NCBI RefSeq assembly: GCF_000455365.1
Contig: NZ_HG315685.1
Location: forward strand, 103,786-167,785
Direction of reading: 5' to 3'
From: Halopiger djelfimassiliensis
GTDB lineage: Archaea > Halobacteriota > Halobacteria > Halobacteriales > Natrialbaceae
Length of the DNA: 64,000 bases
The notes beneath the pieces are model-generated. The model did no database searches. It was not told the origin of the DNA and was given only the letters and a program-made list of their open reading frames with translations. Both the position numbers and the translations under genes were made by a program. This document shows, piece by piece, positions 1 through 64,000 of the stretch. Position 1 is the stretch's first letter. Every line of letters begins with the position of its first letter.

Positions 1-9046: not shown

Positions 9047-10003
9047 ATGGCCGAACGCGACGCCGCTGCCGAAACGGCAGTTCGACAGTGTCTCGATCTC
9101 GGGGCCGAGGAATCCTGCGTCGTCGTCACCGACGACGAGCGGGAACCGATCGGCGAAGCGATCTACGAGGCTGCACGGGAGATCACCGACGACGCCGTCA
9201 TCGTCCGCTATCCGCCGGGGGAAACCCACGGAAGCGAGCCGCCTGCACCCGTCGCGGCGGCGATGGCCGACGGCGACGTCGTGCTCGCGCCGACGACCAA
9301 GAGCCTGAGTCACACCCGCGCTCGGACCGAAGCCAACGAGGCCGGTGCACGCGTCGCGACCCTTCCGGGGATCACCGAGGAGGTCTTTACGACCGGACTC
9401 CGGGCGGACTACGAGTCGATCGCCGCCCACTGTGCGGCCGTCCGCGAGCAGGTCGCCGACGCCGACGAGGTCCGGGTGACGACCCCCGCCGGCACGGACA
9501 TCTCGTTCGGAATCGGCGACCGGGAGTGGCGCTCCGACACCGGCATCGTCCACGAACCGGGAGCGATGTCGAACCTCCCCGCCGGCGAGGTGTTCGTCAG
9601 CCCCGAAACCGCCGACGGTACGTTCGTCGTCGACGGGACGATGATGCCCCACGGACTGCTCGAGGACGACGAGACGCTCACGTTCGAAGTCGAAGACGGG
9701 TTGGTCACGGACATCTCGGACGACGAGATCCGGCAAACCGTCGAGGATGCGGCCGAGTCGGTCGGCGACGCGGCGTACAACCTCGCGGAACTGGGGATCG
9801 GTACCAACGTCGCGGTCGATGAACTCGTCGGCTCGGTCCTGCTGGACGAGAAGGCCGCCGGCACCGTCCACATCGCGATCGGCGACGACGCGGGGATCGG
9901 CGGCGAGACGGAAGCGCCGATCCACCTCGACGGCATCATCCGTGATCCGACCGTCTTCGCGGACGGTGACGCGATCGAACTCCCGACGACGGACGGGAAC
10001 TGA
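9047..10003 (+). CDS. M29/aminopeptidase T-like metallopeptidase family protein
   Basis: The 318-residue protein resembles the thermophilic M29 aminopeptidase/NicX superfamily: conserved VRVTTPAGTDISFGIGDREW, NLPAGEVFVSPETADGTFVVDGTM and a C-terminal ELGIGTN...LLDEKAAGTVHIAIGDD block (Glu and His ligand candidates). Family members bind two divalent metals and remove N-terminal residues, or act on aromatic substrates. It is shorter than bacterial AmpT (about 400 residues) but similar to haloarchaeal homologues usually labelled aminopeptidase. ATG 9047 is preferred over the upstream in-frame ATG 8942/9008 because the recognisable helix starts there. Substrate not determinable. Confidence 0.7.
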   Translation: MAERDAAAETAVRQCLDLGAEESCVVVTDDEREPIGEAIYEAAREITDDAVIVRYPPGETHGSEPPAPVAAAMADGDVVLAPTTKSLSHTRARTEANEAGARVATLPGITEEVFTTGLRADYESIAAHCAAVREQVADADEVRVTTPAGTDISFGIGDREWRSDTGIVHEPGAMSNLPAGEVFVSPETADGTFVVDGTMMPHGLLEDDETLTFEVEDGLVTDISDDEIRQTVEDAAESVGDAAYNLAELGIGTNVAVDELVGSVLLDEKAAGTVHIAIGDDAGIGGETEAPIHLDGIIRDPTVFADGDAIELPTTDGN

Positions 10004-10124
10004 TCCGTCCGGTACGCAACCCGCGGCTGTATCTCTGAACAGTACGTCATTCGGAACGTTGGTTCACTTCTTGATGTGTCTGTATCATTGGGTTTCAAGT
10101 AACGGTAGTGTAACTGCTCTCTCG

Positions 10125-10706
10125 ATGAGCGATACGCGATCGTACGATATTGCAGGAATCGACCTCTCTGACGACCAGTATACGGTCGAACAGGGATTCA
10201 TCCGGAACAAGTACAAGGCGCTCGATGCCGACGGGAATACCGTTCTCAAGGGGAAACAGAAGATGCTGAAGATGAAAGAGGAGTTCCCCTTTACCGACGG
10301 CGACGGGAACGAAGTGTTCACGGTGAAAGCCGGCGGCATCATCGACGTCGCAGGCAACTACGTGCTCTCCGACGCTGAGACCGGCGAGGATCTGGTCATT
10401 CTGGACAACGACTACTCGATCTTTCAGGACACCTGGAAGATCCGCGATGCGACGACCGAGGCGAAACTGGCCGAGATCAACTCCCGTGGCGCGGCCGTGA
10501 CGCTGGCCCGGAACATCGTTCCGTTCGGCGGCTTTATCCCGCACAAGTACGAGATTACAGACCAAGAGGGTGCACACGTCGGCTCCATCGACGGGCAGTT
10601 CTCGCTGCGGGACCGCTACGAGATCGTCATCGACGACGCAAGCAGCGTCCCGAAAGAGCCCATCATCGCCGCGGCGATGGTGATCGACGCGATTCAGGGG
10701 AACTAG
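10125..10706 (+). CDS. LURP-one-related (LOR) family protein
   Basis: The 193-residue sequence matches the LURP-one-related, tubby-like beta-barrel family: short beta strands such as YTVEQGFIRNKYKALD, KGKQKMLKMKEEFPFTD, DLVILDNDYSIFQDTWKIRD and a final hydrophobic helix (PIIAAAMVIDAIQ) that occupies the barrel core in solved relatives. The role in archaea is unknown; related proteins are thought to bind membranes or signalling lipids. ATG 10125 is chosen over an in-frame upstream extension that only reads through the M29 gene. Confidence 0.85.
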   Translation: MSDTRSYDIAGIDLSDDQYTVEQGFIRNKYKALDADGNTVLKGKQKMLKMKEEFPFTDGDGNEVFTVKAGGIIDVAGNYVLSDAETGEDLVILDNDYSIFQDTWKIRDATTEAKLAEINSRGAAVTLARNIVPFGGFIPHKYEITDQEGAHVGSIDGQFSLRDRYEIVIDDASSVPKEPIIAAAMVIDAIQGN

Positions 10707-10751
10707 CGTCGGTCCAATCGCCTTTTAGGTGCGTGGCGTCTACGACGTGGT

Positions 10752-11405
10752 ATGAGCGAACTCCCGGATCGGGTTCCGACGCCCTGTCCTTCGTGCTCGC
10801 CGGACCTCGAGACGGTCCACGAAGTACTCACCGAAGGGGGCGGCACCGTCACCGTCCGCTGTAGCGAGTGTAGCCACGTCCACAAAGTGCAACCGGAACG
10901 TCCCTCCGAGGTTACCCTCGATGTCGTCGTCTCTCAGGGCGGCGAGTCGTTCACGGCGAACGTCACCGCGCCAGAAGACGAGACCGTCTCGGTCGGTGAC
11001 GAGTTTATCCTCGAGACCGAGGAAGTCCTCTCGACCGTCCGCGTCACGAGCGTCGAGCTCGATGGCCACCGGCGAACCGAAGAGGCTCCGGCCGACGACA
11101 TCGAAACCGTCTGGAGCCGCGAGGTCGACAACGTCGCGGTCAACGTCACCGTCCATCCACAGGACGGGTCCCGGGACGACAGCCGGAGTATCACGGTCCA
11201 CGTCCCCGGCGATTACGAGTTCGAAGTCGGGGAGATCGAGGAGTTCGGCGACGACGAGTTCGAAATCGACGCGTTCGTCGTTCGTGACGACGCCTCCGGC
11301 TACGATCGTGACCGATACGAAATGGAAGGGGATACGGTACTCGCAAAAGACGTCAAGCGCGTCTACGCCTACGACCAGACGACCAGCGCCTGGTCGGCCT
11401 GGTAA
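10752..11405 (+). CDS. HVO_0476-family zinc finger protein
   Basis: The 217-residue protein carries an N-terminal zinc ribbon (Cys12-x2-Cys15 and Cys37-x2-Cys40) followed by an acidic beta-rich domain (residues 50-217) ending in a Trp-containing tail. The arrangement corresponds to the conserved haloarchaeal HVO_0476 family, whose function is unknown; a nucleic-acid or protein-binding role is an inference from the zinc ribbon. It starts 45 bases after the LURP-one gene stop and may be co-transcribed with it. Confidence 0.85.
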   Translation: MSELPDRVPTPCPSCSPDLETVHEVLTEGGGTVTVRCSECSHVHKVQPERPSEVTLDVVVSQGGESFTANVTAPEDETVSVGDEFILETEEVLSTVRVTSVELDGHRRTEEAPADDIETVWSREVDNVAVNVTVHPQDGSRDDSRSITVHVPGDYEFEVGEIEEFGDDEFEIDAFVVRDDASGYDRDRYEMEGDTVLAKDVKRVYAYDQTTSAWSAW

Positions 11406-11578
11406 TCCGTCGCCCCTCGGTGACGTCGTTCGACCGGTTCGTTATCCTGCCGCTCACTCCGACGACACCGAGCTACAGGGTGTTGCAAGTAACACGGAGT
11501 TCTCCGTCGTCCATCGGTTTCATCGTTCGGTCCGGTATCGTTCGACCGTTTCCGACAAGCACCTAATTAAAATATTTG

Positions 11579-11597
11579 AATTGATGAGATATCAATT
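11579..11597. repeat. Inverted repeat AATTGAT-n5-ATCAATT
   Basis: Perfect 7-bp arms around GAGAT, about 55-70 bases upstream of the TATA-like box at 11651. Position and symmetry suit an activator or repressor site for the nhaC transcription unit, but the sequence alone does not name a regulator. Confidence 0.4.
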
Positions 11598-11683
11598 AGA
11601 GGGCTATCAGAGTACATAAAACAAGGGTATAGTAGAAGAACATCACTGTCTTTATAACTAATTGTTGCGACGGATGAACTGTC

Positions 11684-11815
11684 ATGTGTTGGCAAACGGG
11701 TGGGCTCGATGCGGGCACGGTGTCGTCTCGGCGCATAACCGTCCAACTCTCGGTTGACGATCCGGTAGCCCAACTGCGGACGTCGGGTCCCTCACTGCCA
11801 CACGATTCGAAATAA
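11684..11815 (+). CDS. Candidate leaderless 43-aa open frame ahead of nhaC
   Basis: ATG 11684 opens a 44-codon frame ending at TAA 11813-11815, 10 bases before the nhaC ATG. A TATA-like tttataac at 11651 is placed correctly (centre about 30 bases upstream) for a leaderless transcript that starts at this ATG, the usual haloarchaeal arrangement. The peptide starts MCWQTGGLDAG and has no recognised domain or membrane segment. It could be a small protein or a regulatory upstream frame, or chance. Evidence is positional only. Confidence 0.25.
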   Translation: MCWQTGGLDAGTVSSRRITVQLSVDDPVAQLRTSGPSLPHDSK

Positions 11816-11825
11816 CGTATCCACT

Positions 11826-13298
11826 ATGTCCGACGAGTATTCCGTCCGTTTATACGACGAGATCGATCCGGAGAATCGCCCGTCCTTGCTCGAGGCGCTC
11901 ATCCCCGTCGTGGGAATGATCGGCTTTCTCGCGATCGGGATCGGGATCTACGGGATGGACCCGCAGTTTCCGCTCTTCTGGGGGATTACGTTCACCGGAC
12001 TGTTTAGCTACTACCGGTTCGACACGTCCTGGAAAGAGCTGTACGACGGTATCTCCGGCGGCATCGTCATGGGGATGCAGGTCATCTTCATCCTCTTTAT
12101 CGTCTACGCGTTGATCGCGACGTGGATCCACGCGGGGACGATTCCGATGTTGATGTACTACGGACTCGAGTTACTGACGCCGGCGATTTTCCTCCCCATG
12201 ACGGCGATCATTACCGCAGTTATCACGTTCGCGATCGGGTCGTCGTGGACGGCGGCGGGGACGCTCGGCGTCGCGTTCATCGGGATCGGATCCGGACTCG
12301 GCCTCCCGGAACCGATGACGGCAGGGGCGATCCTGTCGGGAGCGTACGCCGGCGACAAGCAATCCCCCCTGTCCGATACGACGAACCTCGCGGCGGCGGT
12401 TACGGACACGGATCTGTACGATCACATCAACGCGATGCGGAACGGAACGGTGCTCGCGTTCGTGATCTGTGTCTTCCTGTATGCGGTCCTCGGCATTCGG
12501 GCGTCGGGGTCCATTCCCGTCGATCGGGTTGCGGAGATACAGACGGCACTTACCGGAGCGTATCACATCACGCCGCTTTCGCTGTTTCCGCTGGTCGTGA
12601 CGTTCGCTCTGGCGATCTACGGCGTCTCCGCCATTCCCGCCCTCGGTGCGGGCGTCTTTTCCGGGGCCATAACGTCGTACGCACTCCAGGGATCGGCGTT
12701 CGACGCGGTCTGGGCTGTGGCCCAGTCGGGAACGGAACCCGAAACGGGACTGGCAGTCGTCGACGGACTGCTCGAAAGCGGTGGCATGATCGGCGGTGCG
12801 TGGGCGGTGACGATCGCCATTTCGGCGCTCGCGCTCGGCGGCATGTTCGAACGGACCGGGGTCATCGCGGTCCTCGCACACCACCTCGGTCGGCTGGCTC
12901 AGGGGGCCGCCAGTCTCACCGGTGTCACTGCCGTCTCCGCGATTTCGATGAACGCCCTCGCCGCCGAACAGTACATCAGTATCGTCGTCCCCGGAATCAC
13001 CCTTGGGGAACTCTACGAGGAGAAGGGGCTCAAAAGCGAGAACCTGTCACGGGCGGTCGAAGCGTCCGGCACGGTGACCAGCGCGTTGATCCCTTGGAAC
13101 AGCGGTGCCGTCTTCATGGCGGGGACACTGGGCGTCGGGACGTTCCAGTATGCACCCTACTACTTCCTCGGATTCCTGTCGCCGCTTATCCTCGTGGTGA
13201 TGGGACTCACCGGCTGGAACATCACGTACCAGCAGGCGGATGCGACCGACGCGGGCGTCCCGACGGAGGAGGCAACGCCCACGGCGGGCGGTAAGTGA
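11826..13298 (+). CDS. nhaC: NhaC-family Na+/H+ antiporter
   Basis: The 490-residue integral membrane protein has about 11-12 hydrophobic helices and the NhaC signatures ITAVITFAIGSSWTAAGTLG and SGAYAGDKQSPLSDTTN, plus the second-half EASGTVTSALIPWNSGA motif with the conserved Thr/Ser and Pro-Trp-Asn. It would exchange cytoplasmic Na+ for protons at the cell membrane, central to ion balance in a halophile. Length is normal for the family. A small open frame and AT-rich promoter elements lie in the 420 bases upstream. Confidence 0.93.
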   Translation: MSDEYSVRLYDEIDPENRPSLLEALIPVVGMIGFLAIGIGIYGMDPQFPLFWGITFTGLFSYYRFDTSWKELYDGISGGIVMGMQVIFILFIVYALIATWIHAGTIPMLMYYGLELLTPAIFLPMTAIITAVITFAIGSSWTAAGTLGVAFIGIGSGLGLPEPMTAGAILSGAYAGDKQSPLSDTTNLAAAVTDTDLYDHINAMRNGTVLAFVICVFLYAVLGIRASGSIPVDRVAEIQTALTGAYHITPLSLFPLVVTFALAIYGVSAIPALGAGVFSGAITSYALQGSAFDAVWAVAQSGTEPETGLAVVDGLLESGGMIGGAWAVTIAISALALGGMFERTGVIAVLAHHLGRLAQGAASLTGVTAVSAISMNALAAEQYISIVVPGITLGELYEEKGLKSENLSRAVEASGTVTSALIPWNSGAVFMAGTLGVGTFQYAPYYFLGFLSPLILVVMGLTGWNITYQQADATDAGVPTEEATPTAGGK

Positions 13299-13403
13299 TC
13301 GGCCTCGCGGTTCGAACGCGGGTCGCAGTTACCGACCGCCGCCGGACGCGACCCGGCATTCGCGTCCCACACTCTATTGGCCGTGCGTTCCGAGGATAGC
13401 CGC

Positions 13404-14057
13404 ATGTTCGATCGGTTCGGTCCCGACGGGTCCGACGACCACGAGACCGCCCGCAAGCGTATGGTCCGAACCGTCGCCTCGCGCGTTGACGACGAACGCG
13501 TTCTCGAGGCCCTCGAGTCGGTCCCCCGTCACGAGTTCGTCCCGGCGGATCGTCGAGCAAGCGCCTACGCCGATCGGCCGCTCCCGATCGGTGACGGACA
13601 GACGATCAGCGCACCGCATATGGTCGCGATCATGGCCGACAAACTCCACCTCGAGCACGGCGACGACGTCCTCGAGATCGGTACCGGCCGTGGCTACCAC
13701 GCCGCGGTGACCGCCGAACTCGTGGGGGCGGCACACGTCTACAGCGTCGAGTACAGCGAGGAACTCGCCGACCGGGCGCGTGACTCCCTCGCGGAGGCGG
13801 GGTACGGTGCGGTCTCGGTCCGCGTCGGCGACGGTCGTGAAGGGTGGCCCGAACACGCCCCGTTCGACGCTGCGTATTTCACCTGTGCGACGTCGGCGCT
13901 TCCCGATCCCGTCGTCGAGCAGGTCCGGCCCGGCGGCCAGTTACTCGCGCCGATCGGGACCGGGTTTCAGACGCTCGTCCACGCCGAGAAACGAGCGGAC
14001 GGCTCGCTCGAGCGCACCGAATACGGCGGCGTTCGGTTCGTCGAGATGCGCGGCTAG
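13404..14057 (+). CDS. pcm: Protein-L-isoaspartate O-methyltransferase
   Basis: The 217-residue SAM-dependent enzyme shows the N-terminal helix with VPRHEFVP, the substrate-side GQTISAPHMVAIMADKL motif, motif I LEIGTGRGYHAAV and motif post-I VEYSEELADRA. It methylates abnormal isoaspartyl residues so that aged proteins are repaired. ATG 13404 is preferred to the longer frame from 13377 because the usual N-terminus (MFDRFG) starts there. A second, divergent copy follows 72 bases downstream in the same direction. Confidence 0.93.
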   Translation: MFDRFGPDGSDDHETARKRMVRTVASRVDDERVLEALESVPRHEFVPADRRASAYADRPLPIGDGQTISAPHMVAIMADKLHLEHGDDVLEIGTGRGYHAAVTAELVGAAHVYSVEYSEELADRARDSLAEAGYGAVSVRVGDGREGWPEHAPFDAAYFTCATSALPDPVVEQVRPGGQLLAPIGTGFQTLVHAEKRADGSLERTEYGGVRFVEMRG

Positions 14058-14129
14058 AGGGCCGTGCCCGCGTGAACCGCCGGGTCGCGCAAGCGGGCCA
14101 TTGATACTCTCCCGAGCGGTAGCCCGGCT

Positions 14130-14876
14130 ATGGACCCCGCGGTACTGCGAGAGGACATGGTCGACGGACTCGAGTCCGCGGCCAAGGACGTCCTTCAGGA
14201 CGAAGCCGTCGCCGTCGCGATGCGTGACGTCCCCCGTCACGAGTTCGTCGACGACGAGCGAACGGCCTACGCCGATCGCGAACACGAAACTCTCGGCACC
14301 CGTGTGCTCGCCCCGAGCACCGTCGCCCGACTCCTGCAGGTGCTTTCAATCGAGGACGACGAGACGGTGTTGATCGTCGGTGCCGGCGTCGGCTACACGG
14401 CGGCCGTCGCCGCCGAACTCGTCGGCGAAACCAACGTTCACGCCGTCGACATCGCTCGCCCGCTCGTGATCGAAGCGCGGCAGAACCTCGCCAGCGCAGG
14501 CTACGACGGCGTCCTCGTCGATCGTCGCGACGGAGCGGACGGCTTCCCGGAGTACGCCCCGTTCGACCGAATCCTGCTCGAGGCCGCCGCCGTCGATCCG
14601 CCTCGGGCGCTGCTCGAACAACTGACAGACGGCGGCCGACTCGTGTTTCCGCGGGGAGCCAACCGGCAGCGACTCGAAGCGATCTCGGCCGACGGCGGCC
14701 GGGAGCAGTTCGAGGCGGTTTCGTTCGACCCGTTGCTGGTCGACGGCGAGCAGTCGGGGGCCGTAGAACGCGATCGAACGGCCCGCGAGGACCGCGAGCG
14801 TGCGCGACGCCGCGCCGAATCCCGGCGCGGTTGGGAACAGGACTGGATCGAGTGGGAGGACGTCCAGTCACACTGA
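14130..14876 (+). CDS. Divergent protein-L-isoaspartate methyltransferase paralogue
   Basis: The 248-residue protein keeps the PCMT fold (MRDVPRHEFVDDERTAYAD, LIVGAGVGYTAAVAAEL) but the T-I-S-A-P-H active-site segment of its neighbour reads TRVLAPSTVARLL here, so the hydroxyl/His pair that contacts substrate is changed. The C-terminus is extended by a basic/acidic Arg-rich helix (residues about 205-248). Tandem PCMT paralogues are a known haloarchaeal arrangement; this one probably binds SAM but may not repair isoaspartate. Function uncertain. Confidence 0.8.
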   Translation: MDPAVLREDMVDGLESAAKDVLQDEAVAVAMRDVPRHEFVDDERTAYADREHETLGTRVLAPSTVARLLQVLSIEDDETVLIVGAGVGYTAAVAAELVGETNVHAVDIARPLVIEARQNLASAGYDGVLVDRRDGADGFPEYAPFDRILLEAAAVDPPRALLEQLTDGGRLVFPRGANRQRLEAISADGGREQFEAVSFDPLLVDGEQSGAVERDRTAREDRERARRRAESRRGWEQDWIEWEDVQSH

Positions 14877-15024
14877 CGGCCGTCGCTTCGATTCCGTGGC
14901 ACTCGAGTCGATGGACTGCGGACAGCCCGGTCCGCTGGCCCCGACCTCGGCGGTCCGGGCCGGGACCAGATCAGCGACGATGAGCGACACTGACCGCTCT
15001 CGGGTCGAGAGTGCCTCGGAAAGT

Positions 15025-15046
15025 GGGGGTGGGGGATTGGGGGTGG
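15025..15046 (+). other. G-run cluster, possible quadruplex-forming sequence
   Basis: Three runs of five G separated by T and ATT, followed by T-GG, lie in the 265-bp gap between the convergent pcm paralogue and the Bat-type regulator. Three G5 tracts plus GG could fold a two-layer quadruplex. Nothing else is recognised in this gap apart from an AT-rich stretch at about 15092-15145 near the regulator stop codon. Confidence 0.4.
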
Positions 15047-15141
15047 CGACAGTCTACCGCAGATCGCCACTTGGTCGTACGGACCGCCGGTGATTAAATA
15101 TAATTTCTATTTGTTTAGTACCCTCTAGAGGACAGTACTAA

Positions 15142-17259
15142 TTAGTTAGAGTCTCTCTCGAAGGCCAGCCGCACCAGTTTCCGTTCGGCCGCTCGCAGGT
15201 GGTAGTGGTAGGTCGGCGGTGACACGTCGAGCGCGGCCGCGAGGTCCTCCCCCGTACTCTCGCGGGGCCACTCGAAGAATCCGCTGTAGTGGGCCGCCTG
15301 CAGGGCCTCGAACTGTTTGTCGGTGAGCCGTTCCTCGAGATGGGTATCGAGCTGTCGTGCCGATCGGGTGGTCGTCTCGCGTTTCGCGACGAGTTCCGTC
15401 TCGGGGTAGACGTCCCTGATCGACTCGACCAGCGACCGCGTATCGATTCCCTGTGGCACCTCGAACACCAGCGTCGCCGTTCCGTTTTCGACTCTTGCTG
15501 CCCGCCACTGGACGTCGAACGACCGCAACACCTCGAGAAACGGCGTCGTCGTGATCGTCGTTTCGTACAGCGTTTCGTCGTCCCCTTCCGAAACGACCGA
15601 CAGCGTTTCGATCGACGCTCGCTCGGACTCGAGGCCGTCGAGTTCCGCCGTCGACGGGACGCTTACGAAGGCGACGATCCCGCTGCCGCGATCGATCACG
15701 CCTTCGAGGGTGATTTGCCCGTCGATCCGCTTCGAAAGGCGGTTGAGCAACAGTCCCGAGTCCCCACACTCGAGTTCGAGTTCCAGCCGACTATCCGTCA
15801 GCATCGCCCGCGTTCGCTCGACCGAACGGATCGCATGCCCGATGGTTTCGCCGAGTTCGGCAAGAACCTCGCGTTCGCCGTCGCCGATCGCGTCGACTCC
15901 CTCGACGTGGACGAGCAAGACGCCGTACTGTCGGTCGCCGTCGGTGATCGGAACTGCGAGTATCGTCTGATACCCGTACGTAAGCGCCTCCTTTCGTCGC
16001 CTGTCCCAGCCATCGGCCTCGAGGACGTCGCGTACGAGCTGTACTCGGTTGGTATCGAGCGTTTCCCGGATCAGTGCCGTTTCGGGAGCACACTGGCCGT
16101 CGGCCCGGATGCGATCGACGTACGTCGCGTCGACCCCCGCCCAGACCGCCGGTTCGGGCGGCTGGTCGTCGTTCGAGGCGATCCACGCGAGCCGATAGCG
16201 CTCGGTGTCCGCGAGCCGGTCACAGACCGTCGTTTCGATCTCGGTCCGCGTCGAGGCCTGGGCGACGCCGTGGTTGATTTCGCGTACGATCCCGTTGATG
16301 TGGTTGAGCCGCGTCAACTCCTCGTTCTGTCGGGTCAGCGTCCGATCGTGTTCCCGGAGCAACTGCTCTCGCTCCGCGCGATCGAGCGCTGCCTCGGTGT
16401 TTGCCGCCAGAATGTGCAACAGTTCGGTCATCGTCTCGTCGAAGCCGTCGACATCCGTCGCACCCGCAACCAACACGCCGTGTGAGCCGAGCGGAACGAT
16501 CAGTTCGCTTCGGCTCAGCGTTTCCGTCTCGGTAGTCGTGATCCCGTCTTCCCGCGTCAGGTCCTCGTAATAGGCGCTTTCCCCGTCGGAGAACACGTCC
16601 CATACCAGCCCCTCGCCTCGCTCGAAGGTCCGTTCGGGATCGACGAGTTCCCGCGCATCGCTGGTCGAGGCGGCGTGCTCGAGAACGCCGTCCGTCGACT
16701 CGAACGTGTACGCCGCGGCGACGACCACGTCGAGGATCTCGCCCGCAGTGTCGACCGCCGATTGGTAGATCTCCGCTTTGGTGCCGGCCCGCATCAAATC
16801 CCGCGTCGTCTCGTGTAACGTCGCTAGCGTCCGCTCGTACCGCCGTTCGTTCTCCCGCAGTTCAGTCTCGGTCCGGTACTGGCGGACGGCGTTGGTGATC
16901 TGGTTTGCAAGCAGCGTGTACTGTTCCTCCCCGGACTCCTTTTGGAGATACTGGGTTACGCCCGCGGCGATCGCTTCGCTTGCGACCTCCTCCGATCCGC
17001 GTCCGGTAAAGAGGATAAAGGGGAGATCCGGGTCGTCCTCCCGGACCCGCTCGAGCAACTCGAGCCCCGTCAGCTCCGGCATCTCGTAGTCGCTGACGAT
17101 ACAGTCGACCGATCGCTGAGCGAGTATTTCGAGCGCTTCGGTGCCGCTTCTCGCTGGGACGGCAACGATCTCGTCGCGTTCGCGCTCGAGCATCTCCCCG
17201 GCGAGTTCGGGAAACCCCGGTTCGTTGTCGACAACGAGGACGGTAATCTGGTTCGTCAT
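15142..17259 (-). CDS. Bat-type regulator: receiver, two GAF-like domains, bacterio-opsin-activator domain, HTH_10
   Basis: The 705-residue protein combines a CheY-like receiver (about 4-118, phospho-acceptor Asp57 in SDYEMPEL), a coiled linker, two GAF-like sensor regions (about 165-300 and 330-480), a bacterio-opsin activator beta domain (490-640) and a C-terminal HTH_10 DNA-binding domain (LTDKQFEALQAAHYSGFFEW near 645 onward). HTH_10/Bat proteins are haloarchaeal transcription regulators; the receiver implies control by a histidine kinase, none being adjacent. A palindromic AT-rich element lies 51 bases upstream of the start. Confidence 0.93.
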   Translation of the reverse strand: MTNQITVLVVDNEPGFPELAGEMLERERDEIVAVPARSGTEALEILAQRSVDCIVSDYEMPELTGLELLERVREDDPDLPFILFTGRGSEEVASEAIAAGVTQYLQKESGEEQYTLLANQITNAVRQYRTETELRENERRYERTLATLHETTRDLMRAGTKAEIYQSAVDTAGEILDVVVAAAYTFESTDGVLEHAASTSDARELVDPERTFERGEGLVWDVFSDGESAYYEDLTREDGITTTETETLSRSELIVPLGSHGVLVAGATDVDGFDETMTELLHILAANTEAALDRAEREQLLREHDRTLTRQNEELTRLNHINGIVREINHGVAQASTRTEIETTVCDRLADTERYRLAWIASNDDQPPEPAVWAGVDATYVDRIRADGQCAPETALIRETLDTNRVQLVRDVLEADGWDRRRKEALTYGYQTILAVPITDGDRQYGVLLVHVEGVDAIGDGEREVLAELGETIGHAIRSVERTRAMLTDSRLELELECGDSGLLLNRLSKRIDGQITLEGVIDRGSGIVAFVSVPSTAELDGLESERASIETLSVVSEGDDETLYETTITTTPFLEVLRSFDVQWRAARVENGTATLVFEVPQGIDTRSLVESIRDVYPETELVAKRETTTRSARQLDTHLEERLTDKQFEALQAAHYSGFFEWPRESTGEDLAAALDVSPPTYHYHLRAAERKLVRLAFERDSN

Positions 17260-17309
17260 TGGTCGAGTCCCTGAGCAGCAGTCACTGTCTGTGGAGGCAT
17301 CACGGACCG

Positions 17310-17329
17310 AATACTAAATAATTAGTATT
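17310..17329. promoter_or_regulatory. Palindromic promoter element of the Bat-type regulator
   Basis: Perfect 8-bp arms AATACTAA and TTAGTATT around ATAA, 51 bases upstream of the regulator start on the minus strand. The AT-rich centre could also supply the TATA element, so a bound protein would compete with TBP. Autoregulation by the HTH_10 domain is a guess. The rest of 17260-17507 shows nothing recognisable. Confidence 0.45.
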
Positions 17330-17507
17330 TCAGAATCGATGATGGATACCGTTCGCACTCACACTGGTGTCGCGTCGGAACCGAGCGCTCGCGGACGGTG
17401 ATGGCCGAGGTCGATCGGTGACCGGTGTTCGTCGAAAGGAACTTGTCGTGGTTCGAACCTGCACAATGTTCGATCACCGACTGATCGCTGGAGAAAGCCG
17501 TTCGCTA

Positions 17508-17637
17508 TCGAAGTCGAGTATCGGAAAAGCGCCCGAGGCGGGATTTGAACCCGCGTCACGACCGTGACAGGGTCGTATGATGGGCCACTACACCACCCGG
17601 GCTCGCAACTCATCGTTTCCGGGTGAGAGTATTAAGG
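17508..17637 (-). repeat. 130-bp direct repeat, copy 1 (tRNA-Asp plus flanks)
   Basis: Bases 17508-17637 are identical to 20201-20330. The repeat covers 22 bases 3' of the tRNA, the whole tRNA-Asp, and 35 bases 5' of it including the promoter-like CTTAAT element. Homology stops abruptly on both sides apart from 4 matching bases at 17503-17506. Confidence 0.95.
17530..17602 (-). tRNA. tRNA-Asp (GUC), copy 1
   Basis: A 73-nt cloverleaf on the minus strand: acceptor GCCCGGG pairs with CTCGGGC (one G-U), discriminator G, anticodon stem CGACC/GGTCG with loop CTGTCAC giving anticodon GUC, and T arm GCGGGTTCAAATCCCGC. No intron is present and CCA is not encoded. A CTTAAT promoter-like element lies about 31 bases upstream. 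Confidence 0.97.
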
Positions 17638-17684
17638 GTTTTGTTCTGTTCGGAGCAGTCACCCCGATCGCGGGGACGATCCGG

Positions 17685-20060
17685 TCAGTCGTCTCCCGGC
17701 GCTGCGGGCTTTCCTGTCCCCATCGTTTCGGCCCGTGTCTCGAAGCGACCGACCAGCGATTGTAACTCCTCTGCACGATCCGAGAGCGACTCGGTACTGG
17801 TCGCGATTCGTTGGATCGAACTCGTCTGTTCCTCGGCGGCAGCGGAGACGTTCTGGACCTCCGTTGCCGTCCGATCGCTGACGCTCGTGATGTCGTCGAC
17901 CATCGTGGCGACCTCCTGGGCCGAGGTCGCCTGCTCGTCAGTCGCCTCGTTGATCGACTGGATGCCGGCGTTGGCCTCGTCGATCCGGTCGCCGATCGAC
18001 TCGAGCGTCTCGGCGGCTTCGTCGATGGTTTCCCTCCCGTCTTCGATGTCGGCCTGCATCTCGAACATGTCGTCAGCAACGGATTCCGTCGACTCCTCGA
18101 CGGCTTCGACGAGTTGTTCGACCTCCCGTGTCGCCACAGCGGTTTCCTCCGCGAGCGACTTGACTTCGGTCGCGACCACCGCGAACCCGTCTCCGGACGC
18201 CTCCGCGTTCGCGGCCTCGATGGATGCGTTTATCGCCAGCAGGTTGGTCTCTTCGGCGATGTCGTCGATCACCTCGACGATCTCGCCGATTCGTTCGACG
18301 TCGCGCTGCAAGGTCTCCATCTCGTCGACGGTCGCCGCAGCTTTCGATTCGATTCGGTCCATCTCCTCGATTGCCTCGGTCGCGGCCCGTTGGCCCTGTT
18401 TCCCCCTCGTGGCGGCCTGTTCCGACTGCTCCGCGACGGTCTCCGACGAGGACGCAACCTCCTCGATGGTCGCGGAAAGCTCAGTCAGTTCCTCGGCTGC
18501 GGTCTCGAGTTTCCGGCTTTGGGTATCCGCGCCGGCCGAAATCTCCTCGATGCTTTCGGCAACGTCGCCGCTCGAGGCCTCGATCTCTTCGGTGGAAGCG
18601 GTCACGTCCGAACTCCGATCGTCGACCTCCTGGGCGACGTGCTGGATCCGGACCACGAGTTGCTCGATGTCGGTTAGCATCTGATTGATCGCCTCGCCGA
18701 TCTCGGTCATGGCCTGACTCTGACTGTCCGTCTCGAGTCGCCTCGTGAGGTCGCCGTCGGCGGCTGCCTCGATGGTATCGCGGTAGGCGGCCGCTTTCGA
18801 TTCCAAGTGTGTGTTCAGCGCTTCGGCCTCCGCTTTGGCCTGCTGTGCCGTCGCTTTCGCCGTTTCGGCCTCCGCTTTGGCCTGCTCGGCTCGCTCGCGT
18901 TCCGCTTCGGCCTCCTGTGCGCGCCGTTTGACGTCCGAAAGTTGTGATTTGAGCGTCTCCCGGATCCGGACGAACAGCGTCGATAACTCGCCGAACTCGT
19001 CGCTCCGGGACTGATCGATCGTCACGTCGAGATCACCGCTCTCGATCGCTTCGGCGTATTCGGTCAACTCCTCGAGCGAACCGTTGATATCCCGGGAGAT
19101 GACCGCGCCAACCGCGACGAAACCGAGCAGCGAGATCCCGATCAGAACCATGAGACTTCGTGTCACTTCGTCGACGGTTCCAAAGACCGTGCTCCGCGGG
19201 GCGACGACGGTGACGACCCACGATTTCTCGTCGATCGGGACCGTCGCGACGACGGCCTGATCGTCTTCGATCCCGTCGTGGCTCGCCGTTACCACGTCGG
19301 TTCGTGGCTCCGTAACCTCCTCCTCGAGCCGGGGTAGTGCTTCGAGCATGGCGTACTCGCCGAGGATTTTCCCGGTGTCCTCGGCGAGCGCGACCCGTCC
19401 GTTCCTCGTGGAGACGACTTCGATCGTCCCTCCCTCGACGGGTGCCGTAAGTAGTGCTCCCCGTTCGGTCAGATCGACGGTGATGACTATCGCGCGTGTC
19501 CGTTGTCCCTCGACCGGGCTGACGAATCCGATCCGTTTCTCGCCGCCGATTTCGTACGGTTCGAACGAGCGGGCGCCGTCGACGCCGCTGAACGAGACGG
19601 CACGGACCGCCCACGGGCGGTCCGATTGAACCACCTGTTGGCCCTCCCGCTCCGATTGTGTGCTGATTTCGATCGTACTCGTCTCCATATTGTAGTAGTG
19701 GATCGACTGGACGTCGCTGGGGAGGATTTCGAGGTTCGTCCGGAGTGCGGTGCGGATCTCGTCCTCGGTGCCGTCCGTGATCGTCTCGTCCTTCGAGAGA
19801 CGGACGACGTCGGCGTTTCGGTCCTGGACGAATTCGTTGATACCGCTGGCTTCTCGATCGGCTGACTTGAGCAGCGTTTCCTCGGCGTCGTTCTCGACGC
19901 TCGCCTGAACGCCGGAAAACGTGATGTAGCCCACTCCGAGGAGCAACCCCGTGACGACGAGAATCGCCGCGCCGATTTTGAAGACGTATCGCCCCCGCAA
20001 CGTATCGTATACCCCCCGTATCGAACGGCCGTCGGGGTTACCGTCCCGTCTCGCATCCAT
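17685..20060 (-). CDS. Methyl-accepting chemotaxis transducer (Htr type)
   Basis: The 791-residue protein has TM1 (about 26-48), an extracellular sensor domain of about 250 residues of Cache-like type, TM2 (about 302-322), a HAMP domain (323-375), an Ala/Glu/Lys-rich coiled coil, a second HAMP-like segment and the MCP signalling hairpin with the tip sequence [17 protein letters not shown]. It would sense an external ligand and control CheA. The frame is open upstream through a tRNA gene, but ATG 20060 is chosen because the basic N-terminus and TM1 follow directly and an AT-rich promoter (ataatcattaaa region) precedes it. No che gene is adjacent. It is enclosed by two tRNA-Asp repeats. Confidence 0.94.
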
Positions 20061-20200
20061 ATCTTGGTAATTCGATATATAATCATTAAACCTGATGGCC
20101 CCTCGAGTGCGCGACTTCGCGGTCGGAGGGTACCGATAGCACACCGGCAGTTGGACGCGAGGGCTCCAGTCGTCCAGCCGTGAGAACGAGCGACCCGCTG

Positions 20201-20330
20201 TCGAAGTCGAGTATCGGAAAAGCGCCCGAGGCGGGATTTGAACCCGCGTCACGACCGTGACAGGGTCGTATGATGGGCCACTACACCACCCGGGCTCGCA
20301 ACTCATCGTTTCCGGGTGAGAGTATTAAGG
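20201..20330 (-). repeat. 130-bp direct repeat, copy 2 (tRNA-Asp plus flanks)
   Basis: Identical to 17508-17637, offset exactly 2693 bases. Together with copy 1 it brackets the transducer gene, giving the structure repeat-transducer-repeat. Recombination between copies would delete the transducer and leave one tRNA-Asp. Confidence 0.95.
20223..20295 (-). tRNA. tRNA-Asp (GUC), copy 2
   Basis: Identical in every base to the copy at 17530-17602, with the same 5' promoter-like sequence, so both copies are expected to be expressed. Anticodon GUC, no intron, CCA not encoded. Confidence 0.97.
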
Positions 20331-20608
20331 CTTTCCAATCGAACCCCGTGTGGTACGGCGAATCGGGACACGATTTCGGCCGCTCGAGGAGGTATCTATG
20401 CCAATTACTCACACGACCCACAAGGAATTTAACTGATAACCGGGTATTGACACGTGTGATCGGCAACTCCGGTCAGGTTCGCCCGGGGTTGGTTAGCCGT
20501 GCTTTTGGATCGAGTTAGTAACCGTTAAATGCTTCCCGACGGTATCTGGCTGTAGTATCTCGTGACAGCCGCTTCTCTCCCGATAGCCCACACGCACATC
20601 ATCAACAC
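20331..20608. other. 278-bp intergenic region upstream of the RNA polymerase operon
   Basis: It contains AT-rich candidates for the operon promoter (aaggaatttaactgataacc at about 20421-20440 and gttaaatgc at about 20524-20532). Neither can be chosen from sequence alone; the later one would give a leader of roughly 50-60 nt before rpoH. No gene is recognised. Confidence 0.4.
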
Positions 20609-20836
20609 ATGGTAGACGTAAGCCAACACGAACTCGTTCCGGAACACACCGTCCTCGAGGAGGACGTGCTCGAGGAGGTGCTCTCCGAGTACGATATCGA
20701 CCGTACAGACCTGCCCAAAATCAAACGCAACGACCCCGCCCTGCCGGACGAGGCGGAGGTCGGCGACGTCATCAAGATCGTTCGCGACTCACGGACAACC
20801 GATCAGGCAGTCGTATACCGACTCGTGGTGGAATAA
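20609..20836 (+). CDS. rpoH: DNA-directed RNA polymerase subunit H (Rpo5)
   Basis: The 75-residue archaeal subunit, homologous to the C-terminal part of eukaryotic RPB5, shows [20 protein letters not shown] and [12 protein letters not shown] motifs. It is part of the polymerase jaw. It is the first gene of the rpoH-B''-B'-A'-A''-nusA operon; its TAA is directly followed by the rpoB'' ATG with no spacer. Confidence 0.98.
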
Positions 20837-22417
20837 ATGGCAATGGAACTCGACCGAGACAAACGACGGGACATTTCGCGCGAATACTTCTCGAGGGAAC
20901 GGCTCGCAGAACACCACTATCGCTCCTTCAACGCCTTCCTCAACCGCGGCATGCAGGAAGTCGTCGACGAGAAGGAGACGATCGACACTGACATCGGCGA
21001 CAAGGAAGGCGAGGAGCCGGTACACGTCGAACTCGGCGACGTTCGCGTCGTCACGCCCCGCGTCCGCGAGGCGGACGGCTCCGAGGAACTGCTGTACCCG
21101 CAGGAGGCCCGCCTCCGGAACATCACCTACTCCGCGCCGGTCTTCATGGAGATGTCTATCGTCAAAGGCGAGGAGGGTGACCAGCGGGTCGTCGACTCCA
21201 CGGAGACCAAGATCGGTCGCATGCCGATCATGGTCGGTTCCGAGAAGTGTAACATTGCGGGCTTTTCCGACGAGGAACTCATCGAAATCGGCGAAGACCC
21301 GGCCGATCCCGGCGGCTACTTCATCGTCAACGGCTCCGAGCGGGTGCTGATGACCAGCGAGGACCTCGCGCCAAACAAGATCCTCGCCGAGTACGACACC
21401 AAGTACGGCGACGAGATTCAGGTCGCCAAGACGTTCTCACAGCGGCGGGGGTACCGCGCCCTGGTACTCTGTGAACGAACGCGTGACGGGCTGCTCGAGG
21501 TCTCGTTCCCCTCCGTCTCGGGATCGATCAACTTCGTGACGCTCGTGCGTGCGCTGGGCCTCGAGTCCGACGAGGAGATCGTCCACAAGGTCTCGAACGA
21601 TCCCGAGGTCGTCAAGTACATGCTCGAGAACCTGGAGGAAGCGGACGTCCAGACCGAAGAGGAGGCCATCGAGGCGCTCGGGCGTCGGGTCGCCTCCGGC
21701 CAGGGCAAAAACTACCAGCTCAAGCGCGCCAACTACGTCATCGACCGCTACCTCCTGCCCCATCTCCACGAGGACGGGGTCCCCGAGGAGGACGTCCGAA
21801 TCAACAAGGCCCACTACCTCTGTCGGATGGCCGAGGCCTGTTTCGAACTCGCGTTGGGCCGACGCGAGGCCGACGACAAGGACCACTACGCCAACAAACG
21901 CCTGAAGGTCAGCGGCGATCTGATGAAGGATCTGTTCCGGACGGCGCTGAACAAGCTCGCCCGGGACGTGAAATACCAGCTCGAGCGCGCGAACATGCGC
22001 AACCGGAACCTCTCGGTCTCGACGGTCGTCCGATCGGACGTCCTGACGGAGCGACTCGAACACCCGATCGCGACCGGCAACTGGGTCGGCGGCCGCTCCG
22101 GCGTGAGCCAGCTCGTCGACCGGACCGACTTCATGGGCGTGCTCTCGCACCTGCGTCGGCTTCGCAGCCCGCTCTCGCGCTCGCAGCCCCACTTCGAGGC
22201 GCGTGACCTGCACGCGACCCAGTGGGGTCGCATCTGTCCCTCCGAGACGCCCGAAGGACCGAACTGTGGGCTGGTAAAGAACTTCGCACAAGCGATGGAA
22301 CTCTCCCAGAACGTCGAGGACGAGAGCAAACTCAAACGCGAACTGGCCTCGATGGGCGTCGAGGGTATTCCGGGCATCGAGAGCATCGAACGATCGACAT
22401 CGCCGGCAGACGACTGA
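20837..22417 (+). CDS. rpoB2: RNA polymerase subunit B'' (N-terminal half of the beta homologue)
   Basis: The 526-residue protein contains the protrusion, lobe and fork parts of the second largest subunit: RLRNITYSAPVFMEM, GGYFIVNGSERVLMTSEDLA, and the fork-loop region LRRLRSPLSRSQPHFEARDLH followed by CPSETPEGPNCGLVKNFA. In haloarchaea and methanogens the subunit is split into B'' and B', and the split is seen here, with B' starting six bases after the B'' stop. It acts in the RNA polymerase core. Confidence 0.98.
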   Translation: MAMELDRDKRRDISREYFSRERLAEHHYRSFNAFLNRGMQEVVDEKETIDTDIGDKEGEEPVHVELGDVRVVTPRVREADGSEELLYPQEARLRNITYSAPVFMEMSIVKGEEGDQRVVDSTETKIGRMPIMVGSEKCNIAGFSDEELIEIGEDPADPGGYFIVNGSERVLMTSEDLAPNKILAEYDTKYGDEIQVAKTFSQRRGYRALVLCERTRDGLLEVSFPSVSGSINFVTLVRALGLESDEEIVHKVSNDPEVVKYMLENLEEADVQTEEEAIEALGRRVASGQGKNYQLKRANYVIDRYLLPHLHEDGVPEEDVRINKAHYLCRMAEACFELALGRREADDKDHYANKRLKVSGDLMKDLFRTALNKLARDVKYQLERANMRNRNLSVSTVVRSDVLTERLEHPIATGNWVGGRSGVSQLVDRTDFMGVLSHLRRLRSPLSRSQPHFEARDLHATQWGRICPSETPEGPNCGLVKNFAQAMELSQNVEDESKLKRELASMGVEGIPGIESIERSTSPADD

Positions 22418-22423
22418 TCAATC

Positions 22424-24253
22424 ATGAGTAGCCAAGAACGAGACGCCAAAGTCTACGTCAACGGGTCGCTGGTTGGAACGCACCCGAACCCGCACGAACT
22501 CGCAGAACAGATCCGAGAAGCACGACGCATCGGCGACGTTTCCGAGATGGTCAACGTCTCGGTCAAAGACCGTACCCGCGAAGTGATCGTCAACGCCGAC
22601 GCGGGTCGTGCCCGGCGGCCGCTGTTGGTCGTCGAGGACGGCGAACCCCGCATCTCCGACCAGGAGATCGAAGCGCTCCGTAACGGCGATCTCGAGTTCG
22701 AGGACCTCGTCGACCACGGCTACGTCGAGTTCATCGACGCCGAGGAGGAAGAGGACATCCTCGTCGCCGTCGACGAGGACGATCTCACCGAGAAACACAC
22801 GCACCTCGAGATCGACCCGTCGCTGATCTTCGGGATCGGTGCGGGGATGATCCCCTACCCCGAGCACAACGCGAGTCCGCGTATTACGATGGGTGCGGGG
22901 ATGATCAAGCAGTCGCTGGGGCTGCCGTCGGCGAACTACCGGATCCGACCGGATACGCGCCAGCACCTGCTGCATTACCCACAGCTCTCGATGGTCAAGA
23001 CCCAGACTACCGAACAGATCGGCTTCGACGACCGGCCCGCAGCCCAGAACTTCGTCGTCGCCGTGATGAGCTACGAGGGGTTCAACATCGAGGACGCGCT
23101 TGTCATGAACAAGGCAAGCGTCGAACGGGCGCTTGCCCGATCGCACTTCTTCCGGACTTACGAGGGCGAGGAACGGCGATATCCCGGCGGTCAGGAGGAT
23201 CGTTTCGAGATCCCCTCTCAGGACGTCCGCGGTGCCCGCGGCGAGGAAGCCTACGCTCATCTGGACGAGGACGGCCTCGTCAACCCCGAGACGGAAGTCG
23301 ACGAGAACTCCGTCCTGCTGGGGAAAACGAGCCCGCCGCGGTTCCTCGAGGAACCCGACGACATGGGCGGCCTCTCGCCACAGAAGCGCCGTGAGACTTC
23401 GGTCACTATGCGATCCGGCGAGTCCGGCGTCGTCGACACCGTCACCCTCATGGAGGGCGAGGACGGCTCGAAGCTCTCGAAGGTCTCCGTCCGCGACGAG
23501 CGCATCCCCGAACTGGGAGACAAGTTCGCGTCGCGACACGGCCAGAAGGGGGTCGTCGGCCACCTCGCACCACAGGAGGACATGCCCTTCACCGAGGACG
23601 GCGTCGTGCCGGACCTCGTGTTGAACCCCCACGCGCTGCCGTCGCGGATGACCGTCGGTCACATCCTCGAGATGATCGGCGGCAAACTCGGCGCGATGGA
23701 GGGCCGTCGCGTCGACGGGACGCCGTTCCTCGGCGAGGACGAAGAGGACCTCCGCAAGGGACTCGAGGAAGCCGGGTTCGACTCCGCCGGCAAGGAGACC
23801 ATGTACTCCGGCATTACGGGCGAGAAGATCGAGGCCGAGATCTTCGTCGGGATCATTTTCTACCAGAAGCTCTACCACATGGTCTCGAACAAACTGCACG
23901 CCCGCTCGCGCGGGCCGGTGCAGGTGCTGACCCGCCAGCCGACGGAGGGACGTGCCCGCGAGGGCGGTCTCCGTATCGGGGAGATGGAACGCGACGTGTT
24001 CATCGGTCACGGGGCCGCGATGACGCTGAAAGAACGGCTGCTCGATGAGTCCGACCGCGAGTTCATCCACGTCTGTGGCAACTGTGGGATGAGCGCGGTC
24101 GAGAACGTCGAACAACGGCGCGTCTACTGTCCGAACTGTGACGAGGAGACCGACATCCACGAGATCGAGATGAGCTACGCGTTCAAGCTCCTGCTGGACG
24201 AGATGAAGGCTCTGGGTATCGCGCCGCGACTGGAACTGGAAGACGCCGTCTAA
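22424..24253 (+). CDS. rpoB1: RNA polymerase subunit B' (C-terminal half of the beta homologue)
   Basis: The 609-residue protein begins with [11 protein letters not shown] of the external/hybrid-binding region, contains [19 protein letters not shown] and [13 protein letters not shown] of the catalytic wall, and ends in a zinc site with two Cys pairs (CGNCG and CPNC) near residues 548-570 in the anchor/clamp region. Together with B'' it forms half of the active-centre cleft. The internal rpoA' gene starts nine bases after its stop. Confidence 0.98.
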
Positions 24254-24262
24254 GCAACCACC

Positions 24263-27184
24263 ATGCGAAACACCACACCAAAAGACATCGGATCGATCAA
24301 CTTCGGGCTCATGGAGCCCGAGGAGTACCGGGAGATGAGCGCGACGAAGATCATCACCGCCGACACCTACGACGACGACGGGTTCCCCATCGACATGGGG
24401 CTGATGGATCCGCGTCTGGGGGTTATCGATCCCGGCCTCGAGTGCAAGACCTGCGGCAAACACTCCGGGTCGTGTAACGGCCACTTCGGGCACATCGAAC
24501 TGGCAGCTCCCGTTATCCATGTCGGGTTCACGAAACTCATTCGGCGGCTCCTGCGTGGGACGTGTCGGGAGTGCTCGAAGCTGTTGCTCACCGAGGACGA
24601 GCGCGAGGAGTTCCGCGGCCAGATCGACGAATCGCGCAAACTCGGCCGCGACCTCAACGACGTCACCAAGGCCGCCATTCGGCAGGCCCGGAAGAAGGAC
24701 CGGTGTCCGTTCTGTGGCGAAATCCAGTACGACATCGACCACGAGAAGCCGACCACCTACTACGAGGTCCAGCAGGTACTGACCAGCGAGTACTCCCAGC
24801 GCATCGCCGCGGCGATGCAGGGCGAGGAGGACGGCGAGCGGATGTCCCCGGACGAACTCGCCGAGGAGACCGAGATCGAACTCAGCCGGGTCAACGAGAT
24901 CCTCTCGGGCTCGTTCCGCCCGCGCGAGAGCCAGCGAAAGGCCATCGAGAAGGCACTCGACATCGATCTCACCGAGGAGGACACGAACAAGCTGATGCCG
25001 AGCGACATCCGGGACTGGTTCGAGGACATTCCGGACGAGGATATCGAGGTTCTCGGCATCGATCCCGACCGGTCCCGTCCCGAGTGGATGATCCTCACCG
25101 TCCTCCCGGTGCCGCCGGTTACGGCGCGACCGTCGATCACGCTGGATAACGGGCAACGCTCGGAGGACGACCTCACGCACAAACTCGTCGACATCATCCG
25201 GATCAACCAGCGGTTCATGGAGAACCGCGAAGCCGGGGCTCCCCAGCTGATCATCGAGGACCTCTGGGAACTGCTCCAGTATCACGTCACGACGTTCATG
25301 GACAACGAGATTTCGGGGACGCCGCCGGCCCGCCACCGCTCGGGACGGCCGCTCAAAACCCTCTCTCAGCGCCTGAAGGGCAAGGAGGGCCGCTTCCGCG
25401 GGTCGCTATCCGGGAAGCGCGTGAACTTCTCGGCCCGGACCGTCATCTCGCCGGACCCGACGCTTTCGCTCAACGAGGTCGGCGTTCCGGATCGGGTCGC
25501 CAAGGAGATGACCCAGACGATGAACGTCACCGAGCGGAACCTCGAGGAGGCCCGGCGGTTCGTTTCCAACGGCCCCGAGGGCCATCCCGGTGCCAACTAC
25601 GTTCGGCGGCCGGACGGCCGTCGCCTGAAGGTGACCGAGAAGAACTGCGAGCAACTCGCCGAGAAGGTCGAGGCCGGCTGGGAGGTCAACCGCCACCTCA
25701 TCGACGGCGACATCGTCATCTTCAACCGCCAGCCGTCGCTGCACCGGATGTCGATCATGGCCCACGAGGTCGTGGTCATGCCGTACAAGACCTTCCGGCT
25801 GAACACCGTCGTCTGTCCGCCCTACAACGCCGACTTCGACGGCGACGAGATGAACATGCACGCCCTCCAGAACGAGGAGGCTCGCGCGGAGGCGCGCGTG
25901 CTCATGCGCGTGCAGGAACAAATTCTAAGCCCTCGCTTCGGCGAGAACATTATCGGCGCGATTCAGGACCACATCTCCGGGATGTACCTGCTGACCCACG
26001 ACAACCCGCGGTTCAACGAGACGCAGGCGCTGGACTTGCTGCGGGCCACCCGGATCGACGAACTGCCCGAGCCAAGCGGCATCGACGACGAGGGACAGCC
26101 GTTCTGGACCGGGTACGACGTCTTCTCCGAACTGCTGCCCGACGATCTGAACCTCGAGTTCACGGGCACCATCGGCGACGATGTCGTCATCGAGGACGGG
26201 CAACTCATCGACGGGACCATCGCCGAGGACGAGGTCGGCGAGTTCGGCGGCGAGATCGTCGACACCATCACGAAGATCTACGGCAACACCCGCGCCCGGA
26301 TCTTCATCAACGAGGTCTCGACGCTCGCGATGCGGGCGATCATGCACTTCGGGTTCTCGATCGGGATCGACGACGAGACGATTCCGGAGGAAGCCCAGTC
26401 CCGCATCGACGAGACCATCGACGACGCCTACGATCGGGTCCAGGAACTCATCGAGGCCTACGAACGCGGCGAACTCGAGAGCCTGCCGGGCCGGACGATC
26501 GACGAGACGCTCGAGATGAAGATCATGCAGACGCTCTCGCGGGCGCGTGACAATGCGGGGAACATCGCGGACGAACACTTCACCGACGACAACCCCGCCG
26601 TCGTCATGGCCGATTCCGGGGCCCGCGGGTCGATGCTGAATCTAACTCAGATGGCCGGCTGTGTCGGCCAACAGGCCGTTCGTGGCGAACGGATCAACCG
26701 CGGCTACGAGGATCGGACCCTCAGCCACTACGAGCCAAACGATCTCTCGGCGGAAGCACACGGCTTCGTCGAGAACTCCTATACCTCCGGGCTGACCCCG
26801 CGGGAGTTTTTCTTCCACGCGATGGGTGGCCGCGAGGGGCTGGTCGACACTGCAGTCCGAACGTCGAAGTCCGGCTACCTGCAGCGTCGGCTGATCAACG
26901 CCCTCTCGGAACTCGAGACCCAGTACGACGGCACTGTTCGGGACACCTCGGACACGATCGTCCAGTTCGAGTTCGGTGAGGACGGCACCTCGCCGGTCAA
27001 GGTGTCCTCGGGCGACGAAAACGAGATCGACGTCGAGCAGATCGCCGATCGCGTCCTCGATTCGGAGTTCGACTCCGAAGAAGCGAAACAGGAGTTCCTC
27101 GGTACCACGACCGAGCCGACGAACCTCTCGGAGCATGCGGATAATCGACTGCTCGAGGGGACGGAGGTGACCTCCGATGACTGA
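24263..27184 (+). CDS. rpoA1: RNA polymerase subunit A' (N-terminal part of the beta' homologue)
   Basis: The 973-residue largest subunit has clamp zinc ligands ([17 protein letters not shown]), a second Cys cluster (CRECSKLL with CPFCGE), the conserved [20 protein letters not shown] switch region, and the catalytic metal motif [12 protein letters not shown] near residues 522-533 that holds the active-site magnesium. The bridge-helix region lies near the C-terminal third ([19 protein letters not shown]). It overlaps rpoA'' by 8 bases, so translation is probably coupled. Confidence 0.98.
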
Positions 27185-28376
27185 AATCGAGTACGACGTC
27201 GACGACGATACCATCGCGGTCGTCGAGGATACGAACCTGCCGCGGCGACTCAAAAACGAGGTGTACGAGACGCTCGAGGACCGCGCGAACGTTACCGTCG
27301 AGGACGCCGACGAACTGGCGAAAGCCGTCGAAGCCAGGTACATCGACACGCGGGTCGATCCGCTCGATCCCGTCGGCACCGTCTCGGCCCAGTCGATCGG
27401 CGAACCCGGGACGCAGCTGACGATGAACACGTTCCACTACGCCGGCGTCGCCGAAATCGACGTGACACAGGGGCTGCCGCGGCTGATCGAACTCGTCGAC
27501 GCCCGGAAGACCCCCGACACGCCGATGATGACGGTCCACCTCGAGGACGAGTACGCAACCGAACGCGAGAAGGCCCACGAGGTCGTCTGGAACATCGAGG
27601 CGACCAAGATCCTCGCGCTGGGTGACGTCTCGACGAACGTCGCGGACATGCGGGTCCAGATTTCGCTCAACGAGGACACCCTCCGCGAGCGAATGATCAC
27701 GCCCGAGGAAGTCGCCGAGATCATCGAGGACAACCTCGGCGTGAAGACGGTCCAGCAGGGAACCCAGATCGAGTTCGGTCCCGAGGAACCCTCCTACCGG
27801 GATCTGCTCCAGCTCGTCGAGGAACTGCGCGATATCACCTTCAAGGGGATCGAGGACATCTCACGGGTCGTCATCCGCCGCGAGGAGATGGACGACGGCA
27901 GCGAGGAGTTCGTCCTCTACACCGAGGGGTCGGCCTTCGGCGAAGTGTTGGAGATCGAGGGCGTCGACGCCTCGCGGACGACGTGTAACAACATCCACGA
28001 GATCCACCGCAACCTCGGTATCGAGGCCGCCCGCGAGGCCATCATCGAGGAGACCAACAACACGCTGGCCGAACAGGGTCTCGACGACGTCAACGTCCGT
28101 CACCTGATGCTGGTCGCGGACATCATGACCAACCGCGGCGAGATCGAATCGATCGGCCGCCACGGCATCTCGGGATCGAAGGAATCCGTACTCGCCCGTG
28201 CAGCGTTCGAGGTGACGGTCAACCACCTGCTCAACGCCGCGATCCACGGCGAAGTCGACGATCTGGACGGTGTCACGGAGAACGTCATCGTCGGGAAGCC
28301 GATCAAGCTCGGTACCGGCGACGTCGACCTTCGGATGGGGTCGACGAGTCCCGGCTCCGGCGGTCAGGCCGACTGA
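27177..28376 (+). CDS. rpoA2: RNA polymerase subunit A'' (C-terminal part of the beta' homologue)
   Basis: The 399-residue protein contains the trigger-loop region and cleft: [20 protein letters not shown] and [19 protein letters not shown] near residues 68-105, and the C-terminal [19 protein letters not shown] motif. It completes the A subunit with A'. No intein is present. It starts inside the end of rpoA' and is followed three bases later by nusA. Confidence 0.98.
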
Positions 28377-28379
28377 TCG

Positions 28380-28841
28380 ATGCCGGTCACCCTCGACGAC
28401 GACGCCCGTCAGTACCTCGCCGCGTTCGAGGACGTAACGGGTGTACCCGGGCAGGACTGTCTCCTCATCGGAGACGGAACCGACGACGCGACGAACGGTT
28501 CGAACACCGACGCCGAGCGGCTGTTGATCGTCGTCTCGAGCGGCCGGATGGGAGAGGCGATCGGCCCCGACGGTCGAACCGTCACGCAATACCAGGAGCG
28601 GGTCGGAGTTCCGGTTCGGCTCGTCGAAGACGCGGACGACCCGGAAGCGTTCGTTGCGAACACGCTCGCGCCTGCGGCGGTGTACAACGTGACAATCAGC
28701 GAGAACGACGACACCGTCGCGTACGTCGAAGTCGCGGAGGACGATCGGGGCGTCGCTATCGGTTCGAACGGCCGGACGATCGACGCCGCACGCAGGCTTG
28801 CAAAGCGTCACTTCGCGATCGACGACATCCAACTGCTCTAA
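28380..28841 (+). CDS. nusA: NusA-like transcription factor with KH domains
   Basis: The 153-residue archaeal NusA lacks the S1 domain of bacterial NusA and consists of two KH folds with GRMGEAIGPDGRTVTQY and RGVAIGSNGRTIDAARRLAK GxxG-type loops. A roughly 10-residue Asp/Asn-rich insertion (GDGTDDATNGSNTDAE) lies in the first KH fold. It probably binds nascent RNA and modulates elongation or termination. It is the last gene of the RNA polymerase operon. Confidence 0.95.
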   Translation: MPVTLDDDARQYLAAFEDVTGVPGQDCLLIGDGTDDATNGSNTDAERLLIVVSSGRMGEAIGPDGRTVTQYQERVGVPVRLVEDADDPEAFVANTLAPAAVYNVTISENDDTVAYVEVAEDDRGVAIGSNGRTIDAARRLAKRHFAIDDIQLL

Positions 28842-29287
28842 TCGGCGCCGCGTCGATTCTCTCTCCCTTCACTGAGTCGCTCTCGAGTCCGCACCGAAAT
28901 CCGATCCCCTTCTCTTGGATACGCCGGCCGTTCTCCCGCTCGAGTCGGACGAATACAGGGAGTCGTTACTCTTGCCATCGGGACGTGTCACTAACTCCTT
29001 CGTCGCTCTCTAGTCTGTCAACTGCTGAATTCCGGTGGCGTCACGAAAACCTCGCCCCGTTTTTCGACTGTTATCATAACCGGCGATTGTGTTATTTCCT
29101 AACCTCCATAAATTTGAGCTAACAGAATGAATATATTTTATGTCTTTTATACATATTGGATATTAATAAAACTAGCAATTAGCGAGTACAGGGCGTTTTA
29201 CGGGTTTTTATGATCTGATATTGTATATTCTCATTCTGAATGTCACAACCAAAACAATAATCAACTGCCGATGATAGGAGCAGTCGT
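28842..29287. other. 446-bp intergenic region between nusA and the aldehyde dehydrogenase
   Basis: The right half (about 29070-29265) is markedly AT-rich for this genome and should contain the aldehyde dehydrogenase promoter (acaataatcaa near 29255). The left half has short T/C-rich stretches suited to termination of the polymerase operon (for example ccccgtttttcg near 29055). A 28-codon AT-rich frame from 29127 looks accidental. No RNA gene is recognised. Confidence 0.5.
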
Positions 29288-30799
29288 ATGACGGATACGA
29301 GTGAGTTATCCGCCGGTGAGAGGGACGTAGACGAACTCGGCATCGCGCCGGAAAACGGGTGGAACGCCCTCTATCTCGACGGGGAGTGGGTTCCGGCCGG
29401 CGATCGGAATTCGATCGCCGTCGAAAACCCAGCGACGCGGGCGATCGTGGCGACGGTTCCCGAGGGGACCGAGGACGATGTCGACGAGGCATACGCGATC
29501 GCGGCGGACGCCCAATCCGAGTGGGCGACACGACCACCGCAGGAGCGTGCTGCGATCGTGTCCGAGGCGTGCGAACTGCTGGGCGAGTACGCGGGCGACC
29601 TCACGACGCTGTTCGCGGTCGAGTGCGGTGGTGTCCAGTTGAAAGCCGATTTCGAGATCCAGCTCGCACAGGGGACGATGAACGTCGGCGCTGGACTGGC
29701 GATGCGCGACGGCGGCCGCCGCAAGGACTCGGTTACCCCGGGCAAGGAGAACTTGCTCGTACGCGAACCGGCCGGTGTCGTCGGCGTCATCACGCCGTGG
29801 AACTTCCCGCTGTATCTTACCAGCCGCGTCGTCGCCCCCGCCATCGCGCTGGGCAACAGCGTGGTACTAAAGCCCGACGAGCACACCCCGCTGACGGGCG
29901 GGCTCGTGCTCGCGAAGGTTTTCGAGGAGGCAGGTCTCCCCGACGGCGTCTTAAACGTCGTCCCCGGCTACGGCGACGAGATCGGCGATCACTTCTCGGG
30001 GCACTCGGTTCCGTCGGTGATGTCGTTTACCGGATCCTCGGAAGTCGGACGGGGCGTCGGCCAGCGTGCCATCGGATCCTACACGGAACCCGCGCTCGAA
30101 CTGGGCGGAAACAACGCCCACGTCGTGTTGTCGGACGCCGATCTCGAGCGGGCGATCGACGCCGGCGCGTTCGGGTCGTTCACCCACCAGGGACAGGAGT
30201 GTATCTCGATCAACCGACACGTTGTCCACGAATCACTGTACGACGAGTACGTGGCGGGACTTGCCGACCGTGCCGAACAGCTCCCGATCGGTGATCCGCT
30301 CGAGGAAGGGACGCTCGTCGGCCCGGTGATCAACGAGAGCCAGCGCGACAAGATCGTCGGATTCATCGAGGAGTCGATCGACCGCGGTGCGACGGTCGAG
30401 GCCGGCGGCAGCTACGACGGCCTGTTCGTCGAGCCGACGGTCCTGTCCGACGTCACCAGCGACATGCCGGTCGCCTGTAACGAGCACTTCGGACCGGTTG
30501 CGCCGGTCATCCCCTTCGAAACCGACGCGGAGGCGATTCGGATCGCCAACGACACCGAGTACGGCCTGTCGGGATCGGTCCACTCGACGGACGTCGCTCG
30601 GGCGCGTGACGTCGCCGACGCGATGGAGACGGGGATGGTCCACATCAACGATCAGCCGCTGAACGACGAACCCCACGTCGCGTTCGGCGGCGTCGGTGCC
30701 TCGGGGATCGGTCGGTACAACGACGAGTGGATCCTCGAGACCCTGACGACGCTGAAGTGGATTTCGATCCAGCGCGAACCGAGGGAGTATCCGTACTGA
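29288..30799 (+). CDS. NAD(P)-dependent aldehyde dehydrogenase
   Basis: The 503-residue enzyme of the ALDH superfamily has VVGVITPWNFPLYL, the catalytic base Glu271 (ALELGGNN), catalytic Cys305 (QGQECISINRH), and NEHFGPVAPVIPF. It oxidises an aldehyde to the acid. Overall it looks most like benzaldehyde/vanillin or succinate-semialdehyde-type ALDHs, but substrate cannot be assigned. It lies between nusA and rps12, which are usually adjacent or close in archaea, so it appears inserted into the ribosomal/polymerase supercluster. Confidence 0.95.
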   Translation: MTDTSELSAGERDVDELGIAPENGWNALYLDGEWVPAGDRNSIAVENPATRAIVATVPEGTEDDVDEAYAIAADAQSEWATRPPQERAAIVSEACELLGEYAGDLTTLFAVECGGVQLKADFEIQLAQGTMNVGAGLAMRDGGRRKDSVTPGKENLLVREPAGVVGVITPWNFPLYLTSRVVAPAIALGNSVVLKPDEHTPLTGGLVLAKVFEEAGLPDGVLNVVPGYGDEIGDHFSGHSVPSVMSFTGSSEVGRGVGQRAIGSYTEPALELGGNNAHVVLSDADLERAIDAGAFGSFTHQGQECISINRHVVHESLYDEYVAGLADRAEQLPIGDPLEEGTLVGPVINESQRDKIVGFIEESIDRGATVEAGGSYDGLFVEPTVLSDVTSDMPVACNEHFGPVAPVIPFETDAEAIRIANDTEYGLSGSVHSTDVARARDVADAMETGMVHINDQPLNDEPHVAFGGVGASGIGRYNDEWILETLTTLKWISIQREPREYPY

Positions 30800-31034
30800 G
30801 TCGGCACGCGCTGGGCTGTGGAGCCGCCCAGTCATCAGACTGGGTGAGGGTTCCAGCCCGAGGATCGTCGCACGGCTCGAGGACCGTCAGGTTCGGCGAC
30901 ACCGGTGGGCTGGAATCGGTCGGTACAACGACGCGTGCTGGCAGGATATCCGGACGCCACTGACGGATACCTCGAGCAACGGAACTGCGGGGAGAACGGT
31001 CGATCGGCGACGGTCAGTTACCGCGTGGACGCGA
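30800..31034. other. 235-bp gap after the aldehyde dehydrogenase, with hairpin
   Basis: CTGGGC and GCCCAG at 30809-30830 form a GC-rich inverted repeat just after the aldehyde dehydrogenase stop, a possible 3' structure, with a further CTGGG copy just beyond. A degenerate copy of the dehydrogenase 3' end follows at 30891-30933. No gene is supportable. Confidence 0.45.
30891..30933 (+). repeat. Degenerate duplicate of the aldehyde dehydrogenase 3' coding segment
   Basis: The last 19 bases (30915-30933) are identical to 30707-30725 inside the dehydrogenase, encoding the conserved IGRYND region, and the preceding 24 bases are alignable to 30682-30706 with a one-base deletion and several substitutions. 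It looks like the remnant of a partial tandem duplication or of an ALDH paralogue. Confidence 0.5.
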
Positions 31035-31688
31035 TCAGATCCACTCGACGTGATACTCGCAGTGTTGGTCGCCGTCGGACCGACACTGGTCGCCGACTTC
31101 CTCGACCGTGACGGGGTTGTTGGCGAACTTCTTTGCGACGCCCTTGATGAGTCCCTTGTCGAACTCGCAGGGGTACGGGTTCTCACAGATCATCACTCCC
31201 TCGTTGGGCCCTTCTGTCTCGAACTCGTAGGAACCGATCTCGCTCCCGCGGTGGTTCTGGTGATACGCCGCATCGATCGACGCTAACGCCTCGTCGACTT
31301 CGGAGAGCTCCGGCGGGAATTCGACGTGTTCGGGGACGTTCTGTCCCATATTTCGCATTCTGACGCCGCCGTACTCGTCGCGCATATCGTACAGCATGGC
31401 GAGCGGAATTTCGAGCGGATACCACTCGTCGGGCTCGATCTCTTCGAGTCCGTACTCGGCGAGTTTGCTGGTGATCTGTTTCCCAACGAACGACGAGACC
31501 GATTCGCCTGCGGCGATATACGACTGGGGGCTCCGACCGATCACTTCGGCGTCCTCGAGCGATCCGTCGAATCCGATTCGATCCGCAACTACTGGCGAGC
31601 CATCACCGGACTGTGCCTCCTCGTCGGAGAGCCCAACGAGTCGCTTGAACCAGGACGTGGTGACGAACACCGTCGGAATCGTGGTCAT
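31035..31688 (-). CDS. V4R/heme-NO-binding-like domain protein, uncharacterised
   Basis: The 217-residue soluble protein has an all-alpha N-terminal half and a C-terminal beta domain ending in CRSDGDQHCEYHVEWI, the Cys-x6-Cys pattern that closes V4R (4-vinyl reductase-like) and related small-ligand-binding domains. Such domains sense hydrocarbons, fatty acids or metals in other proteins, usually next to regulators. Here no effector domain is attached and the neighbours are an aldehyde dehydrogenase (opposite strand) and rps12. Function unknown; a ligand-binding role is inferred. An AT-rich promoter region lies at 31715-31745. Confidence 0.65.
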   Translation of the reverse strand: MTTIPTVFVTTSWFKRLVGLSDEEAQSGDGSPVVADRIGFDGSLEDAEVIGRSPQSYIAAGESVSSFVGKQITSKLAEYGLEEIEPDEWYPLEIPLAMLYDMRDEYGGVRMRNMGQNVPEHVEFPPELSEVDEALASIDAAYHQNHRGSEIGSYEFETEGPNEGVMICENPYPCEFDKGLIKGVAKKFANNPVTVEEVGDQCRSDGDQHCEYHVEWI

Positions 31689-31953
31689 AACGAGTGCAGA
31701 ATGCGCCCCATCTGACTAATAACTTTTAGTTAATTATAATATCTGATGGTACGTGTGCCATCGACGGTTCGAGGCTGGGGCGATCGGCGGGCGACGGCCG
31801 TGGCCGATCGTTCGCTCCGAACCTGCCGTTCGCGTGGGGAGTCGTCCCGGCGGACAGCCCGAGAGCTGTCGCTTGGCCGTGAAACGATCTCAGATCGCCT
31901 CGTCGACCCCCATCGAGCGCTCTCGAGCCGTAACGTCGACTCGAAACGGGTCG

Positions 31954-31959
31954 TTTAAG
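31954..31959 (+). promoter_or_regulatory. TATA-like element of rps12
   Basis: TTTAAG centred 30 bases before the rps12 ATG, the spacing expected for a leaderless or nearly leaderless haloarchaeal transcript. The remaining upstream region 31689-31953 carries the divergent promoter of the V4R-like gene and otherwise nothing recognised. Confidence 0.55.
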
Positions 31960-31986
31960 TGCCTTCGTCGGATAGCGACGGGTACT

Positions 31987-32415
31987 ATGGCAAACGGCAA
32001 GTACGCCGCGCGCAAGCTCAAGAAGGACCGCCAGGAGCAGCGGTGGTCCGACTCCGACTACGCGCGCCGCGCACGGGGCCTCCGCGAGAAGTCCGATCCG
32101 CTCGAGGGCGCTCCGCAGGCTCGCGGTATCGTACTCGAAAAGGTCGGCATCGAAGCCAAACAGCCTAACTCGGCGATTCGAAAGTGCGTCCGGGTGCAGC
32201 TGATCAAAAACGGGAAGCAGGTTACCGCGTTCTGTCCCGGTGACGGCGCGATCTCGTTCATCGACGAGCACGACGAAGTCACCATCGCCGGGATCGGCGG
32301 TGCGAAGGGTCGCGCGATGGGTGACCTGTCGGGCGTCAACTACAAGGTTGACAAGGTCAACGGCGTCGCGCTGAAGGAACTCGTCCGCGGAAACGCTGAA
32401 AAACCGGTGCGATAA
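31987..32415 (+). CDS. rpsL: 30S ribosomal protein S12
   Basis: The 142-residue archaeal/eukaryotic-type S12 (uS12) begins [20 protein letters not shown] and contains [20 protein letters not shown] and the decoding-centre loop region. It contributes to decoding accuracy in the small subunit. A longer open frame from 31753 is rejected because the conserved N-terminus starts at 31987 and the TATA-like element fits that start. rps7 begins two bases after its stop. Confidence 0.98.
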
Positions 32416-32417
32416 TC

Positions 32418-33026
32418 ATGGCAGCAGAAGACCAACCCGATCCGGACGCCCCTGCGGGCGGTGCGGACGTCTCCGCGAAGCTGTTCGGCGAATGGGAGAT
32501 CGGCGAAATCGAGTACGGCGACCCCTCGACCGAGCGGTACATCACCGTGACGCCGGTCGCACACACCGCCGGTCGACACGCCAGCAAGCAGTTCAAGAAG
32601 TCCCAGATCTCGATCGTCGAGCGGTTCATCAACCGCCTGATGCAGACCGAGGAGAACACGGGCAAGAAACAGAAGACGCTCAACTACGTCCGTGAAGCGT
32701 TCGAACTGATCCACGAACGCACCGAAGAAAACCCGGTTCAGGTGCTCGTGACGGCCGTCGAAAACTCCGCCCCGCGTGAGGAGACCGTCCGCCTGAAATA
32801 CGGCGGGATCTCGGTCCCGAAAGCCGTCGACGTCGCCCCGCAGCGTCGGGTCGACCAGGCACTGAAGTTCCTCGCCGAAGGCGTTCACAACGACTCGTTC
32901 AAGACCGCCACGTCCGTCGAGGAGGCCATCGCCAGCCAGCTGATCGGCGCGGCCAACTACGACGTCCAGACCTACGCGGTCAGTCAAAAAGAAGAGAAAG
33001 AGCGCGTCGCGGCGGCTGCACGCTAA
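32418..33026 (+). CDS. rpsG: 30S ribosomal protein S7
   Basis: The 202-residue archaeal uS7 has an acidic N-terminal extension, the IVERFINRLM region, NPVQVLVTAVENSAPREETVR and PQRRVDQALKFLAEG, and the usual basic/alanine C-terminal tail. It binds the 16S rRNA 3' major domain near the E site. It is co-transcribed with rps12. Confidence 0.98.
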   Translation: MAAEDQPDPDAPAGGADVSAKLFGEWEIGEIEYGDPSTERYITVTPVAHTAGRHASKQFKKSQISIVERFINRLMQTEENTGKKQKTLNYVREAFELIHERTEENPVQVLVTAVENSAPREETVRLKYGGISVPKAVDVAPQRRVDQALKFLAEGVHNDSFKTATSVEEAIASQLIGAANYDVQTYAVSQKEEKERVAAAAR

Positions 33027-33190
33027 CGCGGTTTTCGTCTCTCTGTTTTCGATCCGACTCGAGATGTTCGTAGCGACCGCCTCGAGCGGGACTGTCGGTT
33101 GCCGATCGAAGACCGTTTTCGTTCGACGGTGCTCGATAGCGTTCCGTCCCGGTGTCGGATGACGGTTCGATCACGGCAGGGCGGACCGAG

Positions 33191-33946
33191 TCAGTCCGCC
33201 GCGACGCCCTCCCCGCCGACGTAGGATCGCGTCGCGTCGACGAGCACCTGTCGGTAAGTGCTTGTATCGGGTTCGCGCGCCAGTTCACGGAATCGATGTT
33301 TGAACTCCTCGAACGCCACGGTCGGGGCGTCCATCGCGGCCGCGTGCGCGAGATCATAGAGGCGATGGGACTCGTCGACGAGATCGTGTCGTTCCGCAAG
33401 CGCCACCGCAAACGCCGCGTTCACGGCCGTAATCTCGGGGTCCGAACTCGCAGAGAGACGTTCGAGGCCCGGATGGGAGGGCGTCTCTGGCCGATCGGCG
33501 ACGGCCATCGCGAGGCTCGACTCGAGGTACGAGAGGAGTTTCTCTCCGGGGCCGACGGCGAGGGTGATGTCGTCGGCGTAGATGTCTTTCATGTGGTTTG
33601 CGATCTGGTAGCAGTGCGCCAGCTTTCGCCGCTCGACCTCTTTCCCGGCGAGCGCGAGAAAGAGGACCTCCTCCGTCGACTGGGTATGCGACGGGTGTTC
33701 CTGCTCGTATCTGGCCATGTGAGCGAACTCGTGGAGGGCGAGTTCGCGGGCCATGGCGCTCGAGGCAGCCTGTCTCGAGATGTTCAGGACGTGGCGATCC
33801 TCGTGGTGGCCGGCCCAGGTTCGTTCGTCGGGGTCGTCCTGCAACTGGACGTAAACCGGCAGGGAGAGATCGTATTCGGTTTCGAAGAGGTCGCGAGCGC
33901 TGAGAAACGGTGAGGCGGGACCCGACCCCTTCACGCGAAGATCCAT
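33191..33946 (-). CDS. DUF5781-type protein with a zincin-like HEFAH motif
   Basis: The 251-residue soluble protein resembles the conserved haloarchaeal DUF5781 family located near the rps12/rps7/EF-2 genes. I see a metallopeptidase-like HExxH motif, H72-E-F-A-H76 in ELALHEFAHMARY, with acidic candidates for a third ligand about 15-30 residues later (TEEVLFLALAGKEVE). The C-terminal half is alpha-helical. No signal peptide, so it would be cytoplasmic. Peptidase activity is inference from the motif only. It is convergent with rps7 and divergent from a lipoprotein gene. Confidence 0.75.
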   Translation of the reverse strand: MDLRVKGSGPASPFLSARDLFETEYDLSLPVYVQLQDDPDERTWAGHHEDRHVLNISRQAASSAMARELALHEFAHMARYEQEHPSHTQSTEEVLFLALAGKEVERRKLAHCYQIANHMKDIYADDITLAVGPGEKLLSYLESSLAMAVADRPETPSHPGLERLSASSDPEITAVNAAFAVALAERHDLVDESHRLYDLAHAAAMDAPTVAFEEFKHRFRELAREPDTSTYRQVLVDATRSYVGGEGVAAD

Positions 33947-34140
33947 GTGTAGCGATAACAGGGGCTCGGAGCCTAAGGTTCTTGCGTCCGTTCGATCACG
34001 CGAGCCCGCCGTGCCCGCCGTTCTCCCGATCGAATGCAGAAGCGGTGAGTCGGGAACCGCCGTCCGCGGCCGGGGTTTAAACGGTTGGGGACACAGAAAA
34101 AATTATCCGATCGTTGCCCGACTGAACGGGTAGCTAGCAC

Positions 34141-34857
34141 ATGGTGGAACAACGAACCGACAGGGCGGAGACGACTCGCCGGCGGACGCTGCGGGCGGTC
34201 GGCGGCAGTATGGCTGTGGTCGCGGTTGCGGGATGTACCGATCTCACTGCGAGCGATGACGAAGACGGCGGCGACAGTACCACGGGCGGGGGCGGAACTG
34301 ATTTCGCGTCCGTCACGTCGTATGCCTTCGACGGGGAAGGGTCGATCGAAATGGGGGGCATGTCGGTCGCGTCGACTTCCTCCGGATACGTGGCCGACAG
34401 CGGCGACTGGTACGTAGAGCAGACGACCGACATGAACGGAACCGAATACCGGACGGAATGGGCCGAAATCGACGGGAGACTCTACAGCAGTAGAGAGGAC
34501 GGCTGTCGTACGCTCTCGGAGGAGGAACTCTCTACGGTTGGGATGGGGTCGTTCAGCGGGTTCTACGACAACACGATCGAGATCGTCGACGGCAAAGAGG
34601 CTGCGGAGACGACGTCACTCGACGGCGAAACCGCCCGTGTCTACGAGTTCTCAACCGAAGAGACCCGCAAGGCGTGGGACACCGACGGTCCCGTGATGGG
34701 CGAACCCACCCAGACGGTTTACGTCCGCGACGACGACGGGCGGATCGTCCGCGTCGAGATGACGCCCACGGGGGTCGGAACCGGCGACGGCGAGGATGTG
34801 ATGTCGTTGCACTCCTTCGACGAGGAGTTTACGGTCGAACGGCCGCCGGACTGTTGA
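34141..34857 (+). CDS. Tat-exported lipoprotein, uncharacterised
   Basis: The 238-residue protein carries a twin-arginine region (TTRRRTL, residues 11-17), a short hydrophobic stretch and a lipobox AVAGC with Cys32, followed by a Ser/Thr/Gly/Asp linker and a beta-rich domain (about 55-238) with repeated EWAEIDGRLYSS and TETTSLDG-type strands, reminiscent of LolA/DUF6612-like lipoprotein folds. It should be anchored at the outer face of the cytoplasmic membrane. Ligand unknown. A TATA-like aaaaattatcc lies about 30 bases upstream. Confidence 0.82.
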   Translation: MVEQRTDRAETTRRRTLRAVGGSMAVVAVAGCTDLTASDDEDGGDSTTGGGGTDFASVTSYAFDGEGSIEMGGMSVASTSSGYVADSGDWYVEQTTDMNGTEYRTEWAEIDGRLYSSREDGCRTLSEEELSTVGMGSFSGFYDNTIEIVDGKEAAETTSLDGETARVYEFSTEETRKAWDTDGPVMGEPTQTVYVRDDDGRIVRVEMTPTGVGTGDGEDVMSLHSFDEEFTVERPPDC

Positions 34858-35040
34858 CGGTCGATCTCCAGTCATCGACGGCTGACGGCCTCGAGCCGAC
34901 GAAACTCGGATAGGCGCGATCGCCTCGATAACTTGCGTGCTATTCACTCGCGCAAAGTGGACGTTCGCCACGTTCGAGGGGTCCATACGCCGGATGAGAA
35001 ACACTACCCTTTTGACCCCGGTACCGGTAATGAGGGGTAT

Positions 35041-37227
35041 ATGGGCCGACGCAAGAAGATCGTCCAAGAGTGTGAACGGCTGATGGACGAACCGGAGAAC
35101 ATCCGGAACATCGCCATCGCCGCTCACGTCGACCACGGGAAGACGACGCTTTCTGACAACCTGCTGGCCGGTGCCGGCATGATCTCCGACGAGACCGCGG
35201 GCGAACAGCTCGCGATGGACACGGAGGAGGACGAACAGGAACGTGGGATCACGATCGACGCGGCGAACGTGTCGATGACCCACGAGTACGAGGGGACCAA
35301 CCACCTCATCAACCTCATCGACACGCCGGGCCACGTCGACTTCGGCGGCGACGTCACCCGCGCGATGCGTGCCGTCGACGGTGCGCTGGTCGTCGTCGAC
35401 GCCGTCGAAGGGGCCATGCCCCAGACCGAGACGGTGCTGCGACAGGCGCTGCGCGAGGGCGTCAAGCCGACCCTGTTCATCAACAAGGTCGACCGCCTGA
35501 TCTCCGAGCTGCAGGAAGGGCCCGAAGAGATGCAGGAGCGTCTCCTCTCGGTTATCCGCGACGTCAACGAACTGATCCGCGGCATGACCGAGGACATGGA
35601 CGACGTCGAAGACTGGACCGTCTCCGTCGAGGACGGTACCGTCGGATTCGGATCCGCCCTCTACAAGTGGGGCGTCTCCATGCCGTCGATGCAACGGACC
35701 GGGATGGACTTCGCCGAGATTATGGAACTCGAGCGCGCCGACAAGCGCCAGGAACTCCACGAGAAGACCCCGCTGTCGGACGTCGTGCTCGACATGGTCT
35801 GTGAGCACTTCCCCAACCCGGTCGACGCACAGCCCCGCCGTATTCCGCGTATCTGGCGCGGCGACGACGACACCGAACTCGCGGAGGGTATGCGCCTGGT
35901 CGACGAGACCGGCGAGGTCGTCTTCATGGTCACCGACATCGCGATGGACCCCCACGCCGGCGAAGTCGCCTCCGGCCGCGTCTTCTCGGGCACCCTCGAG
36001 AAGGGCCAGGAGCTCTACGTGTCGGGTACCGCGGGCAAGAACCGCGTCCAGTCCGTTGGGATCTACATGGGCGGCGAGCGCGAGGAAGTCGAGGAAGTCC
36101 CCGCCGGGAACATCGCCGCCGTCACCGGTCTCAAGGACGCCATCGCCGGCTCGACGGTCTCGAGCACGGAGATGACGCCGTTCGAGTCGATCGAGCACAT
36201 CTCCGAGCCGGTCATCACGAAAAGCGTCGAAGCACAGAACATGGACGACCTGCCGAAGCTCATCGAGACGCTGCGGCAGGTCTCCAAGGAGGACCCGACG
36301 ATCCAGATCGACATCAACGAGGACACCGGCGAGCACCTGATCTCCGGGCAGGGTGAACTCCACCTCGAGGTCATCACCCAGCGCATCCAGAAGAACCAGG
36401 GTATCCCGGTCAACACCGGTGAGCCGATCGTCGTCTTCCGCGAGGCTCCCCAGGAAGCAAGCGACGAGGTCGAAGGCATTTCGCCGAACCGCCACAACCG
36501 CTTCTACATCTCCGTCGAGCCGATGAGCGACGACCTCGTCGAGACGGTCAAACGCGGCGAGGCCACGATGGACATGCCCGAGCAGGAGCGCCGCGAAGCC
36601 CTGCAGGACGCCGGCATGGAGAAGGACACGTCCCAGAACGTCGAACACATCCACGGGACCAACATCCTCATCGACGACACGAAGGGTATCCAGCACTTAA
36701 ACGAGACGATGGAACTGGTCATCGAGGGGCTCGAGGAGGCCCTCGATAACGGGCCGCTGGCCAACGAGCCGGTTCAGGGCTCGCTCATCCGCCTGCACGA
36801 CGCCAAGCTCCACGAGGACACCATCCACCGCGGTCCGGCACAGGTCATCCCCGCGACCCGCGAGGCCGTCCACAAGGCGCTGATCGATGCACGGATCAAG
36901 CTGCTCGAGCCGATGCAGGACGTCCGTATCGACGTGCCCAACGACCACATGGGTGCCGCCTCCGGCGAGATTCAGGGCCGCCGTGGCCGCGTCGACGACA
37001 TGTACCAGGAAGGCGATCTGATGGTCGTCGAGGGCATCGCGCCCGTCGGCGAGATGATCGGCTTCGCCAGCGACATCCGGTCTGCGACCGAGGGTCGTGC
37101 CTCCTGGAACACCGAAAACGCCGGCTTCGAGGTCATGTCCGACTCGCTCCAGCGCGAGAAGATCATGGAGATCCGCGAGCGCAAGGGCATGAAGCTCGAA
37201 CTGCCGCCGTCGATCGACTACCTCTAA
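35041..37227 (+). CDS. fusA: Translation elongation factor EF-2
   Basis: The 728-residue GTPase has the P-loop [11 protein letters not shown] (28-38), [22 protein letters not shown] and the domain IV sequence [12 protein letters not shown] in which His596 is the expected diphthamide residue. It translocates tRNA and mRNA on the ribosome. ATG 35041 ([16 protein letters not shown]) is the family start; the frame is open further upstream to 34933 but that part is not conserved. Unlike the common archaeal order, no tuf or rps10 follows. Confidence 0.98.
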
Positions 37228-37374
37228 GCGTCCGATTCCGTTTTCCCGTTTCGCGCGCCGATAGCTCACTCGAGTGGTCGGGATAACTGTACTCGAATGC
37301 GGGGTGTACCGCCCGCGAGAGCGATCGGTCCCGAACCTGGTGACCGAGTGCCGACGAATCGTTCGTGGAGACCG

Positions 37375-39189
37375 TTACGGCTCGGAACGGTCCCGATCGA
37401 CCGATTCGATAGCGGTTTCTGTGACCGCTTCGAGGGTTTGACAGGGTAGCGGTGGCTGTCTGAGTGCGTCCCGTTCACCGAGTATCGCGAGCACTTCGGC
37501 GTAATCCCGTCGAAGTGGGGGTGCATCGAGGCACAACCCTTCCTCGATGGTTTCGACGTATGGGTGGAGCAGCGACGGAGCGGTACGGGCGATCCGTTTC
37601 AGACAGTCCCCTGCAACACCGGCGTTTTGCTCGGTTTCGTGCGCAGTAGCAACGGTTTGGATCAGTTTTTCGGTTCGTTCCGACACCGGATCGACGTAGC
37701 CCGGAGTAACGTCGGCCAGCAATCCGCGACACAGCCAGGGGGCGAGGCCGTGATCACCGAGACCGTCCTCGGGCCATTTCGTTTCGCCGCGGACATCGAG
37801 TGCTTCGGCGACCACCGCCGGTGCTCGTAACGCGATGTGTGCCAGCTCGCGCCCCAGAATGTCTGTATCTGACGTAGGTTCGTCGATCGCGTCGACGAGC
37901 GTCTCGGCAACCGACTCGACTGCATCGGGTCGTTCGGTGGCTAAGTTGCCGAGTGCGCCGGCGTGGTCGTCGAGGGCCTCTCGCCGGCTGATCGGATCGG
38001 TTTCTAGCCGTGTCACGAGTGTCGGAACGATGTCGACGACCGCGGATGGATCGTCATCGGCGACCAAGTAGACGGCGTAGGCTCCAATCTGTGCCAGATC
38101 GCTGCCGGCTTCCTCGTCGACCAGTTCGAGTGCCGATGCCGGATCGATATACTCTACCGCGCCGGGGTACGCACTGGTCCAGACGACAGCGAATCCGGCG
38201 AGTAGCCGCATCTCGTCGTCTTCGGTCTCGTCCGCCGCAATCTCGAGAAGCGTTGGGATCGCGGTCGTGAGCGACTCCTGGCTGAACAGCGAGACATTGT
38301 ACGCGGTTTCGACCGCACTCGAGCGTACCTCCGGGACGGGTGAGTCAAGCGCGGCAACGATCTCCTCGACGGCGTCGCGAACTGCGTCGGGTTCACGGGT
38401 TGCGATCTCGCCGAGCGTCTCGAGGGCCGCTGCCCGTACTTCGTCGTCGGGTGAGGACGACGCTTCGGTCAATCGGTCGACGTACTCGCCGCCGTCGGTC
38501 CCGGTGTTCGACGTAACGGCGTGTCTAAGTGTCCGGATGGCTGGGACCTGAACCGACGGATACGCGTCGATGATCGCCGTCGCGACGTCCTCGTTGACGT
38601 GCCTGAACCCGAATGGGTTCTCCTTGACGCTGTAGGAGAGACTCACCATCGCCGGCCCTCGAATCGATGGGTTCTGTTCCGGGCCGATAATACCGGTATA
38701 TTCCGTGACGTCGCCCGTCGCGCTTCCGGCTATTTCACAGTACGAGGCATCTAGCTCCAGATATTCGGACACCAAAAACCTATTTTCGGTCTCAGAGACG
38801 GCTTCCAAGACGTCTTCTAGGCGTTGCTCAACGGCATTCGGTGTGTGGTCGACGAGTTGGTTAAGACACCGTATCGCCCCGTACACTTCACTCAGATCGT
38901 CACTTGCCAGTCCCGAATCGATCTTCGGCAACTGGTCCGTATCCATCGGGTTTCGTTTGAGCGCCGCAAGCGCATCCGCGATGTCGCTGTCTGCCGGCAC
39001 TTCCGGTGGTTGCGCTTCCGCCTCGAGGAGCCACTCTGCGACCATCAGTGTTCCTCCGTGGTCATCGATAGATCGGTTGCGATCCAGGTCAGGGTTGTTC
39101 GCTGTCGCGGCATCGTGAGCAGTCTGTTCGTCATCCCGTGATTCTGTGCTGTCGTCCGTGTCCGTTGGTCGGTCATTATCGTCGATCAC
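37375..39189 (-). CDS. HEAT-like repeat protein, third gene of an unrecognised operon
   Basis: The 604-residue protein has a short acidic, disordered N-terminus (1-45) and then about a dozen 35-45-residue helical hairpins with HEAT/armadillo-like patterns (for example DDEVRAAALETLGEIATREPDAV and SPVPEVRSSAVETAYNVS). No enzymatic motif or membrane segment is visible. Such solenoids are protein-protein scaffolds. It begins at a GTG that overlaps the TGA of the upstream 324-aa gene (GTGA), so the two are translationally coupled. GC content and codon use are slightly lower than in the flanking EF-2 and serS genes, which may indicate horizontal acquisition. Confidence 0.75.
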   Translation of the reverse strand: MIDDNDRPTDTDDSTESRDDEQTAHDAATANNPDLDRNRSIDDHGGTLMVAEWLLEAEAQPPEVPADSDIADALAALKRNPMDTDQLPKIDSGLASDDLSEVYGAIRCLNQLVDHTPNAVEQRLEDVLEAVSETENRFLVSEYLELDASYCEIAGSATGDVTEYTGIIGPEQNPSIRGPAMVSLSYSVKENPFGFRHVNEDVATAIIDAYPSVQVPAIRTLRHAVTSNTGTDGGEYVDRLTEASSSPDDEVRAAALETLGEIATREPDAVRDAVEEIVAALDSPVPEVRSSAVETAYNVSLFSQESLTTAIPTLLEIAADETEDDEMRLLAGFAVVWTSAYPGAVEYIDPASALELVDEEAGSDLAQIGAYAVYLVADDDPSAVVDIVPTLVTRLETDPISRREALDDHAGALGNLATERPDAVESVAETLVDAIDEPTSDTDILGRELAHIALRAPAVVAEALDVRGETKWPEDGLGDHGLAPWLCRGLLADVTPGYVDPVSERTEKLIQTVATAHETEQNAGVAGDCLKRIARTAPSLLHPYVETIEEGLCLDAPPLRRDYAEVLAILGERDALRQPPLPCQTLEAVTETAIESVDRDRSEP

Positions 39190-40160
39190 TCCCGTGTTAT
39201 CTCTCGTGGACTCCAGGTCGATATCTCGGCGTCCGGATCGTGGTACGACTCGTATACGTCAAGCGTTCGGTACCGCTGTGTGTACTCGTGGATACCGGGA
39301 CCACGCACCTTGACCTCCTCTCGTGGCGGCTCAAGTCCCATTCCAAGGTACGTATCCCGTGCACGACAGAGGAAGTGATAGGCCAGAAACTCCTGGAACT
39401 CGCGTCTGGTTCCGGGATCGAACGGCGGGAGTTCGATTCGCGCAGTGGGTGGTTCATTGATCGGAGCCCCGGCTGGCGGTTCGATGACGGTTCCGTCGGG
39501 TTTGACGACGACTGGCCGGATAGTCGACCGAGCGTGAAAACTGAGTAGATCGAGCGGCTCACTCCCTTCTGTCGCCGCAGTCTTTCCGATGTTCTTGATG
39601 TATTCAATTCCGACGTTTAACTGATTGCCGCTGAAGAGTGCGTTCAGCGACCCTTCCACCATACCGAGATCCACCGACTCGAGGTACGAATTGTACGCTT
39701 GCATCGAGAAGTCCTCCGACGGGCCCATCCAGAGATCGACCCGATAGAAGACGAAATCGTCCTCGTCGACGGTTCTTGGAAGCGGTGTGATCGGTGTGAT
39801 CTCGTCGCTCGTGTGACTCGCAAACTGGAGTGCGATGTCTCGAAACAGTTCGTCGAACCGTTCACGCGAGAGGTGATCGATCAACTGATAGCTCGTCAAG
39901 AGCAGATCCGGATGTTCGACGAGCGGTAGTGCCAGCAGTTCCCCCTCTTCGTTGGCCAGCGTGTACCTGGCGAACCGACGTGCTTGCCTGACGAGTTCGT
40001 TTTCCGCAGGCGTTCGATCAGCCGGATCGCTCGGGTAGGCGCTGGTCTCGTGGGCGTAAATCGTGCCGTCGCCCTCGAGTGTAATCGTATGCTTCCGGTC
40101 TCGATTGTCAAGTACAACGATGTCCGCCTGTCTTCCGGTTGCTGTAATGGTAGCTTCCAT
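39186..40160 (-). CDS. Uncharacterised protein, homologous to the C-terminal half of its operon neighbour
   Basis: The 324-residue protein is not recognised. Its sequence parallels residues about 446-680 of the 751-aa protein encoded just upstream: HTITLEGDGTI against HRVTVETASDGI near the start, TARIELPPFDPG against LARITMEPRPLFDP, and RDTYLGMGLEPP with VRGPG against RDRYISYGQEPP with LLGPG near the end. The shared block is mixed alpha/beta with conserved Gly-Pro-Gly. No signal peptide, membrane helix or catalytic motif is seen. It is the middle gene of the operon, starting 6 bases after the upstream stop. Confidence 0.7.
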   Translation of the reverse strand: MEATITATGRQADIVVLDNRDRKHTITLEGDGTIYAHETSAYPSDPADRTPAENELVRQARRFARYTLANEEGELLALPLVEHPDLLLTSYQLIDHLSRERFDELFRDIALQFASHTSDEITPITPLPRTVDEDDFVFYRVDLWMGPSEDFSMQAYNSYLESVDLGMVEGSLNALFSGNQLNVGIEYIKNIGKTAATEGSEPLDLLSFHARSTIRPVVVKPDGTVIEPPAGAPINEPPTARIELPPFDPGTRREFQEFLAYHFLCRARDTYLGMGLEPPREEVKVRGPGIHEYTQRYRTLDVYESYHDPDAEISTWSPREITRE

Positions 40161-40166
40161 CTCCGT

Positions 40167-42422
40167 TCACCCCTCGAGTGTTGTGTCCGGATCCGTCGTT
40201 TCCGGTGTCGCCAGTTCGAGTCCGGGTTCCGCCGCGTAGGCGTCTCTGACGAGTCGTGCCTCCTCGATGAACGACTGACGGATGTGGTTGTGCAACTGTT
40301 CGGAACGTAATTCGTCGTCGGTCCAGCCACGCTCGTATCCCGGCATCTCGGCCGTCGGATCGTGGATGTCGGGGAGTTCGTCGTTCTGATCGTACAGGGA
40401 GGTCATCGAGTACCGGCCGGGTCCGAGAAGACGGACCGCTTCCGGCGGCTCCTGTCCGTAGCTGATATACCGATCGCGAACCTGGCGGGTCAGTTGCTCG
40501 ACGAGAACGTCCTGTGCATATTCCGGATCGAACAGGGGCCGCGGTTCCATCGTGATACGTGCAAGGCCGTCGGCCGCGTCCGGCTTGTCAGCCTCGACGA
40601 CGACTTCGCGATCGCCGTCCTCGATGACCGCGATCTGGATGTCCGAAACCGCTTCGAGATCCCCGTCTTCGATCCCGATCCATAGTTCGTACCGGATGTC
40701 TGCCTCGTCGATGTCGACCGATGTCGGATCGAGTGGTCGCTCGACGGGGTCGATAAACGGCGTGCCGTCGGCGAAGTGGCTCCCGTGTTGATCGATGTAC
40801 GTCCCGAACTCGGTCTCGAATTCGTTCGTAGAGAGCGATTCGACTACCGACTTGGCCCGCTCGACGTTTCGGATCCGGTGGTGTGGTTCCATGACGTCCA
40901 CGACTTCCAGATCGATCCAGTGGTACGCGAACCCGCGGACTCGTCCGCCGAGTACCTGCTGAAGTGGCGACATGTCGTTCCAGTTGTCCGGAATATCGCC
41001 CGTTCCAGTGTGTGTTTTGACGATGCCGTCCGACGCCGTTTCGACCGTCACGCGGTGTTCGAGGCCGAAGCAGTCGTCGACGGTCACCGTCACTGCGTCG
41101 TCGTCGTGTTCTTCGACGGTTACCTCGTAGGCATCTTCGTCGAACCCCCATTCCCCGCGAGTGAGAGCGACCCGAATCCGGAGTTCGGCTGCGAGCCGTC
41201 GGTCTGCTGACTCCTCTGCGACGTTCCGGAACGTCTCGAGGATCGCTTGTGCCTCGTCGACGTTCCCGGCCTCGAGCGCTGCTTCGATTCGCGCATCGAC
41301 TGCCTCACCGAACGGTGATGCAACCGCATCGGGTTCGTCGGCCACTATTTCACGGAGGCGCTCGAACCGATCACGTGCACGTTCGTGTTCGTCTCGGCCG
41401 GTGCGTACCTCGACGATCGTCGCCAGCGCGCGTGCGAACGGTTTGGTGGTCCCGCTATCGGCTTCATGGTTTTCGTAGAGCGTTTCAAGTCGCTCGAGCA
41501 GTTCGGTGGCAGTCTCGAACTGTCCGTCGTCGGCGTAGTAGGTCGTTGCACGCCGCAACGCGTTCGCATAGTACCTCGGAACGCCGTTGGAATCGGCGTA
41601 CTCCTCGTAGAACGATTCGATCCGATCGAGTTGTCGGTCCGCTTCCCGTGGCTGATCGGCATCGAACCGGACGTAGACCGCGTTTCGATAGTGGTGTGCG
41701 AGGCGATTGGGGAGATCGGAGTGATCGTGTTCGTCGACGAGTTCCTCGACCTTCTCGATCTCCCGTTCGACGGTCTCGAACGCGTCGTTGTGACAGTCGA
41801 TCCAGACCTTCGGATGCTTCCCTTCGACCAGCCAGTAAGCCATCTCGTCGGTCGGATACTGCTGGTAGAGCCCGTCGATTCGGTTTGCTTTTCGCCGGAC
41901 ATCGTCGTAATCCCCGCTATCGTAACTGGCTCGAGCAGCCCAACACAGGGCTGCGGCGAGTCGCGTGAAGAGTTCCTCGCCGGGGAACTCCCGCGATACG
42001 TTGTCGACGAACTGGAGGTTCGAGTGAGTCGTTCCCGGATCCCCCGTCTCGAGTTGCTGCTGATACTTCGCTTCGGCCACCAACCCGTCCGACAGATGTT
42101 TGGCAGTCGCTTCCGTTCGAAACTCGTTGTGGACCTGTCGAAGGGAGTCTACTCGGTCAGCGATAGCGTCGAGTGCTCCGTTTTCTCCATGAATCGTTAC
42201 TAACTCGGCGAGTGACCGTCCGTATGCCTCGGCAGTTCCCTCGGTTTCGGTCTCAGCGTGAAGGCTCTCGAGGCGTTCGACCCATGACGCTCGCTGCTCG
42301 TCTTCGTCTATCTCGGCGATCGCGTCGGCAAGTGCCGCCGCGAGCGTCTCGGTGTCCTCCGCTGTCTCGAGTCGATCGAGGGTCGCTCGAATCGTTTCGA
42401 TGTCGGCCCCCTCCCCTATCAT
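40167..42422 (-). CDS. TPR-like helical-repeat protein with a C-terminal domain shared with the next gene
   Basis: The 751-residue protein is the first gene of the operon. Residues about 60-405 form helical repeats of 45-60 residues with TPR-like spacing (repeated LDRIESFYEEYA, LLERLETLYENH and YYANALRRATTYYADDG patterns). Residues about 446-680 make the alpha/beta domain shared with the 324-aa protein, and a helical tail follows. It appears cytoplasmic. An AT-rich promoter region lies directly upstream, with transcription probably starting near the ATG. The combination of two helical scaffolds and a duplicated unknown domain suggests a complex, function unknown. Confidence 0.72.
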   Translation of the reverse strand: MIGEGADIETIRATLDRLETAEDTETLAAALADAIAEIDEDEQRASWVERLESLHAETETEGTAEAYGRSLAELVTIHGENGALDAIADRVDSLRQVHNEFRTEATAKHLSDGLVAEAKYQQQLETGDPGTTHSNLQFVDNVSREFPGEELFTRLAAALCWAARASYDSGDYDDVRRKANRIDGLYQQYPTDEMAYWLVEGKHPKVWIDCHNDAFETVEREIEKVEELVDEHDHSDLPNRLAHHYRNAVYVRFDADQPREADRQLDRIESFYEEYADSNGVPRYYANALRRATTYYADDGQFETATELLERLETLYENHEADSGTTKPFARALATIVEVRTGRDEHERARDRFERLREIVADEPDAVASPFGEAVDARIEAALEAGNVDEAQAILETFRNVAEESADRRLAAELRIRVALTRGEWGFDEDAYEVTVEEHDDDAVTVTVDDCFGLEHRVTVETASDGIVKTHTGTGDIPDNWNDMSPLQQVLGGRVRGFAYHWIDLEVVDVMEPHHRIRNVERAKSVVESLSTNEFETEFGTYIDQHGSHFADGTPFIDPVERPLDPTSVDIDEADIRYELWIGIEDGDLEAVSDIQIAVIEDGDREVVVEADKPDAADGLARITMEPRPLFDPEYAQDVLVEQLTRQVRDRYISYGQEPPEAVRLLGPGRYSMTSLYDQNDELPDIHDPTAEMPGYERGWTDDELRSEQLHNHIRQSFIEEARLVRDAYAAEPGLELATPETTDPDTTLEG

Positions 42423-42792
42423 AATACGATCATATATGGTATCTCTATAGTATTTGTAATCAATCGACTAGCAGTTCTTGATCGGACCCGGAGATGGTTT
42501 CTACTCCCGAAGCTCCGATATACTATATCCTGACGTAGTATTAGTTAAATACTATGAATGTATCCGAGTAGATCATTTCCGGGAGTCGGATTCAGCGTTG
42601 CGCTCCCGATATCCTCCTCGACAGCCGAATGGCGGTTATGACGCCATCTCTGTCGTCATATTGCGAGCGTAGCTTCCGCAGCTAGGTAGTGAGTCTCGAA
42701 AAGTCGTCGGCGACCGTCGTTCAGTAGCCCGAACGAAACGGTTCGATCTCCAAACCGGTGCGAAACTGGAAGTGCGGGTACGGACTGTACGA
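42423..42792. other. 370-bp gap upstream of the TPR/HEAT operon
   Basis: The left half is AT-rich (tatatggtatctctatagtatttg near 42432) and should carry the operon promoter. An everted pair of TAGTATT half-sites lies at 42536-42554. The right half (42600-42792), downstream of serS, shows no gene; a minus-strand frame through it is a continuation of a serS shadow. Confidence 0.5.
42536..42554. repeat. Inverted repeat TAGTATT-n5-AATACTA
   Basis: Perfect 7-bp arms around AGTTA, about 115 bases upstream of the operon start. The same half-site word occurs at the Bat-type regulator promoter (17310-17329) in the opposite order, and once more near 42446. Could be a regulator site or simply TATA-like DNA. 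Confidence 0.35.
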
Positions 42793-44172
42793 CTACTCCC
42801 GTTCGCCGGCACCGAGCGCAGCTTCGCCGACCTTCTCGTGACCCTCGATGACTTCCTGTCCGTTCATGTACGGCCGCAGGGCCTCGGGAATCGTGACGGT
42901 GCCGTCCTCGTTCTGGTAGTACTCGAGGATCGCGACCATCACCCGCGGGATCGCCAGCCCGGAGGCGTTCAGGGTATGCAGGTATTCGGCCGACTCGTGG
43001 CGCTCGGGCCGGTACCGCAGGCCGGCGCGTCGAGCCTGAAAGTCCTCGAAGTTCGAGGCCGTCGAGACCTCGAGCCAGCGGCCGCCCTGTTCGGGGCCGT
43101 CGTCCATGTCGTCGGCGGGGGCCCACACCTCGAGGTCGATCTGCTTTGCGGCCTTGAACCCGAGATCGCCGGTACAGAGTTCGAGCACGCGGTATGGGAG
43201 CTCCAGTCGGCGGAGGACTTCCTCGGCTTCCCCGAGCAGTTCCTCGAGGCGGTCGTAGCTGTTCTCGGGTTCGACGAAGTTGACGAGTTCGACCTTGTTG
43301 AACTGGTGGACGCGGACGATTCCTCGAGTTTCGGTGCCGTGTTCGCCGGCCTCCCGGCGGAAGTTGGGCGTGTAGGCCTGGTGTTTCAGCGGGAGATCGT
43401 CCTGCAAGAGGATGTCATCCGCGTACATGTTGGTGACCGGCACCTCGGCGGTGGGACAGAGCCAGAGGTCGTCGTCGTCGTAGGCCTCGTCGTTGCTGTC
43501 GCCGATGCGGTAGGCGTCGTCGGCGAACTTCGGGAGCTGTCCGGTCCCGCGCATCGACGCGCTGTTGATCGGGACCGGCGGGAAGAGATCGACGTAACCC
43601 TGCTCGCGGTGGACGTCGAGCATGAACTGGATCAGGGCGTGCTCGAGGCGGGCTCCGTCGCCCTTGAGGAAGTAGAAGCCGGAGCCGGTGGTCTTCGCGC
43701 CGCGTGCCTCGTCGATGATGTCCAGCTCCTCGCCGAGTTCGTAGTGTGGGGTGACCTCCGCCGGCCCCTCCCGGAGGTCGTCGAAGCCCCAGCGCCGGTC
43801 CTCGACGTTGTGGCGCTCGTCGACCCCCGGCGGGACGCTCTCGTGGGGGATCTGTGGGATCTCGAGCATGTGCTCCTCGAGTTCGTCCTGTAGCTCCGCG
43901 GCCTCGGCTTCGACAGCTTCGATCTCCGCTTTGAGTTCCTTGGACTGCTCGATGGCCTCGTCTTTCTCGTCCTGTTTGCCCTCGGCGACCAGTTCGCCGA
44001 TTCTCTCGGTGATACGGTTGCGTTCGTGACGGAGCTCGTCGCCGCGGGCTTTCAGCTCCCGCCACCGTTCGTCGATCTCGAGCACCGCATCGAGGTCGAC
44101 GTCGGCCCCGCGGTTCTCGAGGGCGTCGCGGACCTCGTCGGGGTTCTCGCGCAAGTACGTCCGGTCGATCAT
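42793..44172 (-). CDS. serS: Seryl-tRNA synthetase
   Basis: The 459-residue class II synthetase has the N-terminal tRNA-binding coiled coil (about 28-105), motif 2 (NFRREAGEHGTETRGIVRVH) and motif 3 (GLAIPRVMVAILEYYQ) of bacterial-type SerRS. It charges tRNA-Ser. ATG 44172 (MIDRTYLRENPDEV) is taken as the start because it matches the family N-terminus; an ATG six codons upstream at 44190 is also possible. It is divergent from the PhoU-TrkA gene across about 115 bases. Confidence 0.97.
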   Translation of the reverse strand: MIDRTYLRENPDEVRDALENRGADVDLDAVLEIDERWRELKARGDELRHERNRITERIGELVAEGKQDEKDEAIEQSKELKAEIEAVEAEAAELQDELEEHMLEIPQIPHESVPPGVDERHNVEDRRWGFDDLREGPAEVTPHYELGEELDIIDEARGAKTTGSGFYFLKGDGARLEHALIQFMLDVHREQGYVDLFPPVPINSASMRGTGQLPKFADDAYRIGDSNDEAYDDDDLWLCPTAEVPVTNMYADDILLQDDLPLKHQAYTPNFRREAGEHGTETRGIVRVHQFNKVELVNFVEPENSYDRLEELLGEAEEVLRRLELPYRVLELCTGDLGFKAAKQIDLEVWAPADDMDDGPEQGGRWLEVSTASNFEDFQARRAGLRYRPERHESAEYLHTLNASGLAIPRVMVAILEYYQNEDGTVTIPEALRPYMNGQEVIEGHEKVGEAALGAGERE

Positions 44173-44287
44173 TGCCCGTGGGTTCTCCATGCCGGTCCAA
44201 AACCGTGTCGGAAAGCGGCGTCACGCGAGGTGGCCGTCGCAGCCATCGCGGGAAACGCTTTTTCCGTGGGGTCCCGTCTTTCGGAGT

Positions 44288-45496
44288 ATGGACCCGCTCG
44301 AGGGGGAAGCGTCGTCGGTATCGGTCGAGTACGAGCCCGTCAGCGTCAAGGACGTGCTCGTCGAGATGAAAGACACCGCGGAGTTGCTCATCGACCTCTC
44401 GTACTCGGCGGTCCTTCACCGCAACGCGGATCTCGCACAGGAGGTCATCCGCCTCGAAGAGCGGATGAACGTCCTCGAGCTCCGCGCGCGGATGAGCCTC
44501 ATGATGGCCGTCCGTAAGCCGGCTGACGCGGAGGAACTCGCCCCGGTGATGGGGATCGTCTCCGCCGCCGACGAGATCAGCGATGCGGCCGGCGACATCG
44601 CGAAGATCGTTCTCGAGGAGATGGGGCTTCCGGAGGCTATGCGGGCAGCGCTGCCGGAGGCCGCGGAGACGCTGGTTCGCGGCGTCGTCGATCCCGCCTC
44701 CGAGTACGCCGATCGCACCCTCGCGGATATCGACCTCGAGTCCGAGACGGGCGTGCGCGTGATCGCGCTCCGTCGGGGTGACGAGTGGTTGCTCAATCCC
44801 GGCCCGACCACGACCGTCGCAAGCGACGATGTCGCGCTCCTCCGTGGGCCGGACCCGGCGATCGGCGAGGTCTGTGAGACGTTGACCGGCGAGAAATACG
44901 AGACGCCGACCGTCGACGATCCCGGTATCGAGGACCTCGAACGGGCGGTCGACACGATCGTCCACATGAAGAACCTCTCGGAGCTTGCGGTCGATCTGGC
45001 CTACAGCAGCGTACTGTTCGACAGCGCGAAACTGGCAGAGGAGGTCCGCAACCTCGAGGTCGAGGTCGACGCCATGCAGTCGCGGTTCGAGGCCTGGACG
45101 CTCCGGGCGGCCGCCGACGCGGAGGATCCCGTGGTCCTTCGCGGGCTGATCCGGCTGGGAAGCAGCACGGAGGTGATAAGCGACGCGGCGATCGACATCA
45201 GCGAGGGCGTCCTCCGGGACATCGACGTCCACCCGGTCGTCCAGCTGGCAGTACAGGAAAGCGACGAGATCATCACCCGGGTCGCGGTCGAGCCGGGAAG
45301 CGAACTCGACGGCACCGCGATCACGGCCGGCGTTCCCGAGGTCGAGTCGACGATGTCGGTCATCGCCATCCGCCGGCCCGACGAGGGGTGGCTGCTCGTC
45401 GCCGACGGCGACGCCGAGTTACAGGGCGGGGACGTTCTCATCTCGAAGGGGACCCGGACGTCCGCGGCGGCGTTCGAGGAACTGGCCCAGGCTTGA
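44288..45496 (+). CDS. Tandem PhoU-TrkA_C regulator of ion transport
   Basis: The 402-residue cytoplasmic protein has two repeats, each a PhoU-like helical segment (about 15-110 and 215-310) followed by a TrkA_C/RCK-C ligand-binding domain (about 120-200 and 325-400; GVRVIALRRGDEWLLNPGP and MSVIAIRRPDEGWLLVADG). Proteins of this kind accompany archaeal MgtE or K+ transporters and are thought to gate them in response to a ligand. Two MgtE-like genes follow on the opposite strand. ATG 44288 is used; an upstream extension is not conserved-looking. Confidence 0.88.
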   Translation: MDPLEGEASSVSVEYEPVSVKDVLVEMKDTAELLIDLSYSAVLHRNADLAQEVIRLEERMNVLELRARMSLMMAVRKPADAEELAPVMGIVSAADEISDAAGDIAKIVLEEMGLPEAMRAALPEAAETLVRGVVDPASEYADRTLADIDLESETGVRVIALRRGDEWLLNPGPTTTVASDDVALLRGPDPAIGEVCETLTGEKYETPTVDDPGIEDLERAVDTIVHMKNLSELAVDLAYSSVLFDSAKLAEEVRNLEVEVDAMQSRFEAWTLRAAADAEDPVVLRGLIRLGSSTEVISDAAIDISEGVLRDIDVHPVVQLAVQESDEIITRVAVEPGSELDGTAITAGVPEVESTMSVIAIRRPDEGWLLVADGDAELQGGDVLISKGTRTSAAAFEELAQA

Positions 45497-45509
45497 CCCC
45501 GACCGCAAC

Positions 45510-45650
45510 TCAACCGGCGTACTCGAGCAGGAGGGAGACGAGTTCGAGGTAGACGAACGCGCCGAGGACGGCGATACCGAGCGCGATGGTGACCGGAACG
45601 AGCGCCCGGACGACCATCCGAACCCGTCTCGACCGTTGGAGTTCGATCAT
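45510..45650 (-). CDS. 46-aa single-span membrane protein
   Basis: ATG 45650 to TGA 45510 encodes MIELQRSRRVRMVVRALV... with a basic N-terminus and one strongly hydrophobic helix at about residues 13-34, then a Leu-rich end finishing LLEYAG. GC3-rich codon use like neighbouring genes and a tidy position between the PhoU-TrkA gene (convergent, 13 bases away) and the MgtE pair (180 bases upstream) support a real gene. By the positive-inside rule the N-terminus is cytoplasmic. It may be an accessory subunit of a transporter, which is speculation. Confidence 0.6.
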   Translation of the reverse strand: MIELQRSRRVRMVVRALVPVTIALGIAVLGAFVYLELVSLLLEYAG

Positions 45651-45829
45651 CGCTCTCCCTGCTTTTTGCGCGTTGCGTTCGTCGAGGGGTGGGTGGGCGG
45701 TCGCGTTCGTGGCATGTTTTCGACGCCTACGCCATTATCCTTGAATGTCAGTCAGACGGTCGACGGACGGAGAGCCGACGCTTCCGTGTCGCTCGCGTCC
45801 CGCGGTGGCCGTCCCTGGTCCGCTCGGAG

Positions 45830-46408
45830 TCAAACCCCCAGAACGAGCGCCGAAACGCCGATGAAGATGAGCATTCCGAAGACGTCGACGACGTTCGTGA
45901 CGATCGGGATCGTCGTATCGTCGGGGTCGATACCCAGTCGATACGAGGTATAGGTCGCCCCGAAGCTGAAGACGATCGCGATCACAGTAACCGACATCCC
46001 GCTGACGAGCGAGATGACAAGCAGCGTCGACATCGGCAGCGACGAATCGACGACCCGTCCGAGCAGCCACGTCCCGACGGCCAGTGCGGTAAAGATCGTC
46101 GCCGCCAGCGCCAGTATCGCGATGACGTTCGCCCATAGCTCCCGGTCGCGCGGGTCGATCTCCGTCGTCCCCAGGTGAAACCGTGTCGAGAGCCGCGAAC
46201 TCAGGATCGACCCGAGGTTTCCACCCATGTCGACCATCGTCGGCACCATCACCGCTAACAGTGCGTACTCTTCGAGCATCGCTTCGGCGCTCTCGAGTGT
46301 GATTCCGGCCCAGAGTACGATACTCGAGAGGACAACGAGCAGCGGAAACATGCTGGCGACGATCCGTTTCCAGTTCCACGTGCCAAGCGATCCCCGCTGG
46401 GTATCCAT
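45830..46408 (-). CDS. MgtE-type divalent cation transporter, half protein 2
   Basis: The 192-residue protein is a single MgtE integral-membrane domain of about five helices, with MVPTMVDMGGNLGSILSSRLST (the Pro...Gly-Asn motif lining the Mg2+ pore) and a second PDDTTIPIVTNVVDVFG segment. It lacks the N and CBS cytoplasmic domains of bacterial MgtE. It overlaps the stop of the preceding half protein by one base (TAATG). The two halves presumably form one heterodimeric channel like the two domains of SLC41 proteins. Confidence 0.92.
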   Translation of the reverse strand: MDTQRGSLGTWNWKRIVASMFPLLVVLSSIVLWAGITLESAEAMLEEYALLAVMVPTMVDMGGNLGSILSSRLSTRFHLGTTEIDPRDRELWANVIAILALAATIFTALAVGTWLLGRVVDSSLPMSTLLVISLVSGMSVTVIAIVFSFGATYTSYRLGIDPDDTTIPIVTNVVDVFGMLIFIGVSALVLGV

Positions 46409-46977
46409 TAGCCGATCACCTCGATGAGGTCGATCGCGAACAGCAGAAACAGCATGCCGAAGATATCACCGAGCGTCGTCACGATCGGCCCGACGAGGTT
46501 GTCGGGATCGTAGCCGTAGGTGTACCCGGTAAAGATCAGCGCCAGCAGGCCGAAGATCAGCACGATCGACGTCAATACGCCGGCGATGACCATGATCCCG
46601 ACGAGTTCCGACAGGGCCGCGACCTCCCATCCAAGCGTTACGAGCGTCAGCCAGGTGATGACGCCGATGACGAGGGAGATCCCGATGCCGTTGATGGCCG
46701 ACGCCAACACGGCGTTGACGAGGCGCTCGTCCCACTCGAAGCGCGGCTCGAGCAACCCCTGATGGAGTCCGCTCGAGATGCGTCCGCCGAGTGCCCCGTA
46801 GACGTTCCCCCGGGTCGCGAGAAACACCGGCACCATCACCAGGAGACCGGGAAACCGGTCGACGCTCTCGAGCAGTCCCTCGAGAACCAGCCCGGCGAAG
46901 AGTCCGCCCCCGAGTGCGACGAACAGGATCGGGAGCGTCTCCCGATAGATCGACCAGACGTCGCCGCGAACGCTCAT
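46408..46977 (-). CDS. MgtE-type divalent cation transporter, half protein 1
   Basis: The 189-residue membrane protein carries the MgtE domain with MVPVFLATRGNVYGALGGRIS and DPDNLVGPIVTTLGDIFGM. It is the promoter-proximal gene of the pair. The adjacent PhoU-TrkA_C gene, though on the other strand, is the plausible ligand-sensing partner since neither half has CBS domains. Mg2+ is the expected ion by family; Co2+ or Zn2+ are possible. Confidence 0.92.
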   Translation of the reverse strand: MSVRGDVWSIYRETLPILFVALGGGLFAGLVLEGLLESVDRFPGLLVMVPVFLATRGNVYGALGGRISSGLHQGLLEPRFEWDERLVNAVLASAINGIGISLVIGVITWLTLVTLGWEVAALSELVGIMVIAGVLTSIVLIFGLLALIFTGYTYGYDPDNLVGPIVTTLGDIFGMLFLLFAIDLIEVIG

Positions 46978-47121
46978 ATCAGTTGATCGTTCAGTTCGAT
47001 GTTAAACGTACCGGGACCGACGCGGACGCGAACCCGCCCGTAGCGCCCGGTGGCGACCGGGTACCCTGAAACGACCGGCGAGAACGACCTGCCGGATGTG
47101 ATTGATACCTGAAACGGTCGA

Positions 47122-47562
47122 CTAGCTGATCGCGACGACGACCCAAGCGATACCGATCGCCGAAAGCGAGAGCGCGAGGGTCCCCGCTGCGTACGCGACG
47201 GCCAGTAGTCGGTCGCCGCGTTCGTATCGGCGGATCGTCTCGACCGAAAACGACGAGAAGGTGGTAACCGAGCCACAGATCCCGACGCCCACAAGTTGCA
47301 TCGTCGACCCGCCGACGCCGGCGAACACCGCGAGTCCGAGGGCGAAACTCCCGACGACGTTTACGGCCAGCGTCGGCCACGGGACCCGCTCGCTCGAGAA
47401 CCGCGTGGAGACCCAGTGGCGAAAGAGGGCACCGATCGCGCCGCCGGTGCCGACGACGTGGGCGGGTTCGGGATCGACGGTAATTCCGGCCACGGCCGCG
47501 CCGAGCAGGGCAGCGCACGTTCGGAGGAGTTCCTCCCCCGCAGGGGAGACCGAGAGGGTCAC
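47122..47562 (-). CDS. crcB: Fluoride channel subunit Fluc/CrcB 1
   Basis: The 146-residue membrane protein has four helices and the Fluc signatures GGAIGALFRHWVS, NVVGSFALGL and GSVTTFSSFSVETI (Phe/Thr-lined pore). It exports fluoride that accumulates in cells. The start is a GTG overlapping the stop of the upstream crcB (GTGA), so the two are coupled; two different subunits in an operon normally form the antiparallel heterodimer. Confidence 0.94.
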   Translation of the reverse strand: MTLSVSPAGEELLRTCAALLGAAVAGITVDPEPAHVVGTGGAIGALFRHWVSTRFSSERVPWPTLAVNVVGSFALGLAVFAGVGGSTMQLVGVGICGSVTTFSSFSVETIRRYERGDRLLAVAYAAGTLALSLSAIGIAWVVVAIS

Positions 47563-47972
47563 GCCGTCTCACCCCCGGCGGGAGAGACGGGACCGTCGCG
47601 AACCCGTCGTGCGAGGGTCCGTCCCGCGAGGACGCCGGCGAACCCGAGTCCGTAGTTCCCGGCGACGAGAGCGACGAGCGTGACGGGGTCGGCCGCCAGT
47701 GCTGTCTGGACCGCGAAGGTACTGTAGGTCGTCACCGACGAGAGAAAGCCAGTGGTAAAGACGACCCGCGACGTGGTACCGACGAGTCCCGTGTACTCCG
47801 CCTCGTAGACGAGAAATCCGAGGACGAGGCTTCCGGCGGCGTTGACGAGGACGACAGCCGGTATCTCGGGCAGCATCCCGGAGACGAAAAACCGGAGATT
47901 CGAGCCGGCGAAACCGCCGATAGCGATCAGTGCGAGCGTCTCGAGTCGAACGAGGGAGTGGTCGGCTGCCAT
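47559..47972 (-). CDS. crcB: Fluoride channel subunit Fluc/CrcB 2
   Basis: The 137-residue four-helix protein has IGGFAGSNLRFFVSG, NAAGSLVLGFLVYE and GFLSSVTTYSTFAVQT. It is the first gene of the pair. ATG 47972 is strongly preferred over the upstream TTG (48104) because a fluoride riboswitch occupies 47983-48074, directly before ATG 47972, and would otherwise be translated. Confidence 0.94.
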   Translation of the reverse strand: MAADHSLVRLETLALIAIGGFAGSNLRFFVSGMLPEIPAVVLVNAAGSLVLGFLVYEAEYTGLVGTTSRVVFTTGFLSSVTTYSTFAVQTALAADPVTLVALVAGNYGLGFAGVLAGRTLARRVRDGPVSPAGGETA

Positions 47973-47982
47973 GGCTGAGTGT

Positions 47983-48074
47983 CGATCAGGGACCGTCAGC
48001 CGCCCCCGGAGCGAAAAGCTTCCCGGTTCGGTCGACGAGGGATCGGCGGTTGGGTCGGGCGGGCCCCATCGCCC
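47983..48074 (-). promoter_or_regulatory. Fluoride riboswitch (crcB motif)
   Basis: The minus-strand RNA shows the crcB consensus: GGGCGAUGGGGCCCGCCC at the 5' side, AACCGCC after a short linker, a variable stem-loop of about 35 nt, and GGGCGGCUGACGGUCCCUG at the 3' side. Pairings fit the known fold: GGGGCC with GGUCCC (P1), CCGCC with GGCGG (P3), and GGGC with GCCC (pseudoknot). It ends about 10 nt before the crcB start codon, so ligand binding could expose or hide the initiation region or affect termination. It switches on fluoride export when F- rises. Confidence 0.88.
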
Positions 48075-48095
48075 GGTTGCAGCGTGGTTGCCACA

Positions 48096-48114
48096 GGAAC
48101 GCAATGAGCGTTCC
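48096..48114. repeat. Inverted repeat GGAACGC-n5-GCGTTCC upstream of the riboswitch
   Basis: Perfect 7-bp arms around AATGA, followed at once by a third GGAACGCG copy (48115-48122). It lies 22 bases upstream of the riboswitch 5' end, in the expected promoter region of the crcB pair. It may be a regulator site; no conventional TATA box is obvious here. Confidence 0.4.
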
Positions 48115-48199
48115 GGAACGCGCGTGGTTCGAGCGCCGATACCGCCTGTGTCTCCCCGTGACCGTCGTGACCGACCACCGCCGGAAGGAAAAGATCCAA

Positions 48200-48218
48200 G
48201 TTTAGACTCGCTCTAAAC
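48200..48218. promoter_or_regulatory. Palindromic operator at the CDF gene start
   Basis: GTTTAGA-CTCGC-TCTAAAC has perfect 7-bp arms and ends 7 bases before the CDF ATG, so it overlaps the transcription start or leader. TTTAG/CTAAA half-sites resemble those of DtxR/MntR-family metal repressors, and the controlled gene is a metal exporter. Metal-dependent control is a reasonable inference. Confidence 0.6.
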
Positions 48219-48224
48219 CAAACC

Positions 48225-49133
48225 ATGACGGACGGGGAGGGTGGCGGCCGGCACGAGTTCCTGCGGGCGTCGTGGGTGAACGTCCTCGGAAACGTCGGTA
48301 AGATCGTCGCCGAAGGCGGTGTGGGGTATCTCTTCGGCAGCGTCGCCCTACTCGCGGACGCGGCACACTCGCTTGCGGATCTGGTCGCAAGCGTCGTCGT
48401 GCTGGTCTGGGGACGAAGCGCGTTCGACGAACCCGATGCGACACACCCACACGGACACGATCGCATCGAGCCGTTGACGGCGCTTTTCGTCGGCGCGGTC
48501 ATCTCCCTTCTCGGCCTCAACCTGCTCTATCAGTCCGTCGACGGACTCGTTACCGGCACCGATATCGATTTCAGCATCCTGTTGCTGGCGGCGCTCGGGT
48601 TTGCGATCGTCGACATGTATCTGGTCTATCGCTACACCGTCCGCATCAACGAGCGACTCCAGTCGACCGCGCTCACGGCGCTCGCAAAGGACTGTCTCAA
48701 CGATATCTACACTTCCGTGGCCGCGATCGTCGGGATCCTCGGCGTCCTCGCGGGGTATCCGGTACTCGACCCCCTCGCGGGCGGGCTCGTCAGCCTGCTT
48801 GTCGTCTATCAGGGCATCGAGATCGGGCGGGAAAACGTCGACTACCTCATCGGTGCCGCGCCCGGTCGTGAGAAACGCTCCGAGATCAACGCGGCCCTGC
48901 GGAGCCATCCCGACGTGCAGGGCGTTCACGACCTGACCGTGTTCTACGACGGTCCCGTCCTCGAGGTCGAGGTCCACGTCGAAGTCGACGGGGACATGGC
49001 GTTCCGGAAGGCCCACGACGTCGAGTCGGAGCTCGTCGACCGCCTCCGGAGCCTCGACGACGTCGGGGACGCACACGTCCACCTCGATCCGTCCGGAATC
49101 GGCGAGTGGAAGGAACGCTCGGATGGGTCGTGA
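48225..49133 (+). CDS. Cation diffusion facilitator (CDF) metal exporter
   Basis: The 302-residue protein has six membrane helices and a C-terminal cytoplasmic dimerisation domain (about 215-290, EVEVHVEVDG). Metal site A residues are seen in TM2 (D45-A-A-H48-S-L-A-D52) and TM5 (D156-C-L-N-D160), and a short His-containing loop HPHGHDR follows TM2. CDF proteins exchange Zn2+, Fe2+, Mn2+ or similar for protons. The TM5 DxxxD pair is also found in Mn- and Fe-transporting clades, so Zn is not certain. It is divergent from the fluoride locus, and its 3' end overlaps the kinase gene on the other strand by 190 bases. Confidence 0.92.
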   Translation: MTDGEGGGRHEFLRASWVNVLGNVGKIVAEGGVGYLFGSVALLADAAHSLADLVASVVVLVWGRSAFDEPDATHPHGHDRIEPLTALFVGAVISLLGLNLLYQSVDGLVTGTDIDFSILLLAALGFAIVDMYLVYRYTVRINERLQSTALTALAKDCLNDIYTSVAAIVGILGVLAGYPVLDPLAGGLVSLLVVYQGIEIGRENVDYLIGAAPGREKRSEINAALRSHPDVQGVHDLTVFYDGPVLEVEVHVEVDGDMAFRKAHDVESELVDRLRSLDDVGDAHVHLDPSGIGEWKERSDGS

Positions 49134-50383
49134 TCGAACGGACGGACGACAGCCGACGCGATCGATCCGCCGTTCCGGCGGTGGGGACGGAACTCGAGTA
49201 GCGACCGCGTTTCGAGAGCGGGCGTCTCGGTGGTCGCTTCGTCCGTGGTGTCTTTCACCGGTCCGGGATCACGCGTGGATGGACGCACAAGCATCACGGT
49301 GAACGTCGTTCCGTCCGGCCCCGTCTCCGCGAGGTCCACTGACCCGCCGTATCGAGTCGCCAGTATCCGGGCGAGATAGAGCCCCAGCCCGTGGTTCGAT
49401 GACTTCCGTTCGAACAGCGTTTCTCTGGTCGATTCGGCGATCCCCGGTCCGTTGTCCGCGATTTTGACCGTGACGGTTTCGGGGGCCGTCTCGACGGTCA
49501 CTGTCACCCGAGGCGTCGCGTTGTCGTTGTGCTCGACGGCGTTCTCGAGCAGGTTCGAAAAGAGCAGCTCGAGGCCCTCGTTCCCGACGACGGTGACGCC
49601 GTCCGGGATCGTCGTGTCGACATCGACCTCGTCGAACCGGGCCCTGAGTGCGGACACCTCCCCGCGTAACAGCTCCGAGAGGTCGACGACGCCGGTCGCA
49701 TCGTGATTCTTGTTCGCGTTTAACATCGCTCGCACGTCGTCGATCACGTCCGAGAGGTCGTTGCTCCGGTGTTTGATCTTCTCGAGGTGGGCCCGGGTTT
49801 GCTCGTCGGAGCAGTCGTTCAACAGCAACGTTGCGTTCCCCTCGATGACCTGCGCGGCGTTTAACACCTCGTGTCGCAGGAGATCGTTCAGGTAGGTCAG
49901 CAATTCCCGTTCCGCCTCGAGTTGTTCGGCGCGGACGGTCGCGGCCGTCGCCTCGACCTCGCGCTGGATCGCGCGTGCCTCGACGTAGCCGACGGCGAAT
50001 CCACCGACCGCGCCGACGTTGATCGAGAAGTGCGCCCAGGAGACGGTTCCCGAGAGTTCGTACCAGGGAAAGAGGATCATCGCCGGGAGGTTGATCGCCA
50101 GAAACCCGAGTCCCCCGCCGAAACACCACGCGGCGATCCGGACGTACCGCTCGGCGGGAACACCGCTTCGCTCGAGTCGGACGCCGGCCACGGTCAGGCC
50201 GATCGCAGGGGCCCCGACGAGGCCGATACCCAACACTAGAGCCGCCACGTCGGATCGCGTCAACAGTACGGCGGCCCACACGAGAAAGAGCACGAACGAG
50301 AGCACACCGAATCCGCTTACCAGCCACGGAATACACGCCTTGCCGGTGCCCCCGGACAGCCGGTCAGCCAGCACGCCGGTCAC
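48944..50383 (-). CDS. Membrane sensor histidine kinase with an antisense C-terminal tail
   Basis: The 479-residue protein has four or five N-terminal membrane helices (about 18-135), a short coiled coil, a DHp helix with His171 (LLRHEVLNAAQ), and a HATPase_c domain (N box LLENAVEHN, G1 DNGPGI, G2 NHGLGLYLA). The recognisable kinase ends near residue 375. The remaining 100 residues are Ser/Arg/Thr-rich, and the last 63 are encoded antisense to the CDF gene, so the original stop codon may have been lost. No receiver gene is adjacent. Confidence 0.88.
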   Translation of the reverse strand: MTGVLADRLSGGTGKACIPWLVSGFGVLSFVLFLVWAAVLLTRSDVAALVLGIGLVGAPAIGLTVAGVRLERSGVPAERYVRIAAWCFGGGLGFLAINLPAMILFPWYELSGTVSWAHFSINVGAVGGFAVGYVEARAIQREVEATAATVRAEQLEAERELLTYLNDLLRHEVLNAAQVIEGNATLLLNDCSDEQTRAHLEKIKHRSNDLSDVIDDVRAMLNANKNHDATGVVDLSELLRGEVSALRARFDEVDVDTTIPDGVTVVGNEGLELLFSNLLENAVEHNDNATPRVTVTVETAPETVTVKIADNGPGIAESTRETLFERKSSNHGLGLYLARILATRYGGSVDLAETGPDGTTFTVMLVRPSTRDPGPVKDTTDEATTETPALETRSLLEFRPHRRNGGSIASAVVRPFDHDPSERSFHSPIPDGSRWTCASPTSSRLRRRSTSSDSTSWAFRNAMSPSTSTWTSTSRTGPS

Positions 50384-50557
50384 CCCGTGAGTCGGTATCG
50401 GCTCCCGTCTGTCTCATCTACCGTAGTCAAGCGAGCATCGGATAAAGGTTTTATTGGCCAGTTCGACGGTCCCCAGCGTTTCGGCGCGTTCCCGTGGCTC
50501 GCTCGAGCGGCCGATTTCGACACCAGCTTTTAACCCCTCCGACGACGCGCTACCGGT

Positions 50558-51478
50558 ATGGAAGTCGGAGACGTCCGCGAGGTCACGACCGGCGACTGTT
50601 CGGACCTCTACTACCTCGATACCGGCATGTACGACACCGACGAGTACGGAGCCGTCTACGTTCTCGACGACGACCGGCCCGCCGTCGTCGAAACCGGGAT
50701 CGGAACGAACTACGAGCTGATCCTCGATGCCCTCGAGACGGTCGGGATCGAGCGCGAGGAGCTGGCCGTGATCGCGGTGACCCACATCCACCTCGATCAC
50801 GCCGGCGGAGCCGGGTTTCTGGCACGCGAGTGTCCGAACGCCGAGGTCTACGTTTCCGACGCCGGTGCGAGCCTGCTTGCCGATCCCGCGAAACTGGTCG
50901 CGGGGACGAAAAACGCCGTCGGCGACCAGTGGGAGTTCTACGCCGACCCCGAACCCATCCCCGAGGACCGACTCGTCGGAATCGAAGGCGGCGACGTCAT
51001 CGACCTCGGAACGCACGAACTGCGCGTCCACGAGGCACCCGGCCACGCGTTCCACCAGGTCGTCTTCGAGGATCCGGCGAACGACGCGGTCTTTACCGGC
51101 GACGCCGCCGGCATCTGGGTGCCCGAACGCGAGGCGATTCGGGAGACCTCCCCGCCCTCTGACTTCGACCTCGAGGAGTGTCTCGCGGACCTCGAGACCC
51201 TCGCGGCGATCGATCCGGACGTCCTCCTGTATACGCACTTCGGGCCGCGCGCGATCGGGGACGACGTCGACGACGTCCTCGAGGAGTACGGAACCGTCCT
51301 CGAGGCGTGGGTCGAGGCAGTCGAGGCGAAACGCGCCGAACTCGAGACCGACGAGGCGGTGATCGACCACTTCGCAGCCGAGACAGGGATGGTCGACGTC
51401 TGGGGCGAGCGAAAGGCCCGCGCCGAGACCGCGATGAACGTCCGTGGCGTACTGGGATATCTCGACGACCGGTCGTAG
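50558..51478 (+). CDS. Metallo-beta-lactamase fold hydrolase
   Basis: The 306-residue protein has the metal-binding HIHLDHAGG motif near residues 72-80, a second His in EAPGHAFHQVV, a bridging Asp in FTGDAAG and a final His in LYTHFGPRA. This is the glyoxalase II/RNase Z-like superfamily; the C-terminal helical extension (about 215-306) resembles MBL enzymes acting on thioesters or quinones. Its next gene is an acyl-CoA synthetase, which could fit thioester chemistry, but substrate is unassigned. Confidence 0.9.
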   Translation: MEVGDVREVTTGDCSDLYYLDTGMYDTDEYGAVYVLDDDRPAVVETGIGTNYELILDALETVGIEREELAVIAVTHIHLDHAGGAGFLARECPNAEVYVSDAGASLLADPAKLVAGTKNAVGDQWEFYADPEPIPEDRLVGIEGGDVIDLGTHELRVHEAPGHAFHQVVFEDPANDAVFTGDAAGIWVPEREAIRETSPPSDFDLEECLADLETLAAIDPDVLLYTHFGPRAIGDDVDDVLEEYGTVLEAWVEAVEAKRAELETDEAVIDHFAAETGMVDVWGERKARAETAMNVRGVLGYLDDRS

Positions 51479-51613
51479 CCACGCTCCGGCGGGACAACGG
51501 GATCGGAACCCGAACCGACCTCCGTTTCGGCGGCCGCATTCGAAACGATAAACGTAGTGACCGATGGAACCAGTTTCATCACGTTTTATCGCGTGAGCGA
51601 GTAATTCACACAT

Positions 51614-53605
51614 ATGAACTGGCGGGACGCCGAACGAGAGTACGACGACGAGGTGATCGGGACGACGACGCTCGGGCGGTTGTTCGAGGACACGGCCGAA
51701 CGGCACGCCAACCGACCGGCCCAGCGATACAAGGGAGGAGTCTACGACCGTGCGCTGACCGACTCGGTCCTGCCAGCGGCGACGCCCGGCGAGTTCCGTC
51801 CGATTTCCTACGCCGAACTGCGCGATATCGTCCGCAAACTCTCGGCCGGGTTCCGCGATCTCGGCGTCGAACGGGGCGACCGGATCGGCATCTTCGCCAA
51901 CACACGCATGGAGTGGGCCCAGACGGACTTCGCTTTGCTCTGTGCGGGCGCAGTCGTCACGACCGTCTACACGAGTTCGTCGCCGGACCAGGTCCAGTAC
52001 TTGCTCGACGATCCCGACGCGGACGGCGTCGTCGTCGAAAACGCGGCGCTTCTCGAGCGGGTCCTCGAGGTCGAAGACGATCTCGACCTCGAGTTCATCG
52101 TTTCGATGGACGACATCGACGGGTACGACGACCGCGACGACGTGCTGACGCTGGATGCGGTCTACGACCGCGGCGCGGAGGCGTTCGACCTCGAGACCTA
52201 TCAGGAGTGGGTCGACGCTCCCGAGCTTGACGATCCGGCGAGTCTGATCTACACGAGCGGGACGACGGGCAAGCCGAAAGGCGTCCGGCTTACGCACGCG
52301 AACTTCCGCTCGAACGTCAACCAGATCCGCAAGCGCTACGGGCCGCGCCCGGACAAGGACGACGACGTTCCGGTCATCGACGAAACCGTCCAGACGGTGT
52401 CGTACCTGCCGCTTGCACACGTCTTCGAACGGACTGCCGGCCACTTCCTGCTGTTTGCAAGCGGCGGCTGTATCGCCTACGCGGAGAGTCCGGACACCTT
52501 ACAGGAGGATTTCGCCATCGTCCAGCCGGATACGGCGACCAGCGTTCCCCGGGTGTACGAGAAGATCTACGACGCGATCCGCGAACAGGCAAGCGAGTCG
52601 CCGATCAAGAAGCGACTCTTCGAGTGGGCGACCGACGTCGGCCTCGAGTACCAGCAGGCCGACGCGCCCGGACCGGTGCTGTCGGCGAAACAGTCGCTCG
52701 CCGATACGCTGGTCTTCTCGACGGTCCGCGAGGCTCTCGGCGGCGAGATTGACCTCCTGATCAGCGGCGGTGGCAGCCTCTCGCCGGATCTCTGTCGGCT
52801 CTATCACGCGATGGGGCTGCCGATCTACGAGGGATACGGGCTGACCGAGACCTCGCCCGTGGTCACCGCTAACCCGCCCGAAGCGCCGAAGATCGGAACC
52901 ATCGGGCCGGCCGTCCCCGACGTCGACATCGCGATCGACGAGTCGGTCGCCGATCAGGACGCCTTCGACGATCCCGGCGAGGTCGGCGAACTCCTCGTTC
53001 GGGGACCGAACGTCACCGACGGGTACTGGAACGACCCCGGCGCGACCGAACGTGCGTTTACCACGGACGTTCCGGACAGCGAGACCGGCGTGGACGCGAC
53101 GGACCCGGGGTCCGGACAGTGGTTCCGTACCGGCGACATCGTCCATCGCCGTCCCGACGGCTACGTCGAGTTCCGCGACCGGGTGAAACAGATCATCGTC
53201 CTCTCGACGGGCAAGAACGTCGCGCCGGGACCGATCGAGGACAAGTTCGCGGCCAGCGAAGTCGTCGAGCAGGCGATGGTCACCGGCGACGGCGAGAAGT
53301 TCATCGGCGCGTTGCTGGTTCCGAACACGGATCACATCCGCGAGTGGGCCGCCGATGAGGGGATCGAGCTGCCGGACGATCCCGAGGCGATGTGTGACGA
53401 CGAGCGCGTCCACGACTACATCCAGCAGGAGGTCGACCGCGTCAACGAACACTTCGAGAGCCACGAGACGATCAAGCGGTTCGAACTCGTTCCCCGTGAG
53501 TTCACCGAGGAAAACGACATGTTGACACCGACGATGAAGAAGAAACGCCGGGTCATCCTCGACGAGTTCGAGGACCGGGTCGAGCGGATCTACGAGGACG
53601 CCTGA
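51614..53605 (+). CDS. Long-chain acyl-CoA synthetase (AMP-forming)
   Basis: The 663-residue ANL enzyme shows the P-loop-like LIYTSGTTGKPKGVRLTH (about 213-230), YEGYGLTETSPVV, the GQWFRTGDIVH adenylate motif and the C-terminal LSTGKNVAPGPIEDKF hinge region. It activates a fatty acid as acyl-AMP and then forms acyl-CoA. Length and motifs match FadD/long-chain (class I) synthetases. With the thiolase at 60.9 kb it fits fatty acid turnover, although a complete beta-oxidation set is not in the window. Confidence 0.94.
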   Translation: MNWRDAEREYDDEVIGTTTLGRLFEDTAERHANRPAQRYKGGVYDRALTDSVLPAATPGEFRPISYAELRDIVRKLSAGFRDLGVERGDRIGIFANTRMEWAQTDFALLCAGAVVTTVYTSSSPDQVQYLLDDPDADGVVVENAALLERVLEVEDDLDLEFIVSMDDIDGYDDRDDVLTLDAVYDRGAEAFDLETYQEWVDAPELDDPASLIYTSGTTGKPKGVRLTHANFRSNVNQIRKRYGPRPDKDDDVPVIDETVQTVSYLPLAHVFERTAGHFLLFASGGCIAYAESPDTLQEDFAIVQPDTATSVPRVYEKIYDAIREQASESPIKKRLFEWATDVGLEYQQADAPGPVLSAKQSLADTLVFSTVREALGGEIDLLISGGGSLSPDLCRLYHAMGLPIYEGYGLTETSPVVTANPPEAPKIGTIGPAVPDVDIAIDESVADQDAFDDPGEVGELLVRGPNVTDGYWNDPGATERAFTTDVPDSETGVDATDPGSGQWFRTGDIVHRRPDGYVEFRDRVKQIIVLSTGKNVAPGPIEDKFAASEVVEQAMVTGDGEKFIGALLVPNTDHIREWAADEGIELPDDPEAMCDDERVHDYIQQEVDRVNEHFESHETIKRFELVPREFTEENDMLTPTMKKKRRVILDEFEDRVERIYEDA

Positions 53606-53907
53606 CCCGCTGTTCGTTCGATATCTCGGTACGGATACCACGTCCCTTCGGGCATGGAGGGCGCGTCACTCCCTTGTTCACCGTCGAGGACGGCAGTATC
53701 GAGCCACCGTCCTGTACCGCGAGTATCGGCACACGGTCTCGAGACACGGGGTAACGAGTCCGTGCGGTCCCGTTCGCTGTGGTTCCGATCGAGGGACCGG
53801 AACTGGCGTCTCGTAGGAGTTAACCAACTGGAGTAATTCGTTTTAATATGAATGGAAGACAGAGCAGCGTCGCAGCGCCGGTCGTCTACTGACCGATCCG
53901 CCGGAAT
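53606..53907. other. 302-bp intergenic region upstream of the CPA1-TrkA antiporter
   Basis: A TATA-like ttttaatatg at 53841-53850 lies about 60 bases before the antiporter ATG. Left of it, 53606-53835 contains a 60-codon frame without family resemblance that I do not accept as a gene. No repeat or RNA is recognised. Confidence 0.5.
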
Positions 53908-55803
53908 ATGACGGGTGCAGAGGCCAGCAGCGACCTCATCGTGTTGGTCGCTGCGATCGTGGGACTCGGTGTTCTCTCCCAACTCCTGTCGGCGCGGTTT
54001 CGAGTACCGAGCGTCCTCTTTCTCATCGCTGCTGGGATCGCCATCGGTCCGGAAGGGCTGGGCGTGTTGACCGTCGATTCCTTCGGCGGGAGCAGCGGTC
54101 TCTCGACGATCGTCGGACTGAGCGTCGCCATCATCGTCTTCGAGGGAGCGTTCCACCTCAAGATCGACAAGATCAGGGAGGCCCCGGCGGCCGTGTTACG
54201 GCTCGTGACGGTCGGTGCCGCGATCGCATTGCTGGGGACCGCCGGTGCTGTCCGTGTGTTCCTCGGTGCCGATTGGGACATCGCGTTACTGATCGGCGCG
54301 TTACTGGTCGCGACCGGCCCGACGGTCGTTACGCCGATCCTGAAGGTCGTTCCCGTCCGCGATCGGGTCGCAGCGACCCTCGAAACGGAGGGGATCGTCA
54401 ACGACGTAACGGCGGCGATCCTCGCGGTCGTGTTGTTCAAGGCCATGACCGTCCGCGAACTGACTGCCGACATCTACCTCCAGTTGTTCGCCGAGCGGCT
54501 CGGAACCGGGCTGCTCGTCGGCGTCGTCGTCGCCGCGGTCGTCTGGGCGGTGCTTCAGTACGTCGACATCTCGCCCGACGACGCGCCGCGGAACGCGCGA
54601 CTGCTCACGCTGGCGGGAGCGATCGTCGCCTTCGGCGCGGCAGATTACATCTTCTCCGAGGCTGGCGTTGCGGCCGCAGCGACGGCCGGACTCATCCTCG
54701 GTAACGCCAACCTTCCCTACGAGGAGGAGGTCGAGGCGTTCAAGGGCGATATTACCCTGCTCGTTCTTTCGTTCGTCTTCATCACGCTCGCGGCCCTTCT
54801 CGAGTTCGATCAGTTGTTCGCGCTCGGGCTCGGCGGTGTGGCCGTCGTCGCGGTCGTCATGTTCGTCTTGCGGCCGCTGCTGGTCTTTCTTTCGACCCGC
54901 GGCGAGCGGTTTACGTTCAGAGAGCGGTTGTTCGTGAGCTTCGTCGGCCCGCGAGGAATCATTCCGGCCTCGGTCGCGACGCTGTTCGCGATCCGGCTGC
55001 AGACGGAGGGGCCGGGGAACGAGCCGACGAACGTAGCTGGTGCGGACCTGCTCGTCGGAACGGTCTTTCTCGTAATCCTCGTGACAGTCATCCTCGAGGG
55101 AGGATTCGCCAGACAGATCGCGGAAAAACTCGACGTGATACCCATGCGTGTACTCATCATCGGCGGCGGCCGCGTCGGCCGCTCGCTGGCAGAACGGCTC
55201 GAAGCGCGCGGCGAAAACGTGGTCATCATCGAGGCGGACCAGACGGCCCTCGAACAGCTTCGCAACGAGGGGTTCACCGCCCGCGAGGGTGACGGAACCG
55301 ATGTCGAGGTGTTACGCGAGGCGGGCGCGGAGAACGCCAAGACCGTCGTCGCGGCGACCGGCGACGACGACGCGAACTTGCTCGTGGCACAACTGGCGAA
55401 GTCGAATTTCGACGTCGAGAACGTGATCGCCCGGGCGAACGAACCTTCGAACGCGTCGGCGTTCGAGGACCTCGGCGTCGAGACGATCTCGGCGGCCGAA
55501 TCGACCGCGTGGGCGATCGACAACGTGATCGAACGCCCCGCGCTCTCGAACTGGATGTCGGAACTCGGGCGGTCCGGTGACGTTCAGGAGATCGAAGTCA
55601 CCGACGACGACCTCGTCGGTCGACAGATCGTCGATGTCGGCGGCGAACTCCCCAACGGCGTGCTCATCGCGCTCGTGAGCCGCAACGGGACGAGCGAAGT
55701 GCCGACGCCCGACGTCGAACTACAACGCGGCGATCACGTGACGCTCATCGGACGGACCGAGGCGGTCCGTGAAGCGATCGAACGCTGTGGCGAACCCGTC
55801 TGA
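53908..55803 (+). CDS. CPA1-family Na+/H+ antiporter with TrkA-N/TrkA-C domain
   Basis: The 631-residue protein joins a twelve-helix NhaP/KefB-like antiporter (residues 1-400; conserved IVFEGAFHL, ETEGIVNDVTAAI with the ND motif, and GPRGIIPASVA) to a Rossmann RCK domain (about 411-530, VLIIGGGRVGRSLAERL) and a TrkA_C domain (about 555-631). It would extrude Na+ or K+ for protons with control by NAD(H) or a nucleotide. Such fusions are common in haloarchaea. Confidence 0.94.
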   Translation: MTGAEASSDLIVLVAAIVGLGVLSQLLSARFRVPSVLFLIAAGIAIGPEGLGVLTVDSFGGSSGLSTIVGLSVAIIVFEGAFHLKIDKIREAPAAVLRLVTVGAAIALLGTAGAVRVFLGADWDIALLIGALLVATGPTVVTPILKVVPVRDRVAATLETEGIVNDVTAAILAVVLFKAMTVRELTADIYLQLFAERLGTGLLVGVVVAAVVWAVLQYVDISPDDAPRNARLLTLAGAIVAFGAADYIFSEAGVAAAATAGLILGNANLPYEEEVEAFKGDITLLVLSFVFITLAALLEFDQLFALGLGGVAVVAVVMFVLRPLLVFLSTRGERFTFRERLFVSFVGPRGIIPASVATLFAIRLQTEGPGNEPTNVAGADLLVGTVFLVILVTVILEGGFARQIAEKLDVIPMRVLIIGGGRVGRSLAERLEARGENVVIIEADQTALEQLRNEGFTAREGDGTDVEVLREAGAENAKTVVAATGDDDANLLVAQLAKSNFDVENVIARANEPSNASAFEDLGVETISAAESTAWAIDNVIERPALSNWMSELGRSGDVQEIEVTDDDLVGRQIVDVGGELPNGVLIALVSRNGTSEVPTPDVELQRGDHVTLIGRTEAVREAIERCGEPV

Positions 55804-55819
55804 TCGATCGAAACGCCGC

Positions 55820-56419
55820 TCAGAGAACGACCGAGACCACGCCGAAGAGAATGAGCACGCCGGTGATGTCACAGACGTTCGTGACGACCGGGATCGTCGT
55901 ATCGTCGGGATCGTAGCCGAGTCGATAGGAGAGATAGACCGAACTCGTACTGACGACGACGACCCAGACCGCGAGCAGCATGCCGCTAGCGATGGTGATC
56001 AGCAACAACGTGCCGAGTCCGAGCGTGCCACCCAGCAGCCGGCCGATGGCCCACGATGCGATTCCGAGCAGGACGAACACCGTCGCCGCAAGTCCCATGA
56101 CTGCACCGACGTTAGCCCGGATGTTCGGATTTGTCGGCGAGAACTCGAGGGTCCCGAGGTGCAACTGCGTCGACAGCCGTGCGCACATGATCGAGCCCAG
56201 ATTCCCCGCGGTGCCGATCATCACCGGTACGAGAACGAGCAGCGCCGGGTTCTCGAGCAACTGCTCTTCGAAGCTCTCGAGGACCGTCCCCGAGATCATC
56301 TGCAGGATCGACAGCGCGGCCAAAAGCGGTACGAGTGTCGTGACGATGTTCCAGACGGTCCAGTCCCCGACGCCGTCCTCGAGTTCCTCGCCGTGTAACA
56401 CGTCGCTGCCGGCGCTCAC
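55820..56419 (-). CDS. Second MgtE-type transporter locus, half protein 2
   Basis: The 199-residue membrane protein has the MgtE motif LVPVMIGTAGNLGSIMCARLS and a PDDTTIPVVTNVCDITG segment, and parallels the half protein at 45830-46408. The start is taken as GTG 56419, whose GTGA overlaps the stop of the upstream half protein; the longer open frame beginning at 56740 only reads antisense-like Arg-rich sequence. It has no CBS or N domain. Confidence 0.9.
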   Translation of the reverse strand: MSAGSDVLHGEELEDGVGDWTVWNIVTTLVPLLAALSILQMISGTVLESFEEQLLENPALLVLVPVMIGTAGNLGSIMCARLSTQLHLGTLEFSPTNPNIRANVGAVMGLAATVFVLLGIASWAIGRLLGGTLGLGTLLLITIASGMLLAVWVVVVSTSSVYLSYRLGYDPDDTTIPVVTNVCDITGVLILFGVVSVVL

Positions 56420-56988
56420 AGAATCACCTCGGTGACGGCGATGCCGATCAGGAGGAACACGATCCCGAAGACGTCGCCGACGGTCGTGACGACCGGGCCG
56501 ATGACGTTGTCGGGATCGAGCCCCCGACGGTACCCCTTGAATATCACGGTCAGCAACACGCCGAGCATCGCGACGGCGCTCAACAGTGCGGCGACGAACA
56601 GGATGATGACGAGTTCGACGAGGCTGCCCTCCCGTCCGAGCGCGAGCAACACGCCCCACGCGAGGACGGCGATGAACACCGAGACGATCATCCCGTTGAG
56701 AAACGAGGCGACGATGGCGTTCCGGAGGCGGCCGTTCCACTCGAACCGCGGCTCGATGAGTCCCTGGTGGAGGCCACTCGAGAGGCGCGCGCCGAGGGAG
56801 CCGTACACGCCGCCGCGGGTCGCGAGAAACGCCGGCAACAACAGGAGAACGCCGGGAACGCTCGCAATGCCCTCGCGCATGGTCTCGGTCCCGAGCAACG
56901 TACCGGCGAACAGTCCTGCCACGAGGCTGATGAGAATGACTGGCAACGCCTGTTTGTAGACGTCGATGGCGGAATCGTGGCCTAACAT
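56416..56988 (-). CDS. Second MgtE-type transporter locus, half protein 1
   Basis: The 190-residue membrane protein shows LLPAFLATRGGVYGSLGARLS and DPDNVIGPVVTTVGDVFGI, matching 46408-46977. ATG 56988 is preferred to the upstream start at 57075 because a TATA-like TACTTAATG lies near 57018-57026, about 35 bases ahead, fitting a nearly leaderless transcript. In the pore motif Asn is replaced by Gly (RGG instead of RGN), a difference from its paralogue. Mg2+ is the expected ion. Confidence 0.9.
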   Translation of the reverse strand: MLGHDSAIDVYKQALPVILISLVAGLFAGTLLGTETMREGIASVPGVLLLLPAFLATRGGVYGSLGARLSSGLHQGLIEPRFEWNGRLRNAIVASFLNGMIVSVFIAVLAWGVLLALGREGSLVELVIILFVAALLSAVAMLGVLLTVIFKGYRRGLDPDNVIGPVVTTVGDVFGIVFLLIGIAVTEVIL

Positions 56989-57106
56989 TTCATCTGTCCG
57001 AACGTGCGTCTCCGCTCCATTAAGTATTGACGTCCGCGTGGAACTCGTGGCCGAGTCCGTCCCGGCGCTCCACAAGAGATATATCGTCGTCCGAGCGTGC
57101 TCGGGT

Positions 57107-57379
57107 ATGGTCCTTCCCCGCTGGACGTACGCCCGGACGACCGCTGACGCCCTCCATCTCGGGACGACGGTCAGGTATTACTACCGGACGGGCGACTCCC
57201 TTGCAACCGTCGTCGAACGGACCGAACGCTACGTGACGTTCGTCGGCGAGGAGTGCAACGGTCGGTTCACCCACGACCAGATCGACCGCCTGATCGAGGA
57301 CGATCGTCTCGAGGTCGTCCTCGACGACGAGACGCACGCTTCGGCCGAGGACGTGCCGGAGCTGCAGCCGTCGGACTGA
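57107..57379 (+). CDS. Small conserved-looking haloarchaeal protein, unknown
   Basis: The 90-residue protein begins MVLPRWTYARTT and contains a beta-rich centre (TVRYYYRTGDSLATVVERTERYVTF region) and an acidic C-terminal tail. No family is recognised. Codon usage is like that of the neighbours. ATG 57107 is preferred to the longer frame from 56966, which would overlap the promoter of the divergent MgtE genes. Confidence 0.6.
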   Translation: MVLPRWTYARTTADALHLGTTVRYYYRTGDSLATVVERTERYVTFVGEECNGRFTHDQIDRLIEDDRLEVVLDDETHASAEDVPELQPSD

Positions 57380-57395
57380 CGAAGTCGCCCGCAGT

Positions 57396-57965
57396 TCAGT
57401 TCTCGCCGGGCAGGATGTCCCCCAGCGAGCCGCCGATCGCCATCGCGGTGAAGACGACCGACACCTGGCAGACGTTGCGCCACGGCTCGCCCCACGTCAC
57501 TTGGCCCCACAGAGTCATCAGCCCCGCCGCCGTCACGAAGGCGATCGCGAGGACCCACACGGGTCGACGGGGGAGCACGCCGAAGTAGGGATCGGTGATC
57601 CTGACCTCCCGAAAGTCGGCGATATAGAGAATGCCGATGACCAACCCGACGGTGAGCGCGAGGTTCGCAAGGAAAAACCCCGGCCGTGCGGCGAGAAAAT
57701 CGCCAATCGTGATGACGCCGTCCTCGACGAGCATCGGCAGGCCGACGACGACGCTGCCGACGAACGCTTCGGCGATGTCCTTGCGGGTAAACCGCGTGAT
57801 CACCGTGTTGACCGCGCCGCTGTGCGTGAGCCGGTGGACGAGTCGGCGCGTTCGACGCACTTCCGATCGCTCGTCGGCCGTATCGACCGTCTCCTCCAGC
57901 GTCTCGAGCTGGTCGTACAGTTCGTCGATCGTCGCGTCGTCGGGGTCCGTGGCCGGCCGTGACAT
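57396..57965 (-). CDS. DUF2391-type integral membrane protein
   Basis: The 189-residue protein has a hydrophilic N-terminus with a short coiled coil (TIDELYDQLETLEETVDTAD), then a membrane domain of four helices that resembles the DUF2391/TIGR02587 family (FVGSVVVGLPMLVEDG and LMTLWGQVTWGEPW). Function of the family is unknown. ATG 57965 is chosen because the longer frame extends into the promoter area of the divergent oxidoreductase gene. Confidence 0.78.
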   Translation of the reverse strand: MSRPATDPDDATIDELYDQLETLEETVDTADERSEVRRTRRLVHRLTHSGAVNTVITRFTRKDIAEAFVGSVVVGLPMLVEDGVITIGDFLAARPGFFLANLALTVGLVIGILYIADFREVRITDPYFGVLPRRPVWVLAIAFVTAAGLMTLWGQVTWGEPWRNVCQVSVVFTAMAIGGSLGDILPGEN

Positions 57966-58081
57966 ATCCGGTCTCTCGAACGACGACGGATAAAAGTCGT
58001 CGGACCACACCGACGGAGACGACCGGCTCTTTCGGGAGGAACCGGTATCGTTTTGCGGTCGCGGATGGCAGTTCATTACAT

Positions 58082-59767
58082 ATGAGACACGTACGGGGAC
58101 CGCTGTGTACGATCGATGTCGGCGAGCGAACCGCCGAGACCGAGACGATCGACGACGTCCTCGAGTCGTCCCTCGGGGGCCGGGCGCTCGGAACGAGACT
58201 CGCCCACGATCGGATCCCGTTCGACGCCGATCCGCTGGGGCCGGAAAACCGGCTGTACTTCGCGACGGGACCGCTGCAACACTCCACGATGAGTTTTACC
58301 GGCCGGATGTCGGCGACCGGCGTTTCGCCGCTGACCGACGGGCTGTTGTCGTCGAACGCCGGCGGCTTCCTCTCGCGGAACTTCACCGGGACGGGGTACA
58401 GCGCCGTCGAGATCACCGGTGAGAGCGACGACCTCGTGATCGTCCACGTCACCGATTCGGGCGTCGAGTTCGAGGCCGTCCCTGCCCTCGCCGAAGCGAC
58501 CGTCCCCGAGACCTGCGAGTACATCGCGGACGAACACGGTCTCGAGTCCGAACACACCGTCGTCGTCGGGCCGGCCGGCGAGAATCAGGTCCGCTTTGCG
58601 TCGATGATGACCTCCGAGGAACGGGCGTTCGGCCGTGGCGGTCTCGGGGCCGTGCTCGGCTCGAAAAACGTCAAGGCGATCACCTTCGACGGCGACTCCG
58701 CCCGCGAGGTCGAAATCCCGCCGCTCCAGATGGAGATCCACGGCGAGGCCGCACAGGCCGAGCATCCGATGAAGGAGTCCGGGACGACCTCGGTTACCGA
58801 GTACGCCAACATGGTCGAGGCGCTGCCGAGTTACTACTTCTCGGAGCTGTCGTTCGAGGGCGTCGACGGCATCAGCGGCGACCGCGTCGCCGAGAAGAAG
58901 TACAAGAAAGGGACCTGTTCGGCCTGTGCGTTTGCCTGCAAGCTCCCGACCAGAGACGAGGAAACCGGCCTCGAGACCGAGGGACCGGAGTACGAGACCG
59001 TGATGGCGTTCGGTTCGAACTCCGGCGTCGACGACATCGTCGACGTGATGAAATCGAACAAGCTGTGCGACGAACTCGGCCTCGATACCATCTCCGCGGG
59101 CGACGTCGTCGCGGCCTACCTCGCAAGCGAAGACGAGTTCGGCAACGTCGAGCTGATCCACGAGACCGTCGAGAAAATCGCCCACCGGGAGGGGATCGGC
59201 GACACGCTCGCGGAGGGCATCGACCGCATCCACGACGATCTCGGCGTCGAGAACTGGAGCGTCAAGGGCATGGAGTTCGCCGCCCACGACGGCCGCACGC
59301 TGAACGGGCAGGGGCTGGCCTTTGCCACCTCCAATCGCGGCGCTGATCACATGTACGCCGAGTTTTACCCCTACGAGTACCCGCTCGTCGACGCCGACGA
59401 CGCCTTCGACAAGGAGGGACTCGACGGAAAGCCGCCGAAACTCGTCGAACTCGAGAACCTGAACGTCATCAAAGACAGCGCGGTCCTCTGTAAGTTCTCC
59501 CGGGATTTCGTGACCGAAGAACGCATCGAGACGCTATTGGGTGCTGACTACGAGCAACTGCTCGAGCTCGGCGGCGAGATCGTCTCGCTGGAACGGCACT
59601 TCAACAACCAGCGTGGCTTCGATCGCAGCGACGACGACCTTCCCTACGAGATTCCGGACTTCGAGCGGGGTCTCTCGGAGTACTACGACGAACGCGGCTG
59701 GAACGACGACGGGACGGTTCCCGAGGGACGACTCGAGGACGACAGCGGTGTTCCGGCCGACGACTGA
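58082..59767 (+). CDS. Aldehyde:ferredoxin oxidoreductase family protein (tungstopterin enzyme)
   Basis: The 561-residue protein has the AOR N-terminal beta domain (GGRALGTRLAHD, RLYFATGPL, GAVLGSKNVKAI) and four cluster ligands in the pattern Cys279-x2-Cys282-x3-Cys286 with Cys470. Family members hold a tungsten or molybdenum bis-pterin and one [4Fe-4S] cluster and oxidise aldehydes with ferredoxin. Haloarchaea encode several paralogues whose substrates are mostly unknown. ATG 58082 is preceded by an AT-rich element about 10-35 bases upstream. Confidence 0.93.
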   Translation: MRHVRGPLCTIDVGERTAETETIDDVLESSLGGRALGTRLAHDRIPFDADPLGPENRLYFATGPLQHSTMSFTGRMSATGVSPLTDGLLSSNAGGFLSRNFTGTGYSAVEITGESDDLVIVHVTDSGVEFEAVPALAEATVPETCEYIADEHGLESEHTVVVGPAGENQVRFASMMTSEERAFGRGGLGAVLGSKNVKAITFDGDSAREVEIPPLQMEIHGEAAQAEHPMKESGTTSVTEYANMVEALPSYYFSELSFEGVDGISGDRVAEKKYKKGTCSACAFACKLPTRDEETGLETEGPEYETVMAFGSNSGVDDIVDVMKSNKLCDELGLDTISAGDVVAAYLASEDEFGNVELIHETVEKIAHREGIGDTLAEGIDRIHDDLGVENWSVKGMEFAAHDGRTLNGQGLAFATSNRGADHMYAEFYPYEYPLVDADDAFDKEGLDGKPPKLVELENLNVIKDSAVLCKFSRDFVTEERIETLLGADYEQLLELGGEIVSLERHFNNQRGFDRSDDDLPYEIPDFERGLSEYYDERGWNDDGTVPEGRLEDDSGVPADD

Positions 59768-59869
59768 TCGGGTGGCTCGCGTCTTTCGCCGTCCGATTCC
59801 GGATGGCGACAGCGTTCCGGCTCCGTCACAACCCTCGGCGGTTGCTGACTGAACGCCTGCGAGCGAGGC

Positions 59870-60193
59870 TCAATCCGGGTGATCGGACTCGTTTTCCTCT
59901 TCCGTCGCGGGGCGGTCCTTGCCGCGGGACGGCAGCGGCGTGTCGTCGGCCCGCGAGGGATGAATGTTGAAGTTATTCCCCCTGTACGGATCCGTTTCCG
60001 GATCGTAGGACAGTTCGCTTCGTTCGAACAGGTAGATGAAAAAGCCGAACAGCGGGACACAGAAGGTGATCGCCGCCCACTTCGTCGCCGGCTCGAGGCC
60101 GATTCGCCCGGCGTCGTAGTAGGTCACTGCGGTGAGTCCGAGATGCCAGGCGAGCGGAATCCCCACGAGTATCGCCAGCAGTATCGTGCGCAT
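59870..60193 (-). CDS. Small membrane protein, PLDc_N-like
   Basis: The 107-residue protein has two membrane helices (about 3-20 and 38-58, the latter WAAITFCVPLFGFFIYLFER) and an acidic, Asp/Glu-rich cytoplasmic tail. The W-x3-x-P-x-FG-x-x-Y-x-F pattern resembles the phospholipase D nuclease N-terminal-like (PLDc_N) membrane domain. Function unknown. ATG 60193 (MRTILLAILVG) is the natural start; a longer frame is not supported. Convergent with the oxidoreductase gene. Confidence 0.75.
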   Translation of the reverse strand: MRTILLAILVGIPLAWHLGLTAVTYYDAGRIGLEPATKWAAITFCVPLFGFFIYLFERSELSYDPETDPYRGNNFNIHPSRADDTPLPSRGKDRPATEEENESDHPD

Positions 60194-60486
60194 ACCGGGT
60201 CTAGGGGTCGAGGATACTAAACCGCCGGCCACGTCGCGGTGTCGGCCCGTCGACCACTGTCGGTTCGGCCGGGCCGTTCGAACGGGATCACGTCGGTAAC
60301 CGACCCCTATCGGACTAGTAGCGACGAGCGGCCGAGCGGCCGGAGCCGGATCCCCGCCGTCGAGACGCGGTTTCGATACCTAGCGCCCGGGTACAGCCGC
60401 GAAACCCTGCCTTCGAACGGGAAACGATTTTCGCCGTTTATTGCTGGTCCGATTGACATGTCGGTGCCCAGCGTGGGCACATAACC
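60194..60486. other. 293-bp divergent region before the small secreted protein
   Basis: It contains a TATA-like cgtttattgc at about 60435-60444 and the palindrome 60464-60480. The left part (60194-60420) is GC-rich with short complementary stretches and no gene that I can support. Confidence 0.5.
60464..60480. promoter_or_regulatory. Palindrome GTGCCCA-GCG-TGGGCAC before the secreted protein gene
   Basis: Perfect 7-bp arms with a 3-bp spacer, ending 6 bases before ATG 60487 and about 25-35 bases after a TATA-like element. It sits on the expected transcription start. It could be an operator or, if transcribed, a stable hairpin at the mRNA 5' end that limits translation. Confidence 0.55.
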
Positions 60487-60813
60487 ATGAACGGTCGTCT
60501 CACACGGTGGTTCGAAGCGCATCGACGAACAGTGACGCTGGCCGTCCTCGCCGTCGCACTCCTCGGGATGAGCGTCGGGATCGGGGCGGCAGCGGACGCC
60601 GAGTCGAACGCAGAACAGACGGTGACGAACTCGAGCGATCAGACCGACGTCGACGTCTCCGAACAGCGACTCGTCGAATTCAGCGAAGACAGTATTGAAG
60701 CGACACCGACCGTCCCCGGCGTCTCCAATGGACTTCTCGACGGGATCACTGACGGCATCGCCACGGATATCGACGACATCGATGTCGCGGTTCCCGACGT
60801 TACCGTCGGCTGA
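60487..60813 (+). CDS. Small secreted protein, unknown
   Basis: The 108-residue protein has an N-terminal basic region and hydrophobic signal (VTLAVLAVALLGMSVGIGAA) with a cleavage-like A-A-A-D site near residue 33. The mature part is acidic, Asp/Thr/Val-rich, with a VPGVSNGLLDGITDGI segment. No cysteine, no anchor and no recognised family. Export by Sec is inferred; function unknown. It is convergent with the thiolase gene. Confidence 0.65.
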   Translation: MNGRLTRWFEAHRRTVTLAVLAVALLGMSVGIGAAADAESNAEQTVTNSSDQTDVDVSEQRLVEFSEDSIEATPTVPGVSNGLLDGITDGIATDIDDIDVAVPDVTVG

Positions 60814-60924
60814 CCGAGCAGCGCCCCCGCTGCCCTTCGCTTGCTCGAGTGACGGTTCGAAACGCTGGCCCGAGGCGTTCCCGTGGAACTCGGTTTCGCG
60901 GTCCTTCTAACGGCCGGGAGCGGT

Positions 60925-62061
60925 CTAGTTGACCTCGAACTCGATCGCCGCTCCCTGTCCGAAGCCGACACACAGCGTCGCCAGTCCGCGACCGCCGCCG
61001 CGCTTTCGGAGTTCGTGGATCAGCGTCACCGGCAAGCGTGCGCCGGACGCGCCGAGCGGGTGGCCGATCGCGATCGCACCGCCGTTGACGTTGAAGATTT
61101 CGGGATCGATGCCGAGCTCGTCACGCGAGTAGAGCGACTGGCTGGCGAACGCCTCGTTGAGTTCGACCAGATCGTAGTCGTCGATCTCGCGGCCGTTTCG
61201 CTCGAGCAGGCCCCGCGTCGCGGGTACCGGCCCGATCCCCATGACTGTCGGGTCGACGCCGGCAACGTTGTTCATCCCGACTTCGGCCACGATCTCGAGG
61301 TCGTGTTCCTTGGCGAACGCCTCGCTCGTAACGAGCAAGGCGGCGGCCCCGTCGGAGATCTGGGAGGCGTTGCCGGGCGTGACGGTCCCGTCGGACTTGA
61401 AGACGGTCGGCAACTCGGCGAGTTTCTCCGCGGTCGTTCCGGGGCGGAGCCCCTCGTCCTCTTCGACGGTCCCGTCGTCGGTCTCGATCGGGACGATCTC
61501 GTCGTCGAAACGACCTTCCTCGGTAGCTTCGACGGCACGTTGCTGGCTTCGTGCGGCGTACTCGTCCTGTTCGTCGCGGCTGATGTCGTACTCTTCGGCG
61601 ACCTTCTCGGCGGTCATTCCCATCTGTAGTTCGCCGATATTGTAGTGTTCGGCCAGCCGCGGGTGGACGTTCGACGTGTTTTCGCCCATCTGGACGCGGG
61701 TCATGCTCTCGACGCCGCCGGCGATGATCGCGTCGCGGTTGCCGGCGGCGATCGCGTCGGACGCAGAGATGACCGCCTGCATCGAGGAGGCACACCAGCG
61801 GTTGATCGTCGTCGCCGGGACGTTTTCGCCCAACTCGGAGAGTAAGGCGATGACGCGAGCCAGGTTGTTCCCCTGCTCGTCGCGTTGCTGGGCACAGCCC
61901 CACATCAGATCGTCGATCTCGTCGCCGGAGAGGCCGGTTTCTGCCAGAATCTCGTCGATAAGTGGAATGGAAAGATCCTCGCTGCGAAGATCGGCGTATA
62001 CGCCGTCCTCTTTCCCCTGTGGCGTTCGGACAGCTTTCACCACGACTGGTGTCTGTGACAT
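60925..62061 (-). CDS. Thiolase (acetyl-CoA C-acyltransferase)
   Basis: The 378-residue enzyme has the nucleophile Cys90 (NRWCASSMQA), the catalytic His334 (GGAIAIGHPLGASGA) and the second Cys364 (LCVGFGQGAA). It cleaves 3-ketoacyl-CoA or condenses acetyl-CoA, so it serves beta-oxidation or acetoacetyl-CoA formation (mevalonate or PHA routes). A C-terminal DUF35/zinc-ribbon partner gene, common beside archaeal SCP2-type thiolases, is not present, so a FadA-like role is more likely. AT-rich promoter sequence precedes ATG 62061. Confidence 0.95.
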   Translation of the reverse strand: MSQTPVVVKAVRTPQGKEDGVYADLRSEDLSIPLIDEILAETGLSGDEIDDLMWGCAQQRDEQGNNLARVIALLSELGENVPATTINRWCASSMQAVISASDAIAAGNRDAIIAGGVESMTRVQMGENTSNVHPRLAEHYNIGELQMGMTAEKVAEEYDISRDEQDEYAARSQQRAVEATEEGRFDDEIVPIETDDGTVEEDEGLRPGTTAEKLAELPTVFKSDGTVTPGNASQISDGAAALLVTSEAFAKEHDLEIVAEVGMNNVAGVDPTVMGIGPVPATRGLLERNGREIDDYDLVELNEAFASQSLYSRDELGIDPEIFNVNGGAIAIGHPLGASGARLPVTLIHELRKRGGGRGLATLCVGFGQGAAIEFEVN

Positions 62062-63641
62062 ATACTACCGAACATTCCTCACGGACTTAAATCCGATTAG
62101 AACTCCGCGGGATACACTGACGGTTTACGGACGGTGGTCGTGCTTGCAATCACTGTCCGGAGTACGGACGTCGGATCGATCGCGTTCGAACTGCTTCGAG
62201 CACTCGAGCACGACATGACTATGGAAAATAGTATAAAAACACTCATGTTGTTCATAGCTATAGATATAGGTACGAATCCGAGAACTATTGGCGATAGTCT
62301 CCGTTTGTGACTTTGCTGGCTCACACCTGATTTCGGTCCCTGATCTGTGGCCGCGTTTTATGACGGGTTAACTGCCATCCAAGCGCAAATAATCCGGATC
62401 AGAGTAGTCGGTGTATCCGCTCCGTAATAGCTCTCCCGTCACTACAGCTGTGGCGAACACAGGTGGCGGTGTCTGCTTTCCATAATTGATGAAACGATTA
62501 CTTGGTTTCTATCATATTAATTACTGGTACATAGGCTGGATCGCGAGGTCCCGAACAGGTCCGAGACGACGTGTTGTAAATCGCTCCGTTGGACTCGGGG
62601 GACGATGGCGATTGGATTACATGTGTATTACTGTAAAGCACGGCAAGGCTGGGAGCAGAATACCACACAGTTTCGGATCTGAGGTCAGGGCCACCCCGAG
62701 CCGTTGGACGATCTATAATGCTACATAACGATATATAATACTATTTAGTTCTATGTAATAATTCGAGGATTCCGCCTCGAGCTCCTGTTCTGCGCTGGCT
62801 TTCGGTGGGATCGGAACAATATATCGACAGCGAATCGACCGACGCTTCAACTATTTGCAGTGCGTTCTACATAGTAAAAGATGTTCATGGTTCTCGGCTA
62901 CGGAACCGTCCATTCGACTTCGATCGGAGCGGACGGTCGTCTGCCGATATCGTGTTTCTCGAGAAATGGTGTCTGTAAACGCCATTATAGCTGACAATCC
63001 ACGCAGCAGTCCAACGGAGGGTGTCGGTGGAGGTTCCACTTGACGGGTTGTCCGTGACCCGGCACGCATCGTCCCTCGTGGCCACCCAGTTCGCGACGGT
63101 GCCCGGGATGAATCCGAGTCCGGGTCGGCGACGGTTCGTTCCCCCGGTATCGTACTGGGGCCGATCGGATGGGGACTCTTCCCATCGGCGTCGATTGGAT
63201 CGATTCGGCCGGTACATTTTTCACTGTCGTCCGTGACCCTCACCACTGGCGGCAAGGAGGAGCTACTGTCCAGCGACTGCTTGTCTGTCACTGACCCACG
63301 TGCAGTGCGATCGGTAGGGTCCCCTGCCCTACTATCGCCAGTCACGACCACTCGATCAACCCCTGTCTTTCCCGGCGTTACGTCCTACAGTAGCGGCTCT
63401 TCCTCTCGATAACTCCGTGACACACGAGATGTCTCCCGACGATCACACAGTTGGAGCCGCTGATCGGCGGGGGTATCCCCAGTTTCGTCCTTTCTCTCCC
63501 GTTCGTTGGAAAACAATCAAAAATATATAGGTCTATATAGCAAGATATAGGGGTAACGGGGGGATATAGGGTTGGTCGTGAACACATGACTGTATCGAGC
63601 TATGATAGCCGTGGATGGATCGCTTCGGGGGGTGTCCTGTG
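62062..63641. other. 1.6-kb AT-enriched region without a supportable gene
   Basis: The stretch contains many stops in all frames, AT-rich islands at 62220-62275, 62705-62765 and 63505-63570, and TATAG-type words. Frames at 62486-62728 (+) and 62851-63351 (-) are open but have no family signature and unusual composition. It may hold remnants of lost genes or mobile DNA, a regulatory RNA or a replication-related region; I cannot choose. The thiolase promoter is at its left end. Confidence 0.5.
63525..63569 (+). repeat. Helically phased ATATAG repeats
   Basis: ATATAG occurs at 63525, 63535, 63545 and 63564: three copies at exactly 10-bp spacing and a fourth 19 bp further on. The array ends 72 bases before the HAD-family gene. 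DNA-phased repeats of this kind can bind a protein on one face of the helix or bend DNA; they also overlap TATA-like sequence. Confidence 0.6.
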
Positions 63642-64000
63642 ATGACATCGTTCGAGGGAGCGATCGTCGATCTCGACGGGACGGTCTATCTCGGCGATGA
63701 ACTCATCGAGGGCGTTCGGGAGGGGATCGAGTGCCTTCGATCGAGCGGTACCGAGGTTCTTTTCCTCACGAACAATCCGATACGCCGGCGTTCCGACTAT
63801 CGAGATCGCCTCCGATCGTTTGGGATCGATGTCGTCTCCGAACGGATCGTCACCTCGGGATCGATCGCGGCCGAGTACCTCGCGACACGGCATCCGGACG
63901 CGGCGACCTACGTCGTCGGCGAGTCGGCCCTCGTCGCCGAACTCCGGGACGCGGACGTTCCGCTTACAACTGAGCCGAACGCGGCGGAAGTCGTTCTCGC
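63642..64000 (+). CDS. HAD-family (NagD/pNPPase-like) phosphatase, partial
   Basis: From ATG 63642 (a GTG one codon earlier is also possible) the frame stays open to the right edge, giving 119 residues. HAD motif I is seen as VDLDGTVYLGD (nucleophile Asp and Asp+2) and motif II as LFLTNNP, with the C2-cap-type layout of HAD-IIA enzymes such as NagD and archaeal 4-nitrophenylphosphatase. It would dephosphorylate a small metabolite. The C-terminal catalytic part lies beyond the window. Confidence 0.9.
   Translation, partial: MTSFEGAIVDLDGTVYLGDELIEGVREGIECLRSSGTEVLFLTNNPIRRRSDYRDRLRSFGIDVVSERIVTSGSIAAEYLATRHPDAATYVVGESALVAELRDADVPLTTEPNAAEVVL

Follow-up and report, generated by a model that had tools for sequence, protein, structure and literature searches.

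Why should a single chemotaxis transducer gene lie between two perfect copies of a tRNA-Asp gene? The question is raised by a locus in a 64,000-nucleotide stretch of the Halopiger djelfimassiliensis genome (contig NZ_HG315685.1, positions 103,786 to 167,785 of the forward strand; hereafter, the window). A sequence-only reading had taken the arrangement for a duplication, or for the capture of a gene into a tRNA locus, and had predicted that it is an unstable configuration from which recombination would excise the transducer, giving clonal variation in taxis. We consider it very probable that the two tRNA genes are instead an old pair evolving in concert, and that the transducer joined them later and has been kept by selection. 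A search of the literature revealed no report of this locus.

In the window sequence, blocks 17508-17637 and 20201-20330 are identical over 130 bp at an offset of 2693, exactly as first described, and an exact repeat of this length is far beyond chance. When two mismatches are allowed, the repeat grows to 139 bp (copy B, 17503-17641; copy A, 20196-20334; both on the minus strand); the mismatches fall at positions 17507/20200 and 17638/20331, the latter being a base of the signature that distinguishes A from B (see below). Each copy consists of a tRNA-Asp(GTC) gene, a TTAATA TATA box, and a T-rich trailer of about 25 bp, so the statement that each block holds a full tRNA-Asp with its promoter is confirmed. 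The two tRNA genes were called by ARAGORN at 20222-20295 (copy A, on the rpo side) and 17529-17602 (copy B, on the regulator side), both on the minus strand, and each scores 59.3 bits with Rfam RF00005. The window contains no N. A whole-genome search for further copies of the unit, a check suggested by the sequence-only reading, returned only these two copies, the third match being 56 bp long and 75% identical. ARAGORN made two extra calls in the window, a tRNA-Asp and a tRNA-Ala(cgc), at 11068-11163 and 13297-13384 (96 and 88 nt, respectively), which overlap or adjoin protein-coding sequence and are probably false positives.

The order of features on the minus strand is tRNA copy A, the transducer, tRNA copy B, and a BAT/HTH_10 response regulator (15142-17259), the usual neighbour of copy B, which was assigned from domain matches and synteny. 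On the plus strand lie rpoH (Rpo5; 20609-20836, recognised from its translation), the ancestral neighbour of copy A, and directly after it rpoB'' (20837-22417), which serves as a synteny anchor and is part of the species tree. Two tandem protein-L-isoaspartate O-methyltransferase genes are also present on the plus strand of the window (13377-14057 and 14130-14876), and a homolog is frequently retained close to the locus in relatives.

The interval between the repeats, 17642-20195, holds a single gene, as had been claimed. It is one complete, uninterrupted open frame on the minus strand (17685-20060), which encodes an intact chemotaxis transducer of 791 amino acids with an MCP signalling domain (PF00015, 3.8e-37) and a HAMP domain (PF00672, 1.2e-10). 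The AlphaFold model of the sensor half has a double-Cache fold (pLDDT 84), and Foldseek matched this model to the ligand domains of Mlp37, PctA, PctD, and Tlp1. Matches over the cut-off to CheA (PF02895; two) and archaellin (PF01917; six) indicate that chemotaxis machinery is encoded in the same genome. With its domains, its intact frame, and CheA and the archaellum encoded alongside, the protein is a methyl-accepting taxis transducer (Htr/MCP). A promoter-like AT-rich stretch, TTTAATGATTATATATC, lies on the minus strand at 20074-20090, 14-30 bp upstream of the transducer ATG, and is a candidate promoter judged from sequence alone. Neither the G+C content nor the GC3 of the insert stands out, and other matches to the transducer in the window genome reach 29-43% identity only.

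Comparison with the rest of the family bears on the age of the tRNA pair. The repeat unit is present in 121 of 125 family genomes, mostly in two copies, which are usually co-directional neighbours between the BAT/HTH_10 regulator and rpoB'' (100 loci; synteny at the rpo side was judged from rpoB'' matches alone). The gap between the copies has a median of 375 bp (71 assembly-clean pairs, the window included). Upstream of the TATA box, the sequence depends on position, being CGATTGRAAAGCCTTAAT in rpo-side copy A and GAACAAAACCCTTAAT in regulator-side copy B. A leave-one-out log-odds classifier over 22 upstream bases, applied to 66 two-copy genomes, was correct for 66/66 A copies and 64/66 B copies, and the window copies score as their own positions (+36.5 bits for A and -35.6 bits for B). 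These position-specific signatures, together with the fit of the window to them, show that each position has its own orthologous gene across the family and that the window pair is not newly duplicated. Of 20 loci inspected from seven further families in the order, 19 have a tRNA-Asp near rpoB'', and several of these families have a second copy. A and B are thus old, positionally distinct loci. The duplication proposed earlier can be upheld as an old event, in line with the second copy near rpo in several other families; a recent one was rejected on the strength of the positional promoter signatures.

Copy counts in some assemblies need care. In several drafts (L042-L047, L053, L063, L075, L082, L096, and similar ones), tRNA-Asp copies spaced by 70-90 bp next to an N appear to be artefacts of scaffolding, which make tRNA counts too high. 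The "four tRNA-Asp copies" of several relatives, where N lies next to repeats in the pair regions, were set aside as probable artefacts of this kind.

Despite their distinct upstream sequences, the two tRNA genes have not diverged independently. On a tree of three rpo genes from 100 genomes, the tRNA stem pair 29/43, which switches between G-C and A-U, requires about 18 changes per copy. A and B are discordant in 4 of 73 genomes at site 29 and in 5 of 73 at site 43, while simulated independent evolution with the same number of changes yielded about 35 discordant genomes on average, and never fewer than 18 in 400 runs. The rpo genes of this tree come from the adjacent operon, so if the locus had been transferred whole, the tree would tend to shift with it. 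The 3' trailer behaves similarly, being alike within a genome yet unlike that of the nearest species in 36 cases, with the reverse in 17; the upstream region has no such trend (15 versus 39). We conclude that the A and B tRNA bodies evolve in concert, and gene conversion between them is most simply the homogenising process. The 139-bp tract of identity in the window, which spans the tRNA, the TATA box, and the trailer, may in part be due to constraint acting on the promoter and the trailer. That such constraint might explain everything, with purifying selection on tRNA, promoter, and trailer keeping the copies identical and no recombination between them, is conceivable given that tRNA bodies are highly constrained and that the promoter core is conserved between genera. 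Both 29/43 alleles evidently work, however, as they have alternated about 18 times, and yet 69 of 73 genomes have the same base at site 29 in A and B; the trailer, too, follows the genome rather than the nearest species. We regard selection without exchange as exceedingly unlikely.

The transducer has a much narrower distribution than the pair. At a cut-off of E below 1e-200, orthologs were found in 12 of 125 genomes, representing 5 of 29 genera. The ortholog lies between the paired tRNA genes in eight genomes from four genera: the window genome (g1), g4 (G009 and G010), g16 (G079, G082, and G083), and g20 (G095 and G096). G080 and G081 have it on the regulator side of the pair, as does G083 for its second copy; in g11 (G033 and G036), and for the second copies of G080 and G081, it is located elsewhere in the genome. 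The transducers of the other genera with the between-pair arrangement are 58-65% identical to that of the window. Between relatives, dN/dS of the transducer is 0.09-0.24 (the window genus consists of a single genome), and the gene is under purifying selection in these relatives. The nearest named relative in the genome collection is from Natronocalculus (45%); in Natronocalculus amylovorans, two tandem relatives of the transducer (L133, 6001-8241 and 8491-10704; 45% and 44%, respectively) have no tRNA nearby.

The pair is older than the transducer, which is a later insert confined to a few genera. Had the double tRNA with its transducer been ancestral and conserved across the order, the sequence-only reading would have lost its ground; the double tRNA did prove old and widespread, but the transducer did not. 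One relative preserves what may be a trace of the insertion site. Genome G011 (g5), which falls inside the clade on the rpo tree, lacks a transducer ortholog; its tRNA pair is separated by a 208-bp spacer, the last 44 bp of which match, at 93%, the window flank beginning about 41 bp past the transducer stop codon. The match marks one edge of the insert. In G011, the transducer could have been lost rather than never present.

The history of the locus may not be a simple vertical one. The rpo operon is split from the block in g4, g16, and g20, and the window retains the older neighbourhood. The regulator tree unites g1, g4, g20, and g16, while the transducer tree joins g4 with g20 (0.98) and gathers the g16 locus copies in one clade; g20 is placed differently in the rpo and regulator trees. 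Judged from these topologies, the locus may have been transferred in one piece, and part of its spread may be lateral. In g16, the transducer was tandemly duplicated and different copies were retained. Unequal crossover was considered as the source of the second g16 transducer, but the interval between it and the regulator in G083, G080, and G081 contains no remnant tRNA-Asp or promoter, only 8-bp chance matches, and this origin gained no support, although the duplication itself is seen.

Is the arrangement unstable? A crossover between A and B would delete the transducer and leave a single tRNA carrying A's upstream sequence. Relatives mostly keep the tRNA pair without the transducer, rather than the single tRNA-Asp about which the sequence-only reading had asked. 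The single-copy genomes that do exist carry A's upstream sequence in 15 of 16 cases (the remaining one, in G046, is close to the end of a contig), and none belongs to a transducer-bearing genus. At least four changes of tRNA copy number occur on the rpo tree. A x B crossovers may therefore have happened in evolution, though the same picture would result if B had been lost in another way. In one draft genome, G021 (L110), a tRNA-Asp plus spacer unit of 803 bp is duplicated in perfect tandem (100% identical, no N), with tRNA-Asp genes at 7203, 8006, and 8809, and the usual A upstream sequence is missing from the rpo-side copy. Recombination between tRNA copies over evolutionary time is supported by concerted evolution and by the duplication and loss of transducers in g16. 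Excision is another matter: G080 and G081 lack the inner transducer, but a crossover would have left them a single tRNA and they still have two. The assembly of the window genome presents the locus in one state.

These observations also bear on the original proposal in full, namely that a recent duplication or capture made the tRNAs and the transducer as one unit, which is now unstable and excisable and produces clonal taxis variants. The exact 130-bp direct repeat around one gene is what such an event would leave, and the A-type sequence of most single-copy genomes, the gain and loss of transducers in g16, and the perfect tandem unit of G021 are all consistent with it. Both tRNAs, however, predate the transducer; the arrangement has been kept in four genera whose transducers have diverged to the extent given above; and the G080/G081 loci do not have the expected structure. 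We hold this proposal to be very unlikely, and its instability, as stated, finds no support in a gene that persists in four genera under the low dN/dS found in relatives. Such long retention argues against frequent clonal loss. Rare excision must be permitted by the direct repeats; that it is frequent or put to use is hypothetical.

The spacer between the tRNA genes has received other cargo. The genes found in it include those of a PD-(D/E)XK endonuclease and a cold-shock protein (g2), a histidine kinase (G033), and a DDE transposase (G054). The endonuclease matches PF11645 (1.5e-34, G006 sequence, L020); those of the other g2 loci (L019 and L111) were recognised by eye, as were similar-looking ORFs in g6 (L026, L112); a homing-like role of this enzyme at a tRNA locus is a candidate idea. 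In a survey of loci L019-L118, a hairpin-rich cassette (median 144 bp) was found downstream of tRNA-Asp in 87 of 190 clean copies from 21 genera (e.g., L049, L110, L083, L086, and L115). The cassettes end in an approximately 22-bp copy of the tRNA-Asp 3' end, and 21 of the 87 occur in arrays. Outside these positions, such 3'-end fragments are scarce, with 13 in 1.6 Mb, and just 2 have the opposite orientation. A search of the window locus found no tRNA-Asp 3'-end fragments or cassettes.

When an integrating element duplicates its attachment site, the repeat normally contains part of a tRNA, most often the 3' end. In the window, an entire tRNA with its TATA box is repeated rather than a partial attL/attR-type segment, both copies predate the insert, and neither an integrase nor a remnant of one is present within 17642-20195, where the transducer is the sole gene. 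We therefore rejected integrase-type capture, in which a mobile element entering a tRNA 3' end would have brought the transducer and the second tRNA, as very unlikely, even though tRNA 3' ends are preferred attachment sites in archaea (PMC8371274) and short cassettes with tRNA-Asp 3' fragments occupy the locus in many relatives. Capture into a tRNA locus holds in a looser sense, as the transducer-less pair of G011 and the presence of the ortholog in 5 of 29 genera suggest, but not in the manner of an integrase. A broader view would make the rpo-adjacent pair a standing recombination slot, at which crossover, conversion, and 3' cassettes insert, duplicate, and remove genes, and would have a minority of window cells lose the transducer by A x B crossover; this strikes us as distinctly improbable.

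We thus return to an old pair evolving in concert, with a later insert. Copy A beside rpo and copy B beside the BAT/HTH_10 regulator form an old co-directional pair, whose members stay alike because they recombine with each other, presumably by gene conversion. A double-Cache transducer probably entered the A-B spacer later, by a route that can only be conjectured, in the ancestral locus from which those of four present-day genera descend. It has since behaved as an ordinary gene under selection, probably transcribed from a promoter of its own. The case is a warning that a gene flanked by a perfect 130-bp repeat is not always the product of a recent or unstable event. It is also a clear-cut natural example of two tRNA genes that evolve in concert while their promoters stay distinct; the rpo genes provide a synteny anchor throughout the order, and the process can be measured on 73 two-copy genomes. 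Were excision to be seen in culture, tRNA-mediated phase variation in archaea could be tested simply at this locus.

Several known systems resemble parts of this locus. Behind the E. coli tyrT gene there are 178-bp repeats with tRNA-Tyr 3' ends; by analogy, the cassettes of the relatives look like archaeal counterparts of these repeats, or else like tiny integrated elements (a literature search on this parallel found nothing). The transducer shares with the Htr proteins, the haloarchaeal methyl-accepting taxis transducers, a HAMP domain, an MCP signalling domain with its hairpin motif, a double-Cache-like sensor, and chemotaxis machinery encoded in the same genome; the protein itself has no unusual features, and only its location between two tRNA-Asp genes sets it apart. 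As in archaeal tRNA-targeting integrative elements (PMC8371274), added DNA is flanked by direct tRNA sequence, but here a whole tRNA with its promoter stands on both sides, there is no integrase, and the tRNAs are older than the insert. Finally, concerted evolution of multicopy tRNA genes is named for primates and fruit flies (PMC4981973). The shared trait is that copies within a genome are more similar to each other than to their positional counterparts in other species; the present case differs in concerning just two haloarchaeal copies, which have distinct upstream elements and a protein gene between them.
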